DNA of 64,000 nucleotides. Source: an uncultured Flammeovirgaceae bacterium (GTDB lineage Bacteria; Bacteroidota; Bacteroidia; Cytophagales; MED-G16). Of the stretch, positions 1 through 64,000 are shown piece after piece. The translations under genes and the position numbers were made by a program. The number at the start of each line of letters is the position of its first letter. Positions within the stretch are counted from its first letter, which is position 1. The DNA lies in contig CAJXDN010000002.1 of assembly GCA_913052485.1 (NCBI GenBank), positions 1 through 64,000 of the forward strand, given 5' to 3'. The notes below the pieces were generated by a model. The model worked only from the letters and a program-made list of their open reading frames with translations, was not told where the DNA came from and searched no databases.

Positions 1-718
1 CACCAATTTTACAACATAAATCAAATAAAGACTTTGAAATTTGTCTCATTCCCTCCTCACAAATGTGAGTTCCAAAATGATTTTCAAGATGTTGAATAAT
101 TGTCATTATCCCAGAAGTTAAGTAAGGGGATGAGCCGTTATAGGTAGCATATCTATTTAAAATTTGAACCATGTACTTATTAGATATCTCCCTCTCATTT
201 ACTTTATTAAGAGATGAAAACAATTGGAATAATTTAATATTGATAAATGCCTTGACAGTGTCAAAGTTTAGGAATGTGGTCAACTTATTTATTGGCTTCA
301 ATAAAAAAAGTTTATGTATTAAATCATATTTTTTTTTTGACTTTGAAAAATATTGAAGTAGATAATTTTTATTAACTGATAACTTTGTCTCTGCCTCATC
401 AATATATTTACCCTTATCAGAGTATGCTGTAAAAATTGTCCCGTCATCCCAGAAGTACTTACAATGGATATCTTTCTTTTTATAATTAAAATAATTTCTA
501 GGATCCTCACCGTGCATACTAAACAGTTCATCGATTAGGTGAGGCATTGTTAAAAGAGACGGGCCTGTATCAAAAGAAAATTTATTTAACTTGAGACTAC
601 CTAATTTACCTCCGTGGGTATTATTTCTCTCAAATATACTGACTGAGTATCCTTTTTTAATAAGACGAACTGCGGATGAAAGCCCCCCTACTCCAGAACC
701 AATTATAGCAATATTCAT
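1..718 (-). CDS. Phytoene desaturase/CrtI-CrtD-type FAD-dependent carotenoid oxidoreductase (C-terminal part beyond window)
   Basis: My own minus-strand translation from ATG at 718: MNIAIIGSGVGGLSSAVRLIKKGYSVSIFERNNTHGGKLGSLKLNKFSFDTGPSLLTMP (GxGxxG FAD motif, GGK, FDTGPS) and RYATYNGSSPY...IIQHLE...G; frame open to base 1; not in ORF track because no stop inside window. Confidence 0.88.
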   Translation of the reverse strand, partial: MNIAIIGSGVGGLSSAVRLIKKGYSVSIFERNNTHGGKLGSLKLNKFSFDTGPSLLTMPHLIDELFSMHGEDPRNYFNYKKKDIHCKYFWDDGTIFTAYSDKGKYIDEAETKLSVNKNYLLQYFSKSKKKYDLIHKLFLLKPINKLTTFLNFDTVKAFINIKLFQLFSSLNKVNEREISNKYMVQILNRYATYNGSSPYLTSGIMTIIQHLENHFGTHICEEGMRQISKSLFDLCCKIG

Positions 719-804
719 AAAATAGATTACGAGTAAAAACTATAAAAAGATCTTTATTAACTCAATAACAAATAGAAATAATGACCGATTAGATGAAATA
801 TAAC

Positions 805-2451
805 TTAATCAGGATTACAATTTGTGAAAATTGGTATAAGAACTTCACTGAGAGAAGAGCCTGACCAAAAAGTACCACATACATATACATTAGCAACGTC
901 CCAGTTACTCAAATCTTGATTAAAGGATGTAGCACCAGAAAACATAAATTGCATAATTGTTACATTACTAACATCCCACATCCTAATATCTCCATCAAAG
1001 GATAAGGCATCAGAAAACATAAGCCTCATGTCAATAACATTTCCAACATTCCAATTTTTTAGATCTTGATTAAATAAGATAGCGCTAGCAAACATCCCAG
1101 ACATATCTGTCACACTACTAACATCCCACTTATCGATATCTTGATTAAATGATGAGGCTTCAGCAAACATAACTTTCATATCTGTTACTTTACTTACATC
1201 CCAACTCCCAATATCTTGGTTAAATGATGTAGCACCATTAAACATTTCACTCATGTCTGTTACACTCAAAGTTTCCCAAGTCCCGATATCTTGATTAAAA
1301 CTTGATGCACCCACAAACATGTAACTAGTTGAGGTAACTTTATTTGTATTAGAACCCCAATCATAGAGCGATTGATTAAATTCTTCGTTATATCCAAACA
1401 TATAACCCATGTCAGTGACATTATTTATATCCCAATCACTTATATCCTGATTAAAAGCCGAACCAAAAAACATTCCACTCATATCTGTTACGTTACTAAC
1501 ATTCCAACTACTTATATCCTGGTTAAAATTTGTCGCTCCCCAAAACATACCACCCATGTCAGTAACATTACTCACATCCCACGAGGATATATCAATATTA
1601 AAGTTACTAGCATCATCAAACATATCTTCCATATCTAAGACATTACTTACGTCCCACGAGGATATATCGCTGTTAAAATTACTAGCATCCTCAAATATAT
1701 CTTTCATATTTATCACATTACTCACATCCCAGTTTGAGATATCACCATTAAAGCCTGTTTTTCTAAACAGTCTATTCATGTCGGTGACAAGTGAAACAAC
1801 ATATTGTGAGAGCTTATCTGGATCCTCAGTCCAAGGGGCTTCAGAAATCAAACTCCTCAAAAGTTCTTCGGATACTATTCTATATTCTTTACCATCAATT
1901 ACACCCCTATCACCAGAAATTCCCCAGTCCTGAGCCTTTATTGTAACACCATTATCATCTAGGTATACAGGATTCAACATAACTCCAAATTCATCTATTG
2001 GAACTCCCTTCCTAGTGGTATTATCCTTATCAATATCGTCGGTGACCCCGTCACCATCTGAGTCAAGTTGAGATGCTGCACATCCATCAGAATTTACTGT
2101 AGTACCTGAGGGCGTGTCAGGACATTTATCGTCGGCATCTGTCACGCCATCATTATCTGCATCTATGTATTCAAACTCAGCAGTTATACTAGTATTAGAC
2201 GTTATCTCAAATGTAAGTGGATTGTTGTTACCACTTTCTCCACCACTCCATTGCTTGAAGCTATAACTAGGTGATGGCACTGCTGTTATTGATACCGTTT
2301 CTCCTTCGTTAAAAGTTCCACCGCTAGGACTTACCGATCCTGTTCCAGGAGGAGTTACTTGTGTCGTGAGAGTGTAAGTCACAGGTGGTACTTCTTCCTC
2401 ACAAGAAATTAATAAAAAAGATATTATAAATAGGTAGTATAGATTTTTCAT
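805..2451 (-). CDS. Surface lipoprotein: divergent InlB B-repeat-like domain + thrombospondin type-3-like Ca repeats + BspA/DUF285 repeats
   Basis: Lipobox FLLISCEEE; TPPGTGSVSPSGGTFNEGETVSITAVPSPSYSFKQWSGG; DADNDGVTDADDKCPDTPSG; about twelve FNQDISSWDVSNVTDMSGMF-type units. Confidence 0.88.
   Translation of the reverse strand: MKNLYYLFIISFLLISCEEEVPPVTYTLTTQVTPPGTGSVSPSGGTFNEGETVSITAVPSPSYSFKQWSGGESGNNNPLTFEITSNTSITAEFEYIDADNDGVTDADDKCPDTPSGTTVNSDGCAASQLDSDGDGVTDDIDKDNTTRKGVPIDEFGVMLNPVYLDDNGVTIKAQDWGISGDRGVIDGKEYRIVSEELLRSLISEAPWTEDPDKLSQYVVSLVTDMNRLFRKTGFNGDISNWDVSNVINMKDIFEDASNFNSDISSWDVSNVLDMEDMFDDASNFNIDISSWDVSNVTDMGGMFWGATNFNQDISSWNVSNVTDMSGMFFGSAFNQDISDWDINNVTDMGYMFGYNEEFNQSLYDWGSNTNKVTSTSYMFVGASSFNQDIGTWETLSVTDMSEMFNGATSFNQDIGSWDVSKVTDMKVMFAEASSFNQDIDKWDVSSVTDMSGMFASAILFNQDLKNWNVGNVIDMRLMFSDALSFDGDIRMWDVSNVTIMQFMFSGATSFNQDLSNWDVANVYVCGTFWSGSSLSEVLIPIFTNCNPD
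890..1790 (-). repeat. Intragenic ~75-bp (25-aa) tandem DUF285 repeats, about 12 degenerate copies
   Basis: Repeated FN(Q/S/I)DIS(S/N)WDVSNVTDM..MF..A(T/S) units in the 805-2451 protein. Confidence 0.85.
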
Positions 2452-2595
2452 GCTTTGTATTTATTTATTTTTAAATAAATAATCAATCAAAAAGATAGGT
2501 TTGAAAAACCTCTAAAAATAAAATAATAGTCAAAAATTTTATAATCTTTAATAATCATCTGACGTAATAAAGAGGTATAATAAAAATTAATATTT

Positions 2596-3039
2596 ATGAA
2601 TAAATTCAAAATCCTTGTAATGATTATGTTATTATCATGTAATAACTACTCAGATGATAACTACCAACCTATTAATAATTCAACTGACGATAATACTATT
2701 TATGTTACATCTTCTAGTGGTAACAGCTATAATTCCACCCCCTCAAGTAATAGTGATTATTTTTTGAGTGGTAACGATAAAAACGGAAGAGTGTCAGGAG
2801 GAGATCCAAGTATTTCGTTTAATGTAGATGATGTAGTAATATTTGATGTTAGTGCATCGGGACATCCTTTTTATATTAAGACAGTACAGGGAACAGGTAC
2901 TGAAAATTTAGCTGAAAACGTAAATAATAATGGTACAACAAATGGCACTATTAGATGGACTCCAAATGAACCAGGTACATACTATTACCAGTGCTCAGTT
3001 CATAATAATATGTATGGTGTTATAACAATTGTGGAGTAG
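2596..3039 (+). CDS. Plastocyanin/cupredoxin-like lipoprotein
   Basis: Lipobox MLLSCNN; type-1 copper ligand set: SGHPFYIK His and YYYQCSVHNNMYG (Cys, His, Met). Confidence 0.8.
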   Translation: MNKFKILVMIMLLSCNNYSDDNYQPINNSTDDNTIYVTSSSGNSYNSTPSSNSDYFLSGNDKNGRVSGGDPSISFNVDDVVIFDVSASGHPFYIKTVQGTGTENLAENVNNNGTTNGTIRWTPNEPGTYYYQCSVHNNMYGVITIVE

Positions 3040-3060
3040 TTATAATATATCAATTACTAA

Positions 3061-3092
3061 AAGCTAGTTATTAATTTAACTAGCTTTTTTTT
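3061..3092 (+). terminator. Rho-independent terminator after cupredoxin gene
   Basis: AAGCTAGTT-ATTAATTT-AACTAGCTT perfect 9-bp stem followed by a T8 tract. Confidence 0.75.
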
Positions 3093-3171
3093 ATTATAGA
3101 CATACTAGATTACTGTCAACATCATCATTAAAATTAAAATATTTCTTTTCATTATAATCCTCACTCTTATC

Positions 3172-3510
3172 TCAGTGAGACAATGAATTATAAAATATCA
3201 TTATATTTAAAAATAAATATGTTATTGCCGGTAAGACATCTACAATATTGTCTTTGATTTTTATCCGAATTAAAATTGCCGCTGTCATCATCATAATAAA
3301 ACAGAACGATGTCAGTATTAATAAAATATCTATTTTAAGTCCTATCAATAGTCCTACTCCACCTAGTAATTGTAGGAAACCTACCAATTTTCTTTGATTA
3401 TTATATCCCCAACGATCATACTCTGATTTCATTCTTCTTGATATAAATGAGCTGTATCCGTAGACAATAAATGATATAGCAGTAAATACGGTAACTAAAG
3501 TTAAATTCAT
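3172..3510 (-). CDS. DoxX-like small membrane protein
   Basis: 112 aa, four hydrophobic segments, GYNNQRKLVGFLQLLGGVGLLIGL pattern typical of DoxX-like family. Confidence 0.55.
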   Translation of the reverse strand: MNLTLVTVFTAISFIVYGYSSFISRRMKSEYDRWGYNNQRKLVGFLQLLGGVGLLIGLKIDILLILTSFCFIMMMTAAILIRIKIKDNIVDVLPAITYLFLNIMIFYNSLSH

Positions 3511-3513
3511 TAA

Positions 3514-3858
3514 TTAAATCAAACCACTATTGAAAGCAGATATATATAATGACATCAATAAAAAAATTAATGATGGTAGTAACTTAGAGATGGGATTTTT
3601 AATTTTAAGATGAGACAACTGAGCACAAAACATAAAAAAAGCCATAGATACAGAACCAAACAGGATTAAATCATTATACCAGATACCTGCTAATAGTAAA
3701 ACAGATGATGAAATCTTAAAGGCACCAACAAAATTTCTAAGGAGATCTGAATACCCAAATTCATTAAACTCTTTCACTACATTATCATACCTCAAAGTCC
3801 AAACAAAAAATACTGATACTGCTACAATTAATTGAAAAGCTGCTGAAAGTTCTAACAT
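3514..3858 (-). CDS. DoxX-like small membrane protein (paralogue of neighbour)
   Basis: 114 aa, same topology; GYSDLLRNFVGAFKISSSVLLLAGIW aligns to the 3172-3510 product. Confidence 0.55.
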   Translation of the reverse strand: MLELSAAFQLIVAVSVFFVWTLRYDNVVKEFNEFGYSDLLRNFVGAFKISSSVLLLAGIWYNDLILFGSVSMAFFMFCAQLSHLKIKNPISKLLPSLIFLLMSLYISAFNSGLI

Positions 3859-3929
3859 ATATTTTGTCTTTTTTACTGAATATTAACTGTCAAATAACAA
3901 GTATTTATAACTATAATCAAAGAATAACA

Positions 3930-4505
3930 TTAAATTTTTAGATCTTTTCTGACATCTTTTCTGACAATATCTAGATACCTCATCCTCTTCTTATCTGTTG
4001 TAAAGGGAACTGACCAAAACTGTTTTGTTTTATACCATAAAGATAACTTCCAACCAAAAACAAAGCTATAAACACCCATAACAAGTCTTAATTTAATTGA
4101 ATTTAAATACAGTGTCATGACAGGTAAAGAAGGTGCACCATGCGTCATGTACGTCCTTATCTCTTTATCTTTTAAGTATGATTTAGGGTATGCATAAATT
4201 TTAGTGATATTAACAAAATCGAAAGCAAACCCAGGGGTAAATATAAAATCGAAAAACATTTCCATTCTTGGTGTTAATCTGAACCACCATACTGGTGATA
4301 TGAAATATATCCTATTTGACCATGTAATTAGCTTTTGATACTTTTCAATTATTTCTTTTTTAGGATCTGAGAATGGTTCATTGTACAGGTCAATTATCTC
4401 TAAGTTTTCATCTGACTTTTCAATCTCTCCCTTAATTGTCTTAAAAATACCGTTGTAACAGAATGACTTCTTGTCTGGATGTCCAATTACTATTAGATTA
4501 TTCAT
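3930..4505 (-). CDS. NAD(P)H dehydrogenase (quinone)/flavodoxin-like fold family protein
   Basis: NNLIVIGHPDKKSFCYNGIF, IYFISPVWWFRLTPRMEMFFDFIFTPGFAF. Confidence 0.82.
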   Translation of the reverse strand: MNNLIVIGHPDKKSFCYNGIFKTIKGEIEKSDENLEIIDLYNEPFSDPKKEIIEKYQKLITWSNRIYFISPVWWFRLTPRMEMFFDFIFTPGFAFDFVNITKIYAYPKSYLKDKEIRTYMTHGAPSLPVMTLYLNSIKLRLVMGVYSFVFGWKLSLWYKTKQFWSVPFTTDKKRMRYLDIVRKDVRKDLKI

Positions 4506-4652
4506 ATAAAGAAACTGAGTTATTGAAAATATTTGTAAAAAATTTACACATTATTATATTTTCAGTTACCCACTAATGTACGGCAAATAGTATCAAATAG
4601 ATTTGATCTTGATTATGATATTTCCTATTTAATTGGAATGGAGTTAAATGAT

Positions 4653-4874
4653 CTATAAAAATCTTTTGATCATCACATAAGCTAGAAGCACAAAAAATAA
4701 AATTATAGAACCCCATATAATTAAAGATATAAATTTAATCTCCAGGATATTCGTTGGTAGGAAAATAGCAGATACAATGACGATGAGCATGCATATTGAC
4801 ATTACTTTGGCAATGCCTTTCGGTTCTTCTTTCCATCCTAACGACTTAATAATAGAGCTCTCCCAAAACTTCAT
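4653..4874 (-). CDS. Small membrane protein, unknown function
   Basis: 73-aa ORF with two hydrophobic segments. Confidence 0.5.
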   Translation of the reverse strand: MKFWESSIIKSLGWKEEPKGIAKVMSICMLIVIVSAIFLPTNILEIKFISLIIWGSIILFFVLLAYVMIKRFL

Positions 4875-4976
4875 GTTATGAACTTAATTATTTTAAAATA
4901 ATTTTTTATGATATTAATAAATATTTTTTTTATCTCCTGACTCTCTTCGAGTATAATTCAGATATTTATAATAAAA

Positions 4977-5054
4977 TTATAGTCTAAAAAATATAAATGC
5001 GATAGCGGTGATGATTACGATTATTCTAACTAAAAGCTTAAATTTTAGGAACAA
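4977..5054 (-). CDS. Putative 25-aa single-TM microprotein (TTG start)
   Basis: My translation TTG...TAA: MFLKFKLLVRIIVIITAIAFIFFRL; basic ends around a hydrophobic core; below ORF-track cutoff. Confidence 0.25.
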   Translation of the reverse strand: MFLKFKLLVRIIVIITAIAFIFFRL

Positions 5055-5164
5055 AATGACTTAACATCAGATATATTTATCTTAGAAAAAGAAAAGATTT
5101 TCAGGCTTTGAATGGAGCTAAAAAGAAAAATAATGATCGTAAAGTTCTTATCTTAACTTTTTAA

Positions 5165-5233
5165 TTAACAGTCGCAGCAAGTACAGTCATTGCAGCTACT
5201 GACACATTCGCAATTTTTACATTCACAATTCAT
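5165..5233 (-). CDS. 22-aa Cys-rich metallothionein-like peptide (putative)
   Basis: My translation ATG(5233)...TAA(5165-5167): MNCECKNCECVSSCNDCTCCDC, 9 Cys of 22 residues in CxC/CxxC/CC spacing; below ORF-track cutoff. Confidence 0.5.
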   Translation of the reverse strand: MNCECKNCECVSSCNDCTCCDC

Positions 5234-5303
5234 AAATTAAATATACCGAAAAACAATTATTAGCACAAATCGTCAATTAAATATAAGAAAATAAGATATT
5301 TAA

Positions 5304-5540
5304 TTATTCGAATATAATTTTAGATATAAAGTTTGAGATATAAACTGATACAGCGAAAGCTATAAGCATTGGAATAACTTTAAATGCATTATTATTTTTT
5401 ATTTTAAAGAATTTACCTAGTGACTTTTCTTTTGTATTAAACTTAGGGTTATTGAGATTAAGAAAAATAGAAAATGAAACGAAATAAACAGACATAAAGC
5501 TTAACAATAACGATAACCTGATTAAAATTTCCATTGACAA
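5304..5540 (-). CDS. Small membrane protein, unknown function
   Basis: 78-aa ORF with two hydrophobic segments. Confidence 0.5.
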   Translation of the reverse strand: MSMEILIRLSLLLSFMSVYFVSFSIFLNLNNPKFNTKEKSLGKFFKIKNNNAFKVIPMLIAFAVSVYISNFISKIIFE

Positions 5541-5576
5541 TATTATTTACAATATGTTTTCATCTCTTAGCATATT

Positions 5577-5699
5577 TTAGAAAGGAACTAATTCACTCAA
5601 TCTAATATCAAACCAACCAATAAAACCAAAGAGTATTGATACTATTACAAGTATTATTATATGCCAGCTATACTTTTTTAAAATATGGATTAATTTCAT
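5577..5699 (-). CDS. Putative 40-aa single-TM protein
   Basis: My translation ATG(5699)...TAA: MKLIHILKKYSWHIIILVIVSILFGFIGWFDIRLSELVPF. Confidence 0.4.
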   Translation of the reverse strand: MKLIHILKKYSWHIIILVIVSILFGFIGWFDIRLSELVPF

Positions 5700-5745
5700 T
5701 AATTTTTGATATTAAAACTATATTTAAAAAAACTAATTTCAAATA

Positions 5746-6276
5746 ATGAAAAAATTAAAAAATTTTAAAAAAATTGTACTCCTTCTTATATCTGTTATTT
5801 TTTTCGGATGTGATAAACAATCAAAAAGTTTTATTGTTGGTTATGAAATGGAGGGAGAAAATAGGATTAACGTAGAGAAGGGTGATAAGAGCTCACTTGA
5901 AATTATTGAGAAATATTTTGAGGGATACAATAATAAAGACATGGGAGTTGTAGAAAGCTTAGAACACGAAGACTTTCTAGGATATAGCCATACTGGTCAG
6001 GTTGTGAGTGGAAGTAAAGAACATATTGAGATGTCACAGCAATTTCTAGATACATACGATAATGCTAGGTGGGATATTATCTGGTCAATTTCCGCTGATA
6101 TAAAATTTGAGGACAAACCAACCGAGAACTGGGTGACAACGTGCCTAAATATAAGTTTTGGAGAAGGTGAGGAAAGAAAAAACTTTCAGAGAATTTTTGA
6201 TGCTCAGATAATAGATAATAAGATTAAAAAAGCTTTTCTGTACCAGAGAACATTAGCAGAGTCTGAAATAAATTAA
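5746..6276 (+). CDS. NTF2-like/SnoaL-like lipoprotein
   Basis: Lipobox SVIFFGCDKQ; EKYFEGYNNKDMGVVESLEHEDFLGYSHTGQVVSGSKEHIEMSQQFLDTYDN. Confidence 0.65.
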   Translation: MKKLKNFKKIVLLLISVIFFGCDKQSKSFIVGYEMEGENRINVEKGDKSSLEIIEKYFEGYNNKDMGVVESLEHEDFLGYSHTGQVVSGSKEHIEMSQQFLDTYDNARWDIIWSISADIKFEDKPTENWVTTCLNISFGEGEERKNFQRIFDAQIIDNKIKKAFLYQRTLAESEIN

Positions 6277-6294
6277 TTATGGTATAAGTATATA

Positions 6295-6471
6295 CTAACC
6301 TTTATTTTTTTTATTGTGTACATACTGACTTACAGATAGTATCATTAGTGATATTAGAAGTAACATATTAGGTATATCACCAAAAATCCAGTATGAGTCA
6401 TCTTTAATTACAAAATAAAAATTTACAAGTATCAGTATGAAGATTATACTATATCCGACAACATAAAACAT
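6295..6471 (-). CDS. Putative 58-aa membrane protein
   Basis: My translation ATG(6471)...TAG: MFYVVGYSIIFILILVNFYFVIKDDSYWIFGDIPNMLLLISLMILSVSQYVHNKKNKG; two hydrophobic segments. Confidence 0.45.
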   Translation of the reverse strand: MFYVVGYSIIFILILVNFYFVIKDDSYWIFGDIPNMLLLISLMILSVSQYVHNKKNKG

Positions 6472-6586
6472 ACACTAAATATATCAATGAATATCTATAA
6501 CTAAATGATGAATTTAAAAATGTTATAATATTAGAAAATCATATCTCTAAATAATAGCATTTAGTATGGTTGAAATATTAAATTAT

Positions 6587-7081
6587 TTATTCTGGAGTGC
6601 TTCTAGAGTATGAGAACCCGCCCTTTTGACCACTTGACCACGAGGTGAATCTGACGCTTAAATAAATATCATCTTGAATTAAGTGAAGTACTAGATTCTT
6701 TCCTACAACACCTTTTGGACTACCAACTGCAGATCTGAACTTACTAAAATTTAGAGAACCAATATCGTCTAAAGATCCAATTGCCCACTCCGTACCTACA
6801 GGACTACTATTTTTATCTGATATATTTTCCTTGGCAATATTATAAATTTGACCGCCATCATTTCCTCTAGTTATCCACACATTGTCAGTTATTCTATCTT
6901 GATTTGATTGCAGACTAGGATCAGCTCCATCAGATTTCTCAAAATTTAATAGGTCTCCAGTCCATGTTACATAGGAATTATTAGTATTATCTTGATTGTC
7001 ATCTACCTGTTCGGTCTCATCTGAACAAGATACGATGAGTAGTGAGAGAGTTAATAAGTAAATATAGTTTCTGATTTTCAT
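6587..7081 (-). CDS. Lipoprotein of unknown function
   Basis: ORF 6587-7114; lipoprotein signal MKIRNYIYLLTLSLLIVSCSDETE suggests start at 7081. Confidence 0.6.
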   Translation of the reverse strand: MKIRNYIYLLTLSLLIVSCSDETEQVDDNQDNTNNSYVTWTGDLLNFEKSDGADPSLQSNQDRITDNVWITRGNDGGQIYNIAKENISDKNSSPVGTEWAIGSLDDIGSLNFSKFRSAVGSPKGVVGKNLVLHLIQDDIYLSVRFTSWSSGQKGGFSYSRSTPE

Positions 7082-7188
7082 ATTGATCTTTTTATCTATA
7101 TATACTTCCATCATAATTAAATGTTTCTTAATTAGAATTAAAATTAATAAAGACTATTATATCACTTCTCAAAGTTTTAAAAATTAAA

Positions 7189-8442
7189 CTAAAATTTCTG
7201 TGTCTCATATAATGCCCTCAAAACAGAATAAAATGCCTCTTTTTTTGAGTAATCTTTATTTATTAGCCACGCTTTCTGATCCTTTCTCCAATTCCCGTAA
7301 GGGATATCATCTCTAAAACCCCAATCACTTATCAGAGTAACTCCTGCTTCTCTGGCTGTTTTTATTACGTTGTAATAAATATCATTCTGTTTCCTAAAGT
7401 ATTCGGCCCAATCAGATTCTGTTCTCATAACATCACTTACTCTTCTACGAGGTTTTCCATTACCCCCCCAGAGATTCATTCCAACATCTAACTCTGTTAT
7501 GAAAACTTCGACTCCTAATGCTTGAAATCTTTTTATATTTTTAAACATATCACTGTAATTATAATCTATGTTATAGTTAAGATGACACTGAAAACCTACA
7601 GCATCAATAGGAACTCCTGTATTTTTTAGGTGTTTGATCAACTGATACAATCCATCAGATTTATGACCACCAAATGCAATATTAAAATCTCTAATTTCAA
7701 GTTTTGATGTTGATAAACACCTTACCTCCTCCAATACCTTTCTGATAAATACGGGATGTCTATCATTAATTTTATCTTTTCCATCTAATCCAGATTTATC
7801 TTCCTCATACCCTAAACTCATCCACTTGACATCCTCAGCTGCATCTCCAGTTTCCCTGTATAAGCCTTTATTCATTAAAAATATTTCATTAATGACATTG
7901 AATGCGTCTACTTTCCTGAAATTATCATTAGAGATTAAAATAGTTTTGATATAAGATTTTAGTATAAAATTTAATTCATCTTTACTGTAATCAGATTTCC
8001 AAAACCATTCGGGAAAATATTTATTTGGGAAGAAAAGGCAGTGATGTATTAAATACATTTTATTATCAATCCCCCAATTAACTAGTTCACTTAGACCATC
8101 ATTATTAAAATAAAAATCCTTCATCGACTCTGGTTTAGTCTTTGGCCAAAAGCCATTATCCCAAGCCGGGTAAACAGACATCTGAATTCCAGAGTAATTC
8201 TCTAAAACAAATTTTCTATTTTTCAATGATTCTGAACCCCTAAGTATTGCCTTATTTCCATCTGATCTTACTTGAGAGGTGATAATAGTTGACTGTGAAT
8301 AACTTTTTAGTGTACTATTATAATCATATGACTGAGATAAAAGTGAAAAGGAGAAAATATTTAAATATATAATTTGAAATAAATTAAATATTCTGGTAAA
8401 AGGTACTTTCATATTGACAAATTGAAAATATCTATTGTACAA
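7189..8442 (-). CDS. Divergent glycoside hydrolase family 10 (endo-1,4-beta-xylanase-like) protein
   Basis: VDAFNVINEIF (acid/base Glu), DAVGFQCHLNY, VFITELDVGMN (nucleophile Glu), ISDWGFRDD; alternative start at 8412 (MKVPF). Confidence 0.75.
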   Translation of the reverse strand: MYNRYFQFVNMKVPFTRIFNLFQIIYLNIFSFSLLSQSYDYNSTLKSYSQSTIITSQVRSDGNKAILRGSESLKNRKFVLENYSGIQMSVYPAWDNGFWPKTKPESMKDFYFNNDGLSELVNWGIDNKMYLIHHCLFFPNKYFPEWFWKSDYSKDELNFILKSYIKTILISNDNFRKVDAFNVINEIFLMNKGLYRETGDAAEDVKWMSLGYEEDKSGLDGKDKINDRHPVFIRKVLEEVRCLSTSKLEIRDFNIAFGGHKSDGLYQLIKHLKNTGVPIDAVGFQCHLNYNIDYNYSDMFKNIKRFQALGVEVFITELDVGMNLWGGNGKPRRRVSDVMRTESDWAEYFRKQNDIYYNVIKTAREAGVTLISDWGFRDDIPYGNWRKDQKAWLINKDYSKKEAFYSVLRALYETQKF

Positions 8443-8453
8443 ATTAAAAATAT

Positions 8454-8912
8454 TTATTCCTTTATAATCACACCAGTTGCTAGGAAGCTCAATGTAATTT
8501 CTGGGTCATTTATTTTGTTAATTTCTCTCAATGTCTTTCCTGCATCCTCAGCATAATGTCGCAGTTGAGGGACAGTTAATGTGTCAACGCTTAAATCCCC
8601 ATTAATTATAACTTCTTTTCCCTCGACTCCTTGTTTAGGAACAAAAAAACCATAATCCTTGAATCTTACAAGAATAGTATCCTCTTCTGCCCTTATTCTC
8701 ATCCAGCAACCTTTCTTAGGACAAGTTGATAATATTTCCCCTTTAATCTTTATTGGCATTTTTATATTCTCTGGAAAATCACTTTCAATAAATGTAAAAT
8801 CTTCAACATTTATGGATGAAAAATTATCTCCATAAATATTTGAATTGTTTTGAGAATTTGCCTCATATAAGGTCACAGAAATTAAAATGATAAATAGGTA
8901 TGCTTTTTTCAT
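8454..8912 (-). CDS. DUF4920 domain-containing secreted protein
   Basis: Signal peptide; KGEILSTCPKKGCWMRIRAEEDTILVRFKDYGFFVPKQGVEGKEVIINGDL. Confidence 0.75.
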   Translation of the reverse strand: MKKAYLFIILISVTLYEANSQNNSNIYGDNFSSINVEDFTFIESDFPENIKMPIKIKGEILSTCPKKGCWMRIRAEEDTILVRFKDYGFFVPKQGVEGKEVIINGDLSVDTLTVPQLRHYAEDAGKTLREINKINDPEITLSFLATGVIIKE

Positions 8913-8927
8913 AAACCAAATATAAAA

Positions 8928-10196
8928 TTAGTTACTGATTTTATCACCAATATCCAATATAATAAATTCCGTCCTCCTATTTTCTTGATTTTGTTTATCC
9001 GAACATGAATCACAGCCTAATTCACAAAACTCTATTGGACTAGATTCACCATAACCCTTTCCAATTATCCTTTTATTAAAAGTTACGATGATCTCATCAG
9101 AGTTAAAATAATTTTCAAACTCGTCAAAAGATTTAAATCCAATAATTTCCTCAGATTTATCACCTAGATAATCAAAGATTTGCCTTCTATATTTGATATT
9201 ATTCATTCTCATACTAAAGGACCTATATGATATTTTCGTTTTAAAATTTTTAATGATAGCAGAATGTATTTCAGTAAGATCCCTAGTTGATTTACTAATT
9301 CTTTTTTGTATATACCTGGCTGAAGATTTAGCTCGATCATCTGACAATTCTAGGTTATATTCCTCGCTCCCAGTACAATCTGTATGGGATCCTATTTCGA
9401 TTCTCATGTTAGGATAGTCCTTCATTATTTTAACAACCTTGTCAAGTTCAACTTTCGCATCATCCCTAATCTCTGAGCTATTTGAATCAAAATAAATAGA
9501 ATTAATGTCAATTATTTTAGTAAGATCTATTCCAACTTCAAGTTTATTTAGGACTATGTAACTAGAATCGGCGTCGTATCCATCCGTTAGAATATAATAG
9601 GCAGTGTCAGATTGATAATTAATTTCAGAAGAAGGGATATAGTTATAAGTCCCATCATTTAGCTGCAAAATATCTCCGTAAACTGTTCTATAAATTAAAA
9701 TTTGTAATATGTCTCCGTCAGGATCAGAATCGTTAAGCAATACGGAATCCTCATCTATTGCTATCTCTTCACCCTCTAAAAAAACTAATTTATCAGGATT
9801 TGCTATTGGGTTATTATTAGTTTTTTCCTTTTCCTCTTCAATTATTTTTTGAATGGTTTCATCATCACATTGCATTACTATTCTATAACTATTTTTTTTT
9901 CTTTCGACTGGGACAACGACTCTCTTACAACCATTTTTTGTTGCAACAATATCAAGGGGATATCTAAAACTTGTGGTGACATCGAATCTGCCTTTTTCAT
10001 TAGTTAAACTTCCAGTAAAAAACCCTCCACCAGAAACGTTAGATGATTTTAATATAACTTTAACACCCTCTAATTGTAATCTGCTTTTTTTATCAGTTAT
10101 AACCCCAGTTACTCTGATTTGAGAAAAAGAATATTCGGATGATATTATAAAAAAAAGAGTACTAAAGAAAATGATTTTCATAGAATATAAATTCAA
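8928..10196 (-). CDS. OmpA family protein with N-terminal carboxypeptidase-regulatory-like and cadherin/Ig-like domains and an insertion in the OmpA domain
   Basis: RVTGVITDKKSRLQLEGVKVIL; NPIANPDKLVFLEGEE...DSDPDGD; IYFDSNSSEIRDDAKVELDKVVKIMKDYPNMRIEIGSHTDCTGSEEYNLELSDDRAKSSARYI ... GKGYGESSP...NRRTEFII. Confidence 0.85.
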   Translation of the reverse strand: MNLYSMKIIFFSTLFFIISSEYSFSQIRVTGVITDKKSRLQLEGVKVILKSSNVSGGGFFTGSLTNEKGRFDVTTSFRYPLDIVATKNGCKRVVVPVERKKNSYRIVMQCDDETIQKIIEEEKEKTNNNPIANPDKLVFLEGEEIAIDEDSVLLNDSDPDGDILQILIYRTVYGDILQLNDGTYNYIPSSEINYQSDTAYYILTDGYDADSSYIVLNKLEVGIDLTKIIDINSIYFDSNSSEIRDDAKVELDKVVKIMKDYPNMRIEIGSHTDCTGSEEYNLELSDDRAKSSARYIQKRISKSTRDLTEIHSAIIKNFKTKISYRSFSMRMNNIKYRRQIFDYLGDKSEEIIGFKSFDEFENYFNSDEIIVTFNKRIIGKGYGESSPIEFCELGCDSCSDKQNQENRRTEFIILDIGDKISN

Positions 10197-10657
10197 TTTG
10201 AAAATTCTATAGATTCTTTTATGGCATCTGAAAAATAGAAATCAAATTTCAATTCTCCATCCTCCCTTACCAGATAGGCACTCTCCAACCAATCGAAATT
10301 CATTACTACATTACCTGAATCAGTATCTACTAAAAATTTTCCAACATTTCGTAATGAGACGTGGGCTGAGTTTTCATCAATATCGATCTCAAAATCAGAT
10401 AATACCCAATTGTCCTCAATAGTTTTAAAGGATTTAACAAATTCAATAAACTCCTCCATCGAGTATTTTTTCTGATTTTCAAATATAAAATAGTCATCAG
10501 TAACTAGGTCGTATAGTTTAGTTTTATCAGGGTTTTTAACAGATAAGACATCAAAAAACTCATAAAATTTATCTTTTACCTCCTGCTCGGTAATCCTTTT
10601 AACATCTGGGCTACCACATGAGGAAATGATTATTAATACGAATAAAAGTATTCTCAA
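10193..10657 (-). CDS. NTF2-like/DUF4440-like lipoprotein
   Basis: Lipobox LIIISSCGSPD; overlaps downstream OmpA start by 4 nt; EFFDVLSVKNPDKTKLYDLVTDDYFIFENQKKYSMEEF. Confidence 0.5.
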   Translation of the reverse strand: MRILLFVLIIISSCGSPDVKRITEQEVKDKFYEFFDVLSVKNPDKTKLYDLVTDDYFIFENQKKYSMEEFIEFVKSFKTIEDNWVLSDFEIDIDENSAHVSLRNVGKFLVDTDSGNVVMNFDWLESAYLVREDGELKFDFYFSDAIKESIEFSN

Positions 10658-10665
10658 AATTTTTT

Positions 10666-10854
10666 CTAATTAGATTTCTTTTTTACTGAAAAATACTCTT
10701 TGTAAACTGGATAATTCCAGAAGCTAATTCCAATGGAGAGAAGAAGCGCAAGAAATGCCTCTACCCACATTTCCATGTACACTAAATAAATAATTATAAA
10801 TAGTAGTGCACTGTCGACAGAGACAAGTAATATTATTTTTTGCTTTAAGTTCAT
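10666..10854 (-). CDS. Small membrane protein, unknown
   Basis: 62-aa ORF with two hydrophobic segments. Confidence 0.45.
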   Translation of the reverse strand: MNLKQKIILLVSVDSALLFIIIYLVYMEMWVEAFLALLLSIGISFWNYPVYKEYFSVKKKSN

Positions 10855-10862
10855 ATCAAATT

Positions 10863-10890
10863 TACATTCCTCTTGTCTAAGAGGAATGTA
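10863..10890 (-). terminator. Strong intergenic hairpin (terminator or RNA processing element)
   Basis: TACATTCCTCTT-GTCT-AAGAGGAATGTA perfect 12-bp inverted repeat with 4-nt loop just after the stop of the 10899-11456 gene; no clear T tract. Confidence 0.5.
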
Positions 10891-10898
10891 TAATGATT

Positions 10899-11456
10899 TT
10901 AATTATTTTCTAGGTAAGCTTGGATCTGACTTTCCATCGAAGATGGGTCAAACCATTCATTCAAGAGAACAACTTTACCAGCCTCATTAAACTGCTGAAT
11001 AGCATAAAATTTTAATTTAACCGGGGCACCAGACTCAGAATGAGTTGCATTCCATACACCATAAATTCTAATGCCATTTGGCTCAGTATTTATTTCACCA
11101 TTATCTGCATATAAATTTCCACCCCAATAACCACCATCATTTACTGGATTCACTCCTCCAGATTGAAAAGAAAAGTCTTCAAACATTTCAAGATAGCCTT
11201 TTGCTGCTACCGCTAAATCATCTTTTGTCTGGTATGAACCATCATAGACATTTGGCCCACTCCATTTCAATGAATCAGCATATAAATCTAAAAACAGATC
11301 AATATCACCGGAAACAATACCACCTATATGATATTTTTCAAAAGCTTTATAGTTTTTTTCAAATGTAGCTTTATCAGCATCAGATATAATAATTCCTTTA
11401 GGACCACCACACGCTAAAGCGACAACTGAAAGTATAAAAAGTATGTATTTACTCAT
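10899..11456 (-). CDS. SnoaL-like/NTF2-like secreted protein
   Basis: Lipobox VVALACGGPKG; DIDLFLDLYADSLKWSGPNVYDGSYQTKDDLAVAAKGYLEMFEDFSF. Confidence 0.65.
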   Translation of the reverse strand: MSKYILFILSVVALACGGPKGIIISDADKATFEKNYKAFEKYHIGGIVSGDIDLFLDLYADSLKWSGPNVYDGSYQTKDDLAVAAKGYLEMFEDFSFQSGGVNPVNDGGYWGGNLYADNGEINTEPNGIRIYGVWNATHSESGAPVKLKFYAIQQFNEAGKVVLLNEWFDPSSMESQIQAYLENN

Positions 11457-11532
11457 GATTCAATAATTTTATTTAAATACAATCTATTAAATACAATCAA
11501 ATAAATGAAATAAAAAAATATGAAGTTATAAT

Positions 11533-12435
11533 TTAGAAAAAAATTTCTTGGGCTACTCTAAAAGTATTAGAGTGTGCCTCTATTATATTCTTTAACTCTT
11601 GAGAGTAACCACCTCCCATACTTATTTGCACTGGTATACTATTTAACTTACAGAGATTTAAAACAATCCTGTCTCTTTCTTTACATCCATCTAGGGTTAG
11701 TGCCAATTTGCCTAATTTATCATTTTGCATTATATCTACACCCGATAAATAGTATATGAATTCAGGCTCAAATTTATCAATTATCTCGGGTAATTTATTT
11801 TCCAATTTTTCCAAGTATAATTTATCAGTAGTACCATTGTCAAATTCAATATCCAAATCACTTACTTCTTTTTTAAACGGATAATTATTTTTACCATGAA
11901 ATGAGAGAGTGAATACATTTTTATCATTTTTAAAAATAGATGCAGTACCGTTCCCCTGGTGAACATCAAGATCAACAATTAATATTTTTTTACATATTTC
12001 ATTTTTGATTAAATAATTTGCGGCAATTGCCTGGTCATTCAACATACAAAATGCCTCACCTCTATCATAGAAGGCGTGATGAGTTCCTCCCGCAATATTC
12101 ATTGAAACACCATGCTCTAAGGAATAAAGAGAACCCTCGATTGTTCCCTGTGATATAATTTTCTCTCTTTCTACTAGCTCTTTACTCATCGGAAAACCTA
12201 TTGGTCTCAATTCCTTAGCAGTTAAATTCTGATTTTTAAGATTAAAATAGTATTGCTTCTCATGAGTTAAGAGTACATTATTATCGGATATTGGTTGAGG
12301 AGAGAAGAAATTCTCTTTTGAGCAGGTATTTTCTCTTATTAATTGCTCTGGAATTAATTCATACTTAATCATAGGAAACCTGTGGTTCTCTTCGAGAGGG
12401 TAAATATATTTTTCATCAAATGATATCTTTAGCAT
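11533..12435 (-). CDS. Histone deacetylase-family (AcuC/acetylpolyamine-type) deacetylase
   Basis: GGTHHAFYDRGEAFCMLNDQAIAA, ILIVDLDVHQGNGTASIF, FTLSFHGKNNYPF, LTLDGCKERDRIVL, SMGGGYS. Confidence 0.88.
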   Translation of the reverse strand: MLKISFDEKYIYPLEENHRFPMIKYELIPEQLIRENTCSKENFFSPQPISDNNVLLTHEKQYYFNLKNQNLTAKELRPIGFPMSKELVEREKIISQGTIEGSLYSLEHGVSMNIAGGTHHAFYDRGEAFCMLNDQAIAANYLIKNEICKKILIVDLDVHQGNGTASIFKNDKNVFTLSFHGKNNYPFKKEVSDLDIEFDNGTTDKLYLEKLENKLPEIIDKFEPEFIYYLSGVDIMQNDKLGKLALTLDGCKERDRIVLNLCKLNSIPVQISMGGGYSQELKNIIEAHSNTFRVAQEIFF

Positions 12436-12440
12436 TAGGA

Positions 12441-13358
12441 TTATCTAAGTCCATTAATATCAAATCTCGAGAAAAATTCCCAGATAATTTTATCAGAATC
12501 AATATCCCCGTTTGATTTACCTTTTTCTGAGTTAGCATTTAGCGATGGCCACGAATGATCACCTCCTATTACCTTATAGTGATCTATTTCAACTCCATTA
12601 GTCCCATTTTTCCAAGAGTAGTACTCAACAGTTGAACCGTCTGAGGTGTTTTGATCTTCTAGATAAATTACCTCAGGAATGATATCAGTTTTATTATATT
12701 CCACCCAATAACTATTAGAATTTTCAATAGGTAGATAGTATCCTGCAATACCATCATAATTATCTTCTGTGCCATTAATTGATAGAAATGGTGTTGGGTG
12801 GGTTGGTGAACAATTATCATAAGTGTCTATAAACATATGTCCAGCAACAGAGGCAAAAGCAGCTACCTCTGAGCTTAGCTTGCAAGCTAGCTCAAAAGAA
12901 AGGTATCCTCCATTTGAGAATCCAGCTACATAAGCTCTCTCTCTGTCAACTGAATAAAATTCAGCAATTTTATTGATAAGATGAGAAATAAACCCTACAT
13001 CATCAACATCAGTAGCCTTAGAGTTAACCCCTCCTAAATTCCAAATTGGAATTCCATTGGAGTCAGTATGTGCTTGAGGATACACCAAAATAAAATTTTC
13101 ATTATCTGAGATATTTCTCATATCACTTACATAATTCATCTGCTCTTCAGCGGTTCCACTACCCCCATGAAGATTAAATACTATTGGTGAATTTTCACTT
13201 TCATCATATGAACTAGGTATATATAGTATATAGCTTCTAGATAAGCCGTCAAATAGTATAGTCTGGTAATATAAACCTTTATTTCCTGATATCTCCTCAT
13301 CGTTATCAGAACATGAAAAAAATAAAATTAAGACAAGTAGTAACTTAAATTTATTCAT
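12441..13358 (-). CDS. PHB depolymerase/LpqC/feruloyl-esterase-like alpha/beta hydrolase lipoprotein
   Basis: SYILYIPSSYDESENSPIVFNLHGGSGTAEEQM, YVAGFSNGGYLSFELACKLSSEVAAFASVAGHM; GGDHSWP. Confidence 0.82.
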   Translation of the reverse strand: MNKFKLLLVLILFFSCSDNDEEISGNKGLYYQTILFDGLSRSYILYIPSSYDESENSPIVFNLHGGSGTAEEQMNYVSDMRNISDNENFILVYPQAHTDSNGIPIWNLGGVNSKATDVDDVGFISHLINKIAEFYSVDRERAYVAGFSNGGYLSFELACKLSSEVAAFASVAGHMFIDTYDNCSPTHPTPFLSINGTEDNYDGIAGYYLPIENSNSYWVEYNKTDIIPEVIYLEDQNTSDGSTVEYYSWKNGTNGVEIDHYKVIGGDHSWPSLNANSEKGKSNGDIDSDKIIWEFFSRFDINGLR

Positions 13359-13381
13359 AATAGATACAAGATATATTTAAT

Positions 13382-13389
13382 TAAATTTG
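13382..13389 (+). promoter_or_regulatory. Candidate Bacteroidota -7 element (TAnnTTTG) for apt
   Basis: TAAATTTG, 8 nt of spacer before ATG 13398; no convincing -33 TTG seen. Confidence 0.35.
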
Positions 13390-13397
13390 TATGCGTT

Positions 13398-13885
13398 ATG
13401 AGTTTAAAATACGTAAAAAATAAAATTGAGTTTTATAAAGACTTCCCAATAAAAGGAGTTGAATACATCGACCTTAATCCTATTTACAAAGATCCAAAAG
13501 CTAGAAATATTTTAGTTGAAAAGTGTTTAGAAGATATCCAAAAAGTTGATTTTGAATATCTTGCACTAATAGAATCTAGAGGTTTCCTAATGGGATCTAT
13601 AATTGCTGATAAATTAGATAAAGGTATCATTCTTTGTAGAAGTAAGAAAGACAGACTTCCAGGAAAAATTCAAACTGTCAGACATAAACTTGAATACGGT
13701 GAGGCAACTATGCAGGTCCAAGAGGGAAAAGGGAAAGTTTTGATATTTGATGATGTTCTAGCAACCGGTGGAACTGCTAATGGTGCATTTAAAGTCCTAA
13801 GTCTTGGAGGGTACACTCCAGTTTATTCTCTATTCTTAGTTGAATTATCTCAATTTACAGTAACATGTGATACGGAGTATAGCAG

Positions 13886-13901
<16 letters not shown>
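13398..13901 (+). CDS. apt: Adenine phosphoribosyltransferase
   Basis: DFPIKGVEYIDLNPIYKDP, ALIESRGFLMGSIIADKL, VLIFDDVLATGGTANGAF (PRPP motif). Confidence 0.88.
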
Positions 13902-13998
<97 letters not shown>

Positions 13999-14114
13999 TT
14001 TTTGAATGGCAAATATAATTACATCATTTTCTTGATATATATATTTTCGATTTTTTCTAATTGTGAAAAAGGGTTAAATACGTGTAAGAGTTTACATAAA
14101 AAAAATCTAATAAT

Positions 14115-14122
14115 TAGTTTTG
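14115..14122 (+). promoter_or_regulatory. Candidate -7 element for VWA/TPR pair
   Basis: TAGTTTTG 3 nt before ATG 14126. Confidence 0.3.
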
Positions 14123-14125
14123 CTT

Positions 14126-15097
14126 ATGAACTTACTAAAGTCATTTGGAGTAATTGAATCTTTAATAATACTATCTTTTATCATTACTTATCTGATTTAT
14201 GCTATAAGACTGTATAAAATCAATAAAAAAATAAAAGTTACAAGAAGCAGAGTTCTAAATAAGCTAATCTTAAGGTCTATTTATTTTAGTTTACTAATTA
14301 TATCATTGCTTGGACCTTCATTCGGAGAAAATCAAGAGAAAGTAGATATTGTTGGAAAAGATATAATGATTCTGGTTGATCTCTCAGAGTCAATGAATGC
14401 AGATGATATAAAACCTACTAGACTCGAAAAAGTTAAATTTGAGGTGAAAAAAATAATAGATAATTTCTCAAGTGATAGGATAGGTATCATAATGTTTTCA
14501 GGAGAGGCATTTATGCAATGTCCCATGACCTATGATAAGAATGCACTTAATTTATTCACTGAAACTTTAAATACAGGTTTAGTTCCAAGAACCGGAACAG
14601 ATTTTGGGCCTGCTCTTGAACTTTCTTTGTCAAAACTTAATGATGAAAATTCCCAGTCATTGGAAACAAATTCTAAAGTAATAATTTTAATATCTGATGG
14701 TGAGGATTTTGGAGATAATACCAATGAATCCTTGGATAATATAATTGAGTCAAACATAAAATTATTTACTGTTGGTGTAGGCAGCGAAAAAGGCAGTAAG
14801 ATTTTACTTGGAAATGGAAAATATAAAAAAGATAAAGATGGCGGTGTAGTTATCACAAAACTTAATCCGACATCGTTAAAAGAAACAGCAAAGGATACAG
14901 GTGGTAAATATTTTGAAATTTCTAATATAAATAATGAGGTAGACGAGTTAATTTCAGAAATAAACAGCATTAAAGGAGATGTAATAGAGTCAAAAACCAT
15001 CGATGTCACAGTGAATAAATATTTTTACTTTCTTTTTACTGCATTACTTTTAATGATTATTGATTTTTCTATTAAATTGAAAATTATAAGGATATGA
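14126..15097 (+). CDS. VWA domain membrane protein (BatA/BatB-like)
   Basis: MIDAS motif DIMILVDLSESMNADD; RLEKVKFEVKKIIDNFSSDRIGIIMFSGEAFMQCPMTYD; TM segments both ends. Track start 14120 is TTG; ATG 14126 preferred. Confidence 0.85.
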   Translation: MNLLKSFGVIESLIILSFIITYLIYAIRLYKINKKIKVTRSRVLNKLILRSIYFSLLIISLLGPSFGENQEKVDIVGKDIMILVDLSESMNADDIKPTRLEKVKFEVKKIIDNFSSDRIGIIMFSGEAFMQCPMTYDKNALNLFTETLNTGLVPRTGTDFGPALELSLSKLNDENSQSLETNSKVIILISDGEDFGDNTNESLDNIIESNIKLFTVGVGSEKGSKILLGNGKYKKDKDGGVVITKLNPTSLKETAKDTGGKYFEISNINNEVDELISEINSIKGDVIESKTIDVTVNKYFYFLFTALLLMIIDFSIKLKIIRI

Positions 15098-15840
15098 TTA
15101 TTATAATTAACATAATATTTTCTCTGATGTTATCAGAAAGGATAGATCAAATCAATAAATTGACAAAAGAGGCTGAAATCGCATTTAAAAACGAAGATTT
15201 TGCCGAGACTATTGAAAAATACGAATTACTAATAGATTCATTTGATTTTTCCAATGAACAAGTATATTTAAACTTGGCACACTCACATTTATTATCGAAA
15301 GATACTTTAAAAGCCATTGAAAATTACAACTTTGCATCTCTTGCAGATAAATCTGAAATTAAATCAATAGCACTTCAGCAACTTGGAAATATTAGCGAGA
15401 AAAATAATAAACTCGAGGATGCATTAAACTTTTATAAGGCATCAATTATTGCAGATACCAAGAATAATGACTCAAAATATAATTATGAGCTTGTAAAGAA
15501 GAAATTAAATAATAAAAAAGACCAGAAACAAAATAATAAAAATAATAAGTCTCAAAACGAAAAAAATAAAGACTCTTCAGAATCTAAAAAGAATGATAAT
15601 AAAAGCCAAGATGATAAGAATAATAAAAAAGATAGCGAAGAAAAAAAAAGTGAGAATAAAGAAAATAATTCCAGTAAAAGTAATGAGGAATCATTAGAGG
15701 AAAAACTCAAAAAAATAAATATGAGTAAGAAGAAGGCAGAGATGATATTAGATGCACTCAACAATAATGAGTTCCAATATATTCAGCAGTTAAAAAGAAA
15801 ATCAAAAAAGAAATTAGATAAAAATAAACCCGACTGGTAA
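15094..15840 (+). CDS. TPR protein with Lys/Asn-rich charged linker (BatC-like)
   Basis: ATGA overlap with VWA gene; TPR-like AEIAFKNEDFAETIEKYELLIDSF...; low-complexity KKDQKQNNKNNKSQNEKNKDSS. Confidence 0.75.
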   Translation: MIIIINIIFSLMLSERIDQINKLTKEAEIAFKNEDFAETIEKYELLIDSFDFSNEQVYLNLAHSHLLSKDTLKAIENYNFASLADKSEIKSIALQQLGNISEKNNKLEDALNFYKASIIADTKNNDSKYNYELVKKKLNNKKDQKQNNKNNKSQNEKNKDSSESKKNDNKSQDDKNNKKDSEEKKSENKENNSSKSNEESLEEKLKKINMSKKKAEMILDALNNNEFQYIQQLKRKSKKKLDKNKPDW

Positions 15841-16775
15841 TGGTTAATTCTATATTTGAAACGGACTTTAATTTCAAAGGCCTAATATCAAGATACAAGG
15901 GAAAAGTTCGAGATGTCTATCATTTTAAAGATAAACTTGTTATGGTTGTAACTGATAGATTAAGTGCTTTTGATGTTGTCCTACCTAAACCGATACCATA
16001 TAAGGGGCAAATTCTTAATCAAATTGCAGAAAAATTCTTAAAAATAACAGAAGATATCGTCCCAAACTGGGTCGAAAATGTACCAGATCCAAACGTTACA
16101 ATTGGGAAAAAATGTGATACTTTCCCTGTAGAGATGGTGATAAGGGGTTATCTAACTGGCCACGCCTGGAGGGAATATAAAAATGGTAAGAGAGAAATCT
16201 GTGGAGAAAAGATGCCAGACGGAATGAGGGAACATGATAAATTTCCAGAGCCAATAATTACTCCTACAACAAAGGCAAAATTTGGACATGATTTAGATAT
16301 TTCTAAAGATGAGATCATATCCTCAAAAATTGTAAAAAAGAAAGATTATGATCAACTCGAAAAATATACAAAATTATTATATGCAAAAGGGTGTGAATAC
16401 GCAAACTCAAAAAATTTAATTTTAGTTGATACTAAATATGAATTTGGTAAAATAGATAAAGAAATTACTTTAATTGATGAAATTCATACCCCTGACTCCT
16501 CAAGATACTTCTATGCTGACACTTACAAGGAACTACAAAAAAATAATCAAAACCAGAGACAACTCTCAAAAGAGTTTGTAAGAGAGTGGCTCATAAGTAA
16601 TGGATTCCAAGGAAAAGATGGTCAAGAAATCCCAGAAATGACTGATAAAAAAATAAAATCAATCTCTGAAAGATATATTGAACTCTATGAAAATATTATC
16701 GGAGAAAAGTTTTTTAAAAGAAATACTGAAAATATGTTGAATGATATAAAATCGAATATTAAAATTGCATTATGA
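15840..16775 (+). CDS. purC: Phosphoribosylaminoimidazole-succinocarboxamide synthase
   Basis: YKGKVRDVYHFKDKLVMVVTDRLSAFDVVLP, VEMVIRGYLTGHAWREY, LVDTKYEFG, DEIHTPDSSRYF. Confidence 0.95.
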   Translation: MVNSIFETDFNFKGLISRYKGKVRDVYHFKDKLVMVVTDRLSAFDVVLPKPIPYKGQILNQIAEKFLKITEDIVPNWVENVPDPNVTIGKKCDTFPVEMVIRGYLTGHAWREYKNGKREICGEKMPDGMREHDKFPEPIITPTTKAKFGHDLDISKDEIISSKIVKKKDYDQLEKYTKLLYAKGCEYANSKNLILVDTKYEFGKIDKEITLIDEIHTPDSSRYFYADTYKELQKNNQNQRQLSKEFVREWLISNGFQGKDGQEIPEMTDKKIKSISERYIELYENIIGEKFFKRNTENMLNDIKSNIKIAL

Positions 16776-17137
16776 AATACGAAATAGAAAAAAACGATTT
16801 GTACTATATTTTAACTCCTAAAGAAGAGAAAATAGATTCAGTACTTGCCCCATCTATGAAAGCTGATCTAATAACCTACGAAGTAGAGGGTGCAAAAAAT
16901 ATAATTTTAGATTTAAAAAATGTAAAATTCATGGATTCTTCTGGACTGAGTGCAATGTTAGTAGGAAATAGAACCTTCAGAGAAAAAAACTCATCTTTTA
17001 TAATTTGTAATGTCAGTGAACATATTGAAAAAGTTTTAAAAATTTCGAAACTAGATACAGTTTTAGATATTTTACCTTCACTGCAAGAATCTATTGACTC
17101 CATTCAACTCGATGAAATCGAAAAAGGTATGAATTAA
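16772..17137 (+). CDS. STAS domain protein (anti-sigma factor antagonist-like)
   Basis: NIILDLKNVKFMDSSGLSAMLVGNRTFREKNSSFIICNVSEHIEKVLKISKL. Confidence 0.88.
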   Translation: MKYEIEKNDLYYILTPKEEKIDSVLAPSMKADLITYEVEGAKNIILDLKNVKFMDSSGLSAMLVGNRTFREKNSSFIICNVSEHIEKVLKISKLDTVLDILPSLQESIDSIQLDEIEKGMN

Positions 17138-17146
17138 AGTTATTAA

Positions 17147-17902
17147 ATGAACCGCTTTGATTCAGAAGAGAGAAAAAAATTAAATAAAATATTTGTTGTC
17201 CTTTCGGGTGTTTTTATCACTAACGCAATAATAGCTGAAATTCTTGGCACTAAAATCTTTGATGTTTCTTTATATAAACAGTTTAGTTTATCTGTTGGGG
17301 TAATAATTTGGCCCGTAGTTTTTATTAGTACTGATATTATTAATGAGTATTTTGGTAAAAAGGGAGTTAAGAGGGTAAGCTACTTTACCATTTTACTCGT
17401 AATTTATGTATTTATTGTAATTTTTCTCTCAACAAAACTTACACCAAACTCTTATTGGCTAGATATTAACAAGACAGATGCAGATGGGAATCCATTTAAT
17501 ATTAATTTTGCATATAATGTAATATTTCTTCAAAGTACTGGAATTATTGTAGGTTCAGTAGTTGCTTTTTTAATTGCTCAGTTACTAGATGTATTTATTT
17601 TTCAAAAAATTAAGAAAATTACAAAGGGAAAATTAATATGGTTGAGAGCAACAGGATCAACCTTAATTTCACAACTCATTGATAGCTTTGTTGTACTAAT
17701 AATTGCTTTTTATTTTCTCGCTCCAGACGGTAAGTCCTGGGAGATAAATCAGATTCTAAGTGTTGGTGTTGATAACTATACCTTTAAATTTTTTGTGGCA
17801 ATATTAATAACTCCGATGATATATTTATCTCATTTTACTATTGATAATTACCTTGGTAAGGAGCTTGCAAAAAAGGCTAAAGAGATTGCACTAAAAAATT
17901 AA
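17147..17902 (+). CDS. Queuosine precursor transporter (VUT/YhhQ family)
   Basis: ITNAIIAEILGTKIFDV, WPVVFISTDIINEYFGKKGVKRVSY, LRATGSTLISQLIDSFVV. Confidence 0.9.
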   Translation: MNRFDSEERKKLNKIFVVLSGVFITNAIIAEILGTKIFDVSLYKQFSLSVGVIIWPVVFISTDIINEYFGKKGVKRVSYFTILLVIYVFIVIFLSTKLTPNSYWLDINKTDADGNPFNINFAYNVIFLQSTGIIVGSVVAFLIAQLLDVFIFQKIKKITKGKLIWLRATGSTLISQLIDSFVVLIIAFYFLAPDGKSWEINQILSVGVDNYTFKFFVAILITPMIYLSHFTIDNYLGKELAKKAKEIALKN

Positions 17903-17918
17903 ATTTTATATTTACACT

Positions 17919-18161
17919 ATGAAAAGTACGTTTAGATTAATTTACAAATTCTTAGGGTTCATATTTTTATTTTTTTTACTGGGTACACTATTTGTATTTA
18001 TTGAAACTGTTATGATTGAAAATAATACTCAATCTTTCATAGATGAATCTGGTATTTTACAGAACAAATACGAAAAAAGTTTAATTCCTATAATAGCTTC
18101 TCTGGTCTGTTCTTATCTAATAATTTTTCAGATACCTTGGTTCAAAAAAAAGGAAATTTAG
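17919..18161 (+). CDS. Small membrane protein, unknown
   Basis: 80-aa ORF, two TM-like segments. Confidence 0.5.
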   Translation: MKSTFRLIYKFLGFIFLFFLLGTLFVFIETVMIENNTQSFIDESGILQNKYEKSLIPIIASLVCSYLIIFQIPWFKKKEI

Positions 18162-18889
18162 CTGTTTAAAAGATTATCTAGAATAATACCTGTAGATACT
18201 GATACATTTAACGACTCTGCATCACCAAGCTTTTTAATACTTATCCAACTATCTACATAAGGTTCAAGTTGTTTACTTATCCCCCTTGACTCATTACCAA
18301 ATAAAATAATACCTTTCTTAAAATTTTTAGGAGTTACAAGTTTATTTTGATCCGATGTCGTTCCAATAATACTACAATTATTAGAGAAAACTTTTTCTAA
18401 GTCCTGATAAAAGACATTAACTCTTGTAAAAGAACCCATACTTGACTGAATAACTTTTGGATTGTATAAATCAACACAATCTTTGGAACATATTATATTT
18501 TGAATGCCGAACCAGTCAGCATTTCTAATTATAGTACCAAAATTTCCTGGATCGTTTAGTGAATCTAAAGCGATAGATACTTTACCTAATTTCTTAAATG
18601 AAAAATCTTTTGATACAGATTTTACAACACAGAAACCATCCCTATTATTTTTCAATAGACTAAAATTATTGATATTATATTCATCTAAAACATAAACATT
18701 GTTTATATCGAAAGAATTCTTATATTTTTCGAATATTTTTTTTGAAACTACTGTAAATATCACATTATATGATGAGTTTAATACTTCTAAAATACCTTTA
18801 ATCCCCTCAACTAAAAAAAGATTTAATTCATCTCGTGTCTTCTTATATTTAAGTGATTTTATTAATTTAAGTTTTGCTTTAGATATCAT
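18158..18889 (-). CDS. TrmH-family RNA methyltransferase (SpoU)
   Basis: ALDSLNDPGNFGTIIRNADWFGIQNIICS, VIQSSMGSFTRVNVFY, GIILFGNESRGIS, ESLNVSVSTGIILDNLL. Confidence 0.92.
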   Translation of the reverse strand: MISKAKLKLIKSLKYKKTRDELNLFLVEGIKGILEVLNSSYNVIFTVVSKKIFEKYKNSFDINNVYVLDEYNINNFSLLKNNRDGFCVVKSVSKDFSFKKLGKVSIALDSLNDPGNFGTIIRNADWFGIQNIICSKDCVDLYNPKVIQSSMGSFTRVNVFYQDLEKVFSNNCSIIGTTSDQNKLVTPKNFKKGIILFGNESRGISKQLEPYVDSWISIKKLGDAESLNVSVSTGIILDNLLNS

Positions 18890-18918
18890 TTCTAAATTTT
18901 AAATTAAATTTAATCATA

Positions 18919-19461
18919 TTGTTACAACATATTGAAAATATAGATAGAGAGATCACTATTACCGTAAATAATTTGTCTCATAATTATTTAGATTATATCA
19001 TGATTTTTTTAAGTAATAAATATGTTTGGATACCTCTCTACATTTACCTTATTTTCTTATTATGGAAATATGATAAGAAAAATTTTATAATAAATATTGT
19101 TATTTGTTCAGGTGCAGTTATAATTGCTGACTTTATAACAAGCTCTCTTATGAAGCCTTATTTTGAAAGACTGAGGCCATGTCAAGACAATTCAATGTTA
19201 GATTTAATTAACGTTGTTTCTGGATGTGGAAAAAAGTTTAGTTTTGCATCATCACACGCTTCAACTACCTTCTCATTAGCTACTATTTTCTTTTATGTAA
19301 CCAAGGGTGATATTAAACTTCTTTTTTTATGGAGTTTCTTAATTGGATATAGCAGAATTTATTTAGGAGTTCATTACTTTTTGGATGTTATTATTGGATT
19401 TTTGGTGGGCTTTTTAACTTCAGTGGTAATTTATCGTATATCAAAGAAATATTTAGCTTGA
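18919..19461 (+). CDS. PAP2-family phosphatase (TTG start)
   Basis: KPYFERLRPCQ, FASSHASTTFSLA, YSRIYLGVHYFLDVIIGFLVG. Confidence 0.9.
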   Translation: MLQHIENIDREITITVNNLSHNYLDYIMIFLSNKYVWIPLYIYLIFLLWKYDKKNFIINIVICSGAVIIADFITSSLMKPYFERLRPCQDNSMLDLINVVSGCGKKFSFASSHASTTFSLATIFFYVTKGDIKLLFLWSFLIGYSRIYLGVHYFLDVIIGFLVGFLTSVVIYRISKKYLA

Positions 19462-20087
19462 AATTTTTTCCATTTTACATATTAATTCTACTCTTTTCAT
19501 GTAATAATTATACAAAAACATTACCAATTTACGGTAGACCAGAAATAGTAGAGAATAAAACTGATAATGATATCAGTTATGATACAATTCCTCACTCAGT
19601 TGAAGATTTTCAATTCTTAAACCAGGACAGCATGATTGTTACTAACTCAACCTTTAGTAATTCGATTTATGTAGCTGACTTTTTTTTCACAACATGTCCT
19701 ACAATATGTCCTATTATGAAAAATAATATGATAAAAGTATATGAAAAGTACATTGATAATTCGAAGGTTAAATATCTTTCACATACTATTAACCCATTAT
19801 ATGATAATGTTGAGATTCTATCTAGGTACTCTGAAAGACTAGATGTTGACTCTAATATTTGGCATTTTGTTACTGGAGACTTAGATGAAATATATGATAT
19901 TGCTAAAAGTAGCTACATGGTAACTGCGATAGAAGATAAAAATGAACCGGGGGGCTTTCTACATAGTGGCGTGTTCTTACTAGTTGATAATAATAGGAAT
20001 ATTAGAGGTGTATATGATGGTACCGATATATCAGAAGTTAATAGATTAATTAATGAAATAGAGGTTTTACTAGAAACTACCTCTTAA
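19458..20087 (+). CDS. SCO1/SenC-family copper chaperone-like lipoprotein (TTG start)
   Basis: LILLFSCNN lipobox; YVADFFFTTCPTICPIMKNNM (CxxxC), LHSGVFLLVDNNRNIRGVYDGT. Confidence 0.88.
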   Translation: MKFFPFYILILLFSCNNYTKTLPIYGRPEIVENKTDNDISYDTIPHSVEDFQFLNQDSMIVTNSTFSNSIYVADFFFTTCPTICPIMKNNMIKVYEKYIDNSKVKYLSHTINPLYDNVEILSRYSERLDVDSNIWHFVTGDLDEIYDIAKSSYMVTAIEDKNEPGGFLHSGVFLLVDNNRNIRGVYDGTDISEVNRLINEIEVLLETTS

Positions 20088-20661
20088 TCATCTTACTAAT
20101 ATATTTACCTACTAAGTCAAATTCAAGATTTACAAAATCACCACGTTCTATTAGATTAAAATTTGTTTTGTTGTAGGTGTGGGGAATAATTGCGACAGAA
20201 AACGTATTGTTTTTTATATCGAAACAAGTCAAGCTCACTCCATTAATGCATATGCTACCCTTCTCTATTAAATAGTTCAAAAAACTAGCGGAAAACCTAA
20301 ATCTATATATCCAGCTATTTTTCTCATCAAGTTTATCAATACATTCAGCTGTATCGTCAACATGTCCCTGAACTAAATGACCATCGATTCTACCACCCAT
20401 TTTCATACTTCTTTCTAGATTAACTAATGAGCCAACCTCTAATCTTGAAAAATTTGATTTTTTTAGACTCTCTTTTATAACGGTTACCGAATGATTTTTT
20501 TTATTACAATTAGTTATTGTTAGACAGACACCGTTATGACTAAGACTCTCATCAATTTTTAATTCCGAACTTATAGAGCTTGAAATAATTAAATCTAAAT
20601 TATTTTTATTTTTAGTAATTGACTCGACGACACCAGTTGTTTCAATAATTCCAGTAAACAT
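20077..20661 (-). CDS. ribE: Riboflavin synthase alpha subunit
   Basis: MFTGIIETTGVV; SHNGVCLTIT; GGRIDGHLVQGHVDDTAE; KGSICINGVSLT. Confidence 0.94.
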   Translation of the reverse strand: MFTGIIETTGVVESITKNKNNLDLIISSSISSELKIDESLSHNGVCLTITNCNKKNHSVTVIKESLKKSNFSRLEVGSLVNLERSMKMGGRIDGHLVQGHVDDTAECIDKLDEKNSWIYRFRFSASFLNYLIEKGSICINGVSLTCFDIKNNTFSVAIIPHTYNKTNFNLIERGDFVNLEFDLVGKYISKMIKR

Positions 20662-20683
20662 TTTTTTAAATAATATTACTTTG

Positions 20684-20691
20684 CAAAAGTA
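20684..20691 (-). promoter_or_regulatory. Candidate -7 element for ribE
   Basis: TACTTTTG on minus strand (CAAAAGTA on plus), 22 nt before ATG. Confidence 0.3.
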
Positions 20692-20696
20692 AAAGT

Positions 20697-20704
20697 TAAA
20701 TTTG
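20697..20704 (+). promoter_or_regulatory. Candidate -7 element for thioesterase
   Basis: TAAATTTG 18 nt before ATG 20723; TTTG at 20680-20683 is closer than the usual -33 spacing. Confidence 0.3.
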
Positions 20705-20722
20705 TGAGAAAAAATTTAATTC

Positions 20723-21238
20723 ATGAAAGATAAAAAAATTAACTGTAGTGATACTAAAGTTAGTATCAGCGAAATGGTATTACCAAATCACACCAATAAT
20801 TTAAATACTTTATTTGGAGGGAAGTTAATGTATTGGATGGATATGGCAGCTGGAATATGTGCATATAAGAATACCAAAAAAATTGCAGTTACAGCATCGG
20901 TTGATAATATATCTTTTAAGTCTCCAGTATATAAAGGTGATATTGTAACAATTAATGCTTTCATAACAAGAGTTTTTAATTCCTCAATGGAGATTTTTCT
21001 AGAGGTCACTACTCAGAATAGAAAAACAGGAGAGTCAATAGTTAGTAATAATGCATTTTTTACATTTGTTACACTAGATAAAAATAGCAAGCCGGTAAAA
21101 TCAATAGAAGTAAAACCTAAAACAGATGAGGAAATTAAGTTATATGATGGAGCGCTCAGAAGAAGACAGCTCAGATTGATTTTAGCTGGTAAGATGAAGC
21201 CTGAAGAAGCTGAGGAATTAAAATCTATATTTAATTAA
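20723..21238 (+). CDS. Acyl-CoA thioesterase (hotdog fold, YciA/Acot-like)
   Basis: PNHTNNLNTLFGGKLMYWMDMAAGICAYKNTKKIAVTASVDNISFKSPVYKGDIV. Confidence 0.9.
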   Translation: MKDKKINCSDTKVSISEMVLPNHTNNLNTLFGGKLMYWMDMAAGICAYKNTKKIAVTASVDNISFKSPVYKGDIVTINAFITRVFNSSMEIFLEVTTQNRKTGESIVSNNAFFTFVTLDKNSKPVKSIEVKPKTDEEIKLYDGALRRRQLRLILAGKMKPEEAEELKSIFN

Positions 21239-22346
21239 AAATCTGATCTAACTTATTAAATAAATTAGGTCCTCTCAGCTCATTGTTTTTTGCAATGATT
21301 TTACCGCTAGGATCCAGTAGAAAAACACTAGGAATTCTATCAATATTGTAAAGAATGGCTGCCTCTGATTGATAATATTTTAGATCGGAAACATTTATCC
21401 ATGGAAGTTTATCTTGTTTGATACCCCTAACCCAGTCATCTCTAGTCCTGTCAAGTGATACTTGATAGATCTCAAATCCTTTATCTTTAAATAAATTATA
21501 ATTTCTGACAATATTTGGGTTTTCCTCCCTACATGGCCTACACCATGCAGCCCAAAAATCTAATAGTACATACTCACCTCTTAGAGAAGATAAAGGTATT
21601 GGATTTCCAGTAGTATCATTTAAAATAATTTCTGGGGCTATACTTCCAACCGATACAGCTTTTAACTTAAGAAGGTTTTCTTCAAATTTTTTGAAGTAAG
21701 AGTTGGAACTAAATTCATCATAATATCTAGAGTATATTGTTTCCCAAAAATTGATATTTTCTCCTATGGGCAAATAACTTGCTGATACGATAACTGCTAA
21801 TGAATTATCTAACTCCTTTAAAAATTCTTTTAGATATATTTCAAATTGATTTTTTTTAAAAGAGGCTTCTTCTCTGAGACTATTTATTTTTGAGATATCT
21901 TCTTCCTGACTAGCATCAAAAAAAGCTCTATTTAATTCTCTTACCTCGTCTCGATATAATCTTATTTCCTCTCCAATTTTATTTAGAATATCTGTATCAT
22001 CAGAACCTTCAATTTTATAACTAAAATTTGATGGTTCATTATCAATATTGATATTTATATCACTTCTGTTAAGAATTAAATCTATACTACTTTTTCCTAA
22101 CACATCAAGCCTATATAAAGACGCTTCACTATTAAAAACAATAAATTCTAACTTTTTTTCAATAAAATTTGCGTTCTGAAGAAGTTCAATTGAGTAATCA
22201 GAATTGACTTTCTGCAATCTCACCTCCCCATTATTATTTTCCCCTTCTATATTAATTGTTATAGTTAATTCATTAGATGAATCATATGAAGTATTACACG
22301 ACTGAAATAAAATCAATATAAGTGAGAATATTATTAAATTTCTCAT
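21231..22346 (-). CDS. TlpA/AhpC-like thioredoxin-fold lipoprotein with DUF4369-like N-terminus
   Basis: LILFQSCNT lipobox; YVLLDFWAAWCRPCREENPNIVRNYNLFKDKGFEIYQVSLD. Confidence 0.9.
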   Translation of the reverse strand: MRNLIIFSLILILFQSCNTSYDSSNELTITINIEGENNNGEVRLQKVNSDYSIELLQNANFIEKKLEFIVFNSEASLYRLDVLGKSSIDLILNRSDININIDNEPSNFSYKIEGSDDTDILNKIGEEIRLYRDEVRELNRAFFDASQEEDISKINSLREEASFKKNQFEIYLKEFLKELDNSLAVIVSASYLPIGENINFWETIYSRYYDEFSSNSYFKKFEENLLKLKAVSVGSIAPEIILNDTTGNPIPLSSLRGEYVLLDFWAAWCRPCREENPNIVRNYNLFKDKGFEIYQVSLDRTRDDWVRGIKQDKLPWINVSDLKYYQSEAAILYNIDRIPSVFLLDPSGKIIAKNNELRGPNLFNKLDQIFN

Positions 22347-22400
22347 AACATAAGCTTGCTGGAAAAGATTTACAATATCTATCTGGAACGTATAAAAATA

Positions 22401-25031
22401 TTAATTGTTCAAAGCCTTAGCAAAATAGATTTTCCCTTCTTCTCTAACCTTTGATAACCCATCTAAAAAATTTCCACCTGCTGTTGAAAGGAAATTTTGA
22501 CCACCGCCTGATCCCTTAATTTTTTCAGATAAATTTTTAATAATATTTCTCGCGTCAAGATTAGACTCATTAGTTAAATTTTTAGATATTAATAAAACAA
22601 TATAGGGTTTTGACTCAGTCTCAACTGTAGCTAAAAAAACTAAATTTTTTAATTCTCTGTCTAGCTCAAAAGCAATTTGCTTTACAAAATCAATACCTTC
22701 CTCTTTGAAATGATCTATGATAAGACTTTTGTCTTTGATCTTATTTAAATTATTAATTAGTTTTTCTTTATATGTTTTCTTTCTAATTAAATCCATTTTA
22801 CCTAACCTATCCTCAAGAGATTTATTTTTGTTAATCAGGTTTTTAATAGAGTCCAAAATATTATTGGTTTTAAGTAGGTCCTTTATAAATTTTAAGCTAG
22901 ATGATTCATTATCAGAAAAATTTAATAATTCTAAAGATGTTAAAGCTTCTACTCTTCTCACACCTGATGATATTGAACTTTCAGAAATTATTTTAAATAA
23001 TCCTATCTCTGATGTTGTGCTTACATGCGTACCTCCACATAGTTCAACTGAGAATTTGTTATCAATTGTAACAACTCTGACTTTATCACCATACTTTTCT
23101 CCAAACAGAGCTGTAGCTCCCATTTTTTTTGCTTTTACAATAGGGACATTTTCTAATATCTCAATATCAATATTTTGAAAAATTTTATTATTAACTATCT
23201 CATTTATATTTTTTAATTCGTTGGCTGAAAGCTTTGAGAAATGAGAAAAATCAAATCTCAATATATTATCATTAACAAGTGAGCCCTTCTGGACAACGTG
23301 ATCACCTAAAATTTCTCTAAGTGCTGAATGTAAGAGATGTGTGGCAGTATGATTTTTTGATATAAGTTTTCTTCTAAATACATTAATTTTTGCAGTGAAA
23401 GTATCACTTAAATTATCCGGTAATTTATCAACTAAATGTATTATGAGATCATTCTCCTTAAAAGTATTTAAAACATTTACCTGGCTATTTTCTCCCTTTA
23501 ATTTTCCGATATCTCCTACTTGTCCACCAGATTCAGGATAAAAAGGTGTTTTATCCAGAACTACATGAAATTTAGTTTTATTATCAATTTTAACTTCTCT
23601 ATATTTTAAAATTTTTGATTCAGAAATTAAGGAACTGTAACCAATAAACTTTGAATGATTATTATCAATTAAATTGACCCAATCATCGGAATAACTCTGA
23701 GAACTACTTCTAGATCTGTCTCTTTGCTTGTTAAGTAATTTATTAAAATCAGACTTATTTAATATTAAATTATTTTCCCTAGCTATTAATTCTGTCAAAT
23801 CGTAAGGAAAACCATAGGTGTCGTACAACTCAAAAACTAACTCTCCCGGAATCTCATCATTATCTTTTAAATTGGTTTTAATATCATTAATTTTTTTTAA
23901 TCCTTTCTCGAGGGTTTTTAGAAATGTTTTCTCTTCCTCTAAAATAACTTTTAAAATAAAACTTTCTTGATCTTCCAGATTTTCGAATATGTCTTTATAG
24001 TCGCTAATTACTGATTTAGCAAGGACATGAAGAAATGGTGACTTCAGTTCTAAAGATGAAAAACCATATCGAACTGCTCTCCTTAAAATTCTTCTTACTA
24101 CATAGCCAGACTTATTATTTGAGGGTATTACTCCGTCAGATATTGTAAAAACAATTGCTCTTATGTGGTCAGATATAACCCTTAAAGCAATATCTTTTTT
24201 TTCATTATCACCATAGTTAATTTTAGAGATTTTGGATAGAGAAGAAATAATATTCATAAACAAATCAGTGTCATAGGTGGATTTTAAGCCATCTATTGCC
24301 ATCGATAACCTTTCAAGTCCCATTCCGGTGTCTACATGTTTATTAGGAAGAGGCTCTAAAGAACCATTTTTTTTCCTATTGAATTCAATAAATACTAGGT
24401 TCCATATCTCTATCACCTCAGGGTGGTCTTTGTTTATAAGATCTTTTGTAGGTGTCTTTACCATTTCTTCTGATGATCTGAGGTCAATATGAATTTCAGA
24501 GCATGGACCACAGGGTCCCACATCACCCATTTCCCAGAAATTATCACTTTTTGACCCATCTATAATTTTAGAGTGATCAACGATTTTATTCCATAATTTT
24601 GCTGCTTCATCGTCTCTATCCAAATTATCTTTACTGTCTCCACCAAATACAGTAACAAATAATCTTTTTTCATCAAGTTTATAATGATTTACTAATATGT
24701 CCCAAGCCCACTCAATTGCATCTTTTTTGAAATAATCTCCAAACGACCAGTTACCTAACATCTCAAACATAGTATGATGATATTTATCAATACCAACCTC
24801 CTCTAGGTCATTATGTTTTCCACTTACTCTAAGACATTTTTGAGTATTAGCTATTCTGACTGTAGATGGTGATTCATTTCCTAAAAAAATATTTTTAAAC
24901 TGATTCATACCGGCATTGGTAAACATCAAAGTTGGGTCATCATTAACTGTAATTGGAGCAGACTGGATAATCTTATGATTTTTACTTTTAAAGTAATCAA
25001 AAAATATATTTCTTATTTTTTTAGAGTTCAT
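22401..25031 (-). CDS. alaS: Alanyl-tRNA synthetase
   Basis: MNSKKIRNIFFDYFKSKNHKIIQSAPI...DPTLMFTNAGMNQFK; FWEMGDVGPCGPCSEIH; KNHTATHLLHSALREILGDHVVQKGSLV; VELCGGTHV. Confidence 0.98.
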   Translation of the reverse strand: MNSKKIRNIFFDYFKSKNHKIIQSAPITVNDDPTLMFTNAGMNQFKNIFLGNESPSTVRIANTQKCLRVSGKHNDLEEVGIDKYHHTMFEMLGNWSFGDYFKKDAIEWAWDILVNHYKLDEKRLFVTVFGGDSKDNLDRDDEAAKLWNKIVDHSKIIDGSKSDNFWEMGDVGPCGPCSEIHIDLRSSEEMVKTPTKDLINKDHPEVIEIWNLVFIEFNRKKNGSLEPLPNKHVDTGMGLERLSMAIDGLKSTYDTDLFMNIISSLSKISKINYGDNEKKDIALRVISDHIRAIVFTISDGVIPSNNKSGYVVRRILRRAVRYGFSSLELKSPFLHVLAKSVISDYKDIFENLEDQESFILKVILEEEKTFLKTLEKGLKKINDIKTNLKDNDEIPGELVFELYDTYGFPYDLTELIARENNLILNKSDFNKLLNKQRDRSRSSSQSYSDDWVNLIDNNHSKFIGYSSLISESKILKYREVKIDNKTKFHVVLDKTPFYPESGGQVGDIGKLKGENSQVNVLNTFKENDLIIHLVDKLPDNLSDTFTAKINVFRRKLISKNHTATHLLHSALREILGDHVVQKGSLVNDNILRFDFSHFSKLSANELKNINEIVNNKIFQNIDIEILENVPIVKAKKMGATALFGEKYGDKVRVVTIDNKFSVELCGGTHVSTTSEIGLFKIISESSISSGVRRVEALTSLELLNFSDNESSSLKFIKDLLKTNNILDSIKNLINKNKSLEDRLGKMDLIRKKTYKEKLINNLNKIKDKSLIIDHFKEEGIDFVKQIAFELDRELKNLVFLATVETESKPYIVLLISKNLTNESNLDARNIIKNLSEKIKGSGGGQNFLSTAGGNFLDGLSKVREEGKIYFAKALNN

Positions 25032-25056
25032 TTAAACTAAAATCGATGAATATTTT

Positions 25057-25064
25057 TATTTTTG
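25057..25064 (+). promoter_or_regulatory. Candidate -7 element for M23 peptidase gene
   Basis: TATTTTTG 37 nt before ATG 25102. Confidence 0.25.
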
Positions 25065-25101
25065 TATAACTTAAAACAAAATTAGACTATTTTATCTAAT
25101 T

Positions 25102-26088
25102 ATGAGTAAACACAAATACTATTATAATCCTGACACGTGTAGGTACGAGAAGATAAGGAAGACCAATAAAGATATATTGCTTAATACATTTGCGTTTATA
25201 TCAATTGTTTTATTTTCTAGTTTCATATTAGTAAATATCTACGATCGATACTTTGAATCACCTAAGATAATTCAACTAAAGAAAGAAAACCAAGAGCTTC
25301 AAACACACTATGAAATTTTAAATAAGGAGGTAAATGTTGCATATAAGATGCTGAATAATCTAGAGGAAAGAGATGACAACGTCTACAGAATTATATTTGA
25401 AGCAGAACCAATTCCTGGTACAATTAGACAGGCCGGTATTGGTGGTATCAACAGATACAAAGAACTAGTAGACGGAAATCTTGAGAGAGATGATTTAATT
25501 ATTGATAACTACGCTAAAATAGATGAACTCAAAAGGAAACTCTATATTCAAACTAAATCATATGATGAGTTATTAGATATGGCTAATAACAAGGAGGAGT
25601 TAGTAGCATCAATCCCAGCAATTCAGCCAGTATCAAACAAGGACCTGAAAAGGTTAGCCTCTGGTTATGGGACGAGGATAGATCCTTTTTTGAAGGTGAA
25701 GAGAATGCACTATGGTCTCGACTTCTCAGTAAAAAAAGGAACACCAATTTATGCCACAGCTGACGGGAAAGTTATGATTGTAAAATCTTCTTTCGGTGGT
25801 TTTGGAAAACATATTTACCTTAATCATGGTAACGGATATAGAACGGTTTATGCTCACCTAGATAAATTTAATGTAAGAAAAAATCAGAAAGTTAAGAGAG
25901 GTGAATTAATTGCCTATAGTGGTAACTCTGGGAGATCTACAGCGCCACACCTCCATTACGAGGTTCATAAAAATGGTAAGAAAATCAATCCAATAAATTT
26001 CTTCTTTAATGATCTTACACCCAATCAATATGAGGAAGTTATCAAGCTCGCCTCAGTTGAAAATCAAGCACTTGGATCAACATTTTAG
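25102..26088 (+). CDS. M23 (LytM) family metallopeptidase
   Basis: GYGTRIDPFLKVKRMHYGLDFSVKKGTPIYATADGKV, HLHYEVHKNGKKINPINF. Confidence 0.94.
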   Translation: MSKHKYYYNPDTCRYEKIRKTNKDILLNTFAFISIVLFSSFILVNIYDRYFESPKIIQLKKENQELQTHYEILNKEVNVAYKMLNNLEERDDNVYRIIFEAEPIPGTIRQAGIGGINRYKELVDGNLERDDLIIDNYAKIDELKRKLYIQTKSYDELLDMANNKEELVASIPAIQPVSNKDLKRLASGYGTRIDPFLKVKRMHYGLDFSVKKGTPIYATADGKVMIVKSSFGGFGKHIYLNHGNGYRTVYAHLDKFNVRKNQKVKRGELIAYSGNSGRSTAPHLHYEVHKNGKKINPINFFFNDLTPNQYEEVIKLASVENQALGSTF

Positions 26089-26090
26089 AT

Positions 26091-26420
26091 ATGCCCTATA
26101 AAGAGAAGGAAATAATTAAAAAATATTTCAGTATAGGAGAGGTTGCTAATAAATTAAATGTAAATACTTCTCAAATCAGGTTTTGGGAAAAAGAATTTGA
26201 AATTTTAAACCCAAAAAAAAATAAAAGCGGTTCTAGAAAATATACAGCTAAAGATATTGAGATAATTGAAAAAATATATAGGTTATTAAAAGACGATAAA
26301 TTCACAATTGATGGTGCTCGTAAAGAAATAATCAAAAAAAATTATAAATCAGAAACTGATATCATTATTCATCTAAGAAAAATCAAAGAAAAGCTAATAA
26401 GTTTGAAGGAGAAGCTTTAA
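26091..26420 (+). CDS. MerR-family transcriptional regulator
   Basis: YFSIGEVANKLNVNTSQIRFWEKEFEILNPKKNKSGSRKYTAKDIEIIEKIYRLL. Confidence 0.92.
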   Translation: MPYKEKEIIKKYFSIGEVANKLNVNTSQIRFWEKEFEILNPKKNKSGSRKYTAKDIEIIEKIYRLLKDDKFTIDGARKEIIKKNYKSETDIIIHLRKIKEKLISLKEKL

Positions 26421-26422
26421 TG

Positions 26423-27475
26423 CTATAATCCTAATATTTTTTTTATTCCCTTCTCATCAGAACCAGAATCTGCAAAGTCATCAAAAGACTTCTCCGTTAC
26501 CTGGATAATATGATCTTTAATAAATTTAGCTCCTTCAACCGCACCCTGTTCATTACTCTTAATACAACATTCCCATTCCAGGACGGCCCAGCCATCGAAA
26601 CCATATTGAGTGAGTTTAGAAAAAATTGATTTAAAATCGATCTGCCCATCCCCAAGAGACCTAAATCTTCCTGGCCTATCAACCCAATCAGCATAACCAC
26701 CGTACACACCCGCTCTTCCATCAGGATTAAACTCTGCATCTTTGACATGAAACATTTTTATATAATCATGATAAATATCAATATTTTTAATGTAATCCAT
26801 TTGTTGTAGGATATAGTGGCTCGGATCATATAGCATTTTTACTCTTGAATGATTTTTTGTAGCAGATAAGAATCTTTCAAAAGTTATACCATCATGTAAA
26901 TCTTCACCTGGATGAATTTCATAACACAAATCAACCCCATTTCTATCAAATTCATCTAATATTGGAATCCATCTTTTGGCTAGCTCATTAAATCCAGTAG
27001 AAACTAATCCCGCAGGTCTTTGTGGCCATGGATATACATATGGCCATATTAGTGCACCAGAGAATGTTACATGAGCTGATAGTCCTAAGTTTTTACTTGC
27101 TTTTGCTGCCAACATAAGTTGATCTACAGCCCAATCTGTACGACTTTTGGGGTTATTTCTTAATTCTTTTGGGGCGAAACCATCAAACATAGTGTCATAG
27201 GAGGGATTTACGGCAACTAACTGACCCTGTAAGTGGGTACTAAGCTCTGTTATCTTAACTCCACAACCTTCAACCATCAACTTGTACTCATTTGCGTATG
27301 CACTATCTTCAGCAACTTTTTTTAAATTAATGCATCTTTTATCCCAAGTTGGGATCTGAACTCCTTTATATCCTAAACTTGATGCCCACATACATATTGA
27401 CTCGATATCATTAAATGGAACTTTATCGTCCATAAACTGAGCTAAAAAAATTGCCGGTCCTTTTATTGTTTTCAT
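26423..27475 (-). CDS. Sugar phosphate isomerase/epimerase family (xylose isomerase-like TIM barrel)
   Basis: YEIHPGEDLHDGITFERFL, LYDPSHYILQQMDYI, MFHVKDAEF, GWAVLEWECC; track ORF 26423-27514, Met at 27475 follows upstream stop and is likely start. Confidence 0.88.
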   Translation of the reverse strand: MKTIKGPAIFLAQFMDDKVPFNDIESICMWASSLGYKGVQIPTWDKRCINLKKVAEDSAYANEYKLMVEGCGVKITELSTHLQGQLVAVNPSYDTMFDGFAPKELRNNPKSRTDWAVDQLMLAAKASKNLGLSAHVTFSGALIWPYVYPWPQRPAGLVSTGFNELAKRWIPILDEFDRNGVDLCYEIHPGEDLHDGITFERFLSATKNHSRVKMLYDPSHYILQQMDYIKNIDIYHDYIKMFHVKDAEFNPDGRAGVYGGYADWVDRPGRFRSLGDGQIDFKSIFSKLTQYGFDGWAVLEWECCIKSNEQGAVEGAKFIKDHIIQVTEKSFDDFADSGSDEKGIKKILGL

Positions 27476-27476
27476 A

Positions 27477-28625
27477 TTATACATTAATCCATTTAGATGA
27501 TTTAGATGATTCAATTACTGCATCAATAAATTTCATTCCTCTATATCCATCTTCAACAGTTGGGAAATCGAATATTGGATCATGTTCTATTGAATTTTTA
27601 TAGTTATTTACTGCGTATGAGAAATTTCTATAAATATTAGCAAATGCTTCTATAAATCCCTCTGGATGTCCCGAAGGAGTTCTACAATGAGATAACGCAA
27701 ACTCGGAGAGATAGGAGTTATCAACTCCAGCTCTTAATATCTGATTTGGTTTTCCATTAAGTTTATGTATTAAAGTATTTGGTTTTGAATGTTTCCATTC
27801 GATACCTCCTAATTCTCCCCAAACTCGTACCTTTAAATCATTTTCCTCTCCAGTTGCAATTTGACTAGTCATCAAATTACCTTCTATATTGTCCTCTAAG
27901 GATATTAGTACGTTACCATCATCTTCAAGCAGCCGACCTTCAACAACTGTATTAACTTTCGCAAACAGCTTAATTATTTTTTTTCCTGTTATATATTCAA
28001 CCATATTTGCTGCATGTGTCCCGATATCTCCCATACTTCCAGCTTTACCTGACTTGCTTGGGTCCGTTCTCCATGAAGCCTGTTTATTATCAGTATTTTC
28101 TAAGCTAGTAGTTAACCAACCCTGAGGATACTCTACAGCAACCTTTCTTATCGTACCTAACTTACCCGATTTAATTATGTTTTTAGCTTCTTTTATCATT
28201 GGATAACCAGTGTATGTGTGAGTGACGGCAAAAGGTAACTTGGTTTGGTTTACTTTTTCTACTAATTTTTTTGCCTGATTCGAGTCAAAGGTTAAGGGTT
28301 TATCAATAATTACTGGGAAACCATTGTCTAGAGATTTAATAGCGGGATCATAATGAAGATGGTTTGGAGTTACAATTGAAACAATATCCATTCGCTGATC
28401 TTCACTTTTAGATGACTCTTTACTTATCATTTCATCGTAAGTTTTATATACTCTATTCTTTTCCAGGTATAAGTTCTCTCCAGTTTCTAAAGAATTTTGA
28501 AAATCTGAGCTAAATGAACCACAAACTAAATCTATACAATTGTCTAGTAGAGCTGCATTTCTATGAATGGCCCCAATGAATGAGCCTAATCCGCCTCCTA
28601 TCATACCCATTTTTAGTTTTTTCAT
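27477..28625 (-). CDS. Gfo/Idh/MocA-family oxidoreductase
   Basis: KMGMIGGGLGSFIGAIHRNAA, VSIVTPNHLHYDPAIKSLDNGFPVIIDKPLTF, MGDIGTHAANMVEYITG. Confidence 0.93.
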   Translation of the reverse strand: MKKLKMGMIGGGLGSFIGAIHRNAALLDNCIDLVCGSFSSDFQNSLETGENLYLEKNRVYKTYDEMISKESSKSEDQRMDIVSIVTPNHLHYDPAIKSLDNGFPVIIDKPLTFDSNQAKKLVEKVNQTKLPFAVTHTYTGYPMIKEAKNIIKSGKLGTIRKVAVEYPQGWLTTSLENTDNKQASWRTDPSKSGKAGSMGDIGTHAANMVEYITGKKIIKLFAKVNTVVEGRLLEDDGNVLISLEDNIEGNLMTSQIATGEENDLKVRVWGELGGIEWKHSKPNTLIHKLNGKPNQILRAGVDNSYLSEFALSHCRTPSGHPEGFIEAFANIYRNFSYAVNNYKNSIEHDPIFDFPTVEDGYRGMKFIDAVIESSKSSKWINV

Positions 28626-28665
28626 ATCAGAAATATATAATATTATTTTAAATGATAATATCTAT

Positions 28666-30762
28666 TTATAAAATAATTGAACCCTCTAAATTATTTTTCT
28701 TCAGGTTATAAAACTCTTTAAATAAATCAAACTTTTCACCAGACATTAACTCTTTTTTAACATAATTACCATCCTCTTTTAGTATGTATGAATTACAGTT
28801 ATCTCTCAAATTATAGTTTAAGATAGTAATAGCCTGTTTTTTAATAAAATCCTCATTTATTTTGAACAAAGATTCAATTCTCCTCTTAAAGCTTCTTATC
28901 ATAACATCAGCGCTCCCAGAGTAGATTATTGAATCCCCAGAATTATGAAAATAGTATATCCTGCTATGTTCTAAGTAATCACCAACAACTGATATAACTT
29001 CAATATTTTCACTTAAATTTTTTCTTCCAGGACGTAGACAGCAAATCCCCCGAACAATTAAACAGATTTTAACTCCACTATTACTGGCTTCATATAATTT
29101 ATTTATAACCTTCTTATCTTGAAGCGAATTAATTTTAATACAAATTTTTGAATCAATTCCAGATTTAGAATTCGATATCTCTTTTTCAATCATATCCAAA
29201 ATTTTATCTCGCATATATATTGGAGCTGTTATTAAATTCTCGTAATCTTCAGGTACTGAATGCCCAGTGATTACATTGAAAAATTCTAAAGCATCTTTGG
29301 TGTAATTCTGGTCAGAGGTCATTAAACTCAAGTCAGTATATAACCTTGACGTTGTCTCATTATAATTTCCTGTGCCCATATGTGCATAATTCTTTACTTT
29401 TTTCCCTTCTCTTCTTACAATTAACAAGAGCTTGGTATGAGTTTTTAATGAGCCAATACCATATATAACATAGCAGCCTGCCCTCTCTAATTGATATCCA
29501 TTTTTTAAATTATTTTCTTCATCAAATCTTGCTTTTACCTCAAACAAGACCGATACATGTTTTCCATTTTCTGCAGCTTTTAGTAGGGCGTCTATTACCC
29601 GTGAATTCTTTGCAGTCCTGTATAGAGTAATTTTAATTGATAAAACATTAGGATCCTCTGCAGCCTCGTTTAGTAGACGAATAATAGGATCAAATGAATT
29701 ATATGGATGATGTAGAAATATATCTTTTTCTGATAGAATTTCAAAAATATTTTTATTACTGGATCCTTCCATATCAAAAGACTGAATAGGATTTGGATAC
29801 TCAAAAAAAGAATCAGAGAACTCTTCAAACTCATAAATTTGTCTTAAAGAAGTAAAATCTATTATAGAATTAACAGGTAACTGCATAATATTATACTCAT
29901 CAAGTTTGAATCTTTCTTTTAGAGATTTCAGAAGATAGTCATCGAATGAATTACTAACTTCTAATCTTACCACTCTACTAAATTTTCTATCCTTTAATTT
30001 TTGTTTTAATTCCTCTAAAAAGTTAATTTCAATATCTTCCGATTCCTCCAAGGTGAAATCCCCATTTCTTATGATTCTAAATAGACTTACACTTTCAATT
30101 GTTATACTTCTGAAAAATTTAGAAATGTATTTCGATATAATTTTTTCGATAGGGATAAAAAATATTTTATTTTGAATTTTATATTCGAAAAACCTAGGAA
30201 GATTAATTGGTACTTGGATAAAGGAAATCTTTTTTTTATTTGATGAGGCTTTATTTTTAGTAACAACTCCAAATATTATAACCTTGTTCATTAGGATTGG
30301 GAATGAATGGAGGTCATCAAATACCATTGGTGTAAGCATCGGGAAGATTGTCTTCTTAAAATATTTTTTTATCCTCTTTTTACCTTCCTCATCTAAATCA
30401 TTAACCTCACCTATTATTATATCTTGTTTTTTTAAAATTGATATAACTTCTTCGGAGAAACATCTATTATAATCATTAAAAAAAGTTTTTGACTGGTCAA
30501 GAAGATACTCTCTAAATGGTTTTTCTCTCATCCCAGAGTAATCAATTCTAGTTTTATTATTATCAATATAATTATATAAGCTACCAACTCTAATTTCAAA
30601 AAATTCATCAAAATTTGAGGCAACTATTGATAGAAATTTTAACTTATCTAAGACACCTCTAGATTTACTTCTTACCTGATCTAAAACTCTGTAATTAAAA
30701 TTGATCCAACTTAAGTCCCTACTAATTAGATTACTATCATTAATCGATTTGGAATTCATCAA
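28666..30762 (-). CDS. ppk1: Polyphosphate kinase 1
   Basis: LISRDLSWINFNYRVLDQ, ASNFDEFFEIRVG, DIFLHHPYNSFDPIIRLLNEAAEDPNVLSIKITLYRTA, NYAHMGTGNYNETTSRLYTDLSL. Confidence 0.97.
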   Translation of the reverse strand: MMNSKSINDSNLISRDLSWINFNYRVLDQVRSKSRGVLDKLKFLSIVASNFDEFFEIRVGSLYNYIDNNKTRIDYSGMREKPFREYLLDQSKTFFNDYNRCFSEEVISILKKQDIIIGEVNDLDEEGKKRIKKYFKKTIFPMLTPMVFDDLHSFPILMNKVIIFGVVTKNKASSNKKKISFIQVPINLPRFFEYKIQNKIFFIPIEKIISKYISKFFRSITIESVSLFRIIRNGDFTLEESEDIEINFLEELKQKLKDRKFSRVVRLEVSNSFDDYLLKSLKERFKLDEYNIMQLPVNSIIDFTSLRQIYEFEEFSDSFFEYPNPIQSFDMEGSSNKNIFEILSEKDIFLHHPYNSFDPIIRLLNEAAEDPNVLSIKITLYRTAKNSRVIDALLKAAENGKHVSVLFEVKARFDEENNLKNGYQLERAGCYVIYGIGSLKTHTKLLLIVRREGKKVKNYAHMGTGNYNETTSRLYTDLSLMTSDQNYTKDALEFFNVITGHSVPEDYENLITAPIYMRDKILDMIEKEISNSKSGIDSKICIKINSLQDKKVINKLYEASNSGVKICLIVRGICCLRPGRKNLSENIEVISVVGDYLEHSRIYYFHNSGDSIIYSGSADVMIRSFKRRIESLFKINEDFIKKQAITILNYNLRDNCNSYILKEDGNYVKKELMSGEKFDLFKEFYNLKKNNLEGSIIL

Positions 30763-31685
30763 AGATTTTCAAGAACTGACATTACCTCTTTAACATGAGA
30801 TCTAGACTCTTCAAGTAATGTAATCTCATCTGAATTTAAATCTAGCTCTATTACTTTCTCAATACCGTTAGATCCAAGAATAACAGGGACTCCTAAATAG
30901 CAATCATCAATATTATACTCACCCTCTAATTTCACACAAACTGGGAAGATTCTTTTTTGATTTTTAACAATTGACTCGACCATCTGAGCTGCAGCAGCAC
31001 CGGGTGCATACCAAGCCGAAGTTCCCATAAGCTTCACAAGTTCTCCGCCCCCAAACTTCGTCCTCTCAATTATTTCGTATAGTTTTTTATCATTAATAAG
31101 TTCAGTGACAGGTATTCCTGAGACTGTTGTATATCTTGGTAGAGGTACCATTGTGTCTCCATGGCCTCCCAAAAGTACTGCCTGAATATCTTTTGGTGAT
31201 ATGTTGAGTTCACCAGCTATAAAAGCTCTATATCTTGCGGTATCCAATATTCCTGCCATACCCATCACCCTATTTCTATCAAAATTAGAGGTTATATGAG
31301 CTTGGTATGTCATAACATCTAGTGGATTTGAAACTATAATTATAATAGAATTTGGTGAATGCTTGATAATGTTCTTAGTAACAGACTCTACTATTTTAGC
31401 ATTTGTACCTATTAAATCATCTCTTGACATTCCAGGCTTCCTAGGTAATCCTGATGTAATTACTACGACATCTGAATTTTCTGTAAGTGTATAATCATTA
31501 GTAGACCCTACAGTTCTAGTATCATATAAATTAATTGGTGATTTCTGAAAAATATCAAGTGCTTTACCTTCGGATAATCCTTCTTTTATGTCAACCAAGA
31601 CTACATCATTACAAACTTCTCTTTGAGCTAAGACGTCAGCACAAGTTGCACCAACATTTCCTGCTCCAACTACTGTTACTTTCAT
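30759..31685 (-). CDS. mdh: Malate dehydrogenase
   Basis: MKVTVVGAGNVGATCADVLA, VITSGLPRKPGMSRDDLI, GMAGILDTARYRAFIA, LLGGHGDTMVPLPRYTTV. Confidence 0.95.
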   Translation of the reverse strand: MKVTVVGAGNVGATCADVLAQREVCNDVVLVDIKEGLSEGKALDIFQKSPINLYDTRTVGSTNDYTLTENSDVVVITSGLPRKPGMSRDDLIGTNAKIVESVTKNIIKHSPNSIIIIVSNPLDVMTYQAHITSNFDRNRVMGMAGILDTARYRAFIAGELNISPKDIQAVLLGGHGDTMVPLPRYTTVSGIPVTELINDKKLYEIIERTKFGGGELVKLMGTSAWYAPGAAAAQMVESIVKNQKRIFPVCVKLEGEYNIDDCYLGVPVILGSNGIEKVIELDLNSDEITLLEESRSHVKEVMSVLENL

Positions 31686-31736
31686 TTTTTTTTTTTTGTA
31701 AAATTAGATAATGAGAGAGAAAGTTTTAATTTAAAA

Positions 31737-33065
31737 TTAAATTATTTCAAACTCTAAAATATTTTGAGTATTTGTATTAATTTTTATTTTATCGTTAATT
31801 TGTTGTCCAACCAACCAAATAACAGTCCCACCTGCATCAACAACAACAAGTTGATCCATTTTATCTACAAAAGACACTTTATTATCAGATAAAAAACTGG
31901 AAATTTTTTTGGTATTTTTCATACCTAGAGGTTGGAACTTTTCTCCTTTTTTATAATTTCTAATCACAACTGGAAAACAAACTTTATCATAATCACATTG
32001 AGCATTATTTTTATTTCTATTTATTGGAGATAGTTTGTTCGAGTACTTTTTAACCTCGATTTTTTTTGATCCAACATTAACAATACCTATTCCTTTAATT
32101 TCAACTTTCTCTTTCTTAAATATCTTTTCTCTAAAAATATAGAATGATTTTCTATCATTGATCAGAACATATTTGTCAGAAAAAAACTTACTATTATTTC
32201 TTTTACTTAATGCTAAAATTATAAGAGATATTTGATCATAATTAAACCCATAATCTGATAAATAGTCATTTATAATCACAGACATATCATCCTCTTTCTC
32301 TAAAAAACTTTTATCTATCTCAATAAAATTTTTCCTGGTAGTAACGTAATTAAAAATAAACTTTTTCTTATGTTCATTGATAAATTTTTGAATATTTCCT
32401 AACCTTTCAACTGATTTCCTAATCGAATCCTTGAAGGACGGATTAATTTCAGAAAAAATTGGAATTATTTTATTTCTTATTTTATTTCTTAAATATTTAT
32501 TCTCACCATTTGTATAATCCTCTCTCCAATCCAATTTATTTAATTTAGCATAACCTCTGATATCATCCTTGTCAATCTTGAGTAATGGCCTAAAAATATT
32601 GTTTGATGATTTAGGTATACCTACTAAACCTTTATATCCTGTAGTTTTTAGAAAATTATATAAAATTGTTTCGACATTATCATCACTGTGGTGTGCTGTC
32701 ACAATATAATTATATCCAGCATTTAGATAACCTTTAAACCACGTATATCTTAGATCTCTTGATGACATTTGAATTGAAATTTTATTTTTTTTAGAGTACT
32801 CTAAAACATTGAAATCCTCGGAATAGAATTTTATTTTATTTTTTTGACAATATGATTTAACAAAATTTACATCTTCATTCGAATCTTTGCCTCTCAACTG
32901 AAAATTACAAGTTGAAACCGAGAAATTTAACTTAAACTTTAGAAAAAGATTAAGTAAAACCATGGAGTCTATACCACCACTAACCGCAAGCAAATATTTA
33001 TTATCAAATAACTCTATTCTACTTTCCTCGAAAGAGGACAAGAAAACTTTTTCTATCTTTTTCAT
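31737..33065 (-). CDS. tilS: tRNA(Ile)-lysidine synthase
   Basis: YLLAVSGGIDSMVLLNLFLK (PP-loop), VTAHHSDDNVETILYNFLKTTGYKGLVGIP. Confidence 0.95.
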   Translation of the reverse strand: MKKIEKVFLSSFEESRIELFDNKYLLAVSGGIDSMVLLNLFLKFKLNFSVSTCNFQLRGKDSNEDVNFVKSYCQKNKIKFYSEDFNVLEYSKKNKISIQMSSRDLRYTWFKGYLNAGYNYIVTAHHSDDNVETILYNFLKTTGYKGLVGIPKSSNNIFRPLLKIDKDDIRGYAKLNKLDWREDYTNGENKYLRNKIRNKIIPIFSEINPSFKDSIRKSVERLGNIQKFINEHKKKFIFNYVTTRKNFIEIDKSFLEKEDDMSVIINDYLSDYGFNYDQISLIILALSKRNNSKFFSDKYVLINDRKSFYIFREKIFKKEKVEIKGIGIVNVGSKKIEVKKYSNKLSPINRNKNNAQCDYDKVCFPVVIRNYKKGEKFQPLGMKNTKKISSFLSDNKVSFVDKMDQLVVVDAGGTVIWLVGQQINDKIKINTNTQNILEFEII

Positions 33066-33132
33066 TATTAATTGTAAAAATAAGAATTTGAAATTTGCAA
33101 AATAAATTTAATTATCTATCTATTTTTACAAA

Positions 33133-34662
33133 ATGAAATTAATTTATTTCATTCTTTCAGTATTTATATTTATATGCATTGACTCAAATGCCCAGAAAAA
33201 AGAAAAAATTAGATATAAAGCAGATGAACTTAAATTCAGGAGAATTGATAAGGAACCAGTAAGAAAATTAATAAATAATGTTATTTTCAATCAGGGAGAT
33301 ACAGAAATTAGCTGTGATTCAGCAAATTACTATAATAAAAAAAATATTTTAGAGGCTTTTGGTAATATAATTATTACCAATCCGGACTCGTCAGTTATTA
33401 GTGCTAGAAGCCTAATTTATGATGGTGAATCAAGAGTTGCCAAACTTAGAAAAGATGTGATATACACAAAAGATAAAGAACAAATAACCACGGATTATCT
33501 TGACTATTTTATTGACGAAAAAAAAGGATTCTTTTTTAATGAAGGGGAATTAAAAGATGAAATTAATACATTAAAAAGTGATTACGGTATATTTTACGGA
33601 AGCAAAGACCTATCCATTTTTTATAAAGAAGTAATTTTAGTCGGTGAAGATTATACACTTAAGTCTGATTCAATGACATACAACACCATAACAAAAGAGA
33701 CAATTACTTTTGGATATACAGAAATTATTTCTGAGGATAGTACCTACATTGAAAGTCTGGGTGGATCATTTCAACAGGAAACAAAAAATTCAAAGCTGAC
33801 ATCAAGCAAAGTAGAAACAAATGACTATATCCTTGAAGCAGATTTTATAAATTTTGATGAGAAAAACTCAACTTACCAAGCAAGCCAAAACGTGATTTTA
33901 AAAATTAAAGAGTCAGATTATTTTGTTTATGGAGATCAAGGTGAATACAACAAATCTGAAAACATAACTAAAATATTTGGTAATACTTTACTTAAAAAGA
34001 ATATCGAAAATGATACTTTTTATTTATCCTCTGATACAATTCTAGCAATAGATGATGACAAAGATATCAATAAGTTATTTGCTTATAATAACGTTAAATT
34101 TTACAAAAAAAATTTTATTGGAAAATCAGACTCGATGATTTTTATAATTAAAGATTCAATAATTAATATGTATAATGATCCTGTAATATGGAACTATTCT
34201 AACCAAATTACTTCTGATACAATCAATTTCAAATTATATGATGACCAAGTCGAAGAAATGAATTTAATTAAGAACTCATTTATTATTTCTACAGATACTA
34301 TGGGAAATTATAATCAAATAAAGGGACGAGATATGAAAGCAATTTTTTCTGAAAATAATTTTATGAAAAATATTTTAGTATCGGGAAATGGTGAGACAAT
34401 CTATTTTGGATTAGATGAAGACTATAGATCTATAATCGGTTTAAATTACATAATTTGTAGCAGTTTAAAATTAAATTTTGATAATAACGAAATTGATAAT
34501 ATAATTTTCTACAATAACCCAATAGCAAAGATGATCCCACCCCATGAAATTGAAGAAGGTGATTTATATATTAAGTCATTTAAATGGAGAGAGGAAGAGA
34601 AACCAAAAATAGGTGATGTAGTTTTTTATTTTAGAAATAAGATATATTTGCGAAATGATTAA
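33133..34662 (+). CDS. OstA/LptA-like protein (LPS transport periplasmic component)
   Basis: Signal peptide; repeated GDTEISCDSANYYNKKNILEAFGNIIIT.. beta-jellyroll repeats; position before bamD. Confidence 0.85.
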   Translation: MKLIYFILSVFIFICIDSNAQKKEKIRYKADELKFRRIDKEPVRKLINNVIFNQGDTEISCDSANYYNKKNILEAFGNIIITNPDSSVISARSLIYDGESRVAKLRKDVIYTKDKEQITTDYLDYFIDEKKGFFFNEGELKDEINTLKSDYGIFYGSKDLSIFYKEVILVGEDYTLKSDSMTYNTITKETITFGYTEIISEDSTYIESLGGSFQQETKNSKLTSSKVETNDYILEADFINFDEKNSTYQASQNVILKIKESDYFVYGDQGEYNKSENITKIFGNTLLKKNIENDTFYLSSDTILAIDDDKDINKLFAYNNVKFYKKNFIGKSDSMIFIIKDSIINMYNDPVIWNYSNQITSDTINFKLYDDQVEEMNLIKNSFIISTDTMGNYNQIKGRDMKAIFSENNFMKNILVSGNGETIYFGLDEDYRSIIGLNYIICSSLKLNFDNNEIDNIIFYNNPIAKMIPPHEIEEGDLYIKSFKWREEEKPKIGDVVFYFRNKIYLRND

Positions 34663-35458
34663 GATATTTTCAAATAACTTCTTATTATTCATATGCTTTA
34701 TATCAATTTCATGTAGTGAATACAGAAAAATTTTAAAAGAAGATGGGTACGAGAAAAAATTAGAGTCTGCCCTAAAATATTATGAAAATGAAGAATATTT
34801 TAAAGCAAGCACACTTCTTAAAGATATTAAGCCTCTTGTAAAAGGTAGTGAAGAGTCAGAAACTGTTGATTTCTATTTCGCATACTCTCTCTATAACCTC
34901 AAACAATATGATCTTAGTGCAAAGTACTTCAAAGGATTTATGGAATTATTTTCCAGAAGTGAAAAAGTAATTGAAGCCGAATACCTATACTCAATATCCT
35001 TGTATAAAGAATCTCCTAATTCTAATTTAGACCAATCAAGTACTATTGAAGCAATTTCTGCTATCCAAAATTTCATTAACAAATATCCTTACTCTGAATA
35101 CTCCAAAGACGCAAATTCAATAATTGATGAACTTCAAATCAAACTTGAAACTAAAAATTTTGATAATGCAAAACAGTATTACAAAACGAGGAATTATAAA
35201 TCAGCAATTATTGCTTTAGAGAATTTTGAAAATGATTTTCCAGATTCATCTTTAAACGAGGAAGGTTCTTTCTTGAAGATCTTATCTCAGTACTTAATAT
35301 CAATAAATAGTTTCGAAGATTTACAAGAGGATAGATTTAGAAAGACAGTTGATTTGTATTTAAGTTTTGTTGATAAATACCCTAAGAGTATCTTTCTTGG
35401 AGAAGCAGAAAAAATGTATGTTGAAAGTTTAAATTTATTAACTAAATTTGCAAAGTAA
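34655..35458 (+). CDS. bamD: Outer membrane assembly lipoprotein BamD
   Basis: Lipobox ISISCSEYRKILK; TPR YYENEEYFKASTLLKDI...FAYSLYNLKQYDLSAKYFKGF. Confidence 0.9.
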   Translation: MIKIFSNNFLLFICFISISCSEYRKILKEDGYEKKLESALKYYENEEYFKASTLLKDIKPLVKGSEESETVDFYFAYSLYNLKQYDLSAKYFKGFMELFSRSEKVIEAEYLYSISLYKESPNSNLDQSSTIEAISAIQNFINKYPYSEYSKDANSIIDELQIKLETKNFDNAKQYYKTRNYKSAIIALENFENDFPDSSLNEEGSFLKILSQYLISINSFEDLQEDRFRKTVDLYLSFVDKYPKSIFLGEAEKMYVESLNLLTKFAK

Positions 35459-35470
35459 AAAATTTAAAAT

Positions 35471-35803
35471 ATGAAAATTAAATCTAAAATAACTCACCTA
35501 AATGTTGATGAAATAGCTTCAAAAACTGGTAACATTTATAAATCTGTTCGTGTAATTGGAAAAAGAGCAAGACAGTTGTCAGCAGCCCAGAAAGAAGAAC
35601 TGAATGAAAAACTTGCTGAATTTGCATCTGATGTAGATAATTTAGAAGAGGTTTTTGAAAATAGAGAGCAAATAGAAATATCTAGATATTTTGAGAGACT
35701 ACCGAAATCTACAACCATTGCATCTGAGGAATTAGTTAATGACGAATTGTTTTTCAGAAATCCAGAAAAAGAAGAAGATAACGAAGATATCAACCTAGAT
35801 TAA
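35471..35803 (+). CDS. rpoZ: RNA polymerase omega/Rpb6-type subunit
   Basis: SKTGNIYKSVRVIGKRARQLSAAQKEELNEKLAEFASD; position after bamD. Confidence 0.85.
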   Translation: MKIKSKITHLNVDEIASKTGNIYKSVRVIGKRARQLSAAQKEELNEKLAEFASDVDNLEEVFENREQIEISRYFERLPKSTTIASEELVNDELFFRNPEKEEDNEDINLD

Positions 35804-35816
35804 GTTCTCTTGTTTA

Positions 35817-36704
35817 ATGATTAGATACATTTTTTTATATTTAATTTCATTATTTCCCACTTATTGCCAAGAGCTAAATTCAAAAGTAATTATTAATACA
35901 GATAAGCTTCAATCATCAGAAGTTATGATATTTGAAGAGATGCAAGTTGCAATTGAGCAGTTTCTAAATAATAATATATGGACAAGTGATAGATACAATT
36001 CCGAAGAGAGGATAAATTGTAATTTTATCATAAATATATTGAATGAACCCTCAGCTAATTTATATGAGGCCACAGTACAAATTGTTTCCTCAAGACCAAT
36101 TTATAACTCCTCGTACGAAACAGTATTACTAAACCATGGAGATAGAGAGTGGACTTTTGAGTTTTTTCCTTCACAAAATTTAGAATATTCTCAAAATGGC
36201 TTTAATGATAATTTAACTTCCCTTCTAGCCTTTTATTCGTATATAGTATTAGGAATTGATTACGATAGTTTTGAAAAACTAGGCGGTGAAGAAAACTTTC
36301 AAAAAGCCTGGAAGATATTAAATGATTCACAAAACTCAGGTTATAAAGGTTGGGACCAGTTTGGATCAAAAAATAATAGATACTGGATTTGTGAAAACTT
36401 TCTTAATCCAAAATTTGTTGGTGTAAGAGAGGCATATTATAATTATCATTTACAAGGAATGGACATTTATTACTCCAAGCCTGAAGATTCTCAAGGCATT
36501 ATATTGGAAAACCTATCGGCAATTAATGAAATTAATTCTAAAAATTTTAACTCTTCAATAATTAATATTTTTATTAATGCTAAAGCAAATGAAATAACTA
36601 ATATCTTTAAGGGTGCTTCCTTAAATACAAAAAGGGAGGCATATAATATCATGACTGAGTTATCACCATCAAATAGTGATCTTTTCAATAAAATATTAGA
36701 ATAA
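35817..36704 (+). CDS. DUF4835 family protein
   Basis: ELNSKVIINTDKLQSSEVMIFEEMQVAIEQFLNNNIWTSDRYNSEERINCNFIINI ... QDSQ-type C-terminus; conserved position. Confidence 0.88.
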   Translation: MIRYIFLYLISLFPTYCQELNSKVIINTDKLQSSEVMIFEEMQVAIEQFLNNNIWTSDRYNSEERINCNFIINILNEPSANLYEATVQIVSSRPIYNSSYETVLLNHGDREWTFEFFPSQNLEYSQNGFNDNLTSLLAFYSYIVLGIDYDSFEKLGGEENFQKAWKILNDSQNSGYKGWDQFGSKNNRYWICENFLNPKFVGVREAYYNYHLQGMDIYYSKPEDSQGIILENLSAINEINSKNFNSSIINIFINAKANEITNIFKGASLNTKREAYNIMTELSPSNSDLFNKILE

Positions 36705-36706
36705 AA

Positions 36707-36904
36707 ATGACATTAAGAGAAAAATTAATACCTAAATTTTTACAGAAATATGTTACACATTATAGAGATCATGGATTTAAAAAAACTATAAAAAAATATG
36801 GATGGAAATTATTTGCAATAATTTTTATGTTTTATTTGGTGAGGGATACAATTCTTTATATTATAATTCCTTACTTTGCTATGAAAGGCATTTTTAATTT
36901 TTAG
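36707..36904 (+). CDS. Small membrane protein, unknown
   Basis: 65 aa, basic N-terminus plus one or two TM segments; 2 nt after DUF4835 and 2 nt before fabI. Confidence 0.6.
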   Translation: MTLREKLIPKFLQKYVTHYRDHGFKKTIKKYGWKLFAIIFMFYLVRDTILYIIIPYFAMKGIFNF

Positions 36905-36906
36905 TT

Positions 36907-37707
36907 ATGTTGTTAAAAGGAAAGAGAGGAATTATATCGGGAGCGTTAGATGAAAACTCAATAGCTTGGAAGGTTGCAGAAAGATGTTTTGATGAAGGGG
37001 CAAAATTTACATTAACCAATGCTCCTATAGCCCTTAGGATGGGTAAAATTAATGAATTAGCAAAAAAATGCTCTTCAGAAGTCATCCCTGCTGACTTGAC
37101 CTCCACTGAAGATATCGATAATTTATATTTAAAATCTAAAGATTTCCTAGATGGCAAAATTGATTTTATACTCCACTCCGTTGGTATGTCTCCCAATGTC
37201 CGAAAAAACAAAGAATATGGAGATTTAAATTATGACTGGTTATTTAAAACCCTAGACGTATCAGCCATCTCATTTCATAAGATGATGCAAATTGCTGAAA
37301 AGAATAAATTGCTAAGCAGATGGTCATCAATTGTAGGATTATCATACATAGCAGCTCAAAGAACATTTCCTTTTTACTCAGATATGGCAGAAGCAAAATC
37401 ACTTCTAGAATCAATAACCAGAAGTTATGGCTACAGGCTTGGAAAGAATTCTAAAACACGAGTAAATACGATTTCTCAATCACCAACAATCACAACAGCT
37501 GGATCTGGGATTGAAGGTTTCAATGCATTCTACAATTATGCTGAAAAAATGTCTCCACTAGGTAATGCAGATGCGTCAGAGTGTGCAAATTATTGTGTTT
37601 TCCTATTCTCAGACTTGAGTAGAAAGATAACAATGCAAAATTTATATCATGACGGTGGTTTCTCTAATACTGGCATATCGGAGGATATCATTGATCAATT
37701 TAAATAG
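36907..37707 (+). CDS. fabI: Enoyl-[ACP] reductase (NADH)
   Basis: KGKRGIISGALDENSIAWKVAERCFDEGA, FILHSVGMS, SYIAAQRTFPFYSDMAEAKSLLESITRSYG. Confidence 0.95.
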   Translation: MLLKGKRGIISGALDENSIAWKVAERCFDEGAKFTLTNAPIALRMGKINELAKKCSSEVIPADLTSTEDIDNLYLKSKDFLDGKIDFILHSVGMSPNVRKNKEYGDLNYDWLFKTLDVSAISFHKMMQIAEKNKLLSRWSSIVGLSYIAAQRTFPFYSDMAEAKSLLESITRSYGYRLGKNSKTRVNTISQSPTITTAGSGIEGFNAFYNYAEKMSPLGNADASECANYCVFLFSDLSRKITMQNLYHDGGFSNTGISEDIIDQFK

Positions 37708-37709
37708 GG

Positions 37710-38510
37710 ATGATTTTTTATCCTAATGCTAAGATTAATATAGGTTTAAATATCATTGGAAAATTAGATAATGGATATCATAAAATTCAATCATGTTTTG
37801 TTCCTGTATCTCTTTATGATATCATTGAAGTAAAAGAGTCTAGAAAAAATAAGCTAACTTTATCAGGAATTAAAATTGATTGCAGTCCCTCTGATAATAT
37901 TTTAATAAAAACAATTAAATCTTTCAATACTGATAAAAAATTCAGAATTCACCTTCATAAAAGTATACCAGTAGGTGCCGGTTTGGGGGGAGGATCTTCT
38001 GATGCAGCATTCACAATGATTTATCTGAATAAAAAATTTAATACTTTCAATAATGATGAATTATTATATGAATCAAATAAGATAGGAAGTGATTGTCCAT
38101 TTTTCATTAAAAATAAAACTAAATACGTAACAAATACTGGTAATAATTTTGATAATATAAATCTAGATTTAAAAAATAAAAAAATCTTGATAGTCAATCC
38201 AAAGAAGTATATAAATACATCAGAGGCATTCAAACATATTAAACCTTTAACTCCAAATTATAAATTAAAAGATATTCTTGAAAATGAAAATATTGAAAAT
38301 TGGGAAGAATATGTTAAAAATGATTTTGAAAAATATGTTTTCTCAAAAATTAAAGAATTAAAAAAAATAAAAAAACAACTAAAAGGTTTTGGTGCAAAAT
38401 TTGTTAGTTTATCTGGTAGTGGTTCCTGTATTTATGGAATATTTGATGATAATACCCTACCCAAAAGAGAAATTAAATTTGACTCATATGAAGTAAAAGT
38501 TATCAATTAG
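37710..38510 (+). CDS. ispE: 4-diphosphocytidyl-2-C-methyl-D-erythritol kinase
   Basis: MIFYPNAKINIGLNIIGKLDNGYHKIQSCF; SIPVGAGLGGGSSDAAFTMIYLN; LSGSGSCIYGIF. Confidence 0.95.
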   Translation: MIFYPNAKINIGLNIIGKLDNGYHKIQSCFVPVSLYDIIEVKESRKNKLTLSGIKIDCSPSDNILIKTIKSFNTDKKFRIHLHKSIPVGAGLGGGSSDAAFTMIYLNKKFNTFNNDELLYESNKIGSDCPFFIKNKTKYVTNTGNNFDNINLDLKNKKILIVNPKKYINTSEAFKHIKPLTPNYKLKDILENENIENWEEYVKNDFEKYVFSKIKELKKIKKQLKGFGAKFVSLSGSGSCIYGIFDDNTLPKREIKFDSYEVKVIN

Positions 38511-39529
38511 AAATGATTCCATCCTTTAGATTTTATTTCTCTATTTTTTCCACTTTTCTCTACTAATAACTTTCTTTTATCATTTGTAAAATGTCCCAGA
38601 GGACTTATATCAATTTTATCAAGGTTAACACTCTCAAATTTATCAACAGGAATTGAAAATAATAATTCGTATTCCTCACCTCCATTAAGTATTGCATCTA
38701 AATAATTAATATCTAATTCTTGAGAAGCTGAGAATACATCATCTTTGATTGGCAATTTATCTTCAAAAATTTTAAAACCTAAATTAGAACTATTTGAAAT
38801 ATGTAGTAACTCTGATGATAAACCATCCGATATATCTATCATACAATTAGGAATAATATCATTTGATCTAAAAAAATCTATTATGTCCTTTCTCGCTTTA
38901 GGCCTTAACTGTTTTTCAACTAAATTTTTATAATTTGAAAGGTCAGGCTGATTATTGGGATCTTTTATAAAATTATTTTTTTCTCTCTGTAAAATTAATA
39001 GACCAAGAAATGCCCTTCCTAAATCACCTGAAACACAAATAATATCATCTGGTCTTGCATTCTTCCGATATGATACTATCCCTTTATCCGTATATCCAAT
39101 AGCTGTACATGAAATAATTAATCCTGATAGCGAAGAGGTTGTATCACCACCAATTAAATCTATATCATACTCATCACAGGCAAATTTTATTCCTTCATAT
39201 AATTCATCTACAGCTTCAACTGAAAATTTGTTACTTATTGCGATGTTTACAAGTATCTGACTTGGATAACAATTCATTGATAATATATCTGAAAGATTAA
39301 CCATTACCAGTTTATATCCAAGGTGTTTTAAAGGGGTATATGATAAATCAAAATGAATTCCCTCAATTAGCATATCAGAAGAAGATAATATTAACTCCTT
39401 ACTTGTTGAGGTCACAGCAGCATCATCACCAATACCCATAACTGTGGAGGGTTTTGTATTTTTAAATTTTGAATTTATTTGATTTATTATGCCAAACTCT
39501 CCCAAATCACTTATTTCTGTTCTTTTCAT
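38507..39529 (-). CDS. thiL: Thiamine-monophosphate kinase
   Basis: MGIGDDAAVTS, EGIHFDLSYTPLKHLGYKLVMVNLSDI, LIGGDTTSS, MIDISDGLSSELLHI, GGEEYELLFSI. Confidence 0.95.
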   Translation of the reverse strand: MKRTEISDLGEFGIINQINSKFKNTKPSTVMGIGDDAAVTSTSKELILSSSDMLIEGIHFDLSYTPLKHLGYKLVMVNLSDILSMNCYPSQILVNIAISNKFSVEAVDELYEGIKFACDEYDIDLIGGDTTSSLSGLIISCTAIGYTDKGIVSYRKNARPDDIICVSGDLGRAFLGLLILQREKNNFIKDPNNQPDLSNYKNLVEKQLRPKARKDIIDFFRSNDIIPNCMIDISDGLSSELLHISNSSNLGFKIFEDKLPIKDDVFSASQELDINYLDAILNGGEEYELLFSIPVDKFESVNLDKIDISPLGHFTNDKRKLLVEKSGKNREIKSKGWNHF

Positions 39530-39562
39530 TAATTAATTATTTTAAAAATAGGTTTTAATATA

Positions 39563-39570
39563 TAGTTTTG
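39563..39570 (+). promoter_or_regulatory. Candidate -7 element for IscA-like gene
   Basis: TAGTTTTG 17 nt before ATG 39588. Confidence 0.3.
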
Positions 39571-39587
39571 AGTTCAATAAAAGTAAT

Positions 39588-39914
39588 ATGATAAAAATTA
39601 CTGATAAGGCAGCAAAAAAACTAAAGGAATTAAGAGATTCTGAAAGCTATTCGGATGATCATAATGTTAGAGTCAAAGTAAAAGGAGGTGGATGCTCTGG
39701 GCTTCTTTATGACCTTAATTTTGATGATATTATTTCTGAAAAAGATCAATTCTTTGAAGATAAAGGAATCAAAATTATTGTAGATAAGAAAAGTTTGTTC
39801 TATGTATTAGGTACAGAACTTGATTTTAGTGACGGCCTAAATGGAAAGGGATTTCAATTCAATAATCCCAATGCTACGAGAACATGTGGATGCGGAGAAA
39901 GTTTTTCTGTCTAA
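39588..39914 (+). CDS. Iron-sulfur cluster assembly accessory protein (IscA/ErpA-type)
   Basis: MIKITDKAAKKLKEL...VRVKVKGGGCSGLLYDLNFDD...ATRTCGCGESF. Confidence 0.93.
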   Translation: MIKITDKAAKKLKELRDSESYSDDHNVRVKVKGGGCSGLLYDLNFDDIISEKDQFFEDKGIKIIVDKKSLFYVLGTELDFSDGLNGKGFQFNNPNATRTCGCGESFSV

Positions 39915-41794
39915 TATGCTCTCTCACTAATTCCATCACAGTAATTCATAAAAGATCTGTTTGCAACTTTATTCCCACCCTCAGTAGGGTAATTACCCGT
40001 AAAATACCAGTCACCTAAATTATTTGGACAAGCTTTATTCAAATTTTCAATTTTCTGATATATAATTTTAAGTTCTGACTTGAAACCTTCAGGCTTCACT
40101 ATCTCTGCAATAGAATCCGAAATTTCTTCATACTTAAACAAGTGGTATAAATCTTTTACATAATTTTTGGGATTTTTTTGTGAAAGAGATTTTTTACATT
40201 TTAAATAAGTTTCCTGAATTAATTTATCTTTTTTATTTAATTTGATTAATCTCATCAACCCCCTAAAAGCAACAAATTGATTCATTTTACTCATGTCTAT
40301 CCCATAACAATCAGGATACCTAATTTGAGGTGAGGATGAAACAAAAACAACTTTTTTAGCTTCCAGGGAAGATAATAATGTCAAAATACTTTTTTCGAGT
40401 GTTGTTCCTCTTACAATTGAATCATCAATAATGACAATAGAATCCTTATTTTTCTTGACTATTCCATGGGTCGTATCATAAACATTTGATACTAACTCAT
40501 TTCTGCTGTTATCATCAGTAATAAATGTTCTCATTTTAACATCTTTACTAACCAATTTTTCAATTCTAGTTTTCAAAAAAACAAGGTCTTCAGCTGATCC
40601 TTCATAATGTTTTTTATCAATAAATATTTCTTTCTTTTTTGAAGTTAAATAATTCTTAATTCCATCAATCATTCCATAAAAACACGTTTCAGAAGTATTT
40701 GGTATATATGAAAAAATTGTATTTTTTAAATCATTGTCAATAGCATCAAAAACTTGAGGGATAAGTAACTCCCCTAATCTTTTTCTTTCATTATATATAT
40801 CGGGATCATTTCCCCTTGAAAAATAAATTCTTTCAAATGAACAGGCTCTATTTTCTCTAGGTTCAATAAATTTTTTTATTGAAAAGTTTCCTGACTTCTC
40901 AATAATTAATGCTTTTCCTCTACCAAGCTCTTTTATCTCATCAAAGTCACATTCAAATGCAGTTTTTATTGGTGGTCTCTCACTTGCAGCAACTACAATT
41001 TCATCATTATTATAATAATATAGAGGTCGTATTCCATTAGGATCTCTTGCAAGAAAAGATGATCCGTGTCCAATCATTCCAGCGAGAGCATACCCACCAT
41101 CAAAATCTTTAAATGAATTTTTTAATATATTACTAACATCTAACTCCTCTTCTATTTTTAATGAAATATTTTTCTTCTCCATAGAATCAGAATATTTATT
41201 ATAAATTCTATTATTCTCTTCGTCTAAAAAGTGACCCACCTTCTCAAGAATCGTGACGGTATCAGACTTCTCCTTAGGGCTTTGACCTAAATCAACAAGA
41301 ACATTAAAAAGCTCATCAAGATTAGTCATATTAAAATTACCAGCAAAAATTAAATTTTTTGATCTCCAGTTATTTTGCCTTAACGTTGGGGCACAATTTT
41401 CTATAGAATTTCCACCAAAAGTTCCGTATCTTAAATGACCTAACCATGATTCACCTGTAAAGGCAATATTTTCTTTAACCCATTTTTCTTCTAACTTGTA
41501 GTTTGGGTTTTGCTTAGCTGAATTAAATTTTTTATTGATTTTATTAAATATATCCTGAATCGAATCCTTTTTAACAGACCTGTATCTACTTATGTATCTA
41601 CTACCAGGTAGAGTATTTAGTTTTAACGATGCAACACCTGATCCATCTTGACCTCTATTCCTCTGTTTGTGCATCATTAAGAACATCTTATTAGCTGCAA
41701 ATGATGGATTTTTATATTTATCTAAGAAATACTGAAGAGGTTTTCTTAATCTCAAAAAAGCAATACCACATTCATGCTTGATTTTATATTTCAT
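39911..41794 (-). CDS. Amidophosphoribosyltransferase-family (class II glutamine amidotransferase + PRTase)
   Basis: IKHECGIAFLRLRKPLQYF, HKQRNRGQDGSGVASLKL, SWLGHLRYGTFGG, SIVIIDDSIVRGTTLEKSI. Confidence 0.9.
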   Translation of the reverse strand: MKYKIKHECGIAFLRLRKPLQYFLDKYKNPSFAANKMFLMMHKQRNRGQDGSGVASLKLNTLPGSRYISRYRSVKKDSIQDIFNKINKKFNSAKQNPNYKLEEKWVKENIAFTGESWLGHLRYGTFGGNSIENCAPTLRQNNWRSKNLIFAGNFNMTNLDELFNVLVDLGQSPKEKSDTVTILEKVGHFLDEENNRIYNKYSDSMEKKNISLKIEEELDVSNILKNSFKDFDGGYALAGMIGHGSSFLARDPNGIRPLYYYNNDEIVVAASERPPIKTAFECDFDEIKELGRGKALIIEKSGNFSIKKFIEPRENRACSFERIYFSRGNDPDIYNERKRLGELLIPQVFDAIDNDLKNTIFSYIPNTSETCFYGMIDGIKNYLTSKKKEIFIDKKHYEGSAEDLVFLKTRIEKLVSKDVKMRTFITDDNSRNELVSNVYDTTHGIVKKNKDSIVIIDDSIVRGTTLEKSILTLLSSLEAKKVVFVSSSPQIRYPDCYGIDMSKMNQFVAFRGLMRLIKLNKKDKLIQETYLKCKKSLSQKNPKNYVKDLYHLFKYEEISDSIAEIVKPEGFKSELKIIYQKIENLNKACPNNLGDWYFTGNYPTEGGNKVANRSFMNYCDGISERAY

Positions 41795-42480
41795 CCGTAG
41801 ATTTCCAATTTAATTTTTTTAGAATCAAACCCTAATTCCTTTAAATTATTTCTTGCTTCTTTAATCATATCTCTCCAACCACATAAATAAAAAATTGGAT
41901 CTTTTAATTTTTTTGATTTTATAAGTTTGATATACTGATTATGAACATAACCAGATTCTCCTTCCCAATCCTCTCGAGAGAGGACGGGTATATACTTAAA
42001 ATTTTTTAATTTATTTTCATATTCCTTCATCTCATCAAAACATATTAAATCCTGATATGTTCTTGTCCCGAATATTAAATAAATTTTATGGTGAGAAATA
42101 TTATTTAATACTATACTTTGTAGAATACTTCTAAATGGAGCTAGACCAGTTCCTGTGCATATCAAAACTATATCACTATCGATGTTATCTGGCAAATTAA
42201 ATCTTCCCAAGGGGCCTCGGATCTCTATTTTATCATTTACTTTGATATTATTAAACAGTACATTTGTCATCTGACCACCATCTAATTTCACTATTAATAA
42301 CTCAAATATCTTATTTGATAATTTGTAGGAGGCAATAGAGTAACTTCTCTTCAAATCACCTATTTTTATTGTCACAAATTGGCCGGCTTTAAAGTCAAAA
42401 TCATCATTTGATTCTATTATAAAACGCCAAGTCAAATTTGTTTCTTTTTCTATTGATATTATTGTTGCTTCAGACCACAT
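41791..42480 (-). CDS. Ferredoxin-NADP reductase-like FAD-binding oxidoreductase
   Basis: FKAGQFVTIKIGDLKRSYSIAS, IEIRGPLGRFNLP, IVLICTGTGLAPFRSIL, FYLCGWRDMIKEAR. Confidence 0.9.
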   Translation of the reverse strand: MWSEATIISIEKETNLTWRFIIESNDDFDFKAGQFVTIKIGDLKRSYSIASYKLSNKIFELLIVKLDGGQMTNVLFNNIKVNDKIEIRGPLGRFNLPDNIDSDIVLICTGTGLAPFRSILQSIVLNNISHHKIYLIFGTRTYQDLICFDEMKEYENKLKNFKYIPVLSREDWEGESGYVHNQYIKLIKSKKLKDPIFYLCGWRDMIKEARNNLKELGFDSKKIKLEIYG

Positions 42481-42697
42481 AGTTTTTTTAAAAGTTAAAT
42501 TTAATCTCTATAAAATTAGAAAAAAAACTTATTGTACTTTTCAAAGAATTTAAAAGGATTACATCCAAAAAATCATTAAAGCAGATGATTTTAAAAAATC
42601 AATAGAAAAAAATATTTTTTTAATTAATAAAAATCATTAATATTTGAATTCCTATTTCAACAATAGCAATTTTATATAAACCACTTAAAAATTTTAA

Positions 42698-44026
42698 ATG
42701 CACAAGAAGCATTGGGAAGATTGTTTGTCTATTATCAAGGATAATATAAACTCACAAAGTTTTACAACTTGGTTCAAACCTATAAAGTCCAAATCCTATA
42801 AGGATATGACTTTAACTCTAATTATTCCAAATAAATTTTTTTATGAATGGATAGAGGGACATTATCTTAAATTACTGAATGATACAATCATCACAGTTCT
42901 TGGTGAAAAAGGTAAAATAGAATATGAAGTTTCTAATGTTACAAGTAAAATCAATGAAGATAACTCCAATAAATTAGAGTCTGTTGAAACCTCAAAGCAG
43001 TTTTTTAATAATCTAAACTCTAATTTTAAATTTAAAAGCTTTGTATCAGGAAAATGTAATAGTGTTGCCAAGGCAGCAGGAAAAAGAATTTCTGAAAACC
43101 CTGGAAGTAATCCATTTAATCCATTAATGGTTTACGGAGGTGTAGGGTTAGGAAAAACGCACTTAATCCAATCAATCGGAAATAAAATTATAAATAAATC
43201 AAATTCATCTGTCTATTATGTTACATCAGAAAAATTTGCAAATCAATTTATTGATTCCCTTAAAGAAAATAAATTAAAGGACTTAATTAACTTCTATGTA
43301 AATATTGATTGTTTAATTATTGATGATATTCAATTCTTTAAAGGAAAAGAAAAAACTCAAGAAGTCTTTTTCCACATTTTCAATCAGCTCAACTTGAATA
43401 ATAAACAAATTATTCTAGCTGCCGATAAATCTCCAGTTGAACTTGATGGTCTAGAAAAAAGACTTGTTAGTAGATTCAAATCAGGCCTAACAGTTGAACT
43501 TGAAAAGCCTGATTACCAAACAAGGCTTGATATACTTAATTATAAAATTCAAAATGAGAATCTATCAATTAACAAAGAAATTGTAGAGTATATTGCATTT
43601 CAAGTAGACACGAATATCAGAGAACTTGAGGGTGTTTTAGTTTCTCTTCTTGCTCACTCAACAATAACAAAAGAAGACATCAATATTGAATTGACAAAAT
43701 CAATTATTTCAAAAATTGTTAAGGATACAAATAGAGAAATTGATATAAAGTACATTCAAGAAATTGTCTCTAAATATTTTCATATCAGTATTGAAGAAAT
43801 GAAAGACAAAGCAAGAAGAAAAGAAATAGTCATCGCCAGACAAGTTGCGATGTATTTTTCCAAAGACTTCACTAACAATTCATTGAAATCAATTGGATTT
43901 CATTTCGGTGGGAGAGATCACAGTACAGTAATCCATGCTGTTCAATCAGTAAATGATATGATCGATACGGATAATTTTTTCAAAAAAAGTATTTCAGAAA
44001 TTAATAAAAGAATCTTAGCAGGATAA
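42698..44026 (+). CDS. dnaA: Chromosomal replication initiator DnaA
   Basis: NPFNPLMVYGGVGLGKTHLIQSIGNKI, CLIIDDIQFFKGKEKTQEVFFHIFN, LVSRFKSGLTVELEKPDYQTR, GFHFGGRDHSTVIHAVQ. Confidence 0.98.
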   Translation: MHKKHWEDCLSIIKDNINSQSFTTWFKPIKSKSYKDMTLTLIIPNKFFYEWIEGHYLKLLNDTIITVLGEKGKIEYEVSNVTSKINEDNSNKLESVETSKQFFNNLNSNFKFKSFVSGKCNSVAKAAGKRISENPGSNPFNPLMVYGGVGLGKTHLIQSIGNKIINKSNSSVYYVTSEKFANQFIDSLKENKLKDLINFYVNIDCLIIDDIQFFKGKEKTQEVFFHIFNQLNLNNKQIILAADKSPVELDGLEKRLVSRFKSGLTVELEKPDYQTRLDILNYKIQNENLSINKEIVEYIAFQVDTNIRELEGVLVSLLAHSTITKEDINIELTKSIISKIVKDTNREIDIKYIQEIVSKYFHISIEEMKDKARRKEIVIARQVAMYFSKDFTNNSLKSIGFHFGGRDHSTVIHAVQSVNDMIDTDNFFKKSISEINKRILAG

Positions 44027-44083
44027 AATTTAATATTTTAGATATAAATTTTATTATGCATATTTGGATATTGCACTATTAAA

Positions 44084-45586
44084 ATGATTTCTAAAATACT
44101 ACTACCACTTCATAGCATCTTTAAACTTTTAAATCCGTCATATTCAATTCACAATAAATCTCAAAAGGAGGCAGAAATAATTCAAAAAAAAGTTTTGAAT
44201 CAACTTATAATTGATGCCAAAAACACAAAATTTGGTAAAGATCATAATTTCAATGAAATCAAAACTTATCAAGACTATAAAAAGAAAGTTGATATAAGAG
44301 ATTATGAACAAAAAAAAGTTTACATAGATAGAATTAAAAAAGGAGAGGAAGATGTTTTGTGGAAAGGTAAACCATTATATTTTGCAAAAACATCTGGTAC
44401 AACCTCTGGTTCAAAATATATTCCACTATCTAAAGAATCTCTCAGTAATCAAATTAACTCAGCAACTCATCTATTAGTAAGGTATTTGAAAAATAAAAAA
44501 TCATTAAAATCAATTTTGGGTAAAGTGATGTTTATTTCAGGATCACCAAATTTGGATGAAAAAAATAACATTAAAATTGGGAGGTTATCTGGTATTGTTA
44601 ATTATCATGAGCCAGGTTTTTTAAAATTTAAAAAATTACCGTCAGATAAAACAAATAGTATAGAGGACTGGGAGAAAAAGATTGAAGCAATCGCAGATGA
44701 AACTATTGGACAAGATTTAAGAATTATAGGGGGTATTCCTCCCTGGATTCAGATGTATTTTGATGTTTTAATTCAAAAAACCGGAAAAAAAATTAAAGAT
44801 ATTTTTCCTAACCTTACACTTTTATGTCATGGGGGAGTAAATTTTGAACCATACAGAGAAAACCTAATTGATAGCATAGGTGAAGAAATTGATACTATTG
44901 AAACCTTTCCAGCATCTGAAGGGTTTTTTGCATATCAAGATCAACTTTATAGTGATAACTTATTACTCCAAATAAATTCTGGTATATTTTATGAGTTTAT
45001 AGATGTTAAAGATTTAAATAAAGATAATAATAAGAGAGTCACAGTTGGAGATGTTAAACTTGATAAGAATTATGCTCTAATAATCAGCTCTAATGCTGGA
45101 TTATGGTCATACTTAATAGGTGACACAATAAAATTCACATCATTGAATCCTCTTAGAATTAAGGTGACTGGTAGAACAAAACAATTTATTTCAGCTTTTG
45201 GTGAACACGTAATCGTAGAAGAAGTTGATTCGTCATTAAAAAAAGCAATTCAAAAGTTTGATGAAATTAAGATAGTTGAATATACAGTTGGCCCAAAAAT
45301 TTTAAATCAAAAAGGCAAATCTCATCACCAGTGGTTAATTGAATTTAAAAATAAACCAAAAAATTTATCATCATTCGAAAATGAAATTGATAATAACCTA
45401 CAAGAATTAAATACATACTATAAAGATTTAAGACAAGATAAAGTCTTATCATCATTAAGAATTAAAGAACTAAAAAGAAAATCATTTATTAATTTTATGA
45501 AGTCAATTGGTAAACTTGGTGGACAGAATAAAGTACCAAGATTATCTAATAATGATAAGTTAATTAACCAAATTTTAAAGTTTTAA
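44084..45586 (+). CDS. GH3 auxin-responsive promoter family protein (acyl-acid amido synthetase-like)
   Basis: FAKTSGTTSGSKYIPLSKESL, GGIPPWIQMYFDVL, YPASEG-like ETFPASEGFFAYQD, TGRTKQFISAFGEHVIVEEV. Confidence 0.92.
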   Translation: MISKILLPLHSIFKLLNPSYSIHNKSQKEAEIIQKKVLNQLIIDAKNTKFGKDHNFNEIKTYQDYKKKVDIRDYEQKKVYIDRIKKGEEDVLWKGKPLYFAKTSGTTSGSKYIPLSKESLSNQINSATHLLVRYLKNKKSLKSILGKVMFISGSPNLDEKNNIKIGRLSGIVNYHEPGFLKFKKLPSDKTNSIEDWEKKIEAIADETIGQDLRIIGGIPPWIQMYFDVLIQKTGKKIKDIFPNLTLLCHGGVNFEPYRENLIDSIGEEIDTIETFPASEGFFAYQDQLYSDNLLLQINSGIFYEFIDVKDLNKDNNKRVTVGDVKLDKNYALIISSNAGLWSYLIGDTIKFTSLNPLRIKVTGRTKQFISAFGEHVIVEEVDSSLKKAIQKFDEIKIVEYTVGPKILNQKGKSHHQWLIEFKNKPKNLSSFENEIDNNLQELNTYYKDLRQDKVLSSLRIKELKRKSFINFMKSIGKLGGQNKVPRLSNNDKLINQILKF

Positions 45587-45589
45587 ATT

Positions 45590-46747
45590 TTGATAAAAAA
45601 AATCGCAATTTTAGGCTCTACTGGTTCAATAGGTACCCAGACGCTTGAAGTTATTTCCAATCACGATGATAAATTTAGAGTAGAGTTACTATCTGCTAAT
45701 AAAAACTATAAATTATTAATTCAGCAAGCAAAAAAATATAAACCTAAGGCAATTATTTTTGGTGATAAAACACATAAAAAAATTTTAAGAGAAAATTTAA
45801 AATCTGAAAATATCGATATTTATTTTGGTGATGATGCACTAAATAATTTTAATCAATTTTGTAATGCTGACCTAGTAGTTACAGCATTAGTTGGAAAATC
45901 AGGACTAATACCAACAATTAATGCAATAGAAAATAATATAGATGTAGCATTAGCAAATAAGGAGACATTAGTAGTTGCCGGTGAGATAATAATGAAACTT
46001 TCTAAAAAAAATAATGTTAAAATATATCCAGTTGACTCAGAACACTCTGCAATTTTTCAATGCTTAATTGGTGAAGATTACCAGACAATTGAAAAAATAA
46101 TTTTAACAGCATCAGGGGGACCATTCAGAAATAAAAAAATTAGTGATTTGGAAAATATAACAAAGAAAGAGGCACTTAATCATCCAAATTGGGAAATGGG
46201 AGAAAAAATAACAATTGACTCTTCAACTTTAATGAATAAAGGTTTGGAGGTTATTGAAGCAAAATTTTTATTTAATATAGATATTGATATGATTGAGGTT
46301 GTTATACATCCACAGTCTATAATTCATTCAATGGTCGAGTTTATTGATGGGTCAATTAAAGCTCAGATGGGTGAACCTGATATGAAATTTCCAATTCAAT
46401 ACGCACTGGGTTTTCCAAGAAGATTAGAGAATGAATTCGATAGATTTAATTTTATTAAAAACAATGAGTTAACTTTTGAAAAACCATGCTTTGATACATT
46501 CCAAAATTTAAAACTTGCATTTGATGCTGGCAGAAGCGGTGGTAACTCACCTTGTATACTTAATGCATCTAATGAAATAGTTGTGGAAGCATTCCTTCAA
46601 GAAAAAATATCTTACCTGGATATGACTAAGATTATTAAAGAATCTTTAGATAAAATATCATATATTGCATCTCCAAATTTAGAACAGTTAATCGAAACCG
46701 ATTTAAAGACTAGAGAGTATACAAGTAATAAAATAAAGAATAAGTAA
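45590..46747 (+). CDS. dxr: 1-deoxy-D-xylulose 5-phosphate reductoisomerase (TTG start)
   Basis: KKIAILGSTGSIGTQTLEVI, ALANKETLVVAGE, PVDSEHSAIFQCL, LTASGGPFR, HPNWEMGEKITIDSSTLMNKGLEVIEA. Confidence 0.97.
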   Translation: MIKKIAILGSTGSIGTQTLEVISNHDDKFRVELLSANKNYKLLIQQAKKYKPKAIIFGDKTHKKILRENLKSENIDIYFGDDALNNFNQFCNADLVVTALVGKSGLIPTINAIENNIDVALANKETLVVAGEIIMKLSKKNNVKIYPVDSEHSAIFQCLIGEDYQTIEKIILTASGGPFRNKKISDLENITKKEALNHPNWEMGEKITIDSSTLMNKGLEVIEAKFLFNIDIDMIEVVIHPQSIIHSMVEFIDGSIKAQMGEPDMKFPIQYALGFPRRLENEFDRFNFIKNNELTFEKPCFDTFQNLKLAFDAGRSGGNSPCILNASNEIVVEAFLQEKISYLDMTKIIKESLDKISYIASPNLEQLIETDLKTREYTSNKIKNK

Positions 46748-48060
46748 TGGATGCACTAATAATGGCAGCTCAAATGATTCTAGCACTTTCAATAATTGTT
46801 GGAATTCATGAGTTTGGACATCTACTCACAGCTAAAATATTTGGAATGAGAGTGGAACAATATTTTATTGGATTTCCACCAAAAATTTGGAGTTTCAATT
46901 ATAAAGGTACTGAATATGGTTTAGGTTCAATACCACTTGGTGGTTTTGTTAAAATATCCGGAATTATTGATGAATCAATGGACACATCTCATATCAATAA
47001 AGAACCAGAATCTTGGGAATTTAGGTCAAAACCGGCATGGCAAAGACTAGTAGTTATGTTAGGAGGCATAATCTTTAATGTTATAACTGGTCTTATAATA
47101 TTTTCAATGATTACTTTCAACAGCGGGGAAACGTTTCTTTCCAAGGATGAAATAAATAAAAATGGAATTTTAGCATTAAAATTAGGAAGAGAAGCAGGTT
47201 TTGAAACTGGTGATAAAATATTATTAATTAATGGTGATAATTGGGAGAGAGATGGTGACCTGTTCAACCCAAATCTATTTTTTGATAATAATACGAATTT
47301 TACTGTATTGAGAGATAACAAAGAAATTATTATAAATCTTCCTGAAAATTTTATAAATAAAATGAATACCAGAGAGGCTATGTCATCATTTCTTAAAGCC
47401 AGGATACCCTTTACGGTTGATAGTGTTTACAGTAACTCTTTGAAAGCAGGTCTTGAGAAAGGTGATAAAATAATTAAAGTTGATGATAAACATATAATTG
47501 ATCTTTATGAATTGAAAAATATTCTTGAAGAAAATAAGAGCTCTATTGCTCAATTGACAATAGAAAGGAGTGGAAATTTAATTGATAAAGTCGTTGAAAT
47601 ATCAAAAGATGCTACAATTGGCATTAAAGTTCTGCAAGACCCTTTAGTTTTCTCAAAGAGAGAATATAATTTATCTCAATCTATAATAATTGGATCACAT
47701 AAAGCTTTTGGTGTAGTGTTTCTTAATATTAAAGCTTTTGGAAAAATGTTTTCAGGTGATATCGATCCCTCAAAAAATTTGAGTGGACCCATTGGTATAG
47801 CACAAATCTTTGGGAATGAATGGGACTGGGGTAATTTTTGGAGAATTGTTGGTCTTCTTTCAATGGTTTTAGCTTTCATGAATTTACTTCCGATACCAGC
47901 CTTAGATGGGGGTCACGCTACATTTATTATTTATGAAATTATATCTGGAAGAAAACCTACTGAAAGATTTTTAGAATATTCTACAAAATTTGGAGTTATA
48001 ATACTTTTGGGTCTAATGACTTATGTTATACTTAATGACATATACAAATTATTTATTTAG
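46747..48060 (+). CDS. rseP: RIP metalloprotease RseP (site-2 protease)
   Basis: IIVGIHEFGHLLTAKIFGMRVEQYFIGFPPKIWSF (HExxH), PDZ, FMNLLPIPALDGGH. Confidence 0.96.
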   Translation: MDALIMAAQMILALSIIVGIHEFGHLLTAKIFGMRVEQYFIGFPPKIWSFNYKGTEYGLGSIPLGGFVKISGIIDESMDTSHINKEPESWEFRSKPAWQRLVVMLGGIIFNVITGLIIFSMITFNSGETFLSKDEINKNGILALKLGREAGFETGDKILLINGDNWERDGDLFNPNLFFDNNTNFTVLRDNKEIIINLPENFINKMNTREAMSSFLKARIPFTVDSVYSNSLKAGLEKGDKIIKVDDKHIIDLYELKNILEENKSSIAQLTIERSGNLIDKVVEISKDATIGIKVLQDPLVFSKREYNLSQSIIIGSHKAFGVVFLNIKAFGKMFSGDIDPSKNLSGPIGIAQIFGNEWDWGNFWRIVGLLSMVLAFMNLLPIPALDGGHATFIIYEIISGRKPTERFLEYSTKFGVIILLGLMTYVILNDIYKLFI

Positions 48061-48970
48061 AAATTTGAAATTTATATTTCTAGCTCAATTAATACTTCTT
48101 CTATACTACCAAGATTTACTTTCTCAAAACAATAATTTTAGCTTTACAGAGTTAAGTGATAACGCAAAAGTTAATGCTCTTGGAGGAAATAATGTGTCCT
48201 CTACGCATACCGATTTCCTAATGAACCCTTCATTGATTGATAAAAAATTATTCTCTATAAATTATTTAAACTATTTACTAGATATTAATTCATCAAGCAT
48301 AATGTACAGTGACAGTAGTAAATTTTTAGGAAACTTTGGATTGGGCATAAAATATCTATCTCATGGAAAATTTGAAGGTTATGATTTAAATGGAAATTAT
48401 TCTGGTGATTTTTATCCAAAAGAATATATAATATCTTTTAGCAAATCATATTCTTTTTCAAAATTTAAGATAGGGACAAATATTAAATATTTCTACTCTA
48501 AATTATATGAAAATTCGAAGTCAGCATTCCTTGTGGATGTAGGAACTATATTTAAACCAATAAAAAATAAACAGTTTTCAATTGCTATAGTTGCATCAAA
48601 TATTGGTTTTGTGTTAGAAGAGAATATATCAAGTCCTAGGTCAAGTTTAAAATTTGGAACATCTTTCAAACCAGAATATATGCCAATTAGATTTTCATTC
48701 ACATATATCAAAAAAGAGAAAGAAGCTGACTTTAAAAACTTTTCAATGGGAATTGAGGTTTTATTATCAAAGTATTTAAATATTATGATTGGATATAACC
48801 ATAAAATTGAAAAAGGATTTAAACTTAACAACTCTAATAGATTAAATGGTATTTCTTATGGATTAGAATTAATATTAAAAAGGTTTAATTTAAACTATTC
48901 TAGATTAATTTTGAATAATATAGCAGGCACTAATAATATATCTATAAATTATAATTTACGTAGAAATTAA
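48023..48970 (+). CDS. porQ: Type IX secretion system protein PorQ
   Basis: FSFTELSDNAKVNALGGNNVSSTHTDFLMNPSLI; beta-barrel-like C-terminus; overlaps rseP 3' end. Confidence 0.78.
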   Translation: MLYLMTYTNYLFRNLKFIFLAQLILLLYYQDLLSQNNNFSFTELSDNAKVNALGGNNVSSTHTDFLMNPSLIDKKLFSINYLNYLLDINSSSIMYSDSSKFLGNFGLGIKYLSHGKFEGYDLNGNYSGDFYPKEYIISFSKSYSFSKFKIGTNIKYFYSKLYENSKSAFLVDVGTIFKPIKNKQFSIAIVASNIGFVLEENISSPRSSLKFGTSFKPEYMPIRFSFTYIKKEKEADFKNFSMGIEVLLSKYLNIMIGYNHKIEKGFKLNNSNRLNGISYGLELILKRFNLNYSRLILNNIAGTNNISINYNLRRN

Positions 48971-48973
48971 AAT

Positions 48974-50359
48974 ATGGAAAAAATGAAAAATATGACCCCT
49001 CAAGAAGTGGTAACTGAACTGGACAAGTATATTATTGGTCAAGCAGAAGCAAAAAGGAATGTAGCGATAGCATTGAGAAATAGATGGAGAAGAATGAATG
49101 TTGAGAATGAGATTAAAAACGAAATAATCCCAAATAATATCTTGATGATTGGTGCAACTGGAGTTGGAAAGACGGAAATTGCAAGAAGACTTGCAAAACT
49201 TTCTGATGCTCCATTTACTAAAGTAGAGGCTTCAAAATTCACAGAAGTAGGATATGTTGGTAGAGATGTTGAGAGTATGGTTAGAGATCTTGTAGAACAA
49301 TCAGTAAATCTAGTCAAGACAATAAAAAAAGAAGAGGTAAAGGTTAGAGCTCAAGAAAGTGTAAATAACATCATTCTTGATATACTCATTCCCCCTATAA
49401 ATAAAGTCCAATCAAATGTTAACCTAAGTCTAGAAAAAAATAGTAATAACGATGACAAAGAGATTAATGAGAAAACCAGAGAAAAATTCAGAGAAAAAAT
49501 AAATAGTGGTGAGTTAGATGATAGAAAAATTGAAATCATTGTACAAAAACCATCAAACTCAGGTATAGGTATGGTAGGTGGAGGAATGATGGATGAATCA
49601 TCAATGATTAATCTCCAAGATATGATAAGTAATATGATGCCTAAAAGAAATAAAAAAAGAAAGGTTACTATAGAAGAAGCAAAAAAAATACTGTTGGAGT
49701 CTGAAGTTTCAAAATTAATAGACATGGACGAGGTTAAGGATGAGGCAATAAAGAAAGCTGAAAATACTGGAATAATTTTTATTGATGAGATTGATAAAAT
49801 TAGCGGAAATTCGAAAAAAGGGGGAGGTCCTGATGTCAGTAGAGAGGGAGTACAAAGAGACCTCTTGCCAATAGTTGAGGGAACATCAGTAACAACAAAG
49901 TATGGCATCATAAAGACAGATCATATATTATTTATATCAGCTGGAGCATTTCATCTATCAAAACCATCTGATCTAATACCAGAATTACAAGGTAGATTCC
50001 CAATTCGTGTAGAGTTAGATAATCTAACTCAGGATGATTTTCTAAAAATCTTATGTGAACCAAAAAACTCACTCACAAAACAATACAAAGCTCTGATAAA
50101 ATCTGAAAATGTTGAAATCATTTTTAATCAAGATGCGCTAGAAGAGATCTCACATAAAGCATTCATAATAAACTCTGAAATTGAAAACATTGGAGCCAGG
50201 AGATTGCACACAGTTATGAGTAAATTATTAAATGAAATTTTATTTGATATACCTGAAAAGATCGGTCCAAATGCAAAAGTTGTAATTACTAAAAAAATGG
50301 TTTCAGAAAAACTAGATTCAATTACTCAAAATAAAGATTTAAGCGAGTATATACTATAA
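48974..50359 (+). CDS. hslU: ATP-dependent protease ATPase subunit HslU
   Basis: TPQEVVTELDKYIIGQAEAKRNVAIALRNRWRR, MIGATGVGKTEIARRLAKL, FIDEIDKIS, RDLLPIVEGTSVTTKYG, GARRLHTVMSKLLNEI. Confidence 0.97.
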   Translation: MEKMKNMTPQEVVTELDKYIIGQAEAKRNVAIALRNRWRRMNVENEIKNEIIPNNILMIGATGVGKTEIARRLAKLSDAPFTKVEASKFTEVGYVGRDVESMVRDLVEQSVNLVKTIKKEEVKVRAQESVNNIILDILIPPINKVQSNVNLSLEKNSNNDDKEINEKTREKFREKINSGELDDRKIEIIVQKPSNSGIGMVGGGMMDESSMINLQDMISNMMPKRNKKRKVTIEEAKKILLESEVSKLIDMDEVKDEAIKKAENTGIIFIDEIDKISGNSKKGGGPDVSREGVQRDLLPIVEGTSVTTKYGIIKTDHILFISAGAFHLSKPSDLIPELQGRFPIRVELDNLTQDDFLKILCEPKNSLTKQYKALIKSENVEIIFNQDALEEISHKAFIINSEIENIGARRLHTVMSKLLNEILFDIPEKIGPNAKVVITKKMVSEKLDSITQNKDLSEYIL

Positions 50360-50848
50360 CTTTAATTGCTTAGGAAATTTGATCCATTCCAAATCATAAT
50401 CAGAGAAATTTTTTATAATATCCCAGTTTTCTATATTTAAATTAACAATTGCTACCCCACATGTCGGCAAATTATAAAGATTAATCGAAGTTAACTTATT
50501 TACTAAATCCGTTAGACCTGGGTTATGACCAATAACCATAATTGATTCATAAGTATTACTAATTTTCTTTAATATGTTTATTATATTTTCACTGCTCGAG
50601 TGATATAACTCGTCAATAAAACTAATTTTATTTATCTTAATTAATTCAATAAAAAAATCAGCAGTCAACCTTGTTCTCTTGGAGGAACTTGAAATTAATA
50701 AATCTATATTATCAATTTTTTTTGATAATTCTTTTGACATTAAATTTCCATCTTGAACCCCTCTATTATTAAGAGACCTATCAAAATCATTTAAAGATAA
50801 ATCCGACCAACTAGATTTACAGTGTCTAATTATTATTAATTTTTTCAT
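50354..50848 (-). CDS. SixA-type histidine phosphatase family protein
   Basis: KLIIIRHCKSSWSDLSLNDFDRSLNNRG, SSSKRTRLTADF, MVIGHNPGLTDL. Confidence 0.9.
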   Translation of the reverse strand: MKKLIIIRHCKSSWSDLSLNDFDRSLNNRGVQDGNLMSKELSKKIDNIDLLISSSSKRTRLTADFFIELIKINKISFIDELYHSSSENIINILKKISNTYESIMVIGHNPGLTDLVNKLTSINLYNLPTCGVAIVNLNIENWDIIKNFSDYDLEWIKFPKQLKL

Positions 50849-50849
50849 T

Positions 50850-51839
50850 TTATATTATATCAAATTTTATATCATTCATGCATTTAAAATGTTTTACAGG
50901 ACAAGATGCTAAGCCAATTTTTGTACAGGGTCTACAGTGTAAAATTTTATTTTCTAGTACTGAGAAAGATGTCTGATAGGGATAAAAACCTAAATTATGA
51001 TGAGTTGATCCAAAAACTACAAATATTTTTTTATTTAAGGCTGAAGCAATGTGCATAAAACCAGTATCATGGGTAAAAACATTTTTAGATAATTTAATAA
51101 TACCTGCTGAACCCTGAATTGATAGTTTTCCACAAAAGTTATAAATTATAGTTTTCTTATTAAGCTTATTTCTAATATCATTATCTAATGTATTAGATGA
51201 ATTAAAAAAAATCTCAATATTTTTTGCAGTTTGAACTTCATCTTTTCCACCAATTAATACTATTGGTCCATTAATTTTATCACATAGCTCAATTATTTTT
51301 TTTTCAGGTAATCTTTTAGTAAAGTGTTTAGCACCAATAACAACAGCACTACACTTACTGAAATCAGCTTGATAATTTTTCAATTTTATTATTTCCTTTT
51401 CGTCAACTTTAAAATCAAGCCCTTTTCCATCATCTGTAATATCTAGATTTGATAATGTATCGACATATGAGGTAGTTATATGATTAATACTTGTCAAGAT
51501 TTTAAAATTGGTATATATCCATCTTCTGAAAAACTGTTTGTTATAGGTTAGGTGAGTTTTTATTAAAAATAATTTTAAGAAATTAGATCTTAAATTATTA
51601 TGTAAATCAATTACTAGATCATATTTTTCTCTTCTCAAATTTAAAAGGGTTTTATATAAATTATTATTGAATTCTATAACCTTATCAACACTTTTATTGT
51701 TATAGTATACTGAACAATATTCTTTCTTTGTTATGAAATGTATTTCAGAATCAGGGTACTTACCTTTTAAAAGTCTAGGAACAGGAGTTGATAGCACAAC
51801 ATCTCCAAGAGAAGAAAATCGCACAATTAAAATCTTCAT
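50850..51839 (-). CDS. Glycosyltransferase family 9 (heptosyltransferase-like)
   Basis: MKILIVRFSSLGDVVLSTPVPRLLK, DLVIDLHNNLRS, FTHDTGFMHIASALNKKIFVVFGST. Confidence 0.92.
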   Translation of the reverse strand: MKILIVRFSSLGDVVLSTPVPRLLKGKYPDSEIHFITKKEYCSVYYNNKSVDKVIEFNNNLYKTLLNLRREKYDLVIDLHNNLRSNFLKLFLIKTHLTYNKQFFRRWIYTNFKILTSINHITTSYVDTLSNLDITDDGKGLDFKVDEKEIIKLKNYQADFSKCSAVVIGAKHFTKRLPEKKIIELCDKINGPIVLIGGKDEVQTAKNIEIFFNSSNTLDNDIRNKLNKKTIIYNFCGKLSIQGSAGIIKLSKNVFTHDTGFMHIASALNKKIFVVFGSTHHNLGFYPYQTSFSVLENKILHCRPCTKIGLASCPVKHFKCMNDIKFDII

Positions 51840-53337
51840 CTTACTAATAATTTTTTTTTCAAATTTAAAATTAAAATCTCAAAGTAGTTCAGATAGCATT
51901 ATTTTTCAAAAAAAAAGGATAGAGTTTGATATAAGTGAAATGAATGGAAACTTTTGGGTTAAAGAAAACTCTGAACACTTTCTTGTTCTTGGTGATATTG
52001 AAAATGGGAAAAATTTAAAATGGATATTTAAGACTTTTGATAGAGAACTTAACCCTTTAAAGGATACGATCCTAGCACTTGACAGATCTTATACATTAAA
52101 GAATATAATTTCTGATGATAAGTTTTTTAACCTTTTCTATAAAAAAAATTATTCAAATGAGAAAGATTATTTATATGTGAAATATGACTATGTATCAAAT
52201 ACTTTCAATTCATATGAGATAAGATTACCCCTAAGCCTTACAATAAAAAAAACACTTATTTACAGTGAAAATTTAATTTTACTTGGAAATCTGAAAAACG
52301 GACGCAACCTTGTCAGTATTTATGATATAAATACTAAACAACTAAATAACATATATGACTATTTATATTCCGAAAATGATATAATAAATATTTTTAAAAG
52401 TGACCCATCATCATTTGATGTATTATTATCCAAGAACGGAGATAATAATCTAAAAACAATAGAAAGAAAAAAATATTCAATTAATAGAGATTTCATAGGG
52501 TCCTACTCTATAGAATCTAGTAAAAATAGCATTATTGAATCAAAAAAAATTAGACATAATAAAGAAGAATATAATGTATCATTGATAGGTATTAAAAACT
52601 CTAAACAAGCCCTAGGGTTTAGAATTGATTTATCAGGAGAAAGGCTTGAGATGTTAAACGAGAAAAAATTTCTAGAAATTAACGTATTAAAAGATTTTTT
52701 TATAAGTGAGAACAAAATTTTAAATAAAAAAATTAATAAAAAAGACCTTAACAACCTTAAACTTGGATACGAGTTTTATATAGACACTTTATTTATCTCA
52801 AACAATCAAATTCATATCTCATTTGAAAGTTTAAAACCAAACTATTCTAATGATGGGTTCAGTAACTATTCTTATATGCCATATTATAATTCATATACAG
52901 GAAGATATGATAAAAAAATAAATCCAAAATTTGGAGGTTACTCACATGATATAAGTATTTACTTAGTATTAGATATGAAAGGTAACATACAATTATCTTC
53001 TGTAGAAAGGATCAATAACCTTAAAACTTTTGATAATAAACCATATTTAAATTATTTAATTAAGGGTAATAATTTAATCAGGTTCTATGTTAACAAAGGA
53101 ATAATTACCCTATTAAAAAAAGATATTGTAAAAAATATAAAATCGAAAGTAGGAGTTTTTAAATTGAAAGTAGATAAAAATGAGATAGTTATTAAGAGCG
53201 AGACAAACCCTGAAGGTACATTTAATTGGTATAAGAATAACTATTTATCATATGGGATTCAAAATATCAAAATAAAAGATCATTCTCAAAATATCAATAA
53301 AAGGGTTTTTTACATTTCAAATTTTGAAATTAATTGA
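51733..53337 (+). CDS. Secreted protein of unknown function (start uncertain)
   Basis: Long ORF with signal-peptide-like IKIFILLIIFFSNLKLKSQ beginning about codon 32; no ATG/GTG/TTG between 51733 and the signal peptide. Confidence 0.65.
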   Translation: MKCISESGYLPFKSLGTGVDSTTSPREENRTIKIFILLIIFFSNLKLKSQSSSDSIIFQKKRIEFDISEMNGNFWVKENSEHFLVLGDIENGKNLKWIFKTFDRELNPLKDTILALDRSYTLKNIISDDKFFNLFYKKNYSNEKDYLYVKYDYVSNTFNSYEIRLPLSLTIKKTLIYSENLILLGNLKNGRNLVSIYDINTKQLNNIYDYLYSENDIINIFKSDPSSFDVLLSKNGDNNLKTIERKKYSINRDFIGSYSIESSKNSIIESKKIRHNKEEYNVSLIGIKNSKQALGFRIDLSGERLEMLNEKKFLEINVLKDFFISENKILNKKINKKDLNNLKLGYEFYIDTLFISNNQIHISFESLKPNYSNDGFSNYSYMPYYNSYTGRYDKKINPKFGGYSHDISIYLVLDMKGNIQLSSVERINNLKTFDNKPYLNYLIKGNNLIRFYVNKGIITLLKKDIVKNIKSKVGVFKLKVDKNEIVIKSETNPEGTFNWYKNNYLSYGIQNIKIKDHSQNINKRVFYISNFEIN

Positions 53338-53366
53338 CTAATCATAACAAATTATTAAATACAAAT

Positions 53367-53374
53367 TATATTTG
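53367..53374 (+). promoter_or_regulatory. Candidate -7 element for pyrR-pyrB-GntP operon
   Basis: TATATTTG 7 nt before ATG 53382. Confidence 0.35.
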
Positions 53375-53381
53375 TAAATAA

Positions 53382-53921
53382 ATGACTAATAAATCTAGAT
53401 TGTTTAATAGAGAAAGACTCGAAATAACAATCGATCGCCTTTGTCATCAACTTATTGAAAATCATAAAAATTTTAATAATTCAGTACTAATCGGGCTTCA
53501 GCCAAGAGGCATTTTTTTCCTTGATAGAATAAAAAGAAAAATAAATTCATTATTAGAGAAAGAAATTGAATCTGGAATTCTTGATACTACATTTTATAGA
53601 GATGACTTTAGATCTAATGAAATTCCCCAAGCCAAAGAGACACTTATACCTTTTCTAGTAGATGATAAAAATGTAGTAATAATTGATGATGTATTATTTA
53701 CTGGGAGAACAGTTAGATCAGCTATGGATGGAATTATGAATTTTGGTAGACCAAAAAAAATAGAATTACTTGTCTTAGTTGACAGAAAATATAGTAGGGA
53801 TATTCCTATTGAGCCTACATATTGTGGTATTAAAATTAATACCATTACTTCTGATAGAATTGAAGTTAATTTAGCCGAACAAGGTTTTGAAAAGGATAAT
53901 ATTTGGGTTATAAATAGATAA
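53382..53921 (+). CDS. pyrR: Bifunctional pyr operon regulator/uracil phosphoribosyltransferase-like PyrR
   Basis: LIGLQPRGIFFLDRI, LDTTFYRDDF, NVVIIDDVLFTGRTVRSAMDGIM, LVLVDRKYSRDIPIEPTYCG. Confidence 0.94.
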   Translation: MTNKSRLFNRERLEITIDRLCHQLIENHKNFNNSVLIGLQPRGIFFLDRIKRKINSLLEKEIESGILDTTFYRDDFRSNEIPQAKETLIPFLVDDKNVVIIDDVLFTGRTVRSAMDGIMNFGRPKKIELLVLVDRKYSRDIPIEPTYCGIKINTITSDRIEVNLAEQGFEKDNIWVINR

Positions 53922-54848
53922 ATGGAACAATTATTATCAAAAGATTTACTCGGAATAAAAAATCTAAAATTAGATGAGATAAATTTTATTTTCGATACTG
54001 CTGATAAATTTAAGGAGGTATTACAGAGACCGATCAAAAAAGTTCCTTCACTGAGACATATGACTATTGCAAATGTATTTTTTGAAAATAGTACAAGAAC
54101 CAAACTCTCTTTTGAACTAGCTCAGAAAAGATTATCAGCAGATGTCATCAATTTTTCCTCATCTATGAGCTCAGTAAAAAAGGGAGAATCACTTCTAGAC
54201 ACAATCAATAATATTTTAGTGATGAAAGTGGATATGATTGTAATGAGACATCCTGACCCTGGAGCACCTCATTTTGTAGCAAAAAATATCAATAAATCAG
54301 TTATTAATGCTGGAGACGGAACTCATGAACATCCTACTCAAGCTCTATTAGACTGCTATACTATTAAAGAGAAGTTAGGAGAAATAAAAAATAAAAAGAT
54401 AGCAATTATAGGAGACATCTCACATTCAAGAGTTGCAATTTCTAATATTTATGCTCTTCAAAAATTAGGAGCCAAAGTTATGCTATGCGGACCAAGTACA
54501 CTAATCCCTAAGCATATAAGCTCACTAAATGTTCATATTGAAAATGATATTAAAAATGCATTAAAATGGTGTGATGTAGCGAATGTTTTAAGGATTCAGC
54601 TTGAAAGACAGGGAAATAATAATTTTCCGTCGCTGAGAGAGTATGGCCTATATTATGGAATTAATAAAAAATTATTAGAAAAAATAAAAAAGGATATAAT
54701 AATTATGCATCCTGGGCCAATTAACAGAGGAGTTGAAATAAGCAGTGATGTTGCTGACTCAAAAAACTCTTTAGTCTTAGATCAGGTCGAGAATGGAGTT
54801 GCTATTAGAATGGCAGTAATGTACTTACTATCTCAAAAAAATATTTGA
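53922..54848 (+). CDS. pyrB: Aspartate carbamoyltransferase catalytic subunit
   Basis: VFFENSTRTKLSFELAQKRL, MIVMRHPDPGAPHFVA, NAGDGTHEHPTQALLDCYTI, IIMHPGPINRGVEI. Confidence 0.96.
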   Translation: MEQLLSKDLLGIKNLKLDEINFIFDTADKFKEVLQRPIKKVPSLRHMTIANVFFENSTRTKLSFELAQKRLSADVINFSSSMSSVKKGESLLDTINNILVMKVDMIVMRHPDPGAPHFVAKNINKSVINAGDGTHEHPTQALLDCYTIKEKLGEIKNKKIAIIGDISHSRVAISNIYALQKLGAKVMLCGPSTLIPKHISSLNVHIENDIKNALKWCDVANVLRIQLERQGNNNFPSLREYGLYYGINKKLLEKIKKDIIIMHPGPINRGVEISSDVADSKNSLVLDQVENGVAIRMAVMYLLSQKNI

Positions 54849-56158
54849 TGATATTTTTTTTTTATCTTCTTATAGCAGTAGTTTTAATTATTACACTTAC
54901 ATCTAGATTTAAATTTAACCCTGCGATAAGTTTACTAATTGCAGCTTTTTTTTTGGGATTAATTTTAGAATTAAAACTTGTACAAATATTAATTTTAATT
55001 TTAGATGGTATTTGGAACTCAGTAAAAGGAATAGGTTTAATAATATTATTCAGTTGTATTATTGGTCAATTTTTAAAAGAAAGTAATTCAATAAAAAACT
55101 TTGGAAATTTATTGATAAAAAGTCTTAAGTCAAATTCAATTTTATCCTTGAATATTCTTGGTTTATTTATTGGAACAGTTGTATTCTGTGACTCAGCCTT
55201 TTTAATATTAAACGGTATATCAAGATCAATTGCTTCTACATCCTCAATTTCTTTAAATAGTTTAAATCTTTCTCTTGCTGGTGGTTTATATAGTTCACAT
55301 ACTCTTATACCTCCAACACCGGGACCGATCGCAGCAATAAGTAATTTTAATCTTTTAGATAATATTGGAATGGTAATGATACTTGGAGTAATTGTAGCTA
55401 TCCCTTCATCTATTATCTCATATCTTTTTGCAAAAAAAATTATGGTAAAGAGTAAGTTGATTAATATAAAAACATCACAAAAAATTATCAAACCTCATAT
55501 TCTTGCTTATCTGTCTATCATAATTCCGTTAGGATTAATAAGTCTTAACACCTTGACTAACCTAGTTGACAAAAATGAATTTATTCTGCTTCAAAATACA
55601 TTTAGGTTAATTGGAAATCCAATTTCAGCTTTACTTTTAGGGTCAATATTTTCCTATTTGATTCCAAGAGAAAATAGGAATAATATTGAAATAATTAAAA
55701 ATTCGTTCAAAGACTTTATTCCGATAATTTTAATTACCTCATCAGGAGCTGGATTTGCTAATATTATCAAGAACTCAGAGATAGTTAGTTTATTACCAGG
55801 ATTAATGAATATTGAAAGCAGTGACATAATTTATATTTGTATTATTGGATTTATATGCAGTTCAATTATTAAAACCAGTCAAGGATCTAGTACCTCATCA
55901 ATTATTATTGTTAGTGCTATTTTATTTCCTATAATTCAAGATTTTAAATTAGAATCAATAGAATTATCTATGATAATTTTATCAATAGGTGCAGGATCTA
56001 TGATGATATCTCATGTGAATGATTCCTATTTCTGGATAGTAGTAAAAAAAACAAAATTAAATTTACTGGACGGCATCAAATATTACACCCTCATGACAAC
56101 TATTCAAAGTTTAGGAACTTTGGTAGTTATCATTATGTTAATTAGTATTTTCTTATAG
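54845..56158 (+). CDS. GntP-family permease (gluconate:H+ symporter family)
   Basis: Many TM segments; FCDSAFLILNGI, SHTLIPPTPGPIAAISNF, IIKTSQGSSTSSIII, GAGSMMISHVNDSYFWIV. Confidence 0.9.
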   Translation: MMIFFFYLLIAVVLIITLTSRFKFNPAISLLIAAFFLGLILELKLVQILILILDGIWNSVKGIGLIILFSCIIGQFLKESNSIKNFGNLLIKSLKSNSILSLNILGLFIGTVVFCDSAFLILNGISRSIASTSSISLNSLNLSLAGGLYSSHTLIPPTPGPIAAISNFNLLDNIGMVMILGVIVAIPSSIISYLFAKKIMVKSKLINIKTSQKIIKPHILAYLSIIIPLGLISLNTLTNLVDKNEFILLQNTFRLIGNPISALLLGSIFSYLIPRENRNNIEIIKNSFKDFIPIILITSSGAGFANIIKNSEIVSLLPGLMNIESSDIIYICIIGFICSSIIKTSQGSSTSSIIIVSAILFPIIQDFKLESIELSMIILSIGAGSMMISHVNDSYFWIVVKKTKLNLLDGIKYYTLMTTIQSLGTLVVIIMLISIFL

Positions 56159-56207
56159 CATACAAGATTTAAAAACTATTGACATCTAACCTCGTATAAC
56201 CAGGTGC

Positions 56208-58724
56208 ATGAAAAACTTGATTTTAGTCATATTTCTAATATTAACATTTAATTCTTTATCTCAGGATAGATCACAATGGAGCAGGAGTTCTTCAGGTCAA
56301 AACTTACAAGTTCCAAAAATGTCTCTTAAGGGAAGACTAATTGATAATGAAACTGGAGAAGGACTGTCTTACGCAACTATTTCAATAAATACCGTCGACT
56401 CAATCTTAGTATCTGGAGGTATATCAGATGATAACGGTAAATTCAAGATAGATATTGATCCAAGAAAAATGTTTGAGAAAATTAGATCAGAGAGAGATAA
56501 GAATTATAGAGGACTTGGAATGTCACTAAGAGCAGAAGTAACTTATATTGGCTACAAAATAAAATACATTGAGTTACCATTCACAAAGGATAAAAGGGAG
56601 ATCGATCTGAAAAATATTGAATTAAAATCAGATGCAACATCTCTCAATGAAGTAACAGTGAGGGCAGAAAAAAGCAGTCTTGAACTTAAGTTAGACAAAA
56701 GAGTTTTCAACGTAGGTAAAGATTTGAGTAATAAAGGGGGAACAGCTGAAGAAATTTTAGAGAATATACCATCTATTGACTTGGACATTGAGGGAAATGT
56801 TAGTCTAAGAGGATCACAGAGCGTAAGAATCCTTGTAGATGGAAAACCTGCAAGTATGATGGGATTAGATGGGCCAAATGCTTTTAAGCAATTACAAGGA
56901 AGTGAGATAGATAAAGTAGAAATTATTACAAATCCCTCTTCAAGGTACAGTGCAGAAGGGTCATCTGGAATACTTAATATAATTTTAAAAAAAGAAAGAT
57001 TGAAAGGTCTAAATGGGTCAATAAATTTGAACACTGGATATCCTACTCAAAATGGTATTTCAACTAATTTTAATTACAGGAAGTCTAAGTTCTCAGTATT
57101 TGCATCATTAAGTGCAAATCAAAGAGAGACAAATGGTGGTGGATTTAGTAATTCAGATTTTTTTCTATCCGATACAACTTATTCATCATACATCGAAAGA
57201 GACAATCTAAATAACAGTTTATCATTTGGAGGCAGAGCTGGTTTTTCATTTTTTCCTAATATAAATAATATTTTTACTTTTTCAGTTGGCTCAAGGTTTA
57301 GTGATAGAAACTCTGAAGAAAATAATAGTTACATAGATTTTGATATTGCAGAAAATGAAATCGCAAGAAGTAACAGGATAGAAAATTCAGAGGATTTAAG
57401 CAACAACTTAAGTTATAGTTTTTCTTATACAAAAAACTTCAAAGAGAGAGGTCACAATTTAAAGTTTGACTTATCGTGGAGTGATAATAATTCTGAAAAT
57501 AACAGTAATTATAATGAGTCAAGATTAATACAAAGATCATTTCAAGAGGGTTCAAGATATGATCAAAGTATAAGAGTTGACTATAATCATCCCTTTAACG
57601 AAAATAAAGGGAAAATTGAGTTAGGCTATAAGAGAGATTATGATAGAATGTCAAGTATTTATTATGCAGAGCAATTGTTTGATAATGTCTGGCAAAATAT
57701 ACCTCCATCGAATGAATATAATTATTACCAGGATGTTAATGCGTTATATCTTCAAGCTGGAAATAAAACAGGCAACCTGTCTTATCAATTAGGTATTAGA
57801 TTTGAAGATACTGATTTCTATGCGAATATGGAGAGTGACAATAAGGAAACTAATTTAAGATATTCAAATTGGTTCCCTTCTGCATTTATAACTTATGAGT
57901 TGTCAAAAAGTAGCTCCTTCCAGCTCAGTTACAGTAAGAGACTAAGGAGACCAAGGTTTTGGGATTTAAATCCATTTTGGGGTTTAAGTGATGGGAGGTT
58001 TAATTGGGAGGGAAATCCATTCCTTGAACCAGAACTTACCGATTCTTATGAGTTAGGTTATCTTAAAGAATTTAAGTCAGGTAACATTTACATTGGAACA
58101 TACTATAGACATACTGAAGATGAGATTGAAAGAATTTTTGATGTAAATGATGCAGGATATTCTGTTTTCAAACCTATTAACCTAGGTTATACAAATGCAT
58201 ATGGCATAGAAATTAATGGATCAATTGAGTTTACAAAAAGATTCAGGACAACAGGCTCTTTTAATTTTTTTAACTCTGAGACAGAAGGAGATTATAAAAA
58301 TCAAAACTTCTACTCAAGATCCTACAGCTGGAGAACTCGACTAAGTAATAATATCAAAATGTTTGATGATAAATTAGAAGGTCAAGTTACATTCGATTAC
58401 AGAGGACCATCAGATTCGCCCCAGGGTAAAAATCTATCTTCCTACGGCATTGATTTAAGTTTATCTAAGGATATATTTAAAAATAAGAGAGGGACAATTA
58501 GCCTAACAGTGAGAGATTTAACTAAGAGTAGACTCAGAAGATACGAAAGAGGAGGTAAAGCCGGAGACAATTACTTTACTGTGGGTGAATTTGCGTGGAG
58601 GAGAACACAAGAGTTTAGATTATCACTGCAGTATCGGATTAATCAAAATAAAAGGAGAGGTGGACAAAGAGGTAATTATGATCCATCAGAGTTCCAGGGT
58701 GGAAGCGGTATATTTGGAAATTAG
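56208..58724 (+). CDS. TonB-dependent receptor/outer membrane beta-barrel protein with carboxypeptidase-regulatory-like domain
   Basis: Signal peptide; LKGRLIDNETGEGLSYATISI; plug NEVTVRAEKSSLELKLDKRVFNVGKD..LENIPSIDLDIEGNVSLRGSQSVRILVDGKP; beta-barrel C-terminus. Confidence 0.93.
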   Translation: MKNLILVIFLILTFNSLSQDRSQWSRSSSGQNLQVPKMSLKGRLIDNETGEGLSYATISINTVDSILVSGGISDDNGKFKIDIDPRKMFEKIRSERDKNYRGLGMSLRAEVTYIGYKIKYIELPFTKDKREIDLKNIELKSDATSLNEVTVRAEKSSLELKLDKRVFNVGKDLSNKGGTAEEILENIPSIDLDIEGNVSLRGSQSVRILVDGKPASMMGLDGPNAFKQLQGSEIDKVEIITNPSSRYSAEGSSGILNIILKKERLKGLNGSINLNTGYPTQNGISTNFNYRKSKFSVFASLSANQRETNGGGFSNSDFFLSDTTYSSYIERDNLNNSLSFGGRAGFSFFPNINNIFTFSVGSRFSDRNSEENNSYIDFDIAENEIARSNRIENSEDLSNNLSYSFSYTKNFKERGHNLKFDLSWSDNNSENNSNYNESRLIQRSFQEGSRYDQSIRVDYNHPFNENKGKIELGYKRDYDRMSSIYYAEQLFDNVWQNIPPSNEYNYYQDVNALYLQAGNKTGNLSYQLGIRFEDTDFYANMESDNKETNLRYSNWFPSAFITYELSKSSSFQLSYSKRLRRPRFWDLNPFWGLSDGRFNWEGNPFLEPELTDSYELGYLKEFKSGNIYIGTYYRHTEDEIERIFDVNDAGYSVFKPINLGYTNAYGIEINGSIEFTKRFRTTGSFNFFNSETEGDYKNQNFYSRSYSWRTRLSNNIKMFDDKLEGQVTFDYRGPSDSPQGKNLSSYGIDLSLSKDIFKNKRGTISLTVRDLTKSRLRRYERGGKAGDNYFTVGEFAWRRTQEFRLSLQYRINQNKRRGGQRGNYDPSEFQGGSGIFGN

Positions 58725-58762
58725 ATCTAAAAAAAATAATTTTATACGATAACAGTATAAAT

Positions 58763-59350
58763 TTGTATTTTTCAAAACTTCAAAGATTTATTTTAAAACA
58801 CTCATTAATTAATATAAATAATGAGAATCTTACTTTATATTCAGATGGTATTGAAAAGTTCACGCCAAAAAAAGAGGATAATATAGACCTTATAAATTCA
58901 ACAATCGATGATCTTCTACATATAAAAAAGAAATCGGAGGAGAACATAAAAAATGAGTTCAGAACTAAATTTGGATATATTGAGCCTGATTCTAATTCTA
59001 ATGCACATATATATTTCTACGAGCCTATTATATATTTTTTCAGGATAAGACCTAAAGAAACATTTATTAAACAAAACTCATCTATGCTTGAAAACTCAAG
59101 TGAAATAAGAAAGAATTTTGAAATAAAAAAAAGAAAATATATTAGAGAAGACGGAAACCACAAAAGAGGAGTGATAAGAGGAGAATGTAAATATCTTAAA
59201 AGATCAAAAGCCTCGTTAAGTAGGTCCTTTTCTACTTTATTAGGAAAAAAATTAATAAGAAAAATTTCTTTAGTTGATTATGATAACAGAGAAATTGGAA
59301 TAGGTTTCAACTTGACTAAAAAAGGTAAAAAAATAATAAATGAAATTTAA
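58763..59350 (+). CDS. Unknown protein with possible C-terminal winged-helix (MarR-like); start uncertain (TTG)
   Basis: SKASLSRSFSTLLGKKLIRKISLVDYDNREIGIGFNLTKKGKKIINEI resembles wHTH recognition helix/wing pattern. Confidence 0.5.
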   Translation: MYFSKLQRFILKHSLININNENLTLYSDGIEKFTPKKEDNIDLINSTIDDLLHIKKKSEENIKNEFRTKFGYIEPDSNSNAHIYFYEPIIYFFRIRPKETFIKQNSSMLENSSEIRKNFEIKKRKYIREDGNHKRGVIRGECKYLKRSKASLSRSFSTLLGKKLIRKISLVDYDNREIGIGFNLTKKGKKIINEI

Positions 59351-60386
59351 TATATTCATCTTAATTATAACTTTCTTACAAATATCATGTGATAATAAAA
59401 ATCAAAATCAATCAGCAAGGATTAAATTAGAAACAAGAATTTCATCCCCATTAAGTAACTCTATTATCAGAGATACAGATTCAATAAAAATTGAGGTAAA
59501 AAGTAACACTGAAAAAATTTTAAAATCAAGACTAATTATAAATCTTGATACATTTTATTTTAATGACAAAATATCTATTGCTTCGAATAGATTAGGAAAA
59601 TATGGTAAACAAAAAATAGTAGTTCAAAATGAATTGAAGAATAAAAAAGATGAGACTTTACATAAAACATTTTATTTATATCCAAGTCAAAAACCAAAGG
59701 AATTAGAATATGAGATAATTAAAATAATTCCACATGATAAAAATTCATATACTCAGGGACTTTTGATTGACAAAGAGAATATAATAGAAAGTTCAGGTCA
59801 ATATGGTAAATCATTTATAAGGAAGAGTAAATTATATGGTAATCAAGTTATCAATCAAGTAGATATTGATGATAATTTTTTTGCAGAAGGAATTTCAATA
59901 TATAATAACAAACTCTATATGTTGACCTGGAAGAGCAATAAAGGACTTATATATGATCTAGATTCATTTAAAAAAATTGGAGATTTTGAATATCAGACAG
60001 AGGGATGGGGGTTATCAACTTATGAAGATAAATTATTGATGAGTGATGGAACAGAAAAAATATATTTTAGGGATCCAGAAAGTTTTAAAATTTTAAATAT
60101 GATTGAAGTGTATGATGATAATGGTAAAATAGAAAACATAAATGAACTTGAAATTATAAATGGAAAATTATTTTGTAATGTTTATGGAGAAGATATTATT
60201 CTTATTATTGACTTAAAAACTGGAAGAGTTGAGAGTAAAATAAATCTTGAAAACTTATTTACAAGAAAAAATTATAATAATAAGATAGATGTATTAAATG
60301 GTATTGCCTATAATAAAATAAATAATTCTATAATTGTAACTGGAAAATGGTGGCCATCAATGTACGAAATAAAAATTATAAATTAA
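59340..60386 (+). CDS. Glutaminyl-peptide cyclotransferase (plant/bacterial-type beta-propeller)
   Basis: Lipobox LQISCDNK; EIIKIIPHDKNSYTQGLLID...ESSGQYGKSFIRK; FFAEGISIYNNKLYMLTWKSNKGLIYD; LNGIAYN. Confidence 0.9.
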   Translation: MKFNIFILIITFLQISCDNKNQNQSARIKLETRISSPLSNSIIRDTDSIKIEVKSNTEKILKSRLIINLDTFYFNDKISIASNRLGKYGKQKIVVQNELKNKKDETLHKTFYLYPSQKPKELEYEIIKIIPHDKNSYTQGLLIDKENIIESSGQYGKSFIRKSKLYGNQVINQVDIDDNFFAEGISIYNNKLYMLTWKSNKGLIYDLDSFKKIGDFEYQTEGWGLSTYEDKLLMSDGTEKIYFRDPESFKILNMIEVYDDNGKIENINELEIINGKLFCNVYGEDIILIIDLKTGRVESKINLENLFTRKNYNNKIDVLNGIAYNKINNSIIVTGKWWPSMYEIKIIN

Positions 60387-60391
60387 CTATT

Positions 60392-60691
60392 ATGAATATA
60401 AATGAAATAACTAATAGAGTTAAAGAGCTTTCAAAAGAAAGTTCAGGAAAAATTGAATCCAAAATAAAATTCAAACTGACAGATGGATGTATTTTTATAG
60501 ACGATACAGTAGAACCAACACTTATTAATAATGAGGATAGTGAAGCGCACTGTACAATAATTATTAATAACTCAGATTTAGTTAAACTATTAGATAAGGA
60601 AATGGATTCTATGCAAGCATTTATGAGCGGGAAAATGAAAATTGAGGGAGAGATGACAGTAGCTATGAAACTGTCTTCAATTTTTGGATAA
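60392..60691 (+). CDS. SCP2 sterol-binding domain protein
   Basis: MNINEITNRVKEL...CTIIINNSDLVKLLDKEMDSMQAFMSGKMKIEGEMTVAMKLSSIF; ATG 60392 preferred over track start 60347. Confidence 0.85.
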   Translation: MNINEITNRVKELSKESSGKIESKIKFKLTDGCIFIDDTVEPTLINNEDSEAHCTIIINNSDLVKLLDKEMDSMQAFMSGKMKIEGEMTVAMKLSSIFG

Positions 60692-60702
60692 AAGATATTC
60701 AG

Positions 60703-60788
60703 TGCGCATGAGAAGAGTCGAACTTCCACGACTAATTAAAGTCACTAGGCCCTCAACCTAGCGCGTCTACCAATTCCGCCACATGCGC
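60703..60788 (-). tRNA. tRNA-Leu(GAG)
   Basis: Reverse complement GCGCATGTGGCGGAATTGGTAGACGCGCTAGGTTGAGGGCCTAGTG...GTGGAAGTTCGACTCTTCTCATGCGCA; GAG anticodon, long variable arm; CCA not encoded. Confidence 0.95.
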
Positions 60789-60796
60789 TTTATAAT

Positions 60797-61495
60797 TTAC
60801 TTTCTTCTTTTTGTCCAAATTTCGTATTTAGGGTCTCCCTTGGAACTAAAACCTCTATGATGCCAATCTCCCTCCTTGATTTCGAAATCAAACTCTAGAG
60901 ATTTTCCAACCGTCTCTTTATCTCTCGAAAAGAATTCAATATTCTCAACATACTTCCCATTTTTGGTTGAATATGTGCCACCACCAGAACCATAAAAACC
61001 TTTCTTAGAAATATCATAAGCAATCCATTGAAATCTATTTCCAGCTAATATCTTCATAGTCTTTCTCGGCTTATTTACATCTCTCATCCTCATTTCACCT
61101 CTTCTTTCAATACCACTCATCAACCAAGAACCACTTAACTGAGATTTTTCTATATTTTTTGAGAAGATTTTATCATCAATTTTAAGATATTCTTTACCAT
61201 TAATAGCTTCAATATTTACATTAGAATAAAAAAGTGTATCCCCTACTAATGAGGAATCCAATGAATTATATTCTAGTAATTCATAGTAGCCATTATCAGT
61301 TGAAAATATCCCACCGGAAGTACTTATGAAAATATTATTATTATCATATCTAACAACTGTAAAAAATTTGTCAGAATAGATTCTTAACTCAAAATCATCA
61401 TCAGACTCTAAAACCCAAGATGTGTTCTGGATATCACTTGAAAAAAAATTATTTATATTAAGAAAAATAAATATTAAAAGACTATGCATTATCAT
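60797..61495 (-). CDS. Membrane or secreted protein, unknown function
   Basis: N-terminal signal-like segment; internally similar halves (DIQNTSWVLE.. / SQLSGSWLMSG..); follows dnaN. Confidence 0.6.
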   Translation of the reverse strand: MIMHSLLIFIFLNINNFFSSDIQNTSWVLESDDDFELRIYSDKFFTVVRYDNNNIFISTSGGIFSTDNGYYELLEYNSLDSSLVGDTLFYSNVNIEAINGKEYLKIDDKIFSKNIEKSQLSGSWLMSGIERRGEMRMRDVNKPRKTMKILAGNRFQWIAYDISKKGFYGSGGGTYSTKNGKYVENIEFFSRDKETVGKSLEFDFEIKEGDWHHRGFSSKGDPKYEIWTKRRK

Positions 61496-62612
61496 TTAAC
61501 ATAACTGGCATAACTAACATAGTGATATCTTCATTTTCACTCATATTATCAGGCATAATTAATCCAGCTCTATTTGGCTCAGATAATTTAAAACGGACTT
61601 TATCAGACTCAATATTTGATAACATTTCTATTAAAAATTTTGCATTAAATCCTATTTCAATATTATCTCCATCATGCTCACATGAAATTCTTTCGTTAGC
61701 CTCATTAGAAAAATCTAGATCTTCAGCAGATATTAAAATCTCAGATCCAGAAATTTTAAATCTTACTTGATTAGTTGTTTTGTTTGCGTATATAGAAATT
61801 CTTTTTAGTGAACCTAAGATTTCTGACCTATCCAAAATAACTATATTAGAGTTATCATTAGGAATTACATTATCATAATCAGGGTATCTTTCATCAATAA
61901 GTCTACAAACCATCCTAACATTTTCAAATGAGAAGAAAGCATTTGAAGCATTGAATTCAAGATTAATATCTATTGACTTATCTGTGGGAATAACTGATTT
62001 TAATAAATTTAAAGATTTTCTAGGAATAATCATGTCATGATCAACTTCATCACCTTTAATATCTGTTCTGATATACTTAACTAACCTGTGACCATCAGTC
62101 GACACGAATGTACCTGAACTATTTGATAATTTGAAGAATATTCCGGTCATTGCAGGCCTTAAGTCATCGGTACTAGTAGAAAAAATTGTATTTGATATAG
62201 CTGAATTAAGAATACCAGAATCAATGGCAGATGAAAAACCATCGTTTAATGTTGGTGCTTTGGGAAAATCAGCAGAATTTTCTCCTGCAAGTTTATACTT
62301 TCCATTATCAGAGTTTATTTCAATATTATAATTTTGGTCATCGATAGAAAAAGTTACTGGTTGCTCTGGTAAATTTTTAAGCGTTTCTATAAGTATTTTT
62401 GCAGGGATAGCAACACTTCCATCCTCTTTAGATTCTACCTGCAATTCAACAATTACTGAGGTCTGTAGGTCAGAGGCCGTAATCAATAAATTTCCGCTTT
62501 CAATTTCAAATAAAACATTTTCAAGAATTGGGACAACAGGGTTCGAGGTTATTACACCACTTATTGCATTTAAATTTTTTAGTAGGTAGGAAGAAGAGAC
62601 AATAAAATTCAT
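61482..62612 (-). CDS. dnaN: DNA polymerase III beta sliding clamp
   Basis: MNFIVSSSYLLKNLNAISGVITSNPVVPILENVLFEI, SDLQTSVIVEL, FVSTDGHRLVKY, DNMSENEDITMLVMPVMLN. Confidence 0.96.
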   Translation of the reverse strand: MNFIVSSSYLLKNLNAISGVITSNPVVPILENVLFEIESGNLLITASDLQTSVIVELQVESKEDGSVAIPAKILIETLKNLPEQPVTFSIDDQNYNIEINSDNGKYKLAGENSADFPKAPTLNDGFSSAIDSGILNSAISNTIFSTSTDDLRPAMTGIFFKLSNSSGTFVSTDGHRLVKYIRTDIKGDEVDHDMIIPRKSLNLLKSVIPTDKSIDINLEFNASNAFFSFENVRMVCRLIDERYPDYDNVIPNDNSNIVILDRSEILGSLKRISIYANKTTNQVRFKISGSEILISAEDLDFSNEANERISCEHDGDNIEIGFNAKFLIEMLSNIESDKVRFKLSEPNRAGLIMPDNMSENEDITMLVMPVMLNDNA

Positions 62613-62651
62613 TTCAATAAAATTTAGTGAAAGTAAATTTATAAATAATAA

Positions 62652-64000
62652 TTAATCTTCCTCAGTAAAATCTAGAGTTTTACTCTGGTCATTTTCAGAT
62701 GACTCGTTATCCAAATTAATATTTTTTCTTTTATATGCAGGAATTGCAAGTTTTTGTTCATGGGTATCCTGACTAAAACTTTTATTTTTATGACTATAAA
62801 TCCTTTTATTCCTTTTCTCTATATATTCATTCTTTTTGACCGAGGAGTCATCGTATTCAAATGGATCAGTAGAATCTAATTCTTCGATAACTACTTCATG
62901 ACTTTTATCATTGGTCTCTTCATTTTCATAGATTTGATCAATATTATCTTCATATTCCTTGTAGTCATCTTCAATATCATGCACAATCTCCTCCTTAGGT
63001 TCTTCATCTCTTTGAATAAATTCAATATTATCATTAAATAAATTAGTTTGGTTCTCATTGCTTTCTAATTCATTATTCTTATTGATATTATAATGATCAA
63101 CAACTGAATCAAAGCCAGTTGCAATTATTGTTACTCTAACCATATCATCTAATTCTCCATCAATCGCTGTTCCGAAGATGATTTCAACGTCATCTGAAGA
63201 TGATTCATTTACTAATTTTGTAATTGTATTAAGCTCAATAGTAGTTAACTCATTATCTCCACCTCCTGAAACTATATTTAAAAGAATTTTTTTTGCGCCT
63301 TCTATACTTCTATCATTTAACAGAGGAGAGTTTATTGCATTTTCAATAGCATTTTTTGCCCTATCTTCTCCAGATGATTCTGCAGAACCTAATACAGATG
63401 TACCTGCATTTTTCATAACTGTCTTCACATCTTCAAAATCAACATTTATTTGCCCAGGCACAGTTACAATTTCTGCAATACATTTAGCACTTGTAGCTAT
63501 AATATCATCTGCTTTCTCGAAAGCTTTAGACTGGCTTAAATCTCCATAAATCTCTATCAGCCTCTGATTTAAAATTGTTATTACACTATCACAACCTTCT
63601 TTAAGTTGATCCACTCCTACTAGAGCTTTATCCATTTTAGATTTACCTTCAAACTCGAAAGGCAATGTAACAATCCCAACAGTTAAAATATTTAATTCTT
63701 TAGCAATTTGAGCAATTACGGGAGCTGCACCTGTTCCCGTTCCTCCTCCCATTCCTGCTGTTATGAATAACATTTTTGTGCCATCATTTCTCAGCATCTC
63801 CCTGATTTCATGACTACTTTCAAGTGCCGCCTCTCTACCTTTATCGGGATTTGCCCCCGCTCCAAGTCCTTTTGTAAGCTCCATACCAATTTGAAGCTGA
63901 TTTTTAACATTGGAAGAGTGAAGTGCTTGGATATCAGTATTACAAATAATAAACTCAACATTTCTAATTCCTATTGAGTTCATATAATTTACTGCATTAC
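62652..64000 (-). CDS. ftsZ: Cell division protein FtsZ (N-terminus beyond window)
   Basis: NAVNYMNSIGIRNVEFIICNTDIQAL (frame continues past track start to window edge), FITAGMGGGTGTGAAPVIA, VDFEDVKTVM, conserved tail LAIPAYKRK. Confidence 0.97.
   Translation of the reverse strand, partial: NAVNYMNSIGIRNVEFIICNTDIQALHSSNVKNQLQIGMELTKGLGAGANPDKGREAALESSHEIREMLRNDGTKMLFITAGMGGGTGTGAAPVIAQIAKELNILTVGIVTLPFEFEGKSKMDKALVGVDQLKEGCDSVITILNQRLIEIYGDLSQSKAFEKADDIIATSAKCIAEIVTVPGQINVDFEDVKTVMKNAGTSVLGSAESSGEDRAKNAIENAINSPLLNDRSIEGAKKILLNIVSGGGDNELTTIELNTITKLVNESSSDDVEIIFGTAIDGELDDMVRVTIIATGFDSVVDHYNINKNNELESNENQTNLFNDNIEFIQRDEEPKEEIVHDIEDDYKEYEDNIDQIYENEETNDKSHEVVIEELDSTDPFEYDDSSVKKNEYIEKRNKRIYSHKNKSFSQDTHEQKLAIPAYKRKNINLDNESSENDQSKTLDFTEED

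Follow-up and report, generated by a model that had tools for sequence, protein, structure and literature searches.

A selected 22-residue cysteine-rich peptide, putatively a minimal metallothionein, encoded by a probably leaderless microgene in uncultured Cytophagales

The bacterial SmtA/BmtA metallothioneins (PF02069) are thought to buffer Zn. To our knowledge, few metallothioneins have been recognised among Bacteroidota or among streamlined bacteria of the ocean. The copper metallothioneins of fungi such as Neurospora crassa and Agaricus bisporus (Binz-Kagi family 8) are 26 amino acids long, once the shortest known, and carry seven cysteines arranged as X2-CXC-X5-CXC-X3-CXC-X2-C-X3 (PMC4755600). 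The beta-domain of mammalian metallothionein has nine cysteines that form a Zn3Cys9 cluster (PMC10243857). Short cysteine-rich ORFs also occur as regulators, and PMC9031893, citing Canestrari et al. (2020), describes mycobacterial polycysteine attenuators that combine a leaderless layout with cysteine codons.

The window analyzed here, a 64,000-nucleotide stretch of DNA from an uncultured Flammeovirgaceae bacterium (genome G000), contains a 22-codon ORF with the cysteine scaffold CxCxxCxCxxxCxxCxCCxC (Table 1), whose position, strand and translation in the initial annotation all matched our re-translation. Among the 353 ATG ORFs of 15–59 aa in the window, the next highest cysteine count was four. 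In 40 simulated windows (first-order Markov), no 22-residue stretch in any frame held more than six cysteines and no ATG ORF of up to 30 aa more than five, so that the earlier opinion that nine were unlikely to arise by chance was upheld. The gene is unannotated, and peptides of 22 residues fall under the usual gene-calling limits.

Table 1. Positions and properties of the peptide ORF, its predicted promoter elements, its variants, neighboring genes and sequences discussed with them.
Feature	Genome or contig	Position	Strand	Sequence or remark
22-codon ORF + TAA	G000 (window)	5165..5233	minus	MNCECKNCECVSSCNDCTCCDC; ATG at 5233, TAA ending at 5165; 22 aa, 9 Cys (41%)
Predicted -7 promoter box	G000 (window)	5238..5245	minus	TATATTTA; ends 4 bases before the ATG
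Candidate -33 element	G000 (window)	5266..5269	minus	TTTG; 20 bases upstream of the -7 box
Divergent form	G012			MNCDCKVCDCKESCSCSCCDY; 8 Cys, terminal Tyr
Divergent form	G004			MNPCNCTNCDCETTCSCDCCNC
Divergent form	G003 (another genus)			MCECDKCECTESCDCKCCDC
Shortened copy	G005	L006:1501-1554		MNCECKDCECTSTCDDC; 17 aa, 6 Cys
73-aa membrane protein	G000 (window)	downstream of peptide		
DUF285 protein	G010, G014 (L002/L005)	directly downstream of peptide		BspA-like repeat
DUF285 protein	G000 (window)	805-2451		BspA-like repeat
Apparent tRNA gene	G006	downstream of peptide		read from sequence
48-aa protein	G013	downstream of peptide		
SnoaL_2 protein	G011	downstream of peptide		
MerC-family gene	G012 (L202 / L216)	28 bases past peptide stop	same as peptide	Pfam PF03203, E 1.3e-14
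GNAT protein	G004	downstream of peptide		
438-aa protein	G003	downstream of peptide		
GH10 match	G011 (L101)	G011:C3:114382-115584		one in-frame TAA
Viral Cys-rich peptide	L053 (viral contig)	3498-3645	minus	METCKNCEHGCHCSDGSSCTSCECKNCDC...; in structural gene cluster near portal and capsid genes

Besides the window's own genome, the peptide was present in nine other genomes of the same family, the carriers being nine of the 12 genomes of the genus (the window's own counted) and one genome of another genus. The family search gave six further genus genomes, with five complete 22-residue copies and the shortened copy of G005, while the forms of G012, G004 and G003 were recovered by a looser cysteine-spacing pattern. 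The full-length set therefore denotes six 22-residue orthologues, the window copy included, and the variants are those of G003, G004, G005 and G012. Distant relatives retained the cysteine scaffold with one residue fewer between Cys14 and Cys17, which gives the general form CxCxxCxCxxxCx(x)CxCCxC. In the G005 copy, a 15-base in-frame deletion had removed sequence around Cys17–Cys20; the G005 genome has the highest contamination estimate within the genus (7%). Because the G012 form has eight cysteines and that of G005 six, nine are not strictly required.

A profile built from the ten sequences recovered all ten members (E 6.7e-8 to 4.4e-4), and searches of 391 genomes of the order, 396 of the phylum and 395 of the class returned no convincing score outside the family. 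The weak matches there (13–17 bits, E 0.08–1) were rejected as true relatives, those inspected looking like chance. The peptide was not found in the genomes G001, G002, G007, G008 and G009, all of them incomplete, and with seven of the 12 genus genomes less than 80% complete these five absences within the family are uncertain; on this footing the peptide may be dispensable. The relatives had been expected among marine Flavobacteriales, which did not hold, the public names being ‘uncultured Marinoscillum sp.’ and ‘Flammeovirgaceae bacterium’, that is, marine Cytophagales, the order to which Marinoscillum belongs. The genomes with such names derive from single cells or metagenomes, and a binning artefact is unlikely because several of them were assembled separately and bear isolate names of the kind given to single-cell genomes.

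Across the six full-length orthologues all nine cysteines were invariant, although TGT and TGC were exchanged at eight of the nine cysteine codons, and the pooled pN/pS was 0.17. When these orthologues were compared in pairs, the differences between their cysteine codons, up to seven per pair, were confined to third positions, and neutral simulation gave a probability of 3.5e-5 to 6e-3 that all nine cysteines survive in a single pair that includes G000. Frameshifts and loss of cysteine codons had been named at the outset as evidence to look for against the peptide; no frameshift was seen in the relatives, and every cysteine codon was kept, with synonymous changes only, in the six full-length copies. 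Nucleotide identity was 0.6–0.97 within the ORF against about 0.3–0.4 outside, the exception being the 24 bases 5′ of the ATG (0.57–0.67), and conservation stopped at the peptide's stop codon. The other positions were hydrophilic with conservative exchanges, E/D at 9 and 16 and N/D at 2 and 7. The ORF is a real gene under purifying selection that acts at the protein level.

The conserved 24 upstream bases include a promoter-like box at a fixed spacing. The motif TAnnTT(T/A)(G/A) occupied positions -12 to -5 at eight of the ten peptide loci, against a background of nine among the 2181 ATGs of the window with the same box at the same spacing. The -7 element of Flavobacterium johnsoniae, TAnnTTTG, spans -12 to -5, and the Bacteroidota promoter consensus at -33/-7 is TTTG/TANNTTTG (PMC6847099). 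The box being placed as in F. johnsoniae, the A of the ATG is the predicted +1 and the microgene mRNA is predicted to be leaderless, a layout that is in the minority in this phylum, at 5.5% of mRNAs in F. psychrophilum (PMC9723704). A TTTG 18–20 bases 5′ of the box was present at the loci of G000, G013 and G011 only. No metal-regulator box was recognised by eye upstream of the peptide.

The flanks and downstream genes varied between species (Table 1); the peptide itself is therefore the probable product, of a gene independent of its neighbors, and a conserved operon was rejected. Across the loci no conserved terminator was seen 3′ of the stop codon. The sole metal link in the genomic context was the MerC-family heavy-metal transport protein of G012, which adjoined the peptide at one of the ten loci; the MerC genes of eight other family genomes did not, and a MerC partnership was rejected since it was confined to one locus and MerC was also present with no peptide nearby. 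Synteny with a GH10 gene was likewise set aside, as the gene was found in only four genomes and adjoined the peptide in some of them, which is not diagnostic; the GH10 matches of G000, G012 and G013 were intact. The occurrence of DUF285 proteins both elsewhere in the window and next to the peptide in two relatives suggests a local rearrangement of one ancestral region.

The initial annotation had recognised no named family, and this was borne out by Pfam, NCBIfam, PHROG and PDB sequences, in which the peptide had no family match; three orthologues queried against Pfam gave none even at E 10. The PF02069 profile found nothing in the 12 genus genomes, while the control, Synechococcus elongatus, was positive. 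CxC, CxxC and CC motifs at 36–45% cysteine are a metallothionein signature. The 20–22-aa forms were 36–45% cysteine with all three motifs, and the peptide agrees with the broad sequence criteria for metallothioneins (small size, more than 20% cysteine, CxC/CC/CxxC motifs and few aromatic residues). A Tyr at the end of the G012 form was the only aromatic residue, with no Trp or Phe, and no His occurred in any of the ten sequences (17–22 aa). Judged by its sequence, the peptide should be described as metallothionein-like rather than assigned to a named family. It may already be listed, with no function, in public small-protein catalogues.

The peptide is probably a minimal metallothionein-like metal-thiolate peptide encoded by a stand-alone leaderless microgene. 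Cysteine density, motif spacing, the scarcity of aromatic residues, the lack of His and the acidic spacers all point to this reading, and the minimal metallothionein-like character first proposed for the peptide gains support from the cysteine scaffold, the motifs and the selection on the peptide, whereas metal binding is what we infer from them. A sigma-A type promoter of its own would give a leaderless mRNA, from which a cysteine-rich peptide of 20–22 residues would be translated; up to nine thiolates in the CxCxxCxCxxxCx(x)CxCCxC arrangement would enclose a few soft metal ions as a cluster, and the conserved acidic residues would keep the peptide soluble. The load might be about three divalent ions of the Zn/Cd type, the number in the Zn3Cys9 beta-domain, or several Cu(I), and the peptide would buffer or detoxify metal in the cytoplasm.

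The same sequence features would suit a redox or thiol buffer, or a small chaperone that hands metal to a partner protein, instead of storage or detoxification, and size and cysteine density alone do not discriminate between these roles. We consider them unlikely, as no partner gene was consistently adjacent and the peptide has the dense CxC/CC pattern of cluster-forming peptides, not the single CxxC of a redox motif. The main rival, also rather improbable, is that the ORF encodes a cysteine-sensing leader peptide, on whose Cys codons ribosomes would stall when cysteine is scarce and thereby regulate a downstream gene. The predicted leaderless layout and the cysteine codons do resemble the mycobacterial attenuators as presented in PMC9031893, and a same-strand gene lay downstream of the peptide at most loci. 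However, these genes were unrelated, none was recognisable as a cysteine or sulfur gene and one was a tRNA gene; the sequence past the stop codon was not conserved, and its minimum free energy folds had no common hairpin. Moreover, the cysteine codons were interspersed, with a single CC pair, and the non-cysteine residues were also constrained, for which an attenuator has no need.

It is very unlikely that the peptide is a host counterpart of the marine viral cysteine-rich peptides, acquired from or shared with phages. Its eight-residue motif (CECK followed by N/D, C, an acidic residue and C) occurred in 61 viral contigs, mostly in tiny cysteine-rich ORFs; but a control motif in which K and E change places occurred in at least 80, with 50 similar tiny ORFs among the matches listed. 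Since the control motif is also common, the presence of the motif in both is not a reliable sign of descent, and homology with the viral peptides is not claimed. Beyond the eight residues the cysteine spacings differed, and tblastn against annotated phages and plasmids gave no match, a result made weak by the low-complexity filter. Finally, that the ORF arose by chance or incidentally within a conserved non-coding RNA, as its short length might suggest, has a negligible probability and is refuted for practical purposes by the third-position pattern, given codon-level selection, a cysteine count far outside the simulations, conservation that follows codons and is bounded by the start and stop codons, and no Rfam match at this place in the window.

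Tiny cysteine-rich ORFs were numerous in the IMG/VR marine viral contigs (L038-L098, L122-L201), e.g., MENCKKCEHGCHCSDGGSCTSCECKDCDCKKE, MLNACKNPDCKCENCNCKNCDC and MSCGECKCENCKCDPCECPKKDN. In one family of viral peptides, represented by 17 distinct DNA rows, all cysteines were kept and TGT/TGC varied at all cysteine codons but one. The viral cysteine-rich peptides tried had no match in PHROG. The contig L053, which encodes one of them (Table 1), aligned over 69% of its length, at 73.6% identity, with Pelagibacter phage HTVC115P, in the matching stretch of which no CxCxxCxC peptide was read.

A selected, genus-wide and probably leaderless cysteine peptide of 22 residues suggests that annotation misses part of the metal buffering in plankton. 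It is possible, if somewhat less likely than not, that metallothioneins of 15–40 residues form an overlooked class, present in streamlined marine bacteria and, separately, in many marine phages, and are common in ocean metal buffering. If so, this class would have been too short for gene callers, its bacterial members would be translated from leaderless mRNAs, and the 20–22-residue peptide would rank with the smallest metallothioneins in nature. The peptide also offers a small synthetic target for finding the minimum number of residues for a natural metal-thiolate cluster.

Among known systems, the tiny ORFs of marine viral contigs are like the peptide in size (15–50 aa), in their CxCxxCxC cores, in their K/E/N/D spacers and in that no family name was found for them, but they have other cysteine scaffolds and lengths. 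The mycobacterial polycysteine ORFs are also tiny, cysteine-rich and leaderless (as predicted here); their cysteine codons are contiguous and they act on a downstream operon, whereas here the cysteines are interspersed, the genes that follow have no relation to one another and the peptide sequence is conserved. SmtA/BmtA proteins share a bacterial host, richness in cysteine and CxC/CxxC motifs; the SmtA type, however, is about 50–60 aa long with His ligands and a zinc-finger fold, against 22 aa, no His and no PF02069 match for the peptide. The mammalian beta-domain has the same number of cysteines and similarly hydrophilic spacer residues, an analogy only, as it comprises about 30 residues with another cysteine spacing and is part of a two-domain protein. 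Fungal family 8 metallothioneins are alike in being very short and cysteine-rich, with CxC repeats and a single cluster-forming unit. They come from an unrelated host, and the peptide differs from them in its nine cysteines within 22 aa, its CC pair and its acidic residues; the cysteine pattern observed, CxCxxCxCxxxCxxCxCCxC, is not that of family 8. At 20–22 residues, the peptide is smaller than these fungal forms of 26 residues, which were for a long time quoted as the shortest.
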